From Paraescarpia echinospica (Eukaryota; Annelida; Polychaeta; Sabellida; Siboglinidae): a DNA stretch of 64,000 nt. Where the stretch lies: contig CM034531.1 in the NCBI GenBank assembly GCA_020002185.1, positions 79,356,052 through 79,420,051 of the forward strand, written 5' to 3'. The position numbers were made by a program, and so were the translations under genes. The notes under the pieces were generated by a model. That model was not told where the DNA came from. It did not search any database and worked only from the letters and a program-made list of their open reading frames with translations. Below are positions 1 through 64,000 of this stretch, in pieces (the stretch's first letter is position 1; each line of letters starts with the position of its first letter).

Positions 1-102
1 AGAATGAATACGTTGAAAGTATACTACTCGTCGAATAGCGTTTAGTGAGGCCGAAAGTCTCTTCGTAATTCGAATTTTTTTCGGCGGCGAAATGTTCCAA
101 AT

Positions 103-235
103 TTAACCAGATTTAATAAGATTTAACAAGATTGCCATCCAGAAAATTAACTCTAGATGGCAGGTGGACAAGGAAGCCTTTTGGTTTATCATGAGTCCAA
201 TACTTTTTATTTACGTGTATCCCGCCCTTTTAAGG
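103..235 (-). repeat. Dispersed repeat, inverted copy A
   Basis: The reverse complement of this stretch aligns with 5114-5241 over about 130 bases. Both contain the word GGCTTCCTTGTCCACCTGCC and end in a repeated TTAAATCTTGTTAAATCT-like string. Similarity is roughly 80 percent by eye. No coding potential is visible. The pair brackets about 4.9 kb, but I see no target duplication that would make them ends of one element. A dispersed repeat in two orientations is the simpler reading. Confidence 0.75.
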
Positions 236-1126
236 TGTGTCGATTTTAATTTTAAACATGATGTTAAAAAAAATGTCAACAAAACAGACTAATTCCACAG
301 AAGCTCCATTGCCTATACTTCGCAGGACGATCCTTTGATATGTTTGTTTCCCGTGGTGATTTCCACGCACCAAGCCACAATCCTGCTAATGAATGTGCTG
401 TAGATTAATTGTTTTTTGTTTCTGTGTAGAAGTAGTTGACTCTCTTTGCTCTCTTAAAATACAATTCAATAAAACGTTATTATCACTTGAAGGGAAAATT
501 GTATGCAGCGATCATTACAAAATACATAAAAACGTTTTCTAAAACATAATCATAATAACAAATTGCCTAATTGCCTAATATTCTAATTGTAGTCGTTGCA
601 TGACAGATACTACAACATGATAGTGGAATGCATATACACATATATTCAAAGTTTGGCTCAAGGAAACGTCACACAGATTTGTCATTAATAAGCCGAATAG
701 ACATAGGAACAAATACAACCGCTTCCTATTTGTTTTACTTGTGAGTTCTAAACAGTCTGGACGAAGACAAAAGGACGTATTCTTCGTGAAAATATGTGTC
801 TTATCGGCTAGAATGCGAGTGGCTTTTTGCAATACCTGTTTTTCATACAGAGCAGTGAGAGTGGATAGTTTCACACCGGTCATTTTACTACTGATATTTA
901 CCAGACATTGTATATATCGGTCAATGAATTAATTAATTAACTAACTTTGGTATTTTACCTGGTATGTCGGCACAAGTCAATTAAGTCAATTGTTTCAACA
1001 GTTTAGACAAATATACGTACTGTTTTGTTATCTTACTGTCTACACCCTTCACACTTCGTCATCGAAGAACCGGATTCGTGATGAGCTAAACTATTTATGG
1101 ATGCAGCTTTAAATCTATGTATGGAT

Positions 1127-1174
1127 ACAAAATGGGAGTGTGCGCGATGTAAAACCACAGGTTATTACATCGCG
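1127..1174 (+). pseudogene. Possible decayed CCHC zinc-knuckle fragment
   Basis: A short plus-strand frame contains CARCKTTGYYIAKC. This fits the retroelement Gag zinc-knuckle spacing CX2CX4HX4C except that Tyr replaces His. It is short and isolated, so chance is a serious alternative. A similar remnant lies on the other strand at about 2006-2050. Confidence 0.2.
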
Positions 1175-2005
1175 AAATGCATTCGTTTAAGGGATCTCAA
1201 GCCTATACACATACTCATGCTGACCAAACAGGGACGACATAGAGTGAATGCAATTGCCCAAATTTCAAAGATAGAGACGTAATACGCAAGGCAGTTTTGT
1301 GTTCTAATTATTACTGGTTTCTATCTATTCATTGACAATATATCAAACACAGTTATCATGATTGCATACTTTTCATTTATACTTATCATTTAATTTCTGC
1401 ATTCGTTAAATAAGATATGCTAAGCATGTCAAGGTAAAGCGAACGTAGCATGACAGTGGTGCCCTCTGGATAGTGATTCACCAGTAACAGCAAAAACGTA
1501 GTAATTCCAAATAACTAGATATGTATGTTTTGTAATGCATCGCCAATTTGTAGATCAGCAAACATTGTACAAGGTAGAAAATGAACATAGCAACACGAGC
1601 GTGTACCTCGGCACCTGGGATGCTGCCAGGCTGCTCCCAACGTCAGCGTATTAATATACTAAATACTACGGCGCCTCAATCCTTCAGTCTCCTCCTTCTC
1701 CTAAGATCATATTCTTTCTTTTGTACATTATATATGCTATGTTAATAACGTAATAAGAGGCAACCTCTTCCTAGTGTTTCACTTATTAATTAATATTATA
1801 ATGTTCTTAAGACAACAATGACCCTATGCCCGCCAAATTGTGTTTAGTAAGCCCGTAACCACGTTCGCAATTATTTGGAAGGTACGATTCCGGACCATGT
1901 TCAAATTGTAAACAAAACGTCCAGATTCAAAACTAGCTTTACTGGCAATGCGATCGTGTTGGACGGAGTTAACTGCAATACTCTTTGATGTTCTACGATG
2001 TCCCA

Positions 2006-2050
2006 TTTTCCCACATTCAACACAGCAGACGTCCTGATACAAATTACTAC
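2006..2050 (-). pseudogene. Possible decayed CCHC zinc-knuckle fragment
   Basis: The minus-strand frame reads CVECGKMGHRRTSK, matching CX2CX4HX4C except that the last Cys is replaced by Lys. The core CGKMGH is typical of Gag nucleocapsid knuckles. No adjacent protease or reverse transcriptase is recognisable, so any parent element is lost. Confidence 0.25.
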
Positions 2051-4181
2051 GCCAGTTAATTCTGGGTAGAGGGACGGACTGGCTCCCTTTAATATTATAC
2101 AACGGCTCTCGAAGACAACATGTTATGCGTTACCTGCAGCTGCTGATGATTGACCACGGCGACCACTGACAGTTCGACTTGCATAGCGGGAAGCAGGCCT
2201 GAATGACGGCGATACTCACCACGGTCACCAACAGTACAATCAACGCGCGCGACATCGTTCACTCCGGCAGAGAGATCTGCTGTGGGTCGTACGTCGCTAG
2301 CGTCTTCTATAGACTGATGTTGGGGTATTTTTGGTAGCAGAGGTAGGCAACACGCCCCTCGATCAATCACACACATGGGGAGTCAGCCTTAGGTAATTAA
2401 TGTAATATGGAACATTTTATAATCATCTCACGTAGATGCATATTCTATACGATGTACCAACGTCGTGCATGTGTTTGCATTCCTTCCCAAAAAATCGTAA
2501 TGAAACGTATATGGGCGTTGTGTTGAATTTGTTTAAATTGGTCAGATGCAAACAAAATAGTGTATTAATATATTACTTATGCTGATCATGTAGGCGATCC
2601 AGCAACACAACGTAGAACGCGGTGAGCACAACCAGACATTGTAGACAACTTGATCATCCACAGCATTCATCATATATATATATATATATATAATTTTATG
2701 ATTGTCGACATATTGTTTTGCCGCTCGCTGACCCCAGTACAAATAGTGTTGGTTGGGAGAGTAAGGCTGACGCTGCGCAACTCTCCAGTACACATGCATC
2801 TAGTCAGTATGCATCATATCTTGTCCTGTCATAACCAGAAGTCCAGTGGCCCTAGTGAAAGGACGACGCCGCAGGTGTGTGGATACATTGTACGTTTGAG
2901 ACGCGAATCTGGGGGATACCGTTTCAGTAAGATGCTACCCAGAGAAGTCGAGATGGTGTTCATTTGAACAGGTCTGCCAGGGAGTAAAATGTAAAGTGCT
3001 TTGAGCAGTCCAGAGGACTGCCTACCACGTTATGTGAGAACTTACCTTTTACTTTAAGATAATAAGCTCACCAATCTACCATTAAACAGAACCAGTTTTT
3101 TTAATTTAAGGATCTTTTTTTTAAATGCAAAAAAGCTGTCGCCGTATCACAGATGGACACTCTTTCAGTGAAACACTGGCGAAAGTGTCGCCACGGCGCG
3201 CCCTTGTGTTGGCAAGGTCACTGTTAATGAGTAATATCGATCATAAAGAACAAAATGTAGCTGAAGACCTTATAAGAATGTTAATAAAATTGTCAAAAAA
3301 AATGTCTGGATCTTCGCGGCTCCTAAATACAAGTACATAAATGGCGAAAGATGGCTGGAATTTTTAAACACAGTCCTCATTCGGCCAACCTACAAGTTGT
3401 TAGAGTTGTTGAATGAAAATACATCACTCGATGATCCTCCGACGCTAACGAAAATAGACATAGGAAGCTTCAAGAGCAGACGCAATGTCAACTGGAATGT
3501 AGATGGTTAGAGGCCAACTCCTCGCGTAAAAAAACTAAGCGGCTTTTTCAATCTATGTGGAACTACGAAACTATTAACTAATAGTACAATGATGTTTTTT
3601 TTATTTTACTCACAGCAAACGGACAGGCAAATCTATTAGCAGTGATAATACTAGGGAGATATCGCTGGAACAATCTTGGTCAGAATCCGTCTGAACCGTC
3701 TTGCGCAGCTACTCGTTGCTGCCAAATAGACTACCGGGTGTCCGTGAAGACGGTCCCTACCACCAGCGAAGTAAAAAAGAGGCTGTGGGATGGCGCTTGC
3801 TGTATTCAACATGACGCTGTAGTATGCGTGTCATTGTAATCACATGTAACTGTAGTAGGTTTAGTAGGCAGATCGATCTTAAACTAGTTGAGGTCGAAAC
3901 CATGGTGCTGTTAGAAACAGTGCATTTGTCCTGATGGCGCACCGAATACGGTATCGCTGCTTGACTTCCATTGAAGTATGTAGCCCCACGTCTTCTCTAA
4001 TGCACGCGACATTGTTCGTCTACAGTCCGCACAAGGACAACCGAAGCGATACACTTACTTACTGCATGAAAGCCATGTACTGAGCTGAAGATAACCGGTA
4101 GAACAGTACAAATTAGCAGTGAACCCGTTCACCTATCTTGGCAAAATTATATCCCCATTTTTGTTACTTCAACGATGAGGT

Positions 4182-4390
4182 TGTGGCGACTTGCCACATA
4201 GCAAATATTGGCGGTCTTAAGCGCGTGTGCGCATGACGTAGGTACGTCGCGTGTACGCGTGCACGTAAACAAGAACGTTACGTTTTAAAAGACTTCTAAC
4301 GGACGTTCGACTGCCGTCCTTCTAACTGATAAGTAGTTATTAAAACCTGTTCAATAAAGTTGTCATATTCACGAGTGGTGTTGTGCTACA
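4182..4390 (+). mobile_element. Solo LTR with 4-bp target duplication
   Basis: The 209-bp segment begins TGTGGCGACTTGCCACA and ends GTGTTGTGCTACA, so it has the TG...CA ends of a long terminal repeat. It is flanked directly by AGGT on both sides (4178-4181 and 4391-4394). A polyadenylation signal AATAAA lies at 4353-4358. No internal retroelement sequence adjoins it and no second copy of this LTR was seen in the window, so it looks like the product of LTR-LTR recombination. The 4-bp duplication is compatible with Ty3/Gypsy-type integration (inference). Confidence 0.75.
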
Positions 4391-4394
4391 AGGT

Positions 4395-5040
4395 AAAAGC
4401 GGGTGTGATCTTTGGAGGACGATGTGTATCAGAATGTGAATCTAGGGGAGTAAGCACGCAGTCAAATCAATCTTAATGCAAGCACTGTCTCTACGCGAGG
4501 GAATATTATACTATGCACCATTGCCAAGCCAATAAGCTTTATCACATCCAGTAGATATTTGGTGGGAGGACACTCTAAACCACTAATACCAGATACCCAG
4601 GTAATAACCAAGCATCCACTCTACGCATCCACACCGCGCTAAAACAGTCGAATTTGCGACGAACTGGCCCACGTAGTCAGCCTCCCTCCACAAAACCAAC
4701 TTCACCAAGAATGGGAAACACAAGAAACAAACATGCACAAGACCTTTCTTTCACGGTAGTTGTTGTCCCATCTGGTGCCGACATCTGGTGCACAAATGGT
4801 GCATCAAAGGCACACCAAGATGCTAGTGCGTCCACTACAAGAACATGTTACTTACAACTCTTCTCCCACCTGTTTCATTTCTTTCCATCAGTCGGAAACC
4901 GGAACATCCATCAGTCTTTTGTGCCATTCCTGTAACTACATTACAAAAGAAAGATATCGTATTCGCTTCGCACAAAAACAATCCGTTGATCAAAACCATC
5001 AAATAACAACTGTAAAACAAACGAAAGAAATTCCGTAATC
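4395..5040. other. Non-coding stretch, nothing recognised
   Basis: Overlapping short open frames lie on both strands. None has recognisable protein similarity or exon boundaries. Confidence 0.5.
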
Positions 5041-5440
5041 AGTTAATGGTTGACTTCCGTTGAATCCGATTCACACTTCGCGTTCCGCTTATGATGTATG
5101 ACACATATCTCAGAAGGGCGGGATACAAGTAAATAAAATGGTTGGACTCTCGATAAGCCAAAGGGCTTCCTTGTCCACCTGCCATCTCGAGTTAATTATC
5201 TCGGTGGTAATCTGGTTAAATCTTGTTAAATCTTGTTAACGTGTTTTGCACAGTTTCGTTGGTAGAACGCCTAGCGTTGCCATCTAGCGATAGTTTGTCT
5301 GATGAAGATAGCTGAAAGCAGTCAGTCAAGCTACACCTAAAACAAAGAAAGAGACATATTTACTGTAGTATACAAGAAAAGATACACTATATGTAATTAA
5401 AGTAGTGTTTATGTGATACCCGTCCGCGGCTACAATGATG
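5041..5440 (+). repeat. Dispersed repeat, most complete copy
   Basis: Parts of this sequence recur at 15741-15956 continuing at 19656-19690 (same order), at 103-235 (inverted) and at about 41862-41960. Shared words include CCGATTCACACTTCGCG, ATATCTCAGAAGGGCG and the terminal TAATTAAAGTAGTGTTTATG. The last of these is the uninterrupted version of the site that a pogo-like transposon occupies at 15957-19653. No protein is encoded. Confidence 0.8.
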
Positions 5441-6589
5441 TATGTTTTACAACAGTTGAAGGCCAAATAGTATTTATTAACAAGGAGGACATCTTCAGAT
5501 CGAAGCTCTGGTTCGGTATTCTGGATAAGCCCCAGTCTTTGTTCAAGCAAACACCCTAACGATTCATGTCATTCTCTTTTGGATTTCCAATTAACCAGAA
5601 ATAAAGATATCTTTGTCTAGTGTCAATATTTGCAGTGGATCGACAAACAAACATGATAATCTTTTGATAAGAATTAAACGAACATATTTGTTCTAGCTTA
5701 CAGACAACGTCATCCTAATATCAGCTTCCTTTAATTTGTAGAGTTTCTTCAACACTAGGAACCAGAACCATTTATTTTCTTCTGACCACCTCATTGAGCA
5801 TGTCCCCTGCAACTCCAACGTTTGTTCTTTAAAATAATAGGGCATATAACTAAATTTCGACTGCGTCATCCGGATGGAGTTACCCAATCAACTCATGCAA
5901 AACTAGAACCATCAGTGTGTAGTATCAGTCAACTCCTTCATGTGCGTTTGTTGGTGGTGCAAGTCCATATTCCAACATGCACATTAACAGTAGTTCAAGC
6001 ATGTCCTGAATATATTCCGTTCTGCAAATGTCGACGTCTTTCTGGTCCACTGCTCTCATGTAGTTTCTTGTCGAAATACTTCAGGCGTCGAATATAATAC
6101 CACAAACCTTCCATGTGGTACGTTTTCGTTTTTGCTAGGACGAATTCGATGGCTGTTCCAGATTGACGCAAAGCGGTCCAAGTCATTCTGAAAGCAACCA
6201 TTATTTTTGTAAGAATTACACAAGATGAACCATCTTTATTGTTACTGATGCCTGACATGTCCACAAAATACAGAACATGTCTATCCCTTGTGTGTGACAT
6301 TTATTTTGGCTTCCAAAAATTATCCCGAGAACGGTCAGTGACGACAATGGCGGAAGCACGTTAACGTCATGTTATTGTTGACGTCCAACTACACGGCATT
6401 AGTGAATGTCTGTATAATTTGCAAAGCACAATGTTGCCCGCACACCCTAGTAGTATCATTACCAATGCATTCATTCCCGTCACATAGGTCTTAATCACAT
6501 TCAACAGTAATTTGGGATGTGGATATTCCAATTTTAGTTATTTTTACAGATCACAGAAATGAAATTATCAAATGTTATCATATCACACG
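5441..6589. other. Non-coding stretch, unrecognised minus-strand frames
   Basis: Minus-strand frames of 64 and 101 codons lie just 3' of the integrase-core pseudogene. They may be its decayed C-terminal part or unrelated sequence, but I cannot match them to any family. Confidence 0.4.
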
Positions 6590-7345
6590 TTACAGGAAGC
6601 AACCAACTCTCAGTGACTTTGACTCCATGCCACGATAACTTGTGGTACATCCCATACATTGGCGAAGCAGGAAACTGTCCCATCCAGATAAGAATGTCTG
6701 CATTCGTGCTACGTGACCATTTTCAGTTTCCATGTCTCCACGCACTAGTTGCAGGCAACTAGCAAGCTCGCCTACAGCATCTATATAGTAGTCACCAATC
6801 ACCTTGGGATTGCTATGTCTATGAAACATCTTCAGCCATATTATATACTTGGAAAATCCATCAATGCGTCCGTTGGTACACAAGCCGAATGGCTTTAGTT
6901 TATTGTATGAATCCACGTGCCAGAGATAAATGGACCCTTTGACAAAATACTGTCTCCTTTTTAGTCGATCCTTTTTCCTGAGTTCAATAACTTCAGGGTC
7001 AAGAACTTACATCAATGTGTACACCACCTTCCTTGATGCAAGCATCCCTGCTTGCCGGCACTTGAGTTGCATCCACCGGTAGCCATGCTGGTTCCCGGAA
7101 CTACGGATTTGAATAGACCTAGTTCCAATATGTCAGTGTAATGTCTCCGTCGAAACAGATTTTGCCGACTCAGCGAGCGCTTAAGAGTCTAATCACTATG
7201 CGGTGGTTGATGGCCAGAGCACCGAAAATGTCCATGTAACTTAACCCGGTGTGGAAGTACAGAGCACCCGCAACGTCACGATCCACGGCTTCCAACAACA
7301 GTTCTGATAGATCCCCCGCTACCCGCAAGTGTACGGTTGATATAA
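6590..7345 (-). pseudogene. Integrase-core-domain protein, degraded
   Basis: Translated on the minus strand with frame changes, this resembles the metazoan proteins that carry a DDE-type integrase core after a helical N-terminal region. Visible pieces in order are YMDIFGALAINHRIVI (about 7235), HGYRWMQLKCRQAG (about 7090-7050), LWHVDSYNKLKPFGL (about 6925-6880), IDGFSKYIIWL, then VRGDMETENGHV (about 6740-6705). The Asp of HVDSY, the Asp of RGDMETEN and the RGD-x-GTEN-like block are family hallmarks. An in-frame stop interrupts the linker near 7010, and the end of the core around 6600-6690 is scrambled. It is joined directly to the truncated integrase of the retroelement at 7469. Whether the family is a domesticated host gene or a transposon cannot be told here. 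Confidence 0.65.
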
Positions 7346-7468
7346 TTAAATGGCGGCCGTATATTCCTTGCTCCGCATTTGATTGCTGAAAAAGCGTTCC
7401 ATTTCCGGTTCTCCAATTACGAGATACTATCTCTTAATTACGAGATAGGCAAATTTATTCTTGAGGCA

Positions 7469-8233
7469 CTAACAGGCTTCCGTCCGAATGCGAGGATTTA
7501 ATCGGGCAGTTGCAACAGCAAGAGTTAGCATTGTCACTGCGTCACCCATAAGGTCTTTACGCAACAAATCATCCTCAAGCTCACGAACTGCCTTTTCCGC
7601 CACAGGATTCTTGTTCTTGTTCTTCACACGGCCTATGTCGATGTCTATACTATGATGACGGAGAAGCTTGTCATCGACCATGCCTTTGAAGCCAGGCGCA
7701 GGGTATGTGCGTATGGGCAATCGAGAGGTAGCAGATCTACACACAGGCGTATCAAACGGCTTCGTATAGTATCGCGGAAACATGTAGTTGTGTATGACGT
7801 TGCACATTCCCTGACAACAAATATCAACTGTCGTGCTCGCTTTATGATGTGTGCTGCAAATGTCACACCAACAGCATCGAGAGTATCACATGTTGACTGT
7901 CCAACGACATTGTGTGGGGCATTCCGTAGCGAAGTGCAATGGTGACACTTCGTAAATGGCCTTGTCCATGTCGAGTGCATAGAAGAAGCGACGCACGACA
8001 CGCATGAGTTGGTGTGATGTAGTGATCCAGCTGGATATGCAACGCCGTCAACATGCCATGCAGGACTTGGCGGGGCATTCGCGGGTAGTAGGAAGAGGCG
8101 AATCTCGATTTTCTCCCAAGAAACCGTCTCTGGAAACAGTTGCGACATTGAGGTTGCGCTTTTCGTCCCTGATATTGATCAGTTTTTTCGACGGACGAGT
8201 CCTCTGTACCAAGTGAGCGTGAGTACGTCTCAA
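7469..8233 (-). pseudogene. Integrase part of Ty3/Gypsy-like element, broken
   Basis: Three overlapping minus-strand frames cover the zinc-binding N-terminus (about 8233-8048, with a spacer between His-rich and CHHC-like residues), the core, and a C-terminal block with the run KNKNPVAEKAVRELED followed by LTLAVATARLNPRIRT. These blocks are recognisable as one metazoan Ty3/Gypsy integrase type. Frameshifts near 8050, 7860 and 7800 separate the pieces. The protein stops abruptly after the RLNPRIRT block, where the integrase-core pseudogene sequence follows. Confidence 0.7.
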
Positions 8234-8627
8234 ATCATGGCACTCACTTTGGATTTATGCCCAAGCTGTTCTGCTGGTGAAAAGGACTTTGGTATTGTCA
8301 TTGATGACATCTTGAGTAGACACTCTTTGAACTATACAGTCTTCCATTGTTTCGTAAATGAACAGATCTGGCGTATGGGGTAGTCACACGTTGCTGCATT
8401 ACTGCTTGCGAAATCAGGTGGAACATTGGCCGAGCCTGCTAGATGTCACACCGAAGTTTAATAATGGCTGACACAAGATAGGTACGTTGACACATGTGCG
8501 CTGGCTAAGAATTGTCCACGACATAGCTTCTCAAAGGTTTGTACACACGGCTTGCTGTCAGTCAGGATGCGCACCTTATGCCTAGACTAAATGAAATGCT
8601 TCGTTGCGACAGCAATGGAAAGAGCAC

Positions 8628-9116
8628 CTACTTCCACGAAGTTTCGCACTGACAAAAACCCGCGTTGAGTGGTTTTCCTCCCCGCGTTACGTACAAGGTA
8701 ACTCCAATGCCATGAGACTTCACCGCACCATCAGTGACAATCCATAGTTGGTCATCAGGTCGTGGCAGGACCACTGTGCGACTAGACGACAATTTGGTCT
8801 GGGCGTGCTTGAATGCTTCGTGTAGTTCGTCTGACCATTCAATGTGAATTTGAGATTCGCGTCCAGCGACGACATCTTCGAGACGTGACATAATGTGGGA
8901 GCATCCAGGAGTTACTCTTGAAAACACTTTGTATGCTCCAAGAAAGGACTTAATTCCCCGTACCTTGGTCGGAGGTGAACATGTTGAGAGTGTAGAGATG
9001 CGGTGAGGGCAATCTGTAATCGTGCCTAGGCACCAGGTCCATCCCATTATCGTGGCAGTTCTTGGACAGATGACTGTTTTGGATGCTGACAGGCTCAGGG
9101 CACACTTATCTAGCGC
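8628..9116 (-). pseudogene. RT C-terminus and RNase H of Ty3/Gypsy-like element
   Basis: The frame 9047-8628 contains the RT thumb/connection block ending in SFLGAYKVFSRV. It then has the RNase H start with the motif LWIVTDGAVKSHGIG, in which Asp of TDG is the expected first catalytic residue. The frame is lost soon after the AGFCQCE segment near 8640. It is continuous in order with the RT fragment at 9117-9335 but in another frame. Confidence 0.75.
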
Positions 9117-9750
9117 CTAAAGGACCCTTTCCCAGTTGTGAAGAAGCTCTAGAGGTGTGTCACCGCCGCAGTATATAGCATCTGCAATCTTTGCAACAAT
9201 GCCTTCTTCGAGTACGTCACCCAGCACGCGGCACATGATCTTTTCGTGGGCAGTTTCTGATCCTGGCTTGATAATGTCAGATCGTGCATATACATGGACT
9301 TCACGAAACGGCGTCGCAACACCACAGTATTTCATGGATTGTTTGCGTTTGTAAGATCCGTTGCAACAATTTACTTCTATTTAGCAATGTTGTGAAGCGT
9401 AGAATCTACGTCAGGAAGAAGGGATGGTTGTGGCTTGCTGTGACCAATCTGAAACCGCTTTTCTTGACCAGGAAGGACGGATTCAAATTTTCAACCGTGG
9501 TGCCAGCATCTTCTGGTTTGACGAATATACCTTTTCTTTCAAGATCATTGAATTTCTGTTGAAATTCGTGTAGTTTGTTCCATGAGTATTGTGGATCACG
9601 ACCTTTGCGTTGAGGAGGTTGGACAGAACCCATATAGACAACAGCTTGGAATGGTCCTGCGGCATCATTGTAGCCTTTGAAAGATGGATTGAAGACGTTG
9701 TCATATTCCTCCAATAGGGACCGGAACTTTCCCCTAACAGTGTCTCCCAA
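9117..9750 (-). pseudogene. Reverse transcriptase of Ty3/Gypsy-like element, broken
   Basis: Two minus-strand frames (9750-9406 and 9335-9117) give the N-terminal RT fingers, with an LNPSFLVKKSGFRLVTA block, and a palm piece with [16 protein letters not shown]. Sequence between about 9400 and 9335 is missing or out of frame. At the position where this family is expected to carry the paired catalytic aspartates before LY-x-GG, the sequence reads DA rather than DD. I infer an inactive enzyme, though the family comparison is from memory. Confidence 0.7.
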
Positions 9751-9918
9751 AACACTGTCAGGATCAACGCGAACACTCGCAGAGTGGAAGGATGTCGTTG
9801 GTGGTGCGCTCTGAGAATCAATGTTGTCACTGTTGTTCTCCGACTCGTTTCCCGTGAAGGAAGCAACAGTAACAGGGCGTATCTGACAGAACTGCTCATT
9901 CTTCTTCAGAACCCTCGG

Positions 9919-10353
9919 TTAACTGGTCAGGTTTTCGATGCGGATCTTCCCAGCTTCGAGATTATACCAGGGTGGCCCAATCCGTGATGACTTCTCATGT
10001 TTCAAGTTAGTAGCATCGACACGTGGTTCCAATGCGAACGACTCGTCGAGGGATGACATTTCATTGGGCACAGATACTTCGACATATTCGCCAGGCCAGA
10101 TCTTCGTTCTCTTAGCAGGTGCCCTAAGTACACACGCACGTCGGACGATGGAATGGCTCGGCACATTGTAATCCGAACCGCACGGGTAAACGGTGCCATT
10201 ACCTAGGAGCTTGGAGTTGGCGGGACGCATTGTCAGGTCGTTCTTCTCCATGAAGAGTGTGCCTCCTAATATATGAGTCAAATAAGAGATAATAGGAATA
10301 TGAAAATGTGACCCTGTACATGTAGCGCCCTCCAACGGCTTACCAGTACACAA
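9919..10353 (-). pseudogene. Retroelement region upstream of RT
   Basis: A 144-codon minus-strand frame contains RRACVLRAPAKRTKIWPGEY, a segment typical of the stretch between protease and RT in this type of metazoan Ty3/Gypsy polyprotein. No protease D-S/T-G motif could be recognised. It lies in a different frame from the downstream RT. Confidence 0.5.
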
Positions 10354-10800
10354 GCGAAGTCAAATTGCGACGCGCCAAGGAAGATAGTGGTTTGCTGCCT
10401 GGGGATGTAACAATTCCCGGGAAAAACGCCCCAATATGTATTCCCGAAGGATGAAGAACGATACATAAATGTTTCCGATTTGTAGTAAACTTGGTTGGCA
10501 TGTTAATACTATGTGTAAACGCCTTAAGCTTGAGAACCAACACAATACCGCATTGTCACGAAATTTCGCGATGTACGAACTTGGGACACTTGAAAATAAA
10601 AAACAAATGAAAGGATTTGTTTTGTGTGTTCGATCACTGGTCATTGTGTGCGGAGTTTCTGTACATTCCCATTATCCACAGATCTATACTAGTATGCCTA
10701 AACTATTGCCTATACTAGTATGCTTAAATTTATAACTACACATGTTAATTTTAAGCTGTAACTTGGGTGCTACATTGAACTTGAAATGTCCCTATTATAA
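10354..10800. other. Non-coding stretch, nothing recognised
   Basis: Several overlapping minus-strand frames of about 60-94 codons occur without recognisable similarity. It could hold the 5' LTR of the retroelement, but I find no TG...CA bounded repeat. Confidence 0.4.
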
Positions 10801-11417
10801 TTTTCAGGTAACAATTTTAATTTTAAATTATATGAAATTCCAGGGACATTGCTTTAGCTTAGGAACATTAAAGTAATTATGAAAATGTTGTCATGCCACG
10901 AATGTAAGTAATGATATGAAATATTATTCGCCTTTTGTCACGATACCAAACTAAAATTTACTCTCTGGTGAAATAATACTTGCTTCACTTTCAGTTATGT
11001 ACATAATATTTACATGCATAGTTTCTACGAATATGTAACGTACTACACCTAACATAACGATACCAAATTTAGCTACACAGCCTAGTAATTAGTAGATATA
11101 TAACCGATTGTGTTTTAGGAAGACGGTTAAGAAAAGTGAGGGGGTAATGTTAGAGTTTTTCGTTATGTATGCAAGATAGTTTTTTGACAAACTAATGTTG
11201 TTTTATTTGGAAATTAACTGGGACTGATGTGAGATAAAGAAAATGATAGTCATGCGCCACATGTATATGTAATGCACTGAACTATTGTACAACTTCGGTC
11301 ACTAAACCAAATTAAAATGTTAACATATCTGAACCTATTTTATGCTTTACGTTCATGTAGGTCAGCAATATTGACATCTACATTGACTACAAATATATAT
11401 ATATATTATATATATAT

Positions 11418-11450
<33 letters not shown>

Positions 11451-12570
11451 GTGTGTGTTTGTGTGCATACATACATATATATATTATATATATATATGTA
11501 TATAATAGCCTATATACGTTTGAGTACGCTTGTTATGGAAACTAATAGGTAGGGTTAGTGTTTTGGCATTGTATGCAATATATTATTCTTTATCTGATAA
11601 ATTAAAGGTTTTTTATTTGAAGATGAACTGGGATTGTTGCAAGATAAAAAAAACAATTGTCGTGCGCAACGTGTGTAAGTAATGATTTGAATTATTGTAC
11701 ACGTTCGGTCACTAAGCCAAATAGAAATATTAACACAATCAAACCATATGGTCTGATTTTCTTTAAAGTAGATGTGCAATATTGGCAATAATATTAATTA
11801 CACATTCGTATCTCACCTTTCCAAACATGTTGAAAAAAAATTAGCTATGCAGCTGTGTAAATAGTGGATATATAGTCGATTGTGTTTGAAGACGGTGGTT
11901 ATGAAAAATAAGGGGGTCGGGTTATTTTTTTGGTTTTGTATGCAACATATTACATTGTTTGTCAGGAAACCTAGTCATGTTTTACTTGGAAATGAACTGG
12001 GATTGTTGCGGGATAAAACATAATTGTCATGCAATAGATGTGTAAGTAATGATTAAAACTAATGCCCACCGTTCACGAAACAAAACTAAATTGTTAATAT
12101 GTATATTTTAGTACATGTTATGTTTTTCTTTCAACTCCGTCTACAATTTTTATGTAAGCATTCACTACATTATTATTATTACACACAATCCGAAACATTT
12201 TGATATTAAAATTAGCTATGTAACCTTGCAATTAGCACATATATTACCGATTATGTTCTTGGGCGGCGATTATGACAAATAAAGGGGTAGTGTTAATATT
12301 TTGATTGTTTTTGCGATATATTACATCATTTGTCAGGAAATCTAGTGTTGTTTTATTTGGAAATGAATTTGGAAGTTTTTGATGGAAAAATTGTTTTAAA
12401 AAAATAGCCACTTATGTAAGTAATTGTTTTCAACTATTGTACACCTTCGGGCATGAAACATAACTAAATTTAATATAATTTGGTATGTTTTGTGCTTTCA
12501 ATTCAATTCTATGCATAATATTGAATAATAGTCGATCTATGTTTCCAAACATGCTGACACAACATTTTAA
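10800..12570 (+). repeat. Degenerate tandem repeat, ~370-bp unit, about 5 copies
   Basis: The phrase TTTTATTTGGAAATGAACTG recurs in variant form at 11201, 11611, 11980 and 12351 (spacings 410, 369, 371). A second landmark around GTCATGC...GTAAGTAATGAT recurs near 10889, 11249, 11659 and 12026, which adds a first copy. Other shared words are CCGATTGTGTTT, TTAGCTATGCAGC and CGGTCACTAA. The longer spacing is explained by an (AT)n/(GT)n tract expanded within one copy at about 11394-11500. The array is AT-rich and non-coding. Confidence 0.8.
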
Positions 12571-14106
12571 AGGTCATAGATAAATGCTGTCATGGATGAC
12601 AGCATGTAACATTTAGGCAGGCACCTCTAAAGGGTTTCTAGAGCCGTTTTGATATTTTGTTCCTAGAGTAGCAGTATTATTCAATACCAAGTCGAAATAC
12701 AGAATGTCACATTTACAGTGTTGCATCTGGTGAATAAGATGTGAAGTTAAATCCAATTTACTGGTGAATATAGCATACCACCAGAGAAGGGAAGGGTGAA
12801 AGACACATAGTATACAACACCCGCAGTGTTTACGTACTCGTCCAGGATATTCGTAAGCCACTGGAGAGCGTTGCGATCATAACGTCACAAAGGCGTCGAT
12901 ATGCGCGCATTGGAGTGTCTCATCTGCCTATTCCCAATATATCTGGTCAACTTATACCCAAGGTAATGGTCCTGTAAACGTGTGTATATAGTGCCGCATC
13001 AATTATAAATGTTGCGTTTGCCCATTACAAATGTTTTAAATCAATATAAATAACCTGTTTGCTTCAATGTAAACATCCATATTATTAAAAATTAGTGCTG
13101 CCATGCTATGTGATGCAGTGACACGGGCAATTGGTGCAGTTCCAGCGAAAAATTATTGAAATGTAGCTAAAAAATAAAAACAACTGATAGCTTATTTCGT
13201 TTTGAACAAAAGCGTATGATGTCCGTCACGCTGATATGGTATGTTGTGCAATTGTCAATACATCTAGGTCGAGACATGTCCGTATAGCTATGCATGGCCT
13301 TAATATATAATATTTAAGTATAACCTTCAACGATAGTGCGATTCCGATGGAGGTGAATGGAATTGTCAGCAGAACGTGAAAAAAACACCATTAATAATGT
13401 AATTTAAAATGAGCAGTTGAGGCAAATAGCACCTATTTCCAAGGCACTATTCGGTCAATACATGCTACACACTTTCAACGTTTCTTGCAATGCAAAAGTG
13501 TCTGGTCAAGTAATCTTTTAGTATAATAATATATATATGTATACTTACCGTATTACCATGTGGACTTTATTTTATGGTATAGCTGACGTATGAAATGTAA
13601 TTTGACACATGACGTCCGTCACACACAGAACAAATGCAAAAGTGTTGGTCTTTAAAAAAAACACTGTATCTGTTGTGATGTTTATTGGTTATGCACTGAA
13701 GTGCCATATTTGTATGTTCGGCTCGGGTAATTCCTCTGTCAGGAACATGTGGAGATGAGGGTATTAGAAGACATTTATATACGTTCATCCAAAAATGGAA
13801 CGGTAAATATTGAAAAGATTTGTATAATCATCAGAACAATTGTTTGTTCAGTGTTTCTGTGACTGTTTTTCTTTTTGTTCCGTACTGTTCTTTACGAATT
13901 CCTATGTGCCACCTGCTCTGCTTTGTCAGGGTTCTACTCTACAACAGTTGCTTATCCACTGTTACTTGCAGCGATATATTGCCTTACACCTAGAAATTAC
14001 TCTTCTGCTGTCTTTACCAGTCTTCTTCTCTTACATGGTTCGCCATTTTGCTGAAGGATACGGTCGTTTTATCAAACAAACAATATCGTGCACCTTGGCG
14101 TCAGTA
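12571..14106. other. Non-coding stretch, no gene recognised
   Basis: AT-rich sequence with short open frames (90 codons at most, at 13840-14112). None has known motifs or exon-like borders. Confidence 0.5.
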
Positions 14107-14467
14107 GGGTAGGGTGGGGTAAGAAGCCCCCTCGAGGTAAGACGCCCCCTGGGTATTTCAATATTTCGATCGTTTGCTGCCTGCGTGCTGGATGAAAACA
14201 ATGCTGCCACCTAGCATTCATTGCGTCCGAACGCACAAGAACGCTAAAACAACGGTGAGTAACAACAAGTGAATTTGACGTTTTTAGGCTTGTTTGATGT
14301 TAAAATGTTACATACTAGATGTATGATTATGAAACAGAGATTACGTGCGATATCAAATAGTCGTTATATTATGCATCGTTTATGTCAGTAGTTTCAATTA
14401 TTACCATGCAAAACGGGCGATAATTAAAGGTAATTTGACCATTGGCACATGTCCGCGTGAAACCTAT

Positions 14468-14550
14468 TGGGGGCAAGACGACCCTAACGACGTGGGGCAA
14501 GACGCCCCGGGGGGCTTCTTGCCCCTTGAGGGGCGTCTTACCCCACGTTT
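14468..14550. repeat. Subterminal motif cluster of transposon 1
   Basis: Within 80 bases the motif GGGGCAAGACGCCCC and its close variants occur several times in both orientations, for instance GGGGCTTCTTGCCCC and GGGGCGTCTTACCCCAC. The same motif forms the left end at 14112-14150. Such arrays commonly serve as transposase binding sites in DNA transposons (inference). Confidence 0.6.
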
Positions 14551-14993
14551 TTTAATTGTTTGTTTTACACATGCAACATAGGCTAACGTGCAAGGCCTAG
14601 CCTTAGAGCTACAATTAAATATTATTTTATTTATAGTATTTGTATATTATGTTTTATATGATTCTATATTACCAATTGCATTATATTATGATGTAATGTT
14701 TTATATTAATTGTCCTATTTTATTGTCCATGTATTTGCAACATGGTATTTATATATATTGCTTTTTTATTCCTGTATACTTTCCATAAATTTATGTATAA
14801 GCCCAGGGATACAGTGAAAAACTGTATTTTAATCTAAATGTACTAGCCTACCCTGTACAGATACGTTTAAACAAAATAAATAAATAAACAAATATATAAA
14901 TAAATAGGCATAAATAAATAGTGTTTGAAGGCAAATTTGCAATAGGCCTATGACAGATTGAACAGCTATTGACTAATATTTTCTTTTGTAGAA

Positions 14994-15580
14994 ATGGTCC
15001 GCACGTACAAGCGCAAGTCGGAACGGGGTGCACATGTTGAAGGAGGCATTGGCAGCGCTGGAGAATCAACCTATGAAGGCCTATGGCATTCCGGCCAGGA
15101 CGCTGCGAAGACACCGCGACAACAAAGTCGCCACTGTGAGATCGCTATATATCGGCCCAATGCAACCAATACTATCGGCTGACGTGGAACGCACGCTGCG
15201 CGAACACATCGCGTATATGGAGAAGTGCCTGTACGGCTTGACGACCGTGGACGTCAGGCGCCTCGCGTACGATCTCGCGCTGGCTTCACGGCTTCTTCGA
15301 GCGCCACCCTGACCTGGTTATTCGGCAGCCTCAGGGTACGAACATCGCAAGCGCTGTCGGTTTCAATCGCCCTAAAGTGCAATTGTCCACTGCTGGCCCG
15401 CCACCGTTCACTGCTGGCCCGCCACCGTCCACCTCTGGGCCGACACCGTCCACTGCTGGGCCGACACCGCCCACTGCTGGCCCGCCAACGACCGCGTCCG
15501 CAGGAGTGTCGACCGTTAAGGAGCTGATAAAGCACCCATCTCCGTTGCCAAAGATATCGCGTCCACGTGCAAGATACATC
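14994..15580 (+). pseudogene. Pogo-like transposase lacking its DDE domain
   Basis: The frame opens with MVRTYKRKSERG, the usual start of pogo/Tigger-type transposases. After a frameshift near 15027 it continues with a psq-like helix-turn-helix (ALAALENQPMKAYGIPARTL) and the beginning of a CENP-B-type domain (HIAYMEKCLYGLTTVDVRRL). A second shift near 15285 leads to FFERHPDLVIRQPQGT and SAVGFNRPKV. The family's catalytic DDE domain of roughly 200 residues should come next. Instead the frame runs straight into a Pro/Thr/Ser-rich linker of repeated TAGPPPST units and the tail STVKELIKHPSPLPK. Only DNA-binding and tail regions remain. The two frameshifts argue against a functional product. Confidence 0.7.
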
Positions 15581-15608
15581 TGCGGTGCCAGGATTACACA
15601 AATACAAC

Positions 15609-15611
<3 letters not shown>

Positions 15612-15652
<41 letters not shown>

Positions 15653-15691
15653 TATATTATTTATATATGTATATATATATATATATATATA
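15612..15691. repeat. (AT)n microsatellite
   Basis: About 80 bases of nearly pure AT dinucleotide repeat with short interruptions. It marks the lost right end of transposon 1. Confidence 0.9.
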
Positions 15692-15740
15692 ATTTAAGCG
15701 TGGGTTTTTCCATATACAATCAAAATACATCTCGTATTCG

Positions 15741-15956
15741 TTTAATGGTTGAGTTCGCCGAAGCCGATTCACACTTCGCGGTCCGCTTATAACACGCTTT
15801 GCAAGTTTCGTTTGAATAACGTCTAGCGTCGCAATATAGCAATAGCGATAGTTAGTCTGATGAATGTAGTTGAAAGCAGTTAATCAACACCGGAAAGAAA
15901 GAAAGATAATTATGTGGTATACAAGAAAAGAAGGTACACTATATGCAATTAAAGTA
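15741..15956 (+). repeat. Dispersed repeat, left half, split by transposon 2
   Basis: Aligns with 5044-5435 but lacks the middle part (about 5090-5235). It ends in ATATGCAATTAAAGTA at the left TA of transposon 2. The continuation TAAGTGTTTGTGTGACAC, at 19654 onward, matches the next bases of the uninterrupted copy at 5403-5430. Confidence 0.8.
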
Positions 15957-15980
15957 GGGGAAGTACACCGATATTGGACC
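15957..15980 (+). repeat. Left terminal inverted repeat of transposon 2
   Basis: The 24 bases match the reverse complement of 19630-19653 except for two positions. They sit directly beside TA. Confidence 0.9.
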
Positions 15981-16277
15981 TGTACTTAAATTGGACCACC
16001 GTCCGTTCTGCGTCCTGTGTATAGTAATTAGATCGCAGTGACGCCCGGCGGATGCTTCACACAACATACCATCTATACGCAGAGCAAAATAAAAAAAAAA
16101 AAATTCCATATCGTTGTAATATTTTTTTTAAATTGAAGACGTGATGCAAAGCCTGTTACATAGTAGATTGTACACGATCACAATAGAGTGTCGTAGGATG
16201 TCTATATAACGTGTATGAAGACAGAAAATTGTACAGTTTCCGAGAATCACATCGAAGAAGTTAATTATGCCTTCGAC

Positions 16278-16352
16278 CGATATTGGACCAGTCGGGGTGC
16301 CCTATGTTGGACTACTGGTCCAATATAAGACACCCGTGGTCCACTATTCGTA
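16278..16352. repeat. Left subterminal motif array of transposon 2
   Basis: CGATATTGGACCA, which is the inner part of the terminal repeat, recurs here with inverted versions (TGGTCCAATAT, GTGGTCCA) about 320 bases inside the left end. The arrangement matches the array at 19394-19472 near the right end. Confidence 0.75.
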
Positions 16353-16618
16353 CCATCTCAACACACACGAGATATGGAAATGTGTCATATTTAAATTTCT
16401 GCATGTATATATTAGACTCTTACTTATGGCTCGGGGCCTTGTTGAGTGAGAGGGGAGGCCTACATTTAAAAAAAACGGGGTATATTATTTTCTGAAATAT
16501 TCACTTTGTTAGACATTTTTGCTGGAATATGCGGAAAAATAAAAAACAAATAATATTTGTTTCTTCAAAACGCCTCATTATTTTATTGATGATATAAACA
16601 TCGCACGTTGCTTAAAGT

Positions 16619-17649
16619 TTGAGTTTTGACTTAAACAACAAAAACAAAATCGCTAATGGTCCAAGAAAGGATTTTGGTCGCCTTTGCACTCTGCCGCCAG
16701 AGTTGGAGAAAATGCTAGTGGAGCATGTTTTAGAACTGGAGAATATGCTGATTGGTATGACCAGGAAAGATTTGATGGATATGGCATATCAGTTGGCTGT
16801 AGAGAATGGGATAAGGCATTGCTTCAACACTAAAAAACAAGCAGCTAGCAGACATTGGTACCGTGATTTTATGAGGAGACACCCTGAACTCTCCCTTCGT
16901 CAACCGAGGCAACTTCTGTTACGAGAGCCAAAGGGTTCAATCGTGAGAGTGTGTATGAGTTCTACGATAAACTAGATACATTGGTTGACACGTACGGATT
17001 CGATGCTACAAACATCTTTAACATGGATGAATCGGGTATAACAACTGTGCAGAAGCCTGGCCGAGTCCTTGGAAAAAGAGGGGGAAAGCAAATCAGATAT
17101 CATACTAGTGGTGAGAGAGGCTTTACTACAACAGTGGTGTGTAGCATGAGTGCAGGGGGAAACTATGTTCCACCAATGATAATGTTCAGGCGTAAACGCA
17201 TGATAGAATCATTGAAGGAAGGGGCACCACCTGGAAGCGTCATAGTGAGTAATGAATCAGGCTGGATGAACAAGGAACTCTTCGTCGTCTGGCTGAAGCA
17301 CTTCGTATCTCATGTTGGCTGCAAATACAAACATGATCTGTTGATTCTTGACGGCCATTTGTCACACACGAAAAATACTGAAGCAACCCATTACGTCCGG
17401 GACCACGGAGTCGTCATATTATCTCTTCCTCCACACAAAACGCACCGTGTCCAACCCATTGATCGGGTTTTCTATAAATCTCTGATGACTTATTACAATG
17501 AGGATTGGCTGATGACCGAAAAAACCACAGTCATCACCTCCTCAGTCTGCCGTATCTTCGGAAGGGCATGCGTACGCTCTGCTTCCATGGCAACTGCTGC
17601 CAATGCTTTCAAGTGCACAGGCATTTGGCCTTGTGATCTGAACATATGA
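16619..17649 (+). pseudogene. Pogo/Tigger-like DDE transposase, one frameshift
   Basis: Residues from 16619 give a CENP-B-type helix-turn-helix region (TLPPELEKMLVEHVLELE, then GMTRKDLMDMAYQLAVENG, then RRHPELSLRQP). A one-base frameshift near 16930 leads into the DDE domain. The catalytic aspartates are all present: FNMDESG (first), LILDGHLSH (second) and VQPIDRVF (third). There are 36 residues between the second and third Asp. The domain closes with FKCTGIWPCDLNI, a typical family ending. An in-frame TGA follows at 17647-17649, after which TDADFAAAG, also family-like, continues in the same frame. The psq-type N-terminus seen in transposon 1 is not visible and may be in a lost upstream exon. 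The frameshift and the stop make this copy inactive. Confidence 0.85.
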
Positions 17650-17653
17650 ACTG

Positions 17654-18118
17654 ATGCAGATTTCGCCGCGGCTGGAAGGTTCCTACTCGGAAACTGGTAT
17701 AGATGTTTCATCGAATTCTGCCAGAGATGCCACTATGCAGAATGACAACTCGTCAAATACAACAAACACGTCCGCGAGCGAGCAACAGTCCAACAACCGA
17801 AGGCTGTCCACGAGCAAACAACAATCCACTGATCCATGTCCGTCCACAAGCAAGCAACTGTCCAACAACCGAAGTCTGTCTACATGCGACCGACAGTCCA
17901 ATGATCCATGTCCGCCCACAAACAAGCAACAGCTCAATGAGCTGAGCTCATCCACAAGCACCAGGCAGAATAGTTTCAACCCATGCCCATCCATGAGCGA
18001 TCAACAGTCTAACAAACCTAGCCTGTCCGCGAATGAGCAACAACAGTCTAATGACCCAAGTCAGCGAGCAACAATCCACCAACCAAAGCCTGTCAACGAG
18101 CGAGTAACAGTCCAATGA
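17654..18118 (+). pseudogene. Ser/Gln/Asn-rich linker of transposon 2 protein
   Basis: A 154-codon open frame built of imperfect repeats such as STSKQQSTDPCPSTSKQ and NNRRLSTSKQQ, rich in Ser, Gln, Asn and Thr. It occupies the place of the low-complexity spacer that follows the DDE domain in pogo-type transposases. The internal repetition is visible in the DNA as a period of roughly 90 bases. It is in another frame than both the transposase and the OTU segment. Confidence 0.55.
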
Positions 18119-18146
18119 TCCATGCCCATCCACAAGCAGCAGACAG

Positions 18147-18587
18147 AATTATATCTGGTGTGTCGCAACCAATACAGATGGACGTTGTTTCTTCCGAGCC
18201 GTTGTTATTTGTCAAGATCTCGATATGCAGCATGCAGAAAGAGACAACGATGGCAATTTAAAGGACGAATGAGAACACGAGAATTGACTTCCGCTGATGC
18301 GCTACGATTCAACATGATTGCACATATGCTAGACAACTTTGTTCTTTATGAAAACATTGATGAGACGATGGTGAACGCAGATCTACCTCGGAGACAGTGA
18401 AATGATTGAGGAGATAGAGATCGTTGCGACGGCACGCTGTCTTCAACGACCAGTGCATGTCTCCGTTGGAGAGAGTGTACTTGAATTTGGGACGGAATTT
18501 CATGAGTCTGGTGCAATTCTGGTCAAATACCTAAATCTGAGTGAAGATGCTGGTCATTATGAAGCATTAGTCCCAATCACGGGGTAG
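18147..18587 (+). pseudogene. OTU-type cysteine protease domain inside transposon 2
   Basis: Three segments read as an OTU deubiquitinase-like domain. Segment 1 (about 18147-18267) has the catalytic cysteine motif NTDGRCFFRAVVI, with Cys at 18186-18188, followed by RDNDGNLKDE. Segment 2 (about 18270-18380, a different frame) reads SADALRFNMIAHMLDN. Segment 3 (about 18378-18587, same frame as segment 1) reads YLGDSEMIEEIEIVATARC, LQRPVHV and closes with the catalytic histidine motif AGHYEALVPI, with His at 18555-18557. The order and spacing fit the family: DGxC at the start, a helix around Leu-Arg, E-I-E-I before a beta strand, and G-H-Y at the end. Two frameshifts (near 18280 and 18380) break it. 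After a TAG at 18585-18587 the same frame continues into the transposase-type tail, which argues that the domain belongs to the element's protein and is not a separate insertion. Confidence 0.75.
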
Positions 18588-18750
18588 CTGACTGATCAAC
18601 CAGAGCTTGGTAGAAAGGTCATCACTCCTGCAATGCTGTCTCCCATCCCAAAACCAGCGATTTCTAGGGCCAAAAGAAGAACCACCAAGTCGGAAATCAT
18701 AACCTCCAGTCCCCATAAAAACTTTAACAACGAAAGTCATAAGGCACAAG
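18588..18750 (+). pseudogene. Basic tail of the transposon 2 protein
   Basis: In the frame of the OTU segment, after one TAG, the translation gives MLSPIPKPAISRAKRRTTKS and EIITSSP. This is the Pro/Lys/Arg-rich kind of tail that precedes the C-terminal finger in pogo-type transposases. It is comparable to PSPLPKISRPRAR in transposon 1. A TAA ends it at about 18750, and the next 120 bases are shifted. Confidence 0.6.
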
Positions 18751-18877
18751 CGTAAGCATAACTCATCAGTTGGTAAAAGAAACAGAAAGACAACAGATCC
18801 AATTAAGATAGGAAAAAGAAAAAAAACCGGCAGCTTTCTCCTGCCAGCTAAAACGAAAAAAGCGGTTAATGTGACAA

Positions 18878-19013
18878 CGAGTCTTGGTACTGTGAACTGT
18901 TTGACGAAGAGCGAAAAGAAACCATGGTGAAATGTGTACACTGTGGGATATGGACACACATGAGTTGTGCTGGAGGCCTGCCCTATAACTATCGATGTGA
19001 CGTGTGCCAGTAA
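18878..19013 (+). pseudogene. C-terminal PHD-like zinc finger of transposon 2
   Basis: The last coding piece reads WYCELFDE, then MVKCVHCGIWTHMSCAG, then YRCDVCQ and a TAA stop at 19011-19013. The spacing of C-x2-C, H-x2-C and C-x2-C is that of the second half of a PHD finger. Many invertebrate pogo/Jerky-type transposases end in such a finger. It is in the same frame as the OTU domain and the basic tail from ETMVKC on; the start is in a shifted frame. Confidence 0.65.
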
Positions 19014-19393
19014 AAGATCGTATTCCTAATTTGGTGATCAGGCACCATCAATTACTGACTGGTATCTTTTTGCCATTATTAGACACTCTACTAGCCATTA
19101 TTTTGTTGGTTTGTTCGTTTATCCGTGACAGATTCTATCGTGGCAATCACTTTGTCGGCGTATTCCTGTATTCGTGACAAAATATAATTGTTTGTTCTCA
19201 ATTCAGAATTAAATTATGTCAAATCTATTTGGCGCTTAGTCGTTGCATGTCATTTGTAATCTCACTGGAACGCCGTAGTTTTCGTGATTTATGCATTAAG
19301 CCACTACCTTCTTATAAGTCTGAAGTGCCTGCTGAACCTCGGTTTCTTTCAAAGCATCAAGCATTGACGGATGACGTATATTGAACCATAAGC

Positions 19394-19472
19394 ACCTACA
19401 TTGGACCACCTGGTCCAATATCAGGACCACTGTAGTCCAATATATGTCACCCGTTACTCAAATTGGACCAAT
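19394..19472. repeat. Right subterminal motif array of transposon 2
   Basis: TTGGACCA and its inverse TGGTCCAATAT occur several times within 80 bases, about 180-260 bases inside the right end. The layout mirrors the left array at 16278-16352. Confidence 0.75.
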
Positions 19473-19629
19473 TACGAAAAACACTTTTTTTGCATTTTGT
19501 GGAAAAAATTACAAATGCATTGACTCTATTTCCTGCTTGCGCACAGAGCTTGTAGTAACTCGTGGCCAGATCCTTAATAGTCCTCGGTATCACGTACAGG
19601 AATGGAGAAAGAGGGCTCGGAAGTTAGGG

Positions 19630-19653
19630 GGTTCAATATCGGTGCACTTCCCC
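19630..19653 (-). repeat. Right terminal inverted repeat of transposon 2
   Basis: Ends in GGTGCACTTCCCC directly before TA. The reverse complement matches the left repeat at 22 of 24 positions. Confidence 0.9.
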
Positions 19654-19655
19654 TA

Positions 19656-19927
19656 AGTGTTTGTGTGACACACGTCCGCTATCATTGCAACAGTAAGTAA
19701 GTAAGTAAGTAGGCCTAAGTACGTTTATTTTTTACAATAAAAGAACAATATATACAGTGTTTATGGTATATCATAATGATTATGTCAGAAAAAGGGGTAT
19801 ACTGAAGAAAATCTTGTATTTGTATACGCCTAACAATTATTTACTTACAACACATGAATATGGCGGCTATTACATAATAGTACAATGTTAGTTACAATAT
19901 AAATACACAAAATTATCGCACTAATAA
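19656..19927. other. Repeat remainder and AT-rich sequence before the gap
   Basis: The first ~35 bases continue the dispersed repeat of 15741-15956. A (GTAA)n run follows at about 19693-19712, then AT-rich DNA with no exon visible. Confidence 0.5.
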
Positions 19928-20927
19928 NNNNNNNNNNNNNNNNNNNNNNNNNNNNNNNNNNNNNNNNNNNNNNNNNNNNNNNNNNNNNNNNNNNNNNNNN
20001 NNNNNNNNNNNNNNNNNNNNNNNNNNNNNNNNNNNNNNNNNNNNNNNNNNNNNNNNNNNNNNNNNNNNNNNNNNNNNNNNNNNNNNNNNNNNNNNNNNNN
20101 NNNNNNNNNNNNNNNNNNNNNNNNNNNNNNNNNNNNNNNNNNNNNNNNNNNNNNNNNNNNNNNNNNNNNNNNNNNNNNNNNNNNNNNNNNNNNNNNNNNN
20201 NNNNNNNNNNNNNNNNNNNNNNNNNNNNNNNNNNNNNNNNNNNNNNNNNNNNNNNNNNNNNNNNNNNNNNNNNNNNNNNNNNNNNNNNNNNNNNNNNNNN
20301 NNNNNNNNNNNNNNNNNNNNNNNNNNNNNNNNNNNNNNNNNNNNNNNNNNNNNNNNNNNNNNNNNNNNNNNNNNNNNNNNNNNNNNNNNNNNNNNNNNNN
20401 NNNNNNNNNNNNNNNNNNNNNNNNNNNNNNNNNNNNNNNNNNNNNNNNNNNNNNNNNNNNNNNNNNNNNNNNNNNNNNNNNNNNNNNNNNNNNNNNNNNN
20501 NNNNNNNNNNNNNNNNNNNNNNNNNNNNNNNNNNNNNNNNNNNNNNNNNNNNNNNNNNNNNNNNNNNNNNNNNNNNNNNNNNNNNNNNNNNNNNNNNNNN
20601 NNNNNNNNNNNNNNNNNNNNNNNNNNNNNNNNNNNNNNNNNNNNNNNNNNNNNNNNNNNNNNNNNNNNNNNNNNNNNNNNNNNNNNNNNNNNNNNNNNNN
20701 NNNNNNNNNNNNNNNNNNNNNNNNNNNNNNNNNNNNNNNNNNNNNNNNNNNNNNNNNNNNNNNNNNNNNNNNNNNNNNNNNNNNNNNNNNNNNNNNNNNN
20801 NNNNNNNNNNNNNNNNNNNNNNNNNNNNNNNNNNNNNNNNNNNNNNNNNNNNNNNNNNNNNNNNNNNNNNNNNNNNNNNNNNNNNNNNNNNNNNNNNNNN
20901 NNNNNNNNNNNNNNNNNNNNNNNNNNN
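19928..20927. other. Assembly gap of exactly 1000 N
   Basis: Exactly 1000 unknown bases, the length often used as a placeholder, so the true size is probably unknown. Any reading frame shown across it is meaningless. It hides the start of the first amidohydrolase-like gene. Confidence 0.98.
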
Positions 20928-23546
20928 CGTGAACGGCGTATGCGTTTTCGAGCACGGATGCGGAGTGCAGGATGCGGAGAAGTGCCACGCCAAGGGCAAG
21001 GAAGACAGGTTTGTTGTCATCGACTCTTACATATCCATAGGAGCAGGGGGCCTGGGGGGCATGTGCCCCTAAACCTTCTAATTTGGCCGCGAAATATGCT
21101 TGCTCCAGAGTGGCGTGCCCCTTAGACGTTCTGAAATTCTGAACTTCGCCTCAAAACATTTCCAGCAGCAACATCATCCATCCTCGTCTTCCGATCCGAC
21201 AGCGTGACGGCAGAGTGACGACAGCAGAGTCGTGCTGAAACTCCCGCTTAGCCCACCCCATTTGAATTTGCGACGGCAGCCAGTGTTTCTTGCGAAGCTA
21301 AAGAGGGTGCAATTGGAAATCCCCCAGACTACCCTCTCTGGATCTTCCCCCGGTGTGATGCGAGTTATGTGATGCTATTGCTTTGTGAACGGTCATGTAA
21401 TTAATTAAAATTTGATACGCGGCCATGCCGTCACCAATAATACAAGCAAGTCAACATTGCGGGAATGGCCTCGAGGCTTGCGAACACTTCCCTGGCAATA
21501 TTGCCTTTTTCCTTGTGAGGATTGGCGTAAAGAATAAACGCGTCGTCTCGGAATTTATATTCGTTTTGATTAATATAGCCATCCGCTGTTGACGTTTACT
21601 TCATTCCTCATTTTCCTCGGAGAACATGTAGGTTTGGGCACTGAACAATGATTAGGTGAATTAATAGTCTATGAAGAATATATGCCCTCTACTACTATAT
21701 ACCAACCTTTTACATAAAATAAACCACATAAAAAACGTATATATTACAAACAAATACTAACATGTTATTATTGTCACTAGGTACACGGCCAAGATTGCTA
21801 CTGATATCGCGAGGACGTTGAAGAGACTCACCGGATGTGCTCCTCACATCGTCTACAACCAGCTTCATCGCAGCAAGCTGGACGCCAACCGGGAGGTGAA
21901 CGAGGCGACGCTAAATGTAGAGGTATGGACTCAATCAAAATAGTATAATTACTAATAAGTTTGTGCGGTCATCTAATTAAAATTAGACAACACATTAGCA
22001 AAACGAGCTGGAGTATTGTAGTATATCGTGGACAGTAACTGTAAGTTCGAGGCTGCGACCGTATTGCAACACTTAACGTATAACCAGTAATTGTAACATA
22101 TCTTTATAATTCCAGCTAGTTACAAGCGGTGCAATATTGTCCATTAAGCGCAGTGTGTTCTCAGCCGTCGACCATGTTTTGTCCGTGTGATTTTCTACTA
22201 GGATTTACCACGAGTGTGTAGACACGTTCTTAACCGTTAATTACTGTAGAATTACTAATGTTTCCTTGTTTTGTTAAGTTATCAATATTCTTGTATAGTT
22301 ATATCTTACACCGTCTTTAAAACGTAAGCATGCATGTTATGAACTAACACCAACAACTATACGTAGTGCCATTATATACGTATTAACGCGCGCAACTTGT
22401 GGAGAACTTGTGTCCAGCACATTCTTCTGACGTCAGTGCCTATGTTCTTCTTAACTAGCGATACGTAGCGCGAAAATCCTGTAGCTAGAACTTTTTAATA
22501 CCATTGAATATGTGTCGCTGTGTAACCGCTGCTGCTGTGCCGCGTCCTTGTCTTAAAAGTTTGCGTTGTTTCACGGACAGGAGGCAATGTACGCCTACTA
22601 CAAATTTTCCGCCTTTATCAGAGCGGCACAGAGAGAAATCTGTGGCCCCGGCCTCTTGCTTGACCTTCACGCTCAGTCCCACCCGGGCAATCGAACGGAA
22701 CTCGGTTACGGCATACCGACCCTCAACAGCGGCGTCTTCTCGGCCCGTCACTCCAACATCAGAGCCCTAGGTGGACGCGTCTGTGGCAGGAGTAAGTGTA
22801 TAACGTTGTCTTTTAATGATCAATTACTATGGGGGTTTCAACATTCTAGGCATGCATATAATGTTTAGTTTTCGTAGGAGTGCATACTTTCTTATAAACA
22901 CATACGATGACTCAATATTGTGCATGTTTATATATATATATATATATAAATTAATCATAATAATATACGTATGCACATATTATATAGCCCTAGGGCCTAA
23001 TTCAGAGTACACTTTTGTAAATTAAGATGACCATTACACGGATGATGTGAATCAGGAGAGGGCTTCTATTTTAGAATACAGTGTATCTAAATAGTGTTGC
23101 TACGTTGACAATCACTTCTCACATTAAATGTGTGCACACATGAAGCTACACCTTACCCATTGCTCAACACAAACATTTTCGCTGTATAAGCAAGAAGCCC
23201 GTTTACTACTAAGGACTACCATTTACCATTTGTAGACCGAGCATGCTTCGAGAACTTGGTTCGCGGCCAGTGCCCGAACAGTCTCGGCTACTACCTGAAC
23301 GCAGAGTACTACCGCGCTGTGCCATCGCCCGGTATACCGAAACCTGGCGACAATCCTTACTACGCCGACGGCTACAACGTCAAGACCCACGGCTCTCTCA
23401 ACGGCGGTCTGGTCGACTCCATCCTCATAGACATCCCCGCCGAGGTTCGCTCCTCCGCCGGGCAGAGGAGGCGGTACGCCGCAGCCGTCGCTCGCGCTGT
23501 GATGCACTACATCAACGACCACTACAACCGAGGGCGCTCGGGCTAG
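20928..23546 (+). CDS. N-formylglutamate amidohydrolase-like protein 1, 5' end in gap
   Basis: Four exon pieces give one protein by comparison with the complete neighbour at 39064-42303. They are 20928-21008 (3' part of exon 1, frame VNGVCVFEHGC), 21781-21922, 22581-22791 and 23236-23546. All introns are GT-AG with phases 2, 0 and 1, the same as in the neighbour. Exon 2 encodes YTAKIATDIARTLKRLTGC. Exon 3 carries the family's core LLDLHAQSHPGNRTELGYG, whose His residues are expected metal ligands in this zinc-hydrolase fold (family knowledge). Exon 4 ends HYINDHYNRGRSG and stops with TAG. The start codon and signal peptide lie in the gap. The bacterial family hydrolyses N-formylglutamate to formate and glutamate, but the substrate of these animal proteins is not known to me. 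Relative to the neighbour, exon 4 carries one extra codon at its start. Confidence 0.85.
21168..21370 (+). repeat. Dispersed repeat in intron 1 of amidohydrolase 1
   Basis: CTCGTCTTCCGAT and the following ~170 bases align with 46020-46190 (inside the hAT-like element) and in part with 40845-40930 and 44985-45035. It is probably a diverged copy of the same transposon family. No termini were recognised here. Confidence 0.6.
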
Positions 23547-23665
23547 TAGCCACGCCCCCGATGTAGGCACTGAATCAGGCTACATTTCTACGGACGGAAC
23601 ATTCTCCTTAATCATACCTACGCCTACCGTTGTTATAACCGTATAACGCAACACCGGAATAACCC

Positions 23666-23671
23666 AATAAA
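23666..23671 (+). promoter_or_regulatory. Polyadenylation signal of amidohydrolase 1
   Basis: AATAAA lies 120 bases after the stop codon of the gene, at the usual kind of distance and on the same strand. Confidence 0.6.
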
Positions 23672-24099
23672 ATGCAAGAGCGAGGGTGTAAAGTAAACTC
23701 GTTCTTAGTTCGTTGGAAATTACATGTATTTACAGTGTATATTAATTGGTATGGAAGTTGTTGGTATTGTAAATATAATTTTAAGAATTAGACCTACGTA
23801 TGTCCCTGCCACAACGTTATGTTCAGATTTTGCATATTTGTTTTTATTTGGAAAACTGATATTTATTTAGACATCTCTCAAGTTCAGTTGCGGATAGCTC
23901 GTAGTGCTGATATTCAACTAAAATTATATCGTTCGCTTTGCATGACACCTGATGATAATAGTTGATTTCTCCCAAGTGTATTGTTCCGTTTTCTATGACG
24001 TAACAAGTTATAAAAAATAATGGCGGCGCCAGTCCAAGCAACACATACACCACTACGCCACTTGTCCTTTGCGCGTGTTCAACGTTATAAACAGGTGTA
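23672..24099. other. Non-coding stretch, nothing recognised
   Basis: 3' flank of the gene. No exon or transposon was recognised. Confidence 0.5.
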
Positions 24100-24365
24100 T
24101 GCCATTGTACATGAGTGATGCCCGTGTACAAGAATGATGCTAGTGTACGAGAGTGATGCCACTGTGCGAGAGTGATGGCAGTGTACGAGAGTGATGTCAG
24201 TGTACGAAAGCGATGACAGAGTACGTGAGTGTTGTCAGTGTACGAGAGTGGTGCAAGTGTACGAGAGTGATGCCAGTCTACGAGAATGATGCCAGACTAC
24301 GAGAGTGATGCCAGTGTACGAGAGTGGTGTTAGCGTACGAGAGTGACACCAATGTACGAGGGTGT
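24100..24365 (+). repeat. Minisatellite, ~20-bp unit, about 12 copies
   Basis: Units follow GTGTACGAGAGTGATGCCA with scattered substitutions. A short (ACTC)n microsatellite follows at about 24480-24545. Confidence 0.85.
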
Positions 24366-25790
24366 GGTGCGTCGTAGTTTTTACTAGAAGTAAAGAATCT
24401 GACATTTTAAACATGTGACTGTAGCAGTTATAACAAAAACATCGCGAGAAGTGGTGAAATGGTGATCTAAGTAACTCTCTCACTCATCACTCGCTCACTC
24501 ACTCACTCACTCATTCACTCCCTCACTCACTCACTCACTCACTCAACCCTTGACTGCGACGCTCGTTAGGGTGCATGTTTGGATTGATTATCTGCAGCCA
24601 CCGGATTCTACCTCGCGTTGCCAGCAGAAGATGTTTGAGCTGCTACTCAGTGCATTATGTGATGCAGTGCAGTCCCACATTCCTTGGTCTTCCCCTTTTA
24701 TTTCACCTTTCATGGTGTCCTGTAGGATTTCTTTCGCAATTGTGTTGTGACGTGTAGTCTGTCCATAACATTGCAGCTGCCTTTTTTAATATATTTAAGA
24801 CGGGTTTTTAAGTACCAGCCAATTCTTGGATGGTGCTTCCTACAAAATCGTTGGTGCTGTTTTTTCATCTCTAAAGCTTGTAACCCCCCTCGGTTTGTGA
24901 ATACCAAGTAACTACAAATATTCGTGCTAGGTGGCAGCACCTATCTAAGTAAATGCGTAGTACAGTATGTGATAGTTAGTGGAAGTGGGGCATTATGCTG
25001 CGTTTCAATGCGCCCACACTCACCGTGAATACGCGTTCACGACTCCTCACAAGTCGTACTTATTTGGTGAAGTCGAACATGAAAAGCGAGCCCGAGTTGG
25101 TGAATATTATTTCTTATTCCGGCTAGCCTCAACTTGCTGAGGATAGATGCGGTGGACTGGCAGGCGCAGAGGGACCATGTGCTTATATTTACATAGTGCA
25201 ATTTATTTATATTAAAAAAACTACAAATCACGTGTAAATAAACATAATATTTTTCTGAATTGTCCCCTAATAGGCGTCATTGCTAGCTCCGTCCACGAGT
25301 TCGATGCCACCTATCTCAACAAAACGTCACTTTTACTTAAAAAAAGAAGTGATGTTTCTTGATGTTCATATGTCACTACCAGCGTGCTCGTCGACACACG
25401 AAGTGTTGCAAGTAGATACGTTTTCTGTTGTCTGAAGGACTGTGTGATACACATCAGGAGAGACAGCCGAATGTTGTTACTTGGTGGGAATGTAGGAGGA
25501 CAAACAACCACATAGATCAGAGGTGGAGAACTATCATGAACGCAGGAAAGGAGGAAGCCCATAACTGGGATTGGATAACTGTATGAAGAGGGATTTGAGA
25601 AAGTCGGAGAAGATGAAATGTGGAGAGAGCTGCTAATGGAGAGCAGTGCCGGCAACTGGGGAGCTAGACTTCACCCATAAGGGAAGATAGAAGATGGAAC
25701 GGAATACCAGTTAGGTGATTTAAGTGACACATAAGATGTTACAGCCACATCAAAGAGTTGGGGTGTTGGAAACAGGCTACTTTTGCGACT
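24366..25790. other. Non-coding stretch, no gene recognised
   Basis: Apart from the (ACTC)n tract it contains only short open frames. The longest is 114 codons on the minus strand at 25311-25655, Ser-rich at its start and without a known motif. A coding role cannot be excluded but has no support. Confidence 0.4.
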
Positions 25791-26272
<482 letters not shown>

Positions 26273-27038
26273 ATGTCCCACTCTGCGTGACACAATCGTC
26301 AAGTTTTTTTGCAACTGCACGCTGATGAACCAAGTGTACTAATATCACGAGTCAACGTCGCGGCCTGAACGAAGCGATGGCTGTGTCGTTAGATCACGTC
26401 TAGGCCGCCTCATATATCCGAGGCTTCAAAGTAGGAAGAGTTATATCAAGTGGCGTGATGATCAGATTGCAATCTGGTCCTGTGTAACGGAACCGGCACG
26501 CCACACTCGCACACCAAAGTATAAATAGATGCACATATGTACAATACAATAAGTGAAAGATCGCCCGCCTGGTGCACGGAGTAGTTCTACGAAACAGCCG
26601 CCCTTGTTGTGCGGTCAAGGAGCATGGTTGTTATTATAGTCACTCCAGGCTAACGTAATTTTAGTAAGTTAGTGTTTAACCACACAATGGCTACTGGATG
26701 GAACGTCACAACCAGCACCACTCGGCCTTGTAAATCGGTAGTCGTGTTTTATGATCACCCTGGTGGAGCTTTTAGAGCACTTAACCGTGCCAACAAAATA
26801 CATTTTGTGGTGGAATAAAAGTTAGCAAATTGCGGCTAGCTGTAACTGAATAACAAATGACGGCAAACGTTACCAACAATATCATTAGGGAACGGATTTT
26901 GTTTCCTTTCTAAAATGAAGAAGAACCAGCGAAAAATGATGGTGTCTAGTAAACCAATAAAACAAAATCTTTCTTGAAAGACACGTTGATATACTAAGAT
27001 CCTCAATAACTAATTAAGTGGTATCTGGTATAATGAAG
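26273..27038. other. Non-coding stretch, nothing recognised
   Basis: No gene-like frame, splice-bounded exon or repeat with recognisable ends. Confidence 0.5.
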
Positions 27039-27127
<89 letters not shown>

Positions 27128-27330
27128 TGTTTGTGTGTATTTGTGTGTGTGCGTGTGTGCGTGTGTGCGTGTGTGCGTGTGTGCGTGTGTGCGTGTGTGC
27201 GTGTGTGCGTGTGTGCGTGTGTGCGTGTGCGCGTGTGCGCGTGTGCGTGTGTACGTGTGTGAGCGTGTGCATGTGTGCATGCATGCGTGAGTGCGTGCGA
27301 GCATGCGTGCGTATGCACGTGTGTGTAAGC
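27039..27330 (+). repeat. (GT)n microsatellite grading into (GTGTGC)n
   Basis: About 100 bases of nearly pure GT pass into GTGTGC units and then a degenerate GCATGCGTG tail. The tract becomes steadily less pure from left to right. Confidence 0.95.
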
Positions 27331-28246
27331 GTGTCATATTTGTCATGTTACTTGGTCAGGTATTCCCTTCGTCCTGCCCTTTTCAAGTGATCGGGATACA
27401 GCAACCCCGGAACAGCTGGTAATCATCCATGATGTGTATTTTCTGTTGCTCATGCACACGAACAATGTTGTGGCATCATGAGTACAACAGTCGTCTTTGT
27501 TCTCGCCATGCGAGTCGTACTCTGATACATTGGGTGTGCTCTTGCAACAGGTAAGCGGTTCGCGAGCCGTCCAATACACATGTGTTTAATGGACAGTTTA
27601 GAATACTTGTAAAATTCGGTGGTAATGCGCAAATTGTTGTTGGATTGAACTATAATTTGATTATTTACCATTAACATGTGTATTGATTAAACCGTTACTG
27701 AGAAATACCCTACCAACAGCTATGTTTTTAAAAACATTCTCAAAGTGGGTTTAACCAATATACCAATACAGTATTTTATAGATTTACATCCTCGCGCGCC
27801 AGGGGGCTCGTGAAAATGGTCGAATGGGTAATTATATTGCGATTACCGGAAATAGGGCGCGAGTCGGACGAGTGTCTGCACTGTTCTCACGGATGGTACA
27901 GCGAAGTCAATTATGAGTTTGATTCAGCTAACTTCTATACAATGCGTAGGGGATCTGCCGGGGGGGGAGTGTACGTAGTTTCACCCCTGGCTTGCGATGA
28001 AGTAGGTTTACTATCAATAAACTTATAAAGTTCACCTAAAATAAATCATTTTTATTAATTGAAAAACATGGCTCTACCATGTAATGATTCCCATTTTTAA
28101 ATCTATGACTGCCACTTACAAGAAATCATGGCTTTTCAACGAAACATAGCAACACCCTGGAAGTATAAAATACATGTTCATCTAGTTGGGATATTCTACA
28201 CTTATATTTATTCAAACTCTGTCTAATAACATTAGTTAGGTGAAAT
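27331..28246. other. Non-coding stretch with a short repeat match
   Basis: Around 27850-27935 the sequence resembles 44404-44490 (shared word GCGAAGTCAATTA followed by GTTTGA-TCAGCT). This suggests a dispersed repeat. Nothing else was recognised before the 1800-bp array begins. Confidence 0.5.
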
Positions 28247-31200
28247 GTCTTGGGAATAGTGTATAAAAATGTGTTTTAAAATGTTTCCAATAACATCATA
28301 AAGAAATCATAAAACATATAAAACAATTCCAATTATGTTAAATGTTTTAGAGAACTTCTAGTGTTGGTACACCACTGATGATTGTCAAAGCATTGCTATA
28401 AACTGTTATAGATTTTCTTGACGTGCTTTAATTCCATCATACAGCGGCCATTTTACGTATAACCATGGAATTGGAGGACCCAACAGAATAAGGTTCAGTA
28501 TAGTCTACTCAGTAACACACACTGTAAAGGATGGGCAGAATAAATTACACTATCTATGCAACTTAAACAAATTCTTAGTTACGGGCATACTGCTTGCAGG
28601 TCCCTGATCCCTGACTGGCGTCAAGCCCGGCTATCGAAGGATTGTGCGGAATGTTGGCTGGACTGTTGCCAGTCATCAGTTACGCAGTGTTCAGATCAAA
28701 CAGGCAGATAGAGTCAGTCACTGCGACGGTTCTTTTGTGGGGTGGCACGCTTCGCTGGATTCACCGGGTACGGAGACGATATATTCGCCGGATAAGCCAA
28801 CTTCTTACATGCTGCACGTCATGTGTATCCTCAAGACACGAATTCTTTGATCTTCCAAACAAAAATTTAAAGGTAAATAGGTACACGTATGCCTTTCACG
28901 TTATATGCTGTGTACCTGCACCTACTTACCGGGCGTTCCTTCATAATCCTTTGATGTCACTGCTAGTCCCCTCCTGAAATATTAGGGAGCCCCCTAATAT
29001 TTCAGGAGGGGGCTGGAGATATGATTATTCCCTCAATATATTATTGTGCATGTTATTGTGCAATCTGGGGGGCTGAAGATACAATTAACCCCCAATGTTT
29101 GTTGGTGTTATTATACGTTTTATGTCGAGCCTCAAGAGGGTCCAAATCAAAGTTTTCGGACATCCTGGAAAGTTTTTTTAAATTGTGAACGTCGGAGCGA
29201 AAAAATCTCTAACTGACACTCCTGATGGCATTACTATGTTCTCCCAGAGAGCAAAGCAATGTAGCCTAAACAAACAATATCTTAGTAAATGAGAATGTCA
29301 ACGGACTAACAATCAAAACTAAACATGGAAATCATAACTAAACCTACTTGTCGGGAGGACTATAGAAGAGCCAACAGGCACCGTGCCCCAAACCATGATT
29401 CAAGGTATGATTACAAAGTAATGGTCGGCTCGCGAACCGCCTACGTGTCGCAAGAAGTGCACCGTTATACCCCGGTAAGGCCGATTTGATCAGCAGTATA
29501 GATCAGGCGATGTTGGCCAAAATCCGCCGCACCGCGCGCACAAACAACGAATAGATGACGTCACATCAAACACATAGATTTATTAGATCTACCCTGGAGG
29601 AATCACGATTGGAACCGTGGATTTAAACTTTAATCCAAATACATTTTTTGTTCTTCAATAAATGCGGTATGGGAATGTGGAGCAAAAATGCCCGTCCCTT
29701 AACGGGATGACTTGGTAGTTAATAGTTTTACTAAATGTTAGAAAATACACAGCATCGATACACAAAAACACCATAACGCGTTTGCAGATATACTCGTTGT
29801 TTGTTTAAAATTGCAATGGTCGGAGAAACTGTGAAGTTCACGTTCATCGATAGTCGCCCTAGTGTAGACTTGTCAAATAGTATTCGTATTGTTATGCTGT
29901 TGGCATGAGAGTACAATACTATACATAAGCATTATTGTGCCTGCATCTACTCCATGTTTGCCAGGTCTATGACACAGGCGCCGTTTTCCCGATGTTTTTG
30001 CTAGGCGCTCGTCGTTCCTGCGATTGTTAGGTTACGTTTTACGTATGTCTTGGGAATAGTGTTTAAAAATGTGTTTTAAAATGTTTCCAATAACATCATA
30101 AAGAAATCATAAAACATATAAAACAATTCCAATTATGTTAAATGTTTTAGAAAACGTCTAGTGTTGGTACACCACTGATGATTGTCAAAGCATTGCTATA
30201 AACTGTTATAGATTTTCTTGACGTGCTTTAATTCCATCATACAGCGGCCATTTTACGTATAACCATGGAATTGGAGGACCCAACAGAATAGGGTTCAGTA
30301 TAGTCTACTCAGTAACACACACTGTAAAGGATGGGCAGAATAAATTACACTATCTATGCAACTTAAACAAATTCTTAGTTACGGGCATACTGCTTGCAGG
30401 TCCCTGATCCCTGACTGGCGTCAAGCCCGGCTATCGAAGGATTGTGCGGAATGTTGGCTGGACTGTTGCCAGTCATCAGTTACGCAGTGTTCAGATCAAA
30501 CAGGCAGATAGAGTCAGTCACTGGGACGGTTCTTTTGTGGGGTGGCACGCTTCGCTGGATTCACCGGGTACGGAGACGATATATTCGCCGGATAAGCCAA
30601 CTTCTTACATGCTGCACGCCATGTGTATCCTCAAGACACGAATTCTTTGATCTTCCAAACAAAAATTTAAAGGTAAATAGGTACACGTATGCCTTTCACG
30701 TGATATGCTGTGTACCTGCACCTACTTACCGGGCGTTCCTTCATAATCCTTTGATGTCACTGCTAGTCCCCTCCTCAAATATTAGGGAGCCCCCTAATAT
30801 TTCAGGAGGGGGATGGAGATATGATTATCCCCTCAATATATTATTGTGCATGTTATTGTGCAATCTGGGGGGCTGAAGATACAATTAACCCCCAATGTTT
30901 GTTGGTGTTATTATACGTTTTATGTCGAGCCTCAAGAGGGTCCAAATCAAAGTTTTCGGACATCCTGGAAAGTTTTTTAAAATTGTGAACGTCGGAGCGA
31001 AAAAATCTCTAACTGACACTCCTGATGGCATTACTATGTTCTCCCAGACAGCAAAGCAATGTAGCCTAAACAAACAATATCTTAGTAAATGAGAATGTCA
31101 ACGGACTAACAATCAAAACTAAACATGGAAATCATAACTAAACCTACTTGTCGGGAGGACTATAGAAGAGCCAACAGGCACCGTGCCCCAAACCATGATT

Positions 31201-34200
31201 CAAGGTATGATTACAAAGTAATGGTCGGCTCGCGAACCGCCTACGTGTCGCAAGAAGTGCACCGTTATACCCCGGTAAGGCCGATTTGATCAGCAGTATA
31301 GATCAGGCGATGTTGGCCAAAATCCGCCGCACCGCGCGCACAAACAACGAATAGATGACGTCACATCAAACACATAGATTTATTAGATCTACCCTGGAGG
31401 AATCACGATTGGAAACGTGGATTTAAACTTTGATCCAAATACATTTTTTGTTCTTCAATAAATGCGGTATGGGAATGTGGAGCAAAAATGCCCGTCCCTT
31501 AACGGGATGACTTGGTAGTTAATAGTTTTACTAAATGTTAGAAAATACACAGCATCGATACACAAAAACACCATAACGCGTTTGCAGATATACTCGTTGT
31601 TTGTTTAAAATTGCAATGGTCGGAGAAACTGTGAAGTTCACGTTCATCGATAGTCGCCCTAGTGTAGACTTGTCAAATAGTATTCGTATTGTTATGCTGT
31701 TGGCATGAGAGTACAATACTATACATAAGCATTATTGTGCCTGCATCTACTCCATGTTTGCCAGGTCTATGACACAGGCGCCGTTTTCCCGATGTTTTTG
31801 CTAGGCGCTCGTCGTTCCTGCGATTGTTAGGTTACGTTTTACGTATGTCTTGGGAATAGTGTTTAAAAATGTGTTTTAAAATGTTTCCAATAACATCATA
31901 AAGAAATCATAAAACATATAAAACAATTCCAATTATGTTAAATGTTTTAGAAAACGTCTAGTGTTGGTACACCACTGATGATTGTCAAAGCATTGCTATA
32001 AACTGTTATAGATTTTCTTGACGTGCTTTAATTCCATCATACAGCGGCCATTTTACGTATAACCATGGAATTGGAGGACCCAACAGAATAGGGTTCAGTA
32101 TAGTCTACTCAGTAACACACACTGTAAAGGATGGGCAGAATAAATTACACTATCTATGCAACTTAAACAAATTCTTAGTTACGGGCATACTGCTTGCAGG
32201 TCCCTGATCCCTGACTGGCGTCAAGCCCGGCTATCGAAGGATTGTGCGGAATGTTGGCTGGACTGTTGCCAGTCATCAGTTACGCAGTGTTCAGATCAAA
32301 CAGGCAGATAGAGTCAGTCACTGGGACGGTTCTTTTGTGGGGTGGCACGCTTCGCTGGATTCACCGGGTACGGAGACGATATATTCGCCGGATAAGCCAA
32401 CTTCTTACATGCTGCACGCCATGTGTATCCTCAAGACACGAATTCTTTGATATTCCAAACAAAAATTTAAAGGTAAATAGGTACACGTATGCCTTTCACG
32501 TGATATGCTGTGTACCTGCACCTACTTACCGGGCGTTCCTTCATAATCCTTTGATGTCACTGCTAGTCCCCTCCTCAAATATTAGGGAGCCCCCTAATAT
32601 TTCAGGAGGGGGATGGAGATATGATTATCCCCTCAATATATTATTGTGCATGTTATTGTGCAATCTGGGGGGCTGAAGATACAATTAACCCCCAATGTTT
32701 GTTGGTGTTATTATACGTTTTATGTCGAGCCTCAAGAGGGTCCAAATCAAAGTTTTCGGACATCCTGGAAAGTTTTTTAAAATTGTGAACGTCGGAGCGA
32801 AAAAATCTCTAACTGACACTCCTGATGGCATTACTATGTTCTCCCAGAGAGCAAAGCAATGTAGCCTAAACAAACAATATCTTAGTAAATGAGTATGTCA
32901 ACGGACTAACAATCAAAACTAAACATGGAAATCATAACTAAACCTACTTGTCGGGAGGACTATAGAAGAGCCAACAGGCACCGTGCCCCAAACCATGATT
33001 CAAGGTATGATTACAAAGTAATGGTCGGCTAGCGAACCGCCTACGTGTCGCAAGAAGCGCACCGTTATACCCCGGTAAGGCCGATTTGATCAGCAGTATA
33101 GATCAGGCGATGTTGGCCAAAATCCGCCGCACCGCGCGCACAAACAACGAATAGATGACGTCACATCAAACACATAGATTTATTAGATCTACCCTGGAGG
33201 AATCACGATTGGAACCGTGGATTTAAACTTTAATCCAAATACATTTTTTGTTCTTCAATAAATGCGGTATGGGAATGTGGAGCAAAAATGCCCGTCCCTT
33301 AACGGGATGACTTGGTAGTTAATAGTTTTACTAAATGTTAGAAAATACACAGCATCGATACACAAAAACACCATAACGCGTTTGCAGATATACTCGTTGT
33401 TTGTTTAAAATTGCAATGGTCGGAGAAACTGTGAAGTTCACGTTCATCGATAGTCGCCCTAGTGTAGACTTGTCAAATAGTATTCGTATTGTTATGCTGT
33501 TGGCATGAGAGTACAATACTATACATAAGCATTATTGTGCCTGCATCTACTCCATGTTTGCCAGGTCTATGACACAGGCGCCGTTTTCCCGATGTTTTTG
33601 CTAGGCGCTCGTCGTTCCTGCGATTGTTAGGTTACGTTTTACGTATGTCTTGGGAATAGTGTTTAAAAATGTGTTTTAAAATGTTTCCAATAACATCATA
33701 AAGAAATCATAAAACATATAAAACAATTCCAATTATGTTAAATGTTTTAGAGAACTTCTAGTGTTGGTACACCACTGATGATTGTCAAAGCATTGCTATA
33801 AACTGTTATAGATTTTCTTGACGTGCTTTAATTCCATCATACAGCGGCCATTTTACGTATAACCATGGAAATGGAGGACCCAACAGAATAAGGTTCAGTA
33901 TAGTCTACTCAGTAACACACACTGTAAAGGATGGGCAGAATAAATTACACTATCTATGCAACTTAAACAAATTCTTAGTTACGGGCATACTGCTTGCAGG
34001 TCCCTGATCCCTGACTGGCGTCAAGCCCGGCTATCGAAGGATTGTGCGGAATGTTGGCTGGACTGTTGCCAGTCATCAGTTACGCAGTGTTCAGATCAAA
34101 CAGGCAGATAGAGTCAGTCACTGGGACGGTTCTTTTGTGGGGTGGCACGCTTCGCTGGATTCACCGGGTACGGAGACGATATATTCGCCGGATAAGCCAA

Positions 34201-35431
34201 CTTCTTACATGCTGCACGCCATGTGTATCCTCAAGACACGAATTCTTTGATCTTCCAAACAAAAATTTAAAGGTAAATAGGTACACGTATGCCTTTCACG
34301 TGATATGCTGTGTACCTGCACCTACTTACCGGGCGTTCCTTCATAATCCTTTGATGTCACTGCTAGTCCCCTCCTCAAATATTAGGGAGCCCCCTAATAT
34401 TTCAGGAGAGGGCTGGAGATATGATTATTCCCTCAATATATTATTGTGCATGTTATTGTGCAATCTGGGGGGCTGAAGATACAATTAACCCCCAATGTTT
34501 GTTGGTGTTATTATACGTTTTATGTCGAGCTTCAAGAGGGTCCAAATCAAAGTTTTCGGACATCCTGGAAAGTTTTTTTAAATTGTGAACGTCGGAGCGA
34601 AAAAATCTCTAACTGACACTCCTGATGGCATTACTATGTTCTCCCAGAGAGCAAAGCAATGTAGCCTAAACAAACAATATCTTAGTAAATGAGAATGTCA
34701 ACGGACTAACAATCAAAACTAAACATGGAAATCATAACTAAACCTACTTGTCGGGAGGACTATAGAAGAGCCAACAGGCACCGTGCCCCAAACCATGATT
34801 CAAGGTATGATTACAAAGTAATGGTCGGCTCGCGAACCGCCTACGTGTCGCAAGAAGTGCCCCGTTATACCCCGGTAAGGCCGATTTGATCAGCAATATA
34901 GATCAGGCGATGTTGGCCAAAATCCGCCGCACCGCGCGCACAAAAAACGAATAGATGACGTCACATCAAACACATAGATCTATTACATCTACCCTGGAGG
35001 AATCACGATTGGAACCGTGGATTTAAACTTTGATCCAAATACCTTTTTTGTTCTTCAATAAATGCGGTATGGGAATGTGGAGCAAAATGCCCGTCCCTTA
35101 ACGGGATGACTTGGTAGTTAATAGTTTGACTAAATGTTAGAAAACACACAGCATCGATACACAAAAACACCATAAAGCGTTCGCAGATATACTCGTTGTT
35201 TGTTTAAAATTGCAATGGTCGGAGAAACTGTGAAGTTCACGTTAATCGATAGTCGCCCTAGTGTAGAATTGTCAAATAGTATTCGTATTGTTATGCTGTT
35301 GGCATGAGAGTACAATATTATACATAAGCGTTTTTGTGCCTGCATCTACTCCATGTTTGCCAGGTCTATGACGCAGGCGCCGTTTTCCCGATGTTTTGGC
35401 TAAGCGCGCGTCGTTCCTGCGATTGTTAGGT
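28247..35431 (+). repeat. Tandem array of four 1800-bp repeats
   Basis: Copies begin at 28247, 30047, 31847 and 33647 with TCTTGGGAATAGTG. Every landmark recurs at exactly 1800 bases through copy 4, which later has a one-base deletion near 35085. Copies differ at only a few positions per hundred or fewer. Each contains the same set of short frames: plus frames of 144, 68 and 65 codons, and minus frames of 61 and 62 codons. None matches a known protein. The 68-codon frame (RNVGWTVASHQLRSV...) is preceded by a CTTGCAG acceptor-like site and could be an exon, but no partner exon is seen. No rRNA, snRNA or histone sequence was recognised in the unit. Confidence 0.95.
28968..29011. repeat. 20-bp-arm hairpin within the 1800-bp repeat
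   Basis: CCCCTCCTGAAATATTAGGG, a 4-base spacer AGCC and the exact reverse complement. The same hairpin recurs 1800 bases apart in the other three copies. There the left arm carries C instead of G at one position, which leaves one mismatch. Confidence 0.9.
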
Positions 35432-35574
35432 TACGTTTTACGTATTACGCATATCTGGGGTATTTTGAAAAGATATAGGTCTTACGTCCTATTCTAGATT
35501 AATTCCTGAACGTTTGGCGCTCGAGGTGCTAGCCGTCTTAGAGGAAAACGTTAACCTACCCGCATGCGAAAGCT

Positions 35575-35850
35575 CGATTATTATTATTATTACTATAAAT
35601 GTCATATGATAATAATTATTATTAGCATTGTTATTGTTATTACTATTTGTGGTAGTGGTAATAGTGGTAGGGATAGTGGTAGATGTAGTGGTAGTCGTAG
35701 TGATAGTGCCACTGGTAATGGCCATGATGTAGTGATAGTGGTAGGGGTATGGTAGCGGTAGTGACACTGTTAGTGATAATGATAGGGGTAGTGGTAGTTG
35801 TAGCAGTGGGGGTAGTTGTACTGGGAGTAGTAATTGTTGTTGTAGGTATG
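35575..35850 (+). repeat. (TTA)n and (GGTAGT)n simple repeats
   Basis: ATT/TTA triplets followed by a GTGGTAGTGATAG-type minisatellite. The block recurs at about 37512-37790 in the second 1950-bp unit. Confidence 0.85.
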
Positions 35851-36234
35851 ATTTAAGTATCTTAAACTATTGTGTTAATATGACCACCTCTGGTCAGCTT
35901 GTCGTCATTACGAAATCCAACTCCGACCGTCAAATGTAACTCCTACTTTGCTATACGTAGGCCTACATACTCATCGACATACTCCAATGACTCGCGGTTT
36001 TAGAAGCACCAATGTGCTGTAGGTCATTACGTGGAAAAACTATATTTCTCGGTAATCCGGAATATCCCAGGGCTAAAGCGAGTCAACCACAATACGCCTC
36101 GATCTGGGTCAAAAAGATGGTCCACTTCGATGTGCAAGACGGCCCTGTCATGGTGCGTAATGCCGTCGTAGTGGGCCAGTGCACACAGCACTCGACATCA
36201 GCTGTAAATAAGCGGCGAACAGAAACCTCTGTCC

Positions 36235-36310
36235 GTGTTGAGAAGGGACGACAGGTCGTGTCGGTGGGGAGTGTTGAGAAGGGACGACAGGTCGTGTCGG
36301 TGGGGAGTGT
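36235..36310 (+). repeat. Two tandem copies of a 38-bp unit
   Basis: GTGTTGAGAAGGGACGACAG starts two adjacent identical units. The corresponding place near 38094 has only one. Confidence 0.85.
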
Positions 36311-38630
36311 GCTGGTGTCACCAAAGCTTTGGTGAATTAATAAAATTGGTCAAATTGGCTTACGTTGAAATTTTAGTAAGTTCAGTTAGGAGGAACTTCA
36401 TCCGTTCGCGAATACGGGCGTGTTCTTGGTGTCATATAGCAGACATCCGCCGGATACTAACGATATTCCATGTACCATGAAACATAGCATGATAACACTG
36501 GATTAAAATTTGATCTTGCCATGAGGCTTTAGACATTTATAGTTTATAGAAAAAATATCTAACTGACACTCCTGATGGCATTACTATGTTCTCCCAGAGA
36601 GCAAAGCAATGTAGCCTAAGCAAAAAATAACTTAGTAAATGAGTATGTCAACGGACTAACAATCAAAACTAAACATGGAAATCATAACTAAACCCACTTG
36701 TCGGGAGGACTATAGAAGAGCCAACAGGTACCGTGCCCCAAACCATGATTCAAAGTAATGGTCGGCTCGCGAACCGCCTACGTGTCGCAAGAAGTGCCCC
36801 GTTATACCCCGGTAAGGCCGATTTGATCAGCAATATAGATCAGGCGATGTTGGCCAAAATCCGCCGCACCGCGCGCACAAACAACGAATAGATGACGTCA
36901 CGCCAAACACATAGATCTATTACATCTACCCTGGAGGAATTACGATTGGAAACGTGGATTTAAACTTTGATCCAAATACCTTTTTTGTTCTTCAATAAAT
37001 GCGGTATGGGAATGTGGAGCAAAAATGCCCGTCCCTTAACGGGATGACTTGGTAGTTAATACTTTTACTAAATGTTAGAAAATACACAGCATCGATACAC
37101 AAAAACACCATAACGCGTTCGCAGATGTACTCGTTGTTTGTTTTAAATTGCAATGGTCGGAGAAACTGTGAAGTTCACGTTCATCGATAGTCGCCCTAGT
37201 GTAGAATTGTCAAATAGTATTCGTATTGTTATGCTGTTGGCATGAGAGTACAATACTATACATAAGCATTATTGTGCCTGCATCTACTCCATGTTTGCCA
37301 GGTCTATGACGTAGGCGCCGTTTCCCCGATGTTTTGGCTAGGCGCGCGTCGTTCCTGCGATTGTTAGATTACGTTTTACGTATTACGCATATCTGGGGTA
37401 TTTTGAAAAGATATAGGTTTTACGTCCTATTCAAGATTAATCCCTGAACGTTTGGCGCTCGAGGTGCTAGCCGTCTTAGAGGAAAACGTTAACCTACCCG
37501 CACGCGAAAGCTCGATTATTATTATTATTATTACTATAAATGTCATATGATAATAATTATTATTAGCATTGTTATTGTTATTACTATTTGTGGTAGTGGT
37601 AATAGTGGTAGGGATAGTGGTAGATGTAGTGGTAGTCGTAGTGATAGTGCCACTGGTAATGGCCATGATGTAGTGATAGTGTTAGGGGTATGGTAGCGGT
37701 AGTGACACTGTTAGTGATAATGAAGGGGTAGTGGTAGTTGTAGCAGTGGGGGTAGTTGTACTGGGAGTAGTAATTGTTGTTGTAGGTATGATTTAAGTAT
37801 CTCAAACTATTGTGTTAATTTGACAACCTCTGGTCAGCGGTTTTAGAAGCACCAATGTGCTGTAGGTCATTACGTGGAAAAACTATATTTATCGGTAATC
37901 CGGAATATCCCAGGGCTAAAGCGAGTCAACCACAGTACGCCAGCAATCTAGAGCAGCCTCGATCTGGGAAAAAAAGATGGTCCACTTCGATGTGCAAGAC
38001 GGCCCTGTCATGGTGCGTAATGCCGTCGTAATGGGCCAGTGCACACAGCACTCGACATCAGCTATAAATAAGCGGCGAGCAGAAGCCTTTGTCCGTGTTG
38101 AGTAGGGACGACAGGTCGTGTCGGTGGGGAGTGTGCTGGTGTCACCAAAGCTTTGGTGAGTTCATAAAATTCGTCAAATTGGCTTACGTTGAAATTTTAG
38201 TAAGTTCAGTTAGGAGGAACTTCATCCGTTCGCGAATACGGGCGTGTTATTGGTGTCATATAGCAGACATCCGCCGGATACTAACGATATTCCATGTAGC
38301 ATGAAACATAGCATGATAACACTGGATTAAAGTTTGATCTTGCCATGGTATGGTACATTTATAGTTTTGAGGATCACAAAGGAAACAAGTGCTTGCATTT
38401 TCTTGTGTCATCCTTATATAGACATATTTGATATCTTCTGTATTTATGTTTTGTGTATGCTGTAGTTGTTTACATTTGTATACTGACTATGTCAATCAAA
38501 TAAATCATACCCTAATAAATCCAAACTGCATTCATTGTGTATGTATTGGTTTGTTCGTACTGTTGTGAAAATGTTCGCCGTGTATGGACGAAACCAACTG
38601 TTTCCAAATTCGAATACGTTAGTGTGCGCA

Positions 38631-38720
38631 ACTGTCGATGTTAAGAATACATTTTCTGCGCAACATATATATATATATATATATATGTTGCGCAGAAAAT
38701 GTATTCTTAACATCGACAGT
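38631..38720. repeat. Perfect 90-bp palindrome
   Basis: The sequence equals its own reverse complement over all 90 bases. The outer arms start ACTGTCGATGTTAAGAATAC, and the centre is (AT)n. Symmetry stops abruptly at both edges, and I see no target duplication. It lies about 340 bases upstream of the second amidohydrolase-like gene. Confidence 0.95.
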
Positions 38721-39063
38721 GACATGATAAAATGCATGTACAATTGTACATATGTTGTTAATAGGCCCATATGGACAAACTGGGCTGAATCACTGTATAT
38801 TGTAAAACGGTGACTTTATATAATGTTTTACATATTTATTTAATTATTTCTTATAATTTCTATAACTTATTTAATTATTAACTTTTTCAACATAAATACC
38901 CTGTTTTATTTGTATTGTATTTATTTATATTTCCAACATATTTATTCTTTAAAGCTATGTACTTGTGTATATATTTATATGTACCGATTGTTTATGGGTT
39001 TTACCGTAAATAAGTGTATTCGTATTATTTAAGAAACGCATGATTTTGCTACAGTAGAGCGTC

Positions 39064-39487
39064 ATGATGTATCTCCACCGTTTCCTCTTCGTCGGGGTAT
39101 TTGCGACGGTTGTTCTGACGGTGACAGCAAGTGTGCATGTCATGTACGACAGCCCGAAGCACTACATCAAATACGTGCCCGGTTGCCTCAACATCGTATT
39201 CACCACCCCACACGGGGGGCACCTCAGACCCGATTCCATACCCGACAGGGAGCCTGGATGTTACGTGGATGGCAAATGCGTTTTCGTACACGGGTGTACA
39301 GGAGAGCAGAATCCGGTGAGGTGCCCCGCCAAGATCCTCGCAGACAGGTACGTACGTATTATATTGAACGTCGACCCGCCCAGTCACAGAAGAAGACATA
39401 AGTAAAACAGGGTCGGTGGCTCGGCGAACAATAATAATTATTCTTAGTCAACTCTATAATTACATATATATATATATATTATGTATT

Positions 39488-39523
<36 letters not shown>

Positions 39524-42303
39524 GACACATTAATTATTAAGTGAATGTCGGGGTTTACATATTTTCTAAACCGGAGGTATATATCCTTGTGTACCTACGA
39601 AGATTATGTTGATTGTAGGATCTCATAGGTGCATTTACATCACGTGCTACACATCATCGAGATGAGTCACACCTATTTCAGTTCGTTTTTCAAACAAATA
39701 ATGTGTGTGTGTGTGTGTGTGTGTGTGCGTGCGTGCGTGTGTGTGTGTGTTTGTGTATGTGAACCCCCACATTCACTTAATAATTTGTTCATTCAAGAAA
39801 CATGGTTCCCAACGTTCACAAATTCGACACGTTTTGTTCAGCACCTGCGAATGAATACATTTCTCCACAACAGAACAAACTAATTACCATTCTACCGAAC
39901 GAATCTATGAAAGAATATGCGAGTTGATGAAAACGTTGATACCAACGTTTTGTCTGTAAAACTGAAACTATTAACCGCATAGATTCCTGGAATATGACGT
40001 GGTATTGTTGTCTTAAGCTACACGGCTGAGATTGCAACTACTATCGCGAGAACGTTGAAGAGACTCACCGGATGCGCTCCACATATCGTGTATAACGAGC
40101 TCCATCGCAGTAAACTTGATTGCAATCGAGAGGTGGAAGAGGCAGCCCTCAATGTCCCGGTAGGTGGCGCAGGCTACTAACAAGAATTACGTTAAAGCTG
40201 CTTCCTCAGCTGATTTGGCTCATCGGAAATCCGGTTCTCTAATATTCAAAGGTGTAAAGTGTAGTTAGCGTAAATAACATCCGCAATCGGGTTAATAAAT
40301 ATCTTTTGATGTTCGAAAGAATTGACGTTGTAGGTTTGCTGTCAACAATTGTTTTAAGTATGCTGAATGAAAACATCGAATTAAGGAGGCACTTTTAATT
40401 GCTATGGATTATTCTCTCGCTGCCCGATTATTTGTGAAACGCTCCATTTGGCACCAGCTGTGGTGATTTGTTTTAGATATAATCACATTGTATATTGCCA
40501 CTTAGATTGTATTAGCAGAATGATAAATATTCTGAATAATGAATGATGTGATATCCCTCCTAGACTTTGGAAATCGTTCGCGATGCTTGGTTTCTCACTT
40601 TCGTCTCATCCGACTGCAGGGAGTGCGTAGTGCTACAGTCTGTCCAAAACTAAAAAGCATACACACATCATAAGCGCGGAAACAGGGAGACAAGCCCCTG
40701 GAATTTCGCTGGGGGAAGACATAATGGTTCTTCCCCCTCCCCACCCCCCGTAAATCTGAACCTGAATGAGGGGATTTGGCGAGCAAATCGAGGTTTTGTG
40801 AGACCTTTAAGGTGTTTGGGGGGCAAACGTCAAGGCGGTGCACCCCCCTCGTCTTCCGATGTCATGATCCGAGACAGCGGAGTGGTGCTCCGGTTCTCAG
40901 CTCCCCCAATATTAATTTAATTCCCGTGCCAGTGGCACACATCACACCTGTTCTGATCAATATTCGGTGATGTCTTGGTGTGTCATGAAACGGCGCGCCG
41001 AGTGCAGACGGTTCCAACTCTTTTTGCGCAGCTGACTCAGTCTGGCTGCGTCGTGTCATGTCGCGTCGTGTCGTATCGTATCGTACGGACCTGTTGACAA
41101 ACTAAGTAACGAATTGGCACAACGTAGTGGATAGTACGTTCGATTACCTGACAGAAACAGAGTGACAAATCGAACTGAGCAACGATTTTTAACATTGTTG
41201 AAAGTAAAACCACATGCACAATTTTATACTTGATGCTGAAAATAAAATGTTAATTGTCTCCAGTTTGTCCTGTTTCTGGCCACCCATTTGGTTTTCCACG
41301 CATTTCACACCAGTTGTTTATTTTACACTCTTTTCGGGCGATCCACGTTCCGCTTCATTTATGGCGTCCTTACTAAGGTTGTCAGCCAGTGGCTGTCTTC
41401 ATTATTTCAAGGAATATTACGTCAAATGTATTTCGATCCTCGCCTTTCTCTTTTCGCTGATCTCTGTCATGGTCAACACAATGTCATTAATACTGTTATC
41501 GCTTTGCGTGCAGGAGGCGATAGAGGCATACCACAACTTCACTGCCTTGATCAAGCTTGCCCAGAGAACGTTCGACGGTCCCGGTGTCTTGTTTGACTTC
41601 CACGGACAGTCGCATCATGGCAACAGAACGGAACTGGGTTATGGCGTCGCGACCCTTAACGAAGGTGTCATAACAGCAACGGAGTCGAACGTCAGAGCCC
41701 TTGGCAAGCGCAAATGCGGTACAGGTGAGGGTATATTTGTCTCTTAAGTATTTCTTCTTTGTATATAAACTGACTAGTGTAATTGCCAGTTATGGTACGT
41801 TTCAACATTCCAGTAAAAGAAACTGACAACAATACCTGCACTGTTACAAAGAAATATGAAAACTGACATATATCTCAGAATGGCGCGTTACATACAGGTA
41901 CCAAACAAAATGTTGCATTCTCGATAATCCAAAAGGTACTTGACCTCTGAGGTATCGGTAAGGATGCAATCTTCTTAATTCTTGTAATTTTATGTTCCTT
42001 TCAGACGCCTGCTTTGAAAGCCTGGTTCGCGGCTCCAACCCGAAGAGTCTCGGCTTCTACCTGGCCGCCGAGGGATACCCAACCTTGCCGTCTCCGGCCT
42101 TTCCGAAACCTGACCCCCACGGCCACTACTACGTCGGGGGCTGGGACGTCAACGAATATGGGTCTCGCAAGTCTGGATTGATCGACTCCATCTTGTTAGA
42201 AATCCCCGCTGTGGTGCGTTTCGAACCTGGAATCCGAAGGCGATACTCCGAAGCCGTGGCCAGGGCCATGAAGCACTTCTACGATGACAACTACCGTCGT
42301 TGA
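39064..42303 (+). CDS. N-formylglutamate amidohydrolase-like protein 2, complete
   Basis: Exons 39064-39347, 40018-40159, 41514-41724 and 42005-42303 join to 936 bases (311 residues and TGA). Introns are GT-AG with phases 2, 0 and 1. Residues 1 to about 23 form a hydrophobic signal peptide (core FLFVGVFATVVLTVTA), so secretion is likely. Residues 48-53 read TPHGGH, and residues 171-186 read FHGQSHHGNRTELGYG. These two blocks hold the conserved His residues of the N-formylglutamate amidohydrolase family. Several Cys (41, 66, 72, 79) suit an extracellular protein. The length is close to that of bacterial family members plus a signal. It is the tandem paralogue of the gene ending at 23546. Exons are well conserved between them while introns are not. 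The substrate in animals is unknown to me. The first ATG is used because it opens directly into the signal peptide. Confidence 0.9.
39704..39760 (+). repeat. (GT)n microsatellite in intron 1
   Basis: GT repeats with GC interruptions. Nearby (AT)n tracts lie at about 39463-39522. Confidence 0.9.
40845..40930 (+). repeat. Dispersed repeat fragment in intron 2
   Basis: CTCGTCTTCCGATGTCAT and the following bases align with 46030-46110 and 21175-21250, a diverged fragment of the same family. Confidence 0.55.
41862..41960 (+). repeat. Dispersed repeat fragment in intron 3
   Basis: ATATCTCAGAATGGCG and the following ~90 bases, including CTCGATAATCCAAAAGG, align with 5103-5190. A fourth partial copy of that family. 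Confidence 0.65.
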
Positions 42304-43525
42304 GGCTCGCACACCCGGACGGCGCCAGCGGCGTTGGACACCCTCGTTATACGGAACAGTGTACTGTGTTTCTGATTTTGGTGTTGAATATGTATTTATT
42401 CACGCACGCATGTATATATATATATATATATATATATACACGCACGAGCACGCAAGCCAACTTAAAATGGTCTAATCAAATGTAATAGAGAGGGTATTAA
42501 ATGTAAACTGCGACTAACATCGGAGAGAGAGAGATGTGGAAGAGGGGGAGAGAAGGGGAGAGAGACAAGGAGGGAGAGAAGGAGAGAAGAGCTATATCAC
42601 TTTGAGCTCACAACGCGGAGAGGACATATTTGCAAATATATACTATCTACTTAACAATTCAATAACTGTATAAACCGACGTTGCAGCCAGCATATTGGAG
42701 CTGTTTTAATGTCGTTTAAACTGTAATGTCGCATTACGTATTAATAACACAAGTATCGTTCGTAGTTGTTACACAGCTATTAAATACAGAATTGCGTCAT
42801 TTTGATACAAGAAAGCTTCAGCTGTCACTCGCGTGATGGCGCCTCATGACGTAGTATTTCCTTGGTGACGCTGACGATCAATTTACCAAAATTAATGGCG
42901 CCAGCATGAGAAAAGCAGTTCGATATTCAGTAGCTACAAGCAAACGGCGTCTGATTATCCGTTTCCAAAAGAAAAGTTACCTTAATAGAGCTACTCTCAC
43001 AACATCGAGGCTAACGTTGGTAAAATGGTGATCTGCGTAAAAATTACCAGAGATATTGAATAGGGTAAATCAAATAATTTTTTTATGATCCATGTAACTT
43101 CACCATGTAAGCAACATCACGATACGGTCACAATAAATAAAAATTGTACACTTTAGTGTTTGGCTTCTGCATTATCGTCCCACATTTCCACAGTATGGTT
43201 TTCTATTAAATCAACGTGGACGATGCTTCTCGTCATTTCTCCACACATCAACCCGGATTCATCCATCACTGACATGTGTTTGTGCTGCCAAGATGAAATT
43301 AAAATATTAATGTAAGCTTGTGTACAATGTGAAGTCAGTTGTCTGTACATGTGTCATTTTCCCTATTCGCACAGTATTTGTTCAGGGTGCAACCCACCAT
43401 TGAAAGGGAGGTATCGTTTCAGGATCACTGGCACTTCGTTGGCATGACATTGTTTTAGTATCGTAGGCCTAAACATTCAATTATTACTATTGTAAAAATA
43501 ATACACGGTCAGGCTTTGATACAAA
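42304..43525. other. 3' flank of amidohydrolase 2, no gene recognised
   Basis: Contains (AT)n at about 42413-42436 and a GA-rich tract at about 42521-42590. A possible ATTAAA polyadenylation signal lies near 42495. Nothing else is recognisable. Confidence 0.5.
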
Positions 43526-43660
43526 ATATGACAGATTGATGACGCATATGTAAAGTCTGTACGACAATAAATATGACAGATTGATGACGCATATGTAAAG
43601 TCTGTACGACAATAAATATGACAGATTGATGACGCATATGTAAAGTCTGTACGACAATAA
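43526..43660 (-). repeat. Three identical 45-bp tandem units
   Basis: AAATATGACAGATTGATGAC starts each unit. The three units appear identical, which suggests a recent expansion. The unit keeps a minus-strand frame open, but no gene is indicated. Confidence 0.9.
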
Positions 43661-43819
43661 ATATATTTGAAGGCGAATATAATTGTTGTACTTAATCCCT
43701 GTTTTATGCTAATCATTACAGATAACGAAAAGAAATTACGAAATAGTGCCCAAAATAGTATTATGCAAAATAAAATTAATCTTAAACTAAATGAACACAA
43801 ACAAAAAATTCGAGTACTC

Positions 43820-43905
43820 TGTGGGATTCAAACGGAGGACCCTAAAAATAGCATCTCGACACGCTACTGATTTAGCCACCAAGACCTGCACATTTTGGTT
43901 GTACT
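43820..43905 (-). repeat. tRNA-like sequence, possible SINE head
   Basis: On the minus strand TGGCTAAATCAGTAGC resembles an RNA polymerase III A box. About 40 bases later GTTTGAATCCC resembles a B box. A complete cloverleaf with acceptor stem could not be drawn with confidence, so a tRNA-derived SINE or tRNA relic is likelier than a functional tRNA. Confidence 0.4.
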
Positions 43906-44049
43906 TTGGCGACTACATATATTAGTTAGCAGTCCGACCGACTTTATTTTGTTAAATGTGTCCTTGTTTGGTATTTATATCATGCTTATTCACACTGAGG
44001 CTTTTGTTTCTGCTCGAGCATAAGCAAAGAAAGTCAATACGGAATCTTC

Positions 44050-44375
44050 GACAGCCATGAGAGCTGTCACCTAGTGAATATGCATGTGATTAAAAGGCAC
44101 TAAACTACGAAAAACGTTTAATGTCGTTTTTTTGTGTGTGACATGTTTCAATATAAGGTTAATGTTTATTAGTTATTATAGTATAATATTATCTCATAAA
44201 AGTGTAGCCTTATTTAATTTGTTCTTTCATAGTTGGCCTCAGAGCCAATCATCGTCTCTACCCGAATCTGTGGTAAAGCCTCCTACCTCACCGTAACATT
44301 GGCAGGAGCTTAATAATCCAGGCCATAATGATGGGACAATGCTGCCACCTCACGGCGCCTGGTTAATTGAGGCTA
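44050..44375 (+). repeat. Dispersed repeat R3, copy 1
   Basis: Starts GCCATGAGAGCTGTCACCTA and runs through GCCAATCATCGTCTCTACCC to CACGGCGCCTGG. Strong matches occur at 49922-50205 and 51298-51535 in the same order. All three show AATATGCATG-GATTAAAAGGCA near the start. No frame or terminal repeat was recognised. Confidence 0.85.
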
Positions 44376-44732
44376 TCCCGGAAGTCGTTTATCCGTCTTC
44401 AAATTAGGGCGGGTTTTTGCGCTGTCTTCACGGGTGACGCAGTCGCGACTGGCGAAGTCAATTACTAGTTTGACTCAGCTTACCCCCGCACTTCGCCTAG
44501 AAGAGAGATACAAGATACAATTGAATATGTGTGTTATGTATGCATATGTTGAACAATATTCCAACCAGTTTTCAGATGCCGGACAACTGTTTTCGTTATT
44601 GCTGCAAAATTACCAGAGTAACTTTGCCAAACCTATGTGGCAAGGGGGACATCACGGTGACACCTTCGTTCATTTGCCTCCACTAGATGTTGAGTTGTTT
44701 ACTGGATAGATCGCAATTTGTCCTCTTGTGCT

Positions 44733-45045
44733 CATTGGCGGATTAACCAAGAGGCACTATAGGCAGGTGCCTAGGGCCCACGAAGGCCAGGAGCCCTCGA
44801 AAATACCAGAGCATATTTTTGTAGACTGAATATTCCAGAAACCCAGCTAGCAAGACATTATTTGGCCAGTGATGACTTCTGCATAAGTTTCATTTATACT
44901 TCATTGACTCGATGAGTTTTGCAAACTGGGAATGTTGGTGGCATTATTACATAACTTACTATAAAGAAGAACAATCTTCAACAACATCCACCTCGTCTTC
45001 AGATACCATGACCGACCCGACCCGACCCGACAGCGCGGCAGCTAC

Positions 45046-45126
<81 letters not shown>

Positions 45127-45924
45127 AAGAGAGAGAGAGAGTGAGAGAGAGTGTGTGTGGGTGTGTGTTGTGGGTGTGGGTGGGTGTGTGATTTCATAAC
45201 AATATTAGTAAGGTGTTTTAGTATTGTGCATGCATAACATCACATGAAACAGGTAACTGAAATTGAAACACTAAAACACATTTATTGAGTTCTGGTACAT
45301 GTATCAATTTACACGACAGACTTGCTTTCTGCAGAAAAGAAACTTAGCTATGCCAAAAAGAAACAACATTTAAGCCACTTAAACTACCGGCATACACATA
45401 CTCAAACTGAGTATCAATAACTGTAGGTTATTCTTTCATGTTAAACTGAAAGGCATGTTCACATCGTCTGTTCGTTAAAAGCAGAACTCATACCCTGCAA
45501 ACTTGCAAGACGTTGGGACAAAGCACGGTATATTCATGCATTATCTTGGTATTGTTTGTTTGGGAGAGAGAACCAAGAATTGCTCTTGAATCACTAAAAT
45601 TGCTCTTGACATAAATTCACCAAAACGACCCCAGAACACATCCCAATCAATATGAGGCGCTTTATATTAAAATCGTGCATTATAATTGATTTAATAACTT
45701 TATTTAAAATTAGAATACATTAAAACGAAATAGATTACATTAAATGTAAAACATTATCTGATGACATACATCATAAAAAATGACATGTTCTGACAGATCC
45801 CTAAACACATTGGAAACTTTTGTTCACATTGAAGCTAGTTAATTCTGCTCTTCTTCTTGAGTGGACTTCTGCCGACAGTCACTGCAAGCTGCTGCTGATT
45901 CGCTCCCTGACATTTTCCTTTGGA

Positions 45925-45968
<44 letters not shown>

Positions 45969-46263
45969 AGAGAGAGAGAGAGATATTGAAGCTCCGGCAA
46001 AAATATTCAACAGCACCCCCTCCCCCGTCCCGTCTTCCGATGTCATAATGATACGACAGAGAAGTCGTGTTGAAGTTTCGACTCAGCCCATCCAATATCC
46101 ATTTCGTTCCGGCGCCAGTGGATGTTTTTGGCAAGCCTGAAAGGGGTGTAATTGGAGGTTCTGGCACAATTAGACTACCCTTTGTAGATCCACCCTTAGA
46201 CCTACCTAGCGCCGACGACAGTGCCTGGTGCCTAGGGCCCACGAATGTCTTAACCCGCCACTG
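44733..46263. mobile_element. hAT-like non-autonomous transposon, 8-bp target duplication
   Basis: The element starts CATTGGCGGATTAACC and its right end is the inverse, CTTAACCCGCCACTG, so the imperfect terminal repeats follow the CAGTGGCGG type. Just inside, both ends carry GGTGCCTAGGGCCCACGAA in inverted arrangement. CTTGTGCT stands directly on each side (44725-44732 and 46264-46271), a perfect 8-bp duplication as made by hAT-superfamily (or P-type) transposases. Its 1531 bp contain (GA)n tracts at about 45049-45125 and 45930-45985 and no transposase, so it is non-autonomous. Its right part shares ~170 bases with 21175-21350. Confidence 0.8.
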
Positions 46264-46271
46264 CTTGTGCT

Positions 46272-47842
<1,571 letters not shown>

Positions 47843-49560
47843 GAGCGATGCGAGTCGCCTCGCCGTTTTTTATGCCGTCTCGCCCAAAATATGCCGAAAT
47901 TACCGCCTCGTAGCTATTTCGTACGCCCCTTTTTTGTTTGTTTCGCGATATATTCAGCGTCGGCGAGCGGCGCAAAATTACACCACAAAGTCACTTATAT
48001 TCCTTCAAAATCGCAGATTTGTAGCAATATCGTTTAGTCGTCTTAATGTCGCTCAGAGCCAGTTAGGATTTACCTCTTTGAATTAATTCCATTGGACAAC
48101 GTGAATGACATCACTTGTAAGTTGTCCAATCACGGAATATTTCCGCTGGATCCCGGATGTCTACAATGGTGACACCTTGCGGAGTTTCGACATACTAGAA
48201 ATCTGTTGTGCTCAATTTTACTATTATAGTATGCGCCCACAATAAATCAGAATGCTGGTGTAGCTGATGTTGAATTTCTGGTTTATGACAGTGGTGGAAA
48301 TAAAAACCGTGCCGACTAATGGAATGACACTACGGCACTAGTCGGCACTTGTGTCGAATCCGGACCCTTTTGAGGCCCAAATAGCGACCAGATTTGCATT
48401 AGTCTGCCCCGCCGTGGTCGTGCGTTACCGCACCGCGCGCATAAAATGAGCGATATAGCAGCGTATATCGATACAAACCGGGGCGCTATTTACGCCTCCA
48501 AACGTAATATTCTTAAACGTAAATATGCCTAAGATAATGCTGAATTATGGAACTAACTCACAGATGTATCAAAGTTAGGCAAAACTCAAGTTATATCGTG
48601 GAAATCCAGGTGGGTCCGGATTCGACACAGTGCTCAGAAGTCTATTCAAGTTCAACTATTCGTTTAATTTTTTTATTAATGTTCTATGCCGTTTTTAGTA
48701 AAATATGGAATGTGATTCGTAAGGTATCTCTGTGCTAAATACATAATACATATTCCGACAAAGTTTTGCAAACAAACTTTTGGGAAAGTTGATCTGAGTG
48801 AAGTAATTACGAATATAAACCACCGAAGTTCATATCTCGTAAAAGACGTCTACTGCCCAAAACCGTGTATACTAACGGATTATCAACACCGAGAGTTATT
48901 ATAAGCTCCGTCCCATCCCTATTATAACAACTCGAAGAAGAAGTTGGCCGTTTGGGAAGCCATAGGGGCCAAGCTGGACATGACTGACAATTGGTAATTA
49001 ATTGAAATAATGCAACAAACGTTTCAATGTCGGTATAAATATAGCGTGCACAAGCACACCTGCCTTGTCTTGATTTTTGCATAAGCATCGCTACAGTTCA
49101 TGTTTGAAACAATACTGCTATTTGCCGTTGTCCTCTTTCATTCAATGCCTTTTTATTTGCATATGCCGCCGACATGTGTACAAGGCTCTGCTCGCGGTTT
49201 GCTACATTGCCGTTGAAGTTTTCCCGTTGCCGCCGACATGTGTACTAGGCCCTTAATGATGCATAGCTGTCAATTTTGATAAATGTATTGTTATTTGATA
49301 TTAATTATTACTTTTCATGCATTTGTTTATACCCGCGCAGCATGCGACCGACACTGAAACAATATTTGAGCCGTGGGCGAAATTCTCCAGAGAATACGGT
49401 AGATTGCACCAAGAGGGAGTTCATTTTCAACATATTCTGGGAGAGAACCCCCGCGTGAGTTTCTATGCTTTACTGTAGTTCTTTTACTCCCTCCAGTTGT
49501 GTTTGACTAGTTACGGCCCTGCATGTCAACTACATAGAAAAATCACTTTCCGATGGAGCA
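47843..49560. other. Non-coding stretch with a small inverted repeat
   Basis: GTGTCGAATCCGGACCC at 48351-48367 and its exact reverse complement at 48612-48628 face each other across about 245 bases, with a few more matching bases outside. It is possibly a small foldback element. Otherwise no gene is recognised. Confidence 0.5.
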
Positions 49561-49770
49561 TGCGAGATGGGCGGCGATTTCCTTAAGAAAAGACACCTTA
49601 CACGATCACACGATCCCGATCTCGTCACGCGAGCGATTCGATTGTTGGACAATCGAACAGATCGCGAAGCGCGATCAGGGAAAGAAGTCGAGATCAGGGC
49701 GCTGGCAAAAACCATAGCGATCATTTTCACGTCAGACAGCCTTCGTGTTACTCGTGTTCGTTGACACGGA
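49561..49770. repeat. Foldback-like sequence rich in CGATC
   Basis: TTCGATTGT-TGG-ACAATCGAA forms a short hairpin at about 49636-49656, surrounded by repeated CGATC and GATCTCG words in both orientations. It is possibly a small non-autonomous element; its limits are unclear. Confidence 0.35.
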
Positions 49771-49921
49771 GTCGCTACAAAAGTCCATTTGTTTTCGAAT
49801 AACACGACAGATGGCAGCACGAGAAGATATGATGCCATATTAGTCTCGCTTAACCGACCCTCGCCTGGCTGCGTGACTTCACCAGAACGATACTTTGGCT
49901 CTGAATGGCCCTTCTGAATGT

Positions 49922-50205
49922 TATGCCATGAGAGCTGCCACCTACCGAATATGCATGTGATTAAAAGGCATTAAACTACGAAACAAATTTAATGTCGGTT
50001 CATTTTGTGTGTGACATGTTTCAATATAAGTTTAATGTTGAATAGTTGTTATGGTATAGTATTATCTGATAAAAGTGTAGTTGGCCTGAGAGCCAATCAT
50101 CGTGTCTACCCGAATATGGGGTAACGTTGGCTGGAGCTTAATAATCCAGGCCGTTGTGATTGGACAATGCTGCCACCTCACGGCGCCTGGATAATCGAGG
50201 CTAAT
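49922..50205 (+). repeat. Dispersed repeat R3, copy 2
   Basis: Aligns with 44050-44375. It lacks a short segment where copy 1 has AGCCTTATTTAATTTG. Confidence 0.85.
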
Positions 50206-50769
50206 GCCATACAAGGCTATTACAAGCCCGGCATATACCTTTCACAACGCAACGATTTGTTTGCGAGGATTTGTCGCGGACAACTAAAGCCACGCTATCA
50301 CACACATCACTACGCGACTACGACACGACTAGCGGGTGCGATAGGTTGCTGTATGCACTCCTGTTGGTAGCGGCTGGAACTGCCGCCACTCCCCAGTGGA
50401 ATCATGGAACTATTTATTAATAGCCGTGATTACTGTATCCTTTTGATGTAGAGAAAACATTAGCATTGTGTAAACAGCACCTCTCCTTCCACTGCATGCT
50501 CTACCTGTTACTTCCTCTCCTAGATCAACATGCCAAATGTACTTTCAACTTGCGCCATTTTCTTCGTCGTTTTAAGAGAGTCTCATGACTGATTAATGCT
50601 TCCGGTGCGATAAATGATTTCTCGGGTTTATATCCCGGACGAACTCGTCTTTTATTTGTTGTTCTACACTTTTTTTATACATATTTACTTCATTTAAAAT
50701 AACAAATATATTTCTAGTCTGTTTGTAAGTATTGAAGCCGGCGGGACTATTAAATTTGTTTGCGCCGAT

Positions 50770-51000
50770 TTGGTTTTTTCCGGCATAAACGTCACGACGC
50801 GACTATTTGTTTGCGACTATTTATCTTTAATATTAAACATGTTTGCTATTTTACGACAAGACGAAGACTGGATAGACTGCCCTCAAGACAAGCATCTCGT
50901 CGCATGGGGTCTTACATATGTCACAAGAAATAATCGCAAACGCGTCTAAACACTAAAACCCATCGCGTCGTGACGTGTATGTCGGGCTTTATTCGCAATA
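50770..51000. repeat. Imperfect foldback element
   Basis: ACGTCACGACGCGAC near 50789 is matched in inverse by CGCGTCGTGACGT near 50963. Further in, TTTGTTTGCGACTATT is matched by AATAATCGCAAACGC. The arms therefore pair over several tens of bases around a ~130-base centre. No flanking duplication was identified. Confidence 0.5.
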
Positions 51001-51297
51001 ACCAACAGTACAGGGTCCCTACAATAGCAACAAGGATACATGAAGATCATACTGGTGCAAAACACAAGACATTCTAAATGTGAATTCCCTCTATCCATGG
51101 GCCGAAACATCCGACATCTGACTGCGGATATTTGTAAAATGGCTGAACCATTCGTCGGCGTGAGCCCAACCCACCTTGGGCCGAACCACCCGGAACCCCC
51201 GAGGATAAGAATGTAGTCTCGTTTAACCGACTCTCGCCTGGCTGCGTGCCAAGTAGATAGTCTGGTTCAGAATCGCGTTTTGACTGCCCACTTCTTG

Positions 51298-51532
51298 ACA
51301 GCCATGAGAGCTGCCACCTAGTGAATATGCATGCGATTAAAAGGCACTAAACAACGAAGTGTTTAATGTCGGTTTATTGTGTGTGTGACATGTTTCAATC
51401 TAAGTTTAATTTTGAATAGTTGTTATAGTATAGTATTATCTGATAAAAGTGTATCCTTATTTAATTTGTTAATTCATAGTTGGCCTGAGAGCCAATCATC
51501 GTCTCTATCCGAATCTGGGGTAAAGCCCCCTA
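51298..51532 (+). repeat. Dispersed repeat R3, copy 3, interrupted
   Basis: Aligns with 44050-44300 up to GGGGTAAAGCCCCCTAC, where another sequence beginning CCCAGTGGGCACAC takes over. Confidence 0.85.
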
Positions 51533-51750
51533 CCCAGTGGGCACACATCTTTTAGACGTCGTTTAGCAGTTATTTGGTCATTTTTGGTCATATGGATGAC
51601 GTCTAAAAAAGACGTCATTTAAACATATATCAGACGTCTACATATTTACGTAAGAAATGAGATGCAAAATAGTCTTTCACTGGCAACATAAATTTGACGT
51701 GTTTTATACGGCAAAAAAGACATTTTAGAACTGATGCCATCTAGTATATT
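51533..51750. mobile_element. Possible MITE with GACGTC motifs
   Basis: Begins CCCAGTGGGCACAC at the point where repeat R3 breaks off. It contains AGACGTC or GACGTCT words several times in both orientations. A matching inverted right end was not found, so the right limit is a guess. Confidence 0.35.
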
Positions 51751-52369
51751 GTTGACAACTGGGCACTCCTTTTCTGCCTCCAGTTTGTCATATATAAAAG
51801 ACACAAGTGAAGTAAAAGGTAACTTTTATTTCGGGCTAAGATAAATATCATGCCCACTGTAAAAGATAATAAAGTATGGCACATGTATTGGAAATGGCAA
51901 CATGGTACAGTTCTTTTATTAAAAAGATACATTATGATATCATGTAAATATTTCTACAAAACTAAACATTCTACCGAATTATTATTATCACACTAAGGTC
52001 AATGTCGACAATCACAGGTGTAGCACGGGACGAATTATTACATTGAGTGCATCAGACTAGATACGAGGTTTTATTTGATGTTCACCCCAATATATCTTTG
52101 TAATTGCACTGTTTTTGCCGTCACGTTAGTAGGCCAACAGCTTCACTCGTTAGGGTGATCTGAAAAGGAAACAACACCATTGTTCTTTATCTGCACAAGT
52201 AATAATTTTGGTTAAATTAGCAAATGAATCGACTGTATATACTACCACAGAAGCCTTACATAACAATAACACAGACATCGGAACATGGTGAGTATTTGGG
52301 AGGGCTGCGCAGGAGCTGGGGCGCCAGCACTTCACTGTTGTTGGACATGACGTCGGAAGATATGGGTAG

Positions 52370-52640
52370 GGAATACTGTCGCAGATTTGTCGCGGTTACG
52401 AGGGGGTAGTGTTGATGATTTTTTCATGGGTGGTTCAAGTGGGTGGTAGTGTCGCAGATGTTTCGCTGTGTCAAGGGGTGGGGTGGTGTTGGAAATATGT
52501 TCGCAGTGTCGATGGGGGTAGTGCTGGTTAGTTTTTTGTATCGAGGGGAACAGTGTTGGAGATTTTTCACGGTGTCAAAGAGGAGTAGATGTTGGAGATT
52601 TGTTGTGGTGTCAAGGGGGTACTGTTTGAAATGTGTTGGA
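52370..52640 (+). repeat. Minisatellite, ~40-50-bp degenerate unit
   Basis: Units resemble GTGTCAAGGGGGTAGTGTTG followed by GAGATTTGTTG. At least five are visible. A related phrase (TTGGAGATTTTTTGTGGTG) lies at 59277-59295. Confidence 0.7.
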
Positions 52641-52860
52641 ATTAACCACGAGTTGCAACTCGGACAATGCATCTCGAATGACAGTAGAGGGAGTTTTTGC
52701 AGAATTTTCAAGAGCCTCCAACTACAACACCCTTGACACTCACCAAAAACGTCAACAAAATTCACAAAATGGTGGGGGCTCATCTCCCAACTCTAAATAT
52801 TGGGGTGGCTCAACCTCCTTCAAGTCCTTAAATCCCCAGCTAAGAATCACATCAAAATGA

Positions 52861-55121
52861 AAGGCTAGGGCCATCTTGAAGTATATAATTTTACTATATA
52901 AAAGTTATTAACATAATATTATAGGCTATGGACCTAATGTAGCTTTTGCTATTTAGTTATATATATAGTTTAGTAAAACATTTTGAAATGGTTTAGCATC
53001 ATAATTTGCATTTTGATTTACAAAGTAAGGGAGAATTGTATGTGTGTGAGTGTGTCTATTTCGGTAACAAGTAACAGGAGACACGTGCACAAATGTCAGT
53101 GTTTAATTTTATGTTTTTAGCTAGTATTATTTATATCAAGTAAACTAATCTACACATGAAGCAGAAAAGCGTGACCTAAAATATTACTACAGAAAAAAAT
53201 AGGTTAATATATTCATATATACATGTATAACATCATCATAAGCACGGTAGATATGATGGCTGTCACGCAAATTCAGCTAAACAATTATTAGTCATCACAA
53301 TGAAAGCTCACAAACAGATGAATTCGTCATGACGTAAGGGGTATATGTTCACAGTTAGTTCATAATTAAACAATATGTCTGACATGAGGTGAACGACGTG
53401 ATGTCCGTCACAGTATCAGCCGGCACTATAACATCTATGAATACCTACAAGTATCATGCACATGTGCATCTTTATAGACAAAAACGGTAGATACTAAGCA
53501 ACTTATGTATAATTTTTCTAATATCTTGCATTTACTGCACATTAGTAACAAAATCACATTTACCAAACAAAATTGCAAAATATTTTATTTCACACTTCAT
53601 ATATTGAGCTGAACTGATATGGTTGGAACGGTATGATGACGGAAATCTCTTGCAATGGTAACGCACGCTTACTAGTATGATGAGTTGAGTAAACATGCAC
53701 TTGCAAGTGATCATAACAGCTTTCATGACAGACATCACAGCTGACTGTGCACGTGATGGACATCATGTCATGCTTGCATGTACAGTACATGTACAACTAA
53801 ACACGCACACATGGAATCAATATCAATCCACATTACATGTGAGACAATGGGGATACACCAGCCATTAGAAGTAGTAAAGTCAATTTTGAGTTTAATACGG
53901 TTAAGCTGAGGAAAATCTGGATACGATATCCATCACGAAATTTGAATTAAAACATGGACAGGATGTCTGAGGATTTACAGATATATGCCATTTAGGGATA
54001 GCAAATTATTTTCTTTGAAGGATGAGTGAGATTACATGAAATTTTTAAATAGTGTATTAAGTGACTGCATATAGTATAGTATGTTAGCATGCTAATTATC
54101 TAAAAATTGCGTTATGGACATCATGCAAAATGTGCTATTTTTTATGATGTGGCAATTTTTTTTTTTTTTTTTTTAAATTACGGTTCTTCATACTTATTCA
54201 TTTCATCATTTGGACCAAAAAGACAAGTGGTGACGAGTGTCTTCTAAGTTCAAAAGCTTTCTAGTGACATCATACCAAACATGGAAAAAGACAACTGCTG
54301 TTTGGGTGGGTGCTCCAGTTTAATCAATCATATCTTAGGAACTATTTGTCGTAGAGTAATACTAAAAACATGTGTTTCTGAGGATGCATGCTACACAGTT
54401 AGCCTGAAATTGGAGGTATACGGTAATATGCCTTAAAGTAATGAAGATGAGACAAGAAGGTGATGAATTTGAAACAGGAACATTTTTTGTGGCCTGACCC
54501 ATATATATATGTATATATAAAATGTTATATATAATTTAAATATATATATATAAATTCCCAACCTTCTTCTTGTCTTAATATGTACATAATGTGTATTCAT
54601 AATGTTCTACTGTGTGTAATATATATAATATATATATATATATACATACATACATACATGCATACACTGAACAATATAGTATCTAGTTACCTGAGGTGTG
54701 TCAATACCTATTGGAGACCTTCATCTGTGTTAATCTGACAATGTACAGAACATACAGTATCACACTTTGCTGCATGTGCCATAATACACTGTGGTGAATT
54801 TATTGGATGCCAGGTTAACTGCTACAGCAAATAGCTACACTGAAATATTAAACAGCATATTATCCAGTACTATATATGTATAACGTCACAGGCTTGGCAG
54901 TAATAGGTGTGTAAAATAAAACCAATATCAATTTTAAATAACTGGCACAGGTTTTTCAGAGAACAAATCAGATATAAATGTACACACTTTTCATGTGGGC
55001 ACATGTTTGTATGTAACTAAAACCTTAATATGTTAAACATAACTAAAAACTTAATGTGTTTGCTGAATGTAAAAGAACTTCAACATTTACATAACTAGTT
55101 GATTAGAAAAACTCTCACTCC
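52861..55121. other. AT-rich non-coding stretch
   Basis: Contains a T-run near 54157-54175 and (AT)n tracts at about 54501-54520 and 54629-54650. No exon or transposon was recognised. It may include the 3' untranslated part of the kinase gene. Confidence 0.5.
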
Positions 55122-58100
55122 TCAACTCACCAATTCATCAACCGTAGTAGGAATGTCAGCTGGTGGAATGACACCCTCAACCAGCTCAACCGAAGCTTCA
55201 ATACCAAGGTCTACCAATTCCCGGAATTGTGGATCTCTGCTGACAGCGTCTTCTGCAAAAGTGGCTGCAGTAGTCTGAATTGTGTAGAAGAAATGCCAAT
55301 ACATATTATTACTATGCTAACTTGAGATAATTGTAAGTTCATCTCCTCTATGATGGCGAGGTTCACTCAGTTCCTGCGACTACTGCCCTTTGATCTGGCG
55401 TTGCGTTTCGGGAAGTACAACAGTAATTATTTATTAGAGTTATCTGCTCCCGTGTTTTTGATACGCTATGCTTTTCAGGAAAGCCTTTCTCCTATCTGAG
55501 CTAACTGGGTGGTGATCAATTCACAAGATAGCACCAATATCAATGAGTGGTTTGTAGGTAAGTTACTATATAATGTCCTGCAAGTCTTATAACTCTGAAG
55601 GTGGTTTAAAAGTTAACACATGAATTACGTAACACACCATAGCACTCTTAGGACTGCCTCGTGTACTCAAAGTTTTGCTCTATTTATTTCACAAAACATT
55701 GCAGTATGTAGTATCGACTATGACACGCTATCTAGAGTGTGCAAATGTGTGATTTGGTTTTTTATTGAATCACTGTATTTGTTAATCACTGTCACAAAAT
55801 TCAGTTCAGTAAACTTCAGAAAAAAATAGTAGCCTTTATACACTACAACAAAAGACAATGCACCTTTTCACGTTAACCATTATGATGAACAAAGTAAATT
55901 ATTGTTGGTGATTTCTAACTAAATTAAACATCTATTTATTGAAGCAACTGTGTATGTTAGATTTTAAAATTCACAAACTATGTATCTGAACATCAACAAA
56001 CCTGATTCGCAATTGGATAATCTAAACGTCAAGGCAGTTTTAACATAGCAGAGTTTTTAATTAGTGTGGCGATTTTACATGCCAATAGTTTTAGCAATTC
56101 AACTGCTATTGCTTGTCAAAATAAAATCTCTCTGTAGACAGAGCTTTGGCGAAATAGCTAGTTCCAGCGGTAGATAACTCGTTTTGTGTGATAATTTCAC
56201 CAAAACTAAATAACAAATGTGCACAGATGAACTAGCGTGTTGTAGTGAATACTGAGTAGGCTTTCACAAAATTGTCTGACTGAAATGTAAGGAGCAGAAA
56301 ATCTAATAGATAGGGTAGTTTTAAGGGAATGGAAGTTTCTTTGGCAGTTAATAATATCAGCATGTCTGTTTGATGTCAAACCGTCAGAGGTAGTTATATT
56401 TCATTCTCTGGTTTCACCATCACTGCTCACAACTAGTTTGTCTTACGTCAATCTAAATGACAGTATTCTTAATTTGCTTGCCATACCGAGTCATCAAAAG
56501 ATATGTAAATAAAAAGTAATTAAAACCTATAGTAATAATGTTACAAGTCACTTAACATAAAGCAAAAAGACACCCTACCTTTTAGTATCATGTTTAGACC
56601 AACATTCACTTGGTGCATCGATACTCTTTCGCTTGTTTCATTCCAAAGTAATGTTTATTAAATAAGTAAGTTATTCATTCAGACCTAGGTATTTGTGTTT
56701 ATCCACATCTGCTCTTTTAAATTTAAGTAAGTTATCTCATCAAACTTGAAAAAAGACAGATGCAAAAGCTTCTTGTTCATACATCATCAGTGATGAATCA
56801 AGTGTTGCTAACTTGCTATGCATACTGATAATGTCTTGCTGCATGTATGAATGCAAGCACAGTACATTCACACTACTTACTGATGAAATCAGTGCTGACC
56901 GTGTTCAGCAGTTCTGCTGCAGAGAATCGACGTGCACTGAACCAGTCCTTTACCACCTGCGCCACGGGTCGTGGCATACCAGGTGGGTCAATGGGCGGTA
57001 ATTCATGTGTGTCCATCTGCATTTCAAGAATTTATCATCAAACAAGAAGCAAGCACATTCTCACACACACGCTCACACACACGCTCACAGACACGCTCAC
57101 ACACACGCTCACAGACACGCTCACACACACGCTCACAGACACGCTCACACACACGCTCACACACACGCTCACAGACACGCTCACACACACGCTCACACAC
57201 ACGCTCACAGACACGCTCACACACACGCTCACACACACGCTCACACACACGCTCACAGACACGCTTCACACACACGCTTCACACACACGCTTCACACACA
57301 CGTCACAGACACGTTTTCACATTAATATGCTTCACACACACGCTCACACACACGTCTCACACACAATGCTTCACACACGCTACTACAGACACGCTCACAG
57401 ACACATTACTAATGCTTCACAGACACGTTTACATTAATACGCTCACACACACGCTTCACAGACATTGCTTCACACACACAAGCCACATTACACACACACA
57501 AGCCACAGACACGCTTCTCACACACACACAGACACGTTTTACAGACACGTTTACACACACACATTTCACAGATACGTTTCACACACTCACATTACACGCT
57601 CACAGACACGCTACACACACAAGCTGCCATTAATGTTTACACACACACGCTCACACACAGGACACGCTCCACACACACAAGCCATTAATAATGCTTCACA
57701 TAGACATGCTTCAGCACGCCACATTAATGTTTCACATTAATATTGCCACACAAGCTTTACACACACACACACACGCTTACCTTTTACAGCACACACACAT
57801 GCGTTTACACATTAATGTTTTCACGTTTACACACACGTTTCACAGACATGCTTTACACACGTTTCACAGACGTTTACACATTACATACACACACACGCTT
57901 CACATTAATATTGCTTACACACACGTTTTACACACACAAGCCATACACAAGCCACACATGCTTCACATGCTTTACATTACGTTTACACGCGTTTGCCACA
58001 CAAGCTCACACACACAAGCTTCACAGACACAGCTTACACACACATTAATACGCTTCACAGACACACTTCAAGCCACAGACACGCTTACACACACACGCTC

Positions 58101-61100
58101 ACACACACGCTCACAGACACGCTTTTACACGCTCACACGTTTCCACACTGCTTTCACACAGACTCACCACACATTGCCACACACACGCTTTACAGACACG
58201 TTTTACAGACACGTTACATACATTGCTTCACATGCCTACAGCTTACATTAACAGTTTACACACACGTTTACACACACGTTTTCATATTACGTTTCACAGA
58301 CACGTGCCATACACACAATGCTTACACACGTTCACAGACACGCTCACATTAATGTTTTCACGTACAATGCTTGATACGTAATACATTGCCACAGACATTA
58401 TTGCTTACACACGACACGTTTGTTTGCCACAATGCTTTACACACAAGCCACATGTTTACATTACAAGCCATACACGCTTTACAGACGTTTCGTTTCATAG
58501 ACATTGCGCTTACACACACATACATACGCTTTACAGATACGTTTCATACGACACAAGCCTTCATAGACACGTTTTTCATACACGTTTTCACACACACGCT
58601 CACAAGCCATAGACACGTTTTCATAACGCTTCACACGTTTCATAGAATTGCCACATTAATGTTTTCACAACACGCTCACACACACGCTCACACACACGCT
58701 CACACACACGCTCACACGCTCACACGCTCACACACACGCTCACACACACGCTCACACACACAGACACGCTCACACACACACGCTCACCACACACGCTCAC
58801 ACGCCTCACACACACACACTCACACACACGTCACCACACACACACGCTCACAGACACGCCTACACACACGCTCACACACACACGACACGCTCACAGACAC
58901 GCTCACACACACGCTCACAGACACGCTCACACACACGCTCACACACACGCTCACACACACGCTCACACACACGCTCACACACACGCTCACAGACACGCTC
59001 ACAGACACGCTCACAGACACGCTCACACACACGCTCACACACACGCTCACAGACACGCTCACACACAGCTACTCACACACAGCTGCTCACACACAGATGC
59101 TCACACACAGATGCTCACACACAGATGCTCACAAATACACACGCACGCATGCTCACACACACATAATTTAGAGGGGTGCGATTTTATGGAAAGTGAAACT
59201 TTTTGGGGAATTTGTGTGAAGTCTTAAGGTCTCAGTCGGAGCTGAGAGTCCTGTGTCAGACATGACATTGGAAGAGTTGGAGATTTTTTGTGGTGAAATT
59301 CCAGTTTTTTTCTGGAGTTGCACTGAACCCTTGGATGCTGTCAGACATTACATCGGAAGATGGGGATGGAGGATTCTTTTAATCGAGCGGAACTATTTAC
59401 CCTCAAGTGGAACCCTTTGGCATCGGGGGTGGTGTCTCAACTTCCCCAACCTATGGGCTTGCACAAACACACACATTCATCAGGGTTGGGTTTAACTGTA
59501 ATTGTATTGTCATAATTACAATTAGGTTGGAATTGATTAGTAAAAAGATGTATTGTAACTGACACCATTTCGTACAGTAACCGTAAACAGATATCAATAA
59601 TTCACCTATATAAAAATGATTTGCAATGGTACATGTAACATTCATTTATATACCAATGTAGTTCTATCCTATGACTCTTTAAGCAGCATTGCAGTTGCAG
59701 TTTTGAAGTGTGATAGTAGTAATTATGATTTGATATGCCATAACTGTAAATTATTTCTTTGAAGTGATGCAACTGTAATGTACTTTGGGAGTTGTAATTG
59801 TAAATATATGATAATTGAGATGTTACACTACAGTGTATGTGCAATTGACACTTGTAATTATACTTGTGCTTTTTTACTCCCAGGCAGATCTATTCAATCA
59901 AACACCATTTCGACTTCTCTAGGAAACATTCAGGATTCAGCCATGCTGCAATTAATTGCATTCAAACCCGGGTTCTCTCGATTGAGAGTCAAATGCTCTA
60001 GCCACTGCGCAACTGCAAGTATTTTAACTTAGTAATCTAAACTACCAAAGTACCATATTAACAGATAGCAGCTTACCAATTTCCGTAACAATGTTGTGCC
60101 ATCGTAACGTTCCAGCCAGGGAAAAGACAGTGCCACCAAATGGATGAACACACTCATCACACTATCTATTTCTTCAACAAACTGCATAGTTGAAATGCCG
60201 AAGTCTACCAGCTGTATGGATCCATCGTCAGTGATCATGATATTATCAACTGTAACACAGAAAATGGCACCCACCAAATCAGATCATCAGAATGTAAATT
60301 GCAATGAGGAATGTTGAAATGATCAGATATGGGCACAGTACACACATCACGCGTTTTACGTTGTAACACTATAAGCCCTCATTAACATTTATTAAATGCC
60401 AACAAGTTTATTCAGTTTTTTACATCACCAATGTGACTGCATGGAACAAAAGTGTAGTTTTATCCCATGTTCATCAACATGACGCCACTTTCAAATGCTT
60501 TTAAACCATGACTACTATACAGTGTGGAGTGGCATAAAGGCCTGGGGTAATAGTAATATGGAATAGTAACGATTACAAATATTGAAGTAATAGTAATAGG
60601 TTGGACCAAAATACAATGTAATAGTAATATGAAGCAATTAAATAGTAATAGACCTATAACTGTTATATTACTATTGATCATCGGATTGGATACTGTACAA
60701 AAGAGACAAACAACTGCAACACCGATAAACCAATGACAATTGTTTGAATGAGCTATAAATGTGAACTAATCTACTAGTGACTGAAGAATTAACACACATT
60801 GCATGACATAACAAACGGAGATGTCAACACCCCAACACTCTAAAATGTTGAATCAAATTGAAATAGATCCAATGAAAAAATGTAATAGTAATTGCTTCAA
60901 ATGTAATAGTAATCTGTTGCATTCAGCATGTAATAATGATATAAAGAAAACTAAGTAATGGTAATATATTACATTGCAATGCAACTGACCCCAGAACACT
61001 GGCAATATCTAACAAATAATGCCAATACAATGTTTCTGTACGTTCTGAAAGAAGACAACAAATAAAAGGTGTGCTAGGAATCACTATACACTCTCAGGAA

Positions 61101-61667
61101 TAAGTAAATGTCTCTTACTGATGTTCTTATATAATGTACAAAGGGTACCAAAACATACACTTTATGTCTCCGTGTGTCATCTTCTTCTCCTCTAGGTAAA
61201 CTAGGCATTCCAACAATTGCCTCAATATGTGTAAACATAGAATCAGACTTGATTTTCTACCTCCATCAAAGCACTCCAACAAAGATTTCCCTACAAACAC
61301 AATAATTTCCATTACACAATAATACTTTAAGAATAGAAAACACGGAAGCAATACTTCTAAAAAACACACACAGCCGAGAATACTTACTTGGTTTCACAAC
61401 TTTATTTTTCTTCTGTATGGACAATGACGGGGTAATAGAGAAACACCAAGCAGCATCATTCTATCATGTTTGTGTACGTATGAATGCTCACGTGTGCATG
61501 TGTGTATTAGTGTGGGTGTGATAGCATGTATGCATACATACATGGTTATGTACATTGTCACTAAGTGTGTGTGTGTGTGTGTGTGGCGTGTGTGTGGTTT
61601 GTGTGTCTGGTGTGTGTGTGGTGTGTGTGTGTGTGTGCTGTGTGTGTGGTGTGTGCATGAGTGTGTG

Positions 61668-61707
<40 letters not shown>

Positions 61708-63756
61708 TGTGTGGTGTATGTGTGTGTCATTTGATTATACAAACATTGTTGTTTCTTATAAAGAAGAATTTGTTGAATACATAATATTTTAAGTATATCA
61801 ACATCAAGTTCGAACTACAAAACATTTATCTATACTTATATTCTCCTTCCAAATGATGTATACTAATAAGATTCCTTCATATGCAGATTTTTCTGCTTAG
61901 TAGGTATTTTAGATTTTTAGTAACAAAAATATAAAATAAATATAATTTATTATTTGGTAGTGATATGTAAATGTTATTAATAAATCACCCTTGGAACGTG
62001 ACATCATCCCGAGTTGAAAATTCATGTTGACGGAACTCTGCTGCCATTTGTAAGGTCGACATTGGACATTATCTGTTGATAGGCCCGTTGTGTGTTTTAT
62101 GTGGGGTAAGTTTTTCGACCTGTGATTGGAAGCTTTTAAAATATCTCCAACTGCACCTCTATTAATTGAGGCCTCCAACTGCATCCCAAAACTCCAACTG
62201 CACCCCTATTAGACCTCCAACTGCACCCCCATTAGACCTCCAACTGCACCCCCTTTAGACCTCCAACTGCACCCCTATTAGACCTCCAACTGCACCCCCA
62301 TTAGACCTCCAACTGCACCCCCATTAGACCTCCAACTGCACCCCCTTTAGACCTCCAACTGCACCCCTATTAGACCTCCAACTGCACCCCCATTAGACCT
62401 CCAACTGCACCCCCATTAGACCTCCAACTGCACCCCCTTTAGACCTCCAACTGCACCCCTATTAGACCTCCAACTGCACCCCCATTAGACCTCCAACTGC
62501 ACCCCCATTAGACCTCCAACTGCACCCCCATTAGACCTCCAACTGCACCCCCTTTAGACCTCCAACTGCACCCCATTAGACCTCCAACTGCACCCCCTTG
62601 AGGCATTCACAAAAACCTCAAACTGCAACCCCCCATGATGTCAAGATGAATGCTTTCTCTCGAGCAAAACTCAAACATACAATCCCATCGCACCCCCAGT
62701 CTATTGAGCAAAACTCAAACATACAATCCCATCGCACGCCCAGTGTATTGAGCAAAACTCAAATATACAATCCCATCGCACCCCCAGTCTATTGAGCAAA
62801 ACTCAAACATACAATCCCATCGCACGCCCAGTCTATTGAGCAAAACTCAAACATACAATCCCATCGCACCCCCAGTCTATTGAGCAAAACTCAAACATAC
62901 AATCCCATCGCACGCCCAGTCTATTGAGCAAAACTCAAACATACAATCCCATCGCACCCCCAGTCTATTGGCTAGCTAAAAGTGAACATTTACAGATTTA
63001 CTCATTGTGTTAAAAATAACATTAAAACTGTGGGTGTATTTAATCGATGCTAATACTAATGTAGTTTACATGTAAATAATTACTTAAAATAATTTATACA
63101 TGTGGGCATTTTGCATAGTTTTTATATTATTATTATTATTAGTTTTACCTACCTTAATTTGAAGATATTTAGAATTTGATGTTTATACACACCCATGAAC
63201 GGGACAGTAGCCCCGGATTTGATGGTGTCAAAATAAAGTTTTATTATTATTATACTATATATGGGCCCGTCTTCTGGTCGTGTGGTTATTGAAAATGGCC
63301 AGCAATTAATGTGTACATTCCAGCGGATTCTTTAATGAAATTAAAGTGTGACATTAATGCTTAGAAGTTTTTTTTAAATGAACAGAAACCATTGGGCCAG
63401 ACAGTCAAAGGTAATGTCATGACGATGATTTTGAAATTGTATTTCCATGTTAAATCCTTGGCGGTCCCTGTTGCCAATTACCTTTGTGCCATCCTCTGTA
63501 ATGTGTGTACATAATAATAAGGTTTCGGCTTTGTCAGCCTTCTGAACTCTGGTCCCCATTGATTTAAGTATTTAAGCATAATTAATATAATTATTCTAAT
63601 AATCTTACCAGGTACATATGCCATTAGAATCCGGAAATGTGATTGATTGAACAGTACGCCGTAGAATTCAACTATTTTGGGATGGTCTAGACAGCATAAG
63701 ACGTGTGCCTCCCTAAAGGCACATGTCCAGTCTTGGCTGCAAGACCATCCAAGAAT
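55122..63756 (-). CDS. Protein kinase (STE/MAP3K-like), partial, 5' end outside window
   Basis: Exons on the minus strand: 63756-63609, 61290-61159, 60249-60077, 57016-56881, and less certainly 55274-55122. Junctions are GT-AG, and phases fit through the first four (0/1, 1/1, 1/0, 0/1). Exon 1 gives FREAHVLCCLDHPKIVEFYG (helix C Glu to beta 4) and the hinge MAYVPG. Exon 2 gives ILRQLLECLVYLEEKKMTHG and the catalytic-loop DIK. Exon 3 gives DNIMITDDGSIQLVDFGIS, with DFG at about 60205-60197, then after only ten residues the helix-F-like DSVMSVFIHLVALSFPWLE. Exon 4 gives PRPVAQVVKDWFSARRF and SAAELLNT, the end of the C-lobe. HGDIK points to the STE/MAP3K-like group. No activation loop or APE motif is present, so it may be inactive or atypical. 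The beta-3 Lys lies upstream of the window. The last exon (TTAATFAEDAV... DELVS, stop at 55122) does not match the phase of exon 4, so an unseen exon or a different gene must be assumed. Confidence 0.75.
55305..56880. other. Probable intron of the kinase gene, nothing else recognised
   Basis: AT-rich. A phase-1 to phase-0 exon is expected here if the 55274-55122 exon belongs to the kinase, but I could not find one. A 48-codon plus-strand frame at 55353-55499 (MARFTQFLRLLPFDL...) has no recognised relatives. Confidence 0.4.
57055..59162. repeat. 12-bp minisatellite, ~2.1 kb, in kinase intron
   Basis: Units CTCACACACACG and CTCACAGACACG are very regular at about 57060-57260 and 58670-59070. 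Between these the array is much more irregular, with 13-base units (CTTCACACACACG) and inserted words such as ATTAATGTTTTCAC and ACAAGCC. On the gene's strand it reads CGTGTGTGTGAG units. Confidence 0.95.
59163..59950. other. Kinase intron sequence with repeat fragment
   Basis: At 59225-59480 the words GGAGATTTTTTGTGGTG and CATCGGAAGATGGGG resemble the minisatellite and repeat region at 52290-52600. The rest is AT-rich, without exons. Confidence 0.45.
59955..60016 (-). repeat. tRNA-like sequence, possible SINE head
   Basis: On the minus strand GCAGTGGCTAGAGCATTTGA resembles a tRNA D-arm and A box. GAACCCGGGTTTGAATGC then resembles a T-arm and B box. The acceptor stem is not recognisable. It sits about 60 bases downstream of kinase exon 60249-60077. 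Confidence 0.45.
60300..61120. other. Kinase intron, AT-rich with AATAGTAAT words
   Basis: The phrase AATAGTAAT recurs many times between about 60547 and 60970. This suggests a decayed simple repeat. No exon. Confidence 0.5.
61567..61728 (+). repeat. (GT)n and (GTGC)n microsatellite in kinase intron
   Basis: GT repeats with GGTGT interruptions, then a pure (CGTG)n run at about 61669-61708. Confidence 0.95.
61760..62144. other. Kinase intron, nothing recognised
   Basis: AT-rich sequence without exon, transposon or repeat boundaries. Confidence 0.5.
62145..62606 (+). repeat. 23-bp minisatellite with higher-order order
   Basis: Units CTCCAACTGCACCCCNATTA plus GAC come in three types: A (CCTATTAGAC), B (CCCATTAGAC) and C (CCCTTTAGAC). 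From 62192 the order is A B C, A B B C, A B B C, A B B B C, then a shortened unit and a degenerate last one. The first units before 62192 are degenerate. Confidence 0.95.
62662..62969 (+). repeat. 44-bp minisatellite with alternating unit types
   Basis: Seven units starting GAGCAAAACTCAAACATACA. The word near each end alternates strictly CACCCCCAG, CACGCCCAG, CACCCCCAG and so on, giving an 88-bp dimer as the true period. Few other differences are seen. Confidence 0.95.
62970..63608. other. First visible kinase intron
   Basis: AT-rich. A 61-codon minus-strand frame (63559-63374) has donor-like GGTAATTGG within it, but no phase-compatible role between the 63609 and 61290 exons, which join directly in frame. 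Confidence 0.45.
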
Positions 63757-64000
63757 CTACAACAAAATCACAGTCAGATATATGTCAGCACATTTACTGT
63801 TAGAATAATTAGTGGACAATATGTTTTTCCAGTAAACGAATATCTTCAGCCACATTATGTCAACCAAATTCGAAATTACTTCATCAAAAGGTAATGACAT
63901 ATTTTTATGTTTTAGGGCGACGTAAAAACGAGAAAATCCAGATCACATTAAACAAACAAAACAATGGATACACATACTGACACACAAATAAACCTATCGG
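63757..64000. other. Kinase intron upstream of first visible exon
   Basis: On the minus strand TGATTTTGTTGTAG directly precedes the exon starting at 63756, a good acceptor. No earlier exon is visible before the window ends. Confidence 0.5.

Follow-up and report, generated by a model that had tools for sequence, protein, structure and literature searches.

OTU domains are already known from Ginger1 elements and from Helitrons. As described in PMC2836005, the Ginger1 transposase is a single protein that bears an extra OTU or Ulp1 domain at its C terminus, and in one family Ulp1 is accompanied by PHD. The hosts given there are hydra, a gastropod, and an aphid; the lancelet elements are described without these domains. 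Helitrons and Helentrons also carry deubiquitinase-family domains, namely OTU and VTD (PMC9741609 and PMC6431247).

The element that we describe resembles Ginger1 in having a C-terminal OTU domain on one transposase protein. However, the Ginger1 core is of the Gypsy-integrase type, with a 4-bp, CCGG-like target-site duplication (PMC2836005), whereas our element has a DDE_1 domain with the residues D,D,D, 24-bp terminal inverted repeats (TIRs), and TA; the likeness is one of architecture. The likeness to Helitrons and Helentrons lies in a transposon-borne deubiquitinase-family domain; they are described as rolling-circle elements with RepHel and no classical transposase (PMC9741609 and PMC6431247), unlike the pogo element here. 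The main text of PMC7386202, from which we take the features of the pogo groups, has 0 occurrences of OTU or PHD. Among the open-access matches listed and in the main texts on pogo and Tigger, we found no report of OTU in pogo, nor any description of the combination of OTU and PHD on a pogo-group transposase.

A decayed pogo-superfamily transposon

The window (the whole stretch of DNA that was analyzed, 64 kb) contains a decayed cut-and-paste transposon of the pogo superfamily. It has a TA duplication, TIRs of the commonest pogo type (40 bp or less), and a DDE_1 domain with D,D,D. Its features are:

15955..15956, no strand: 5' TA target-site duplication (read from sequence)
15957..15980, + strand: 5' TIR, 24 bp (repeat search)
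15990-15998, 16282-16290, and 16316-16324, no strand: subterminal TGGTCCAAT motifs, 5' side (exact-match search)
16616..16972, + strand: transposase piece 1, HTH_Tnp_Tc5 (Pfam, E = 6e-7)
16622..16629, no strand: internal deletion junction; roughly 550 bp lost relative to copy L020, including the HTH_psq region (copy alignments)
16888..17649, + strand: transposase piece 2, DDE_1 (PF03184; Pfam, E = 2.3e-19)
17770..18138, + strand: Ser/Gln/Pro-rich linker with 36-bp (12-aa) repeats, continuous with the start of OTU (repeat search and translation)
18108..18587, + strand: OTU domain, split into the three segments 18108-18269, 18266-18385, and 18384-18587 (Pfam and translation)
18588..18876, + strand: basic tail with the motif ITSSPxK (ITSSPHK in the window), common to relatives (translation)
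18873..19013, + strand: PHD-like finger, retaining 7 of its 8 metal ligands, and the stop codon (translation)
19400-19408, 19411-19419, and 19462-19470, no strand: subterminal TGGTCCAAT motifs, 3' side (exact-match search)
19630..19653, - strand: 3' TIR, 24 bp, 2 mismatches to the 5' TIR (repeat search)
19654..19655, no strand: 3' TA target-site duplication (read from sequence)

A preliminary description had bounded the element at 15957 and 19653 by 24-bp inverted repeats and TA, and these coordinates are exact. With up to 3 mismatches allowed, the TIR pattern matches the 64 kb only twice, at the two ends of the element, and 100 shuffles gave 0 matches. All six exact matches of TGGTCCAAT in the window lie inside the element (0.6 expected). 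Among the 25 fetched copies from the same genome that have both TIRs, 21 have TA on both sides, including two duplicates: L011, of the window copy, and L033, of L032. The duplication in L011 extends to the flanks of the window copy.

The DDE transposase does have the three catalytic Asp that had been claimed, at codons 17026-17028, 17350-17352, and 17461-17463 (read from the sequence and its translation). The window copy lacks the first DNA-binding helix (the HTH_psq region), which is seen in L019 (under the cut-off) and L032 (at the cut-off). The evidence for a deletion is that 27 matches stop at query position 666 and resume no earlier than 673, with additional sequence in between, which in L020 runs from 993 to 1546.

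Both claimed OTU motifs, DGRCFFRAV and AGHYEALVPI, were found in the translation of the window copy, with the Cys codon at 18186-18188 and GHY at 18552-18560. Pfam's OTU model matched the 3' fragment alone with E = 4e-4, two bits below the cut-off; the 5' fragment matched only Thionin (0.015) and Peptidase_C65 (0.047), both below cut-off. Our purpose-built OTU profile matched the read-through with E = 5e-52, but the window row is among the profile's own 12 seeds. The OTU and the tail had been described as in one frame and separated by a TAG, with the PHD end in that frame too. The TAG and the frame of the PHD end hold, but the OTU has two frame switches and about 46 bp absent relative to L012 and L020, and part of the basic region sits in another frame. 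The PHD-like finger is also present, but its second Cys is lost; in the relative L020, PF00628 matched with E = 2.7e-4, below the cut-off (21.3 vs. 24 bits). With its transposase and its OTU both broken, the window copy is dead.

The element had been assigned to the pogo/Tigger group, of which the pogo superfamily stands, while the signs for Tigger membership are mixed. Tigger would fit the short TIR, the TA, and the D-D spacing, which was 36 in 12 of the 13 OTU rows measured (35 in the other) and so falls within DD29-36D (PMC7386202). However, Tigger elements are described with CENP-B_N plus HTH_Tnp_Tc5, or Tc5 alone (PMC7386202), whereas this family has HTH_psq instead, and no CENP-B_N was found at E = 0.01 in P0009, P0011, L019, or L032. 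The pair of HTH_psq and HTH_Tnp_Tc5, which is above cut-off in the predicted proteins P0009 and P0011 and also found in L019 and L032 with the weaker psq matches just given, is a likeness to Fot/Fot-like elements (PMC7386202). Yet in most of these the TIRs are 40 to 60 bp long and the spacing is DD35D, and TAA is usual in Fot (PMC7386202), in contrast to the 24-bp TIR, spacing of 36, and TA found here.

Related proteins and the putative role of the OTU domain

Elsewhere, stop-free predicted proteins match both DDE_1 and OTU above cut-off: P0001 (855 aa), P0009 (808 aa), P0011 (811 aa), P0002 (752 aa), and P0005 (751 aa). The OTU proteins P0004 and P0028 are from Littorina saxatilis. No relatives were confirmed in viral and prokaryote collections, and the TIR pattern had 0 matches in viral contigs. 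From these proteins and the single-frame copies described below, the family almost certainly encodes one protein with the order HTH_psq, HTH_Tnp_Tc5, DDE (D,D,D), repetitive linker, OTU, basic tail, and PHD, in which the OTU is inherited in one transposase lineage.

Across 66 pairs of 12 proteins, the median identity was 51% for DDE, 39% for OTU, and 24.5% for the linker, which is near chance similarity; for the close pair P0002/P0004, these values were 96%, 95%, and 85%. A profile of 11 OTUs matched the solved structures of OTUD5 and OTU domain-containing protein 2 with E = 4e-4, but these matches span only the His-side half of the domain, and when the stretch matching OTUD5 is taken by itself, the i-Evalue is 0.08. 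The full Cys4-His-Cys3 pattern of the PHD finger is present in 87 of 127 proteins, with or without OTU, and PF00628 is above cut-off in P0011.

Our best explanation, with a probability of roughly 55%, is that the fused, inherited OTU has deubiquitinase activity and acts in cis while tethered to the transposase. During transposition, it would strip ubiquitin from the transposase complex, from chromatin proteins located where the DNA is broken and at the ends of the element, or from both. The complex would then be spared degradation, or the host's ubiquitin-dependent damage response would be damped, while the PHD finger and the basic tail would keep the enzyme bound to nucleosomes. Considered separately, catalytic activity is probable, as judged by the full-length profile match of the OTU in L012 and by the catalytic Cys and His in 12 OTUs. 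Action in cis on the transposase or on local chromatin is inferred more tentatively, at a little under even odds. VTD, which belongs to another class of transposon deubiquitinase, is active, and its authors propose that it protects transposition proteins (PMC9741609).

Alternatively, the OTU might be fused and folded but have lost its protease function, and serve in ubiquitin binding or as a mere spacer. We consider this unlikely: every OTU long enough to show the motifs, 12 in all (the window read-through plus 11 from database proteins), retains GRCFFR as well as GHY with D, E, or N as the next residue, although the other aligned OTUs are just 33-53% identical to that of P0009. There are motif losses, however. 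P0003 reads GGRCFFR, without the Asp before GRC, and the copies L058 and L060 have GRYFFR and DRCLFR with GHH, respectively. Loss of function would also fit the comparison of shared and singleton changes among same-genome copies, which gave no signal of purifying selection on the OTU, the transposase, or the tail (N/S of shared changes over neutral was 1.29 for OTU and 0.89 for transposase). N/S was lower for PHD (Fisher p = 0.019; vs. neutral, p = 0.011) and for the linker (p = 0.083 and 0.040), but these rest on small counts and carry little weight here. Furthermore, PMC9741609 states that the activity of OTU domains from transposons had not yet been assayed.

It is improbable that the OTU protease acts on the transposase's own linker, as a self-processing enzyme, or on another protein that is not ubiquitin. 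Its placement after a long repetitive linker would suit such a role, and the requirement may be a general one, since in Ginger1 this end of the protein bears either OTU or Ulp1 (PMC2836005). But the linkers cannot be aligned with each other, and we noticed no common cut motif by eye. Also, the substrates of known OTUs are ubiquitin or ISG15.

Copies in the same genome

That the OTU is built into one protein, as the preliminary description suggested, is borne out by two copies as well as by the predicted proteins that hold both domains. In L020, a single frame runs from HTH_Tnp_Tc5 through the linker and OTU to the PHD stop, a span of 801 codons that contains three stops but keeps its frame throughout; only its HTH_psq is in another frame. 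L012 has an open 461-aa ORF (1640-3022) from inside DDE through the entire OTU. Pfam finds in it a partial DDE_1 (E = 8e-14) and a full-length OTU (E = 4.9e-8; 34 bits vs. a cut-off of 23.3; profile positions 2-128 of 128), both above cut-off. We therefore reject a second ORF for OTU and PHD that is expressed by its own transcript or by splicing, unfused to the transposase. The transposase and the OTU of the window copy are in different frames, as this would have it, but with L020 in one frame across the domains, L012 open across the junction, and predicted proteins of 751-855 aa elsewhere, its probability is very low.

The preliminary description had named copies of the family without OTU, together with a target duplication flanking the OTU piece itself, as the evidence that would speak against it. 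The copies do not bear this out: in the same genome, all 32 examined copies that retain transposase and PHD have OTU sequence, as do 38 of 40 examined places. OTU belongs to the inherited makeup of one transposase lineage and was not inserted into the window copy alone. On the other side, at most 39 of the 56 transposase places located with P0009 have no OTU match within 3.5 kb, which is an upper bound among the OTU matches listed, and OTU-less relatives with the same catalytic core, such as L057, coexist with OTU-bearing ones in one genome.

That an OTU gene of the host, or a second transposon, landed by chance in just the window copy has a negligible probability, for although PF02338 matches 68 places in the genome, the OTU recurs at those 38 places and in other organisms' proteins, and L012, L020, and the 32 copies reject chance or nested insertion. 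Four of four PF02338 places that we fetched and read hold another type of OTU. Capture from that element (L061 and L062) is unsupported: its alignment scores against pogo OTUs were 28-47, with shuffles reaching 46 and 49, vs. at least 207 between pogo OTUs, and the pogo-OTU profile gave it only 6.4 and 3.4 bits. From its look, the other element may be Ginger1-like; Pfam found no integrase in the two pieces of L063 tried.

Gain and exchange of the OTU-PHD module

In a quick tree of transposases, which also includes 113 rows without OTU, a single branch (SH-aLRT of 77) unites 13 of the 14 OTU rows. One gain of OTU in the transposase lineage is therefore likely, though not firmly established. Inner support in the OTU tree is weak. 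The 14th row, P0001, joins a transposase of an OTU-less lineage to an OTU-PHD end of the window type. Because of this mismatch, the module seems, from sequence comparison, to have moved between transposase lineages, although P0001 is one predicted protein on a 2,951-base contig and could be a misassembly. A search with its OTU gave only P0001 and P0010 among 280 candidates, and no second protein of this type.

More speculatively, and on balance rather doubtfully, OTU and PHD may form a cassette that transposases can acquire and exchange, as at the end of the OTU-less-lineage transposase in P0001 (near residue 545). A transposase with such a cassette would itself read chromatin and erase ubiquitin, and Ginger1, Helitrons, and pogo would each have arrived on their own at this convergent answer to the host's ubiquitin control.

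Deubiquitinase-family domains are now found in integrase-type (Ginger1), rolling-circle (Helitron), and pogo transposons, which points to a pressure on transposition that they share and that comes from the ubiquitin system of the host. Pogo transposons lend themselves to testing the effect of OTU by comparison, because OTU-bearing and OTU-less relatives with the same core share one genome, and because P0001 resembles a swap made by nature.

The element in the window

The preliminary description had proposed a pogo-type transposon with a built-in OTU, a protease-type domain of a family that usually cuts off ubiquitin, at 15957-19653. This position is exact, with TA and 24-bp inverted repeats at both ends.

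Features at and near the element (window positions)
15955-15956 and 19654-19655: TA target sites that flank the element
15957-15980 and 19630-19653: 24-bp inverted repeats, with 2 positions differing between them
15385-15487: 21-bp repeat array that makes up the linker of the pogo derivative at 14571-15574

With up to three mismatches allowed, the inverted repeat matches nowhere else in the 64-kb window, and 100 shuffles gave no match. The TGGTCCAAT motif has six exact matches in the window, all just inside the element's ends, with 0.6 expected by chance; these are candidate transposase-binding repeats. Pfam identified HTH_Tnp_Tc5 (6e-7) and DDE_1 (2.3e-19) in the element, and the 3' OTU fragment alone reached 4e-4, two bits below the cut-off. 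The reading frame is broken: the read-through (the translation joined across the broken frames) consists of eight pieces and crosses three in-frame stops. The OTU contains two frame switches and is missing about 46 bp relative to two other copies, L012 and L020.

Just past the element is an assembly gap of exactly 1000 N (19928-20927). Directly upstream, 14571-15574 is a deletion derivative of a second pogo family, which lacks OTU. The derivative is 88-94% identical in three blocks, and the family's open 707-aa relative (L057:408-2528) contains DDE_1, no OTU, and a PHD that is shortened by a stop.

As for classification, the DNA-binding pair of the element family agrees with Fot/Fot-like elements, whereas the 24-bp TIR, the TA and the spacing of 36 agree better with Tigger.

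Copies in the same genome

The element is multi-copy in its 1.08-Gb genome (40 of 450 candidates scored). We fetched 39 further places, selected because their DNA matched the element as a whole, which makes 40 including the window. TA was present on both sides in 21 of the 25 places with both TIRs. A domain was scored as present if at least 40% of it aligned well; by this rule, the transposase was present in 33 of the 40 places, the OTU in 38, and the PHD in 39. The copies bear out the idea that the OTU is a regular part of the element: all 32 places with both transposase and PHD also have the OTU, although it is only partial in some of them, such as L042, which lacks the Cys side. They also agree with the OTU being in frame with the transposase. 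The L020 copy has a single frame from HTH_Tnp_Tc5 to the stop of the PHD, crossing three stops without ever changing frame (its HTH_psq sits in another frame), and L012:1640-3022 is an open 461-aa ORF in which part of DDE_1 and the full OTU both pass the cut-off. The TAG after the OTU in the window is Gln in L020 and in several other copies. Every fetched copy is damaged; open frames on the element's strand reach 461 aa at most.

One place, L011 (G000:C6:8705105-8708801), matches the flanks of the window copy at 99.3% and 97.6% identity over 280 and 253 bp. Because both flanks are common to them, one of the two is a segmental duplicate, not a separate transposition. L032 and L033 are segmental duplicates as well, and so, by one flank, are L034 and L035.

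Some copies seem to have lost HTH_psq. In 27 matches, the alignment stops at query 666 and resumes no earlier than 673; the additional stretch between the two holds HTH_psq (at the cut-off in L032, under it in L019). This region is missing from the window copy, L012 and L013, and also from L023, as judged solely from an unbroken match across 666-673. L012 and L013 have different flanks from the window copy, so it appears that the form with the deletion has multiplied. Since these HTH_psq-less copies lie at different sites, the four seem to form a transposase-defective subfamily that was moved in trans.

Near-equal OTU scores (38% identity, query 3-132) recur in L058, L059 and some eleven other places, mostly on small contigs. 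L058 and L059 are near-identical truncated copies of the window family, which suggests amplification inside another repeat. A separate repeat family in this genome, represented by L061-L064, has a different OTU (PGDGSCQF...HYVCL). That family is possibly Ginger1-like; no integrase profile match was found in the two pieces tried.

Relatives and proposed exchange of the OTU-PHD end

When a search with the read-through was scored on OTU to PHD only, it gave six proteins from 851 candidates; all six matched DDE_1 and OTU, with the OTU of P0003 under the cut-off. Scoring on the transposase only gave 154 proteins, and among the best 120 of these, the top five all have OTU sequence (P0007 is cut off). 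By our own OTU profile, 13 of 126 database proteins have OTU sequence, with only part of it in P0007 and P0036. The order linker, OTU, TSSPYK-type motif, basic stretch, PHD is constant in eight of the nine proteins with OTU, motif and PHD; the exception is P0001, in which the motif precedes the OTU.

P0001 also stands apart in a quick tree built from 336 columns of the transposase alignment for 127 rows (14 with OTU and 113 without). On this tree, OTU presence requires two changes, and none of 500 shuffles was as low. Thirteen of the OTU rows fall together on a single branch (SH-aLRT 77), with a support of 95 for a set of eight that includes the window, and P0001 groups with 15 OTU-less rows (set of 16, support 99). 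Forcing all 14 OTU rows together was rejected on this quick tree (p = 0.016; the group was named beforehand by domain). The window's PHD is the closest to that of P0001 among 87 PHDs compared (24/43 identical), and the OTU of P0001 joins window-type OTUs with weak support (70/82). A search of the window's genome with P0001 gave 53 places (53 of 3604 candidates scored). Judged by where the match stops, 52 of these end at or before residue 548, and the OTU of P0001 starts at 549 (own profile); the sole match that runs to the protein's end is the L020 copy. The simplest reading is that P0001 is an OTU-less transposase that acquired its OTU-PHD end from a window-type element.

A search with another database protein, P0009, found 56 transposase places in the window's genome (56 of 9139 candidates scored). 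An OTU match lies within 3.5 kb of 17 of them: 11 marked as the window family, L052 (window family by sequence), and 5 others. The remaining 39 are an upper bound on places without a nearby OTU match, because 97 of roughly 150 OTU places entered the comparison, with small contigs mostly omitted.

Conservation and possible role of the OTU

Between proteins, the Cys, the GHY and much of the OTU core are conserved, but the adjoining linker is not. Across 66 pairs of 12 proteins, median identity was 51% for DDE, 39% for OTU, and 24.5% for the linker (P0007 and P0036, with incomplete OTUs, were omitted; the DDE piece used for P0003 was truncated and that for P0008 was overlong). For the close pair P0002/P0004, the values are 96%, 95%, and 85%. 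Counting against upkeep of the OTU are the loss of the Asp before GRC in P0003 and motif losses in the decayed copies L058 and L060. Within this genome, we considered changes common to three or more copies, leaving out the duplicates L011, L033, and L035. For the transposase, N/S relative to neutral was 0.89, and for the OTU it was 1.29, neither distinguishable from drift; it was lower for the PHD (0.37) and the linker (0.49), with small counts. Against solved structures, the OTU profile matched OTUD5 and OTU domain-containing protein 2 (E = 4e-4) over the His-side half only. Catalytic activity is likely on family grounds.

Among the matches listed in the literature searched, we found no publication that places an OTU within a pogo transposase, and the main text of three surveys, two on pogo and one on Tigger, mentions neither OTU nor PHD (PMC7325037, PMC7386202, PMC9219625). 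Ginger1 transposons have been described with an OTU or Ulp1 end (PMC2836005), and Helitrons/Helentrons with an OTU (PMC6431247, PMC9741609). Transposon VTD deubiquitinases are active, and it has been proposed that they shield transposition proteins from the proteasome (PMC9741609); the authors on Ginger propose an effect on repair factors (PMC2836005). In the pogo element, the transposase would carry a deubiquitinase to the element's ends, and the PHD and basic tail could keep the protein on nucleosomes. We tentatively suggest, at somewhat less than even odds, that the OTU acts in cis on the transposase or on local chromatin.
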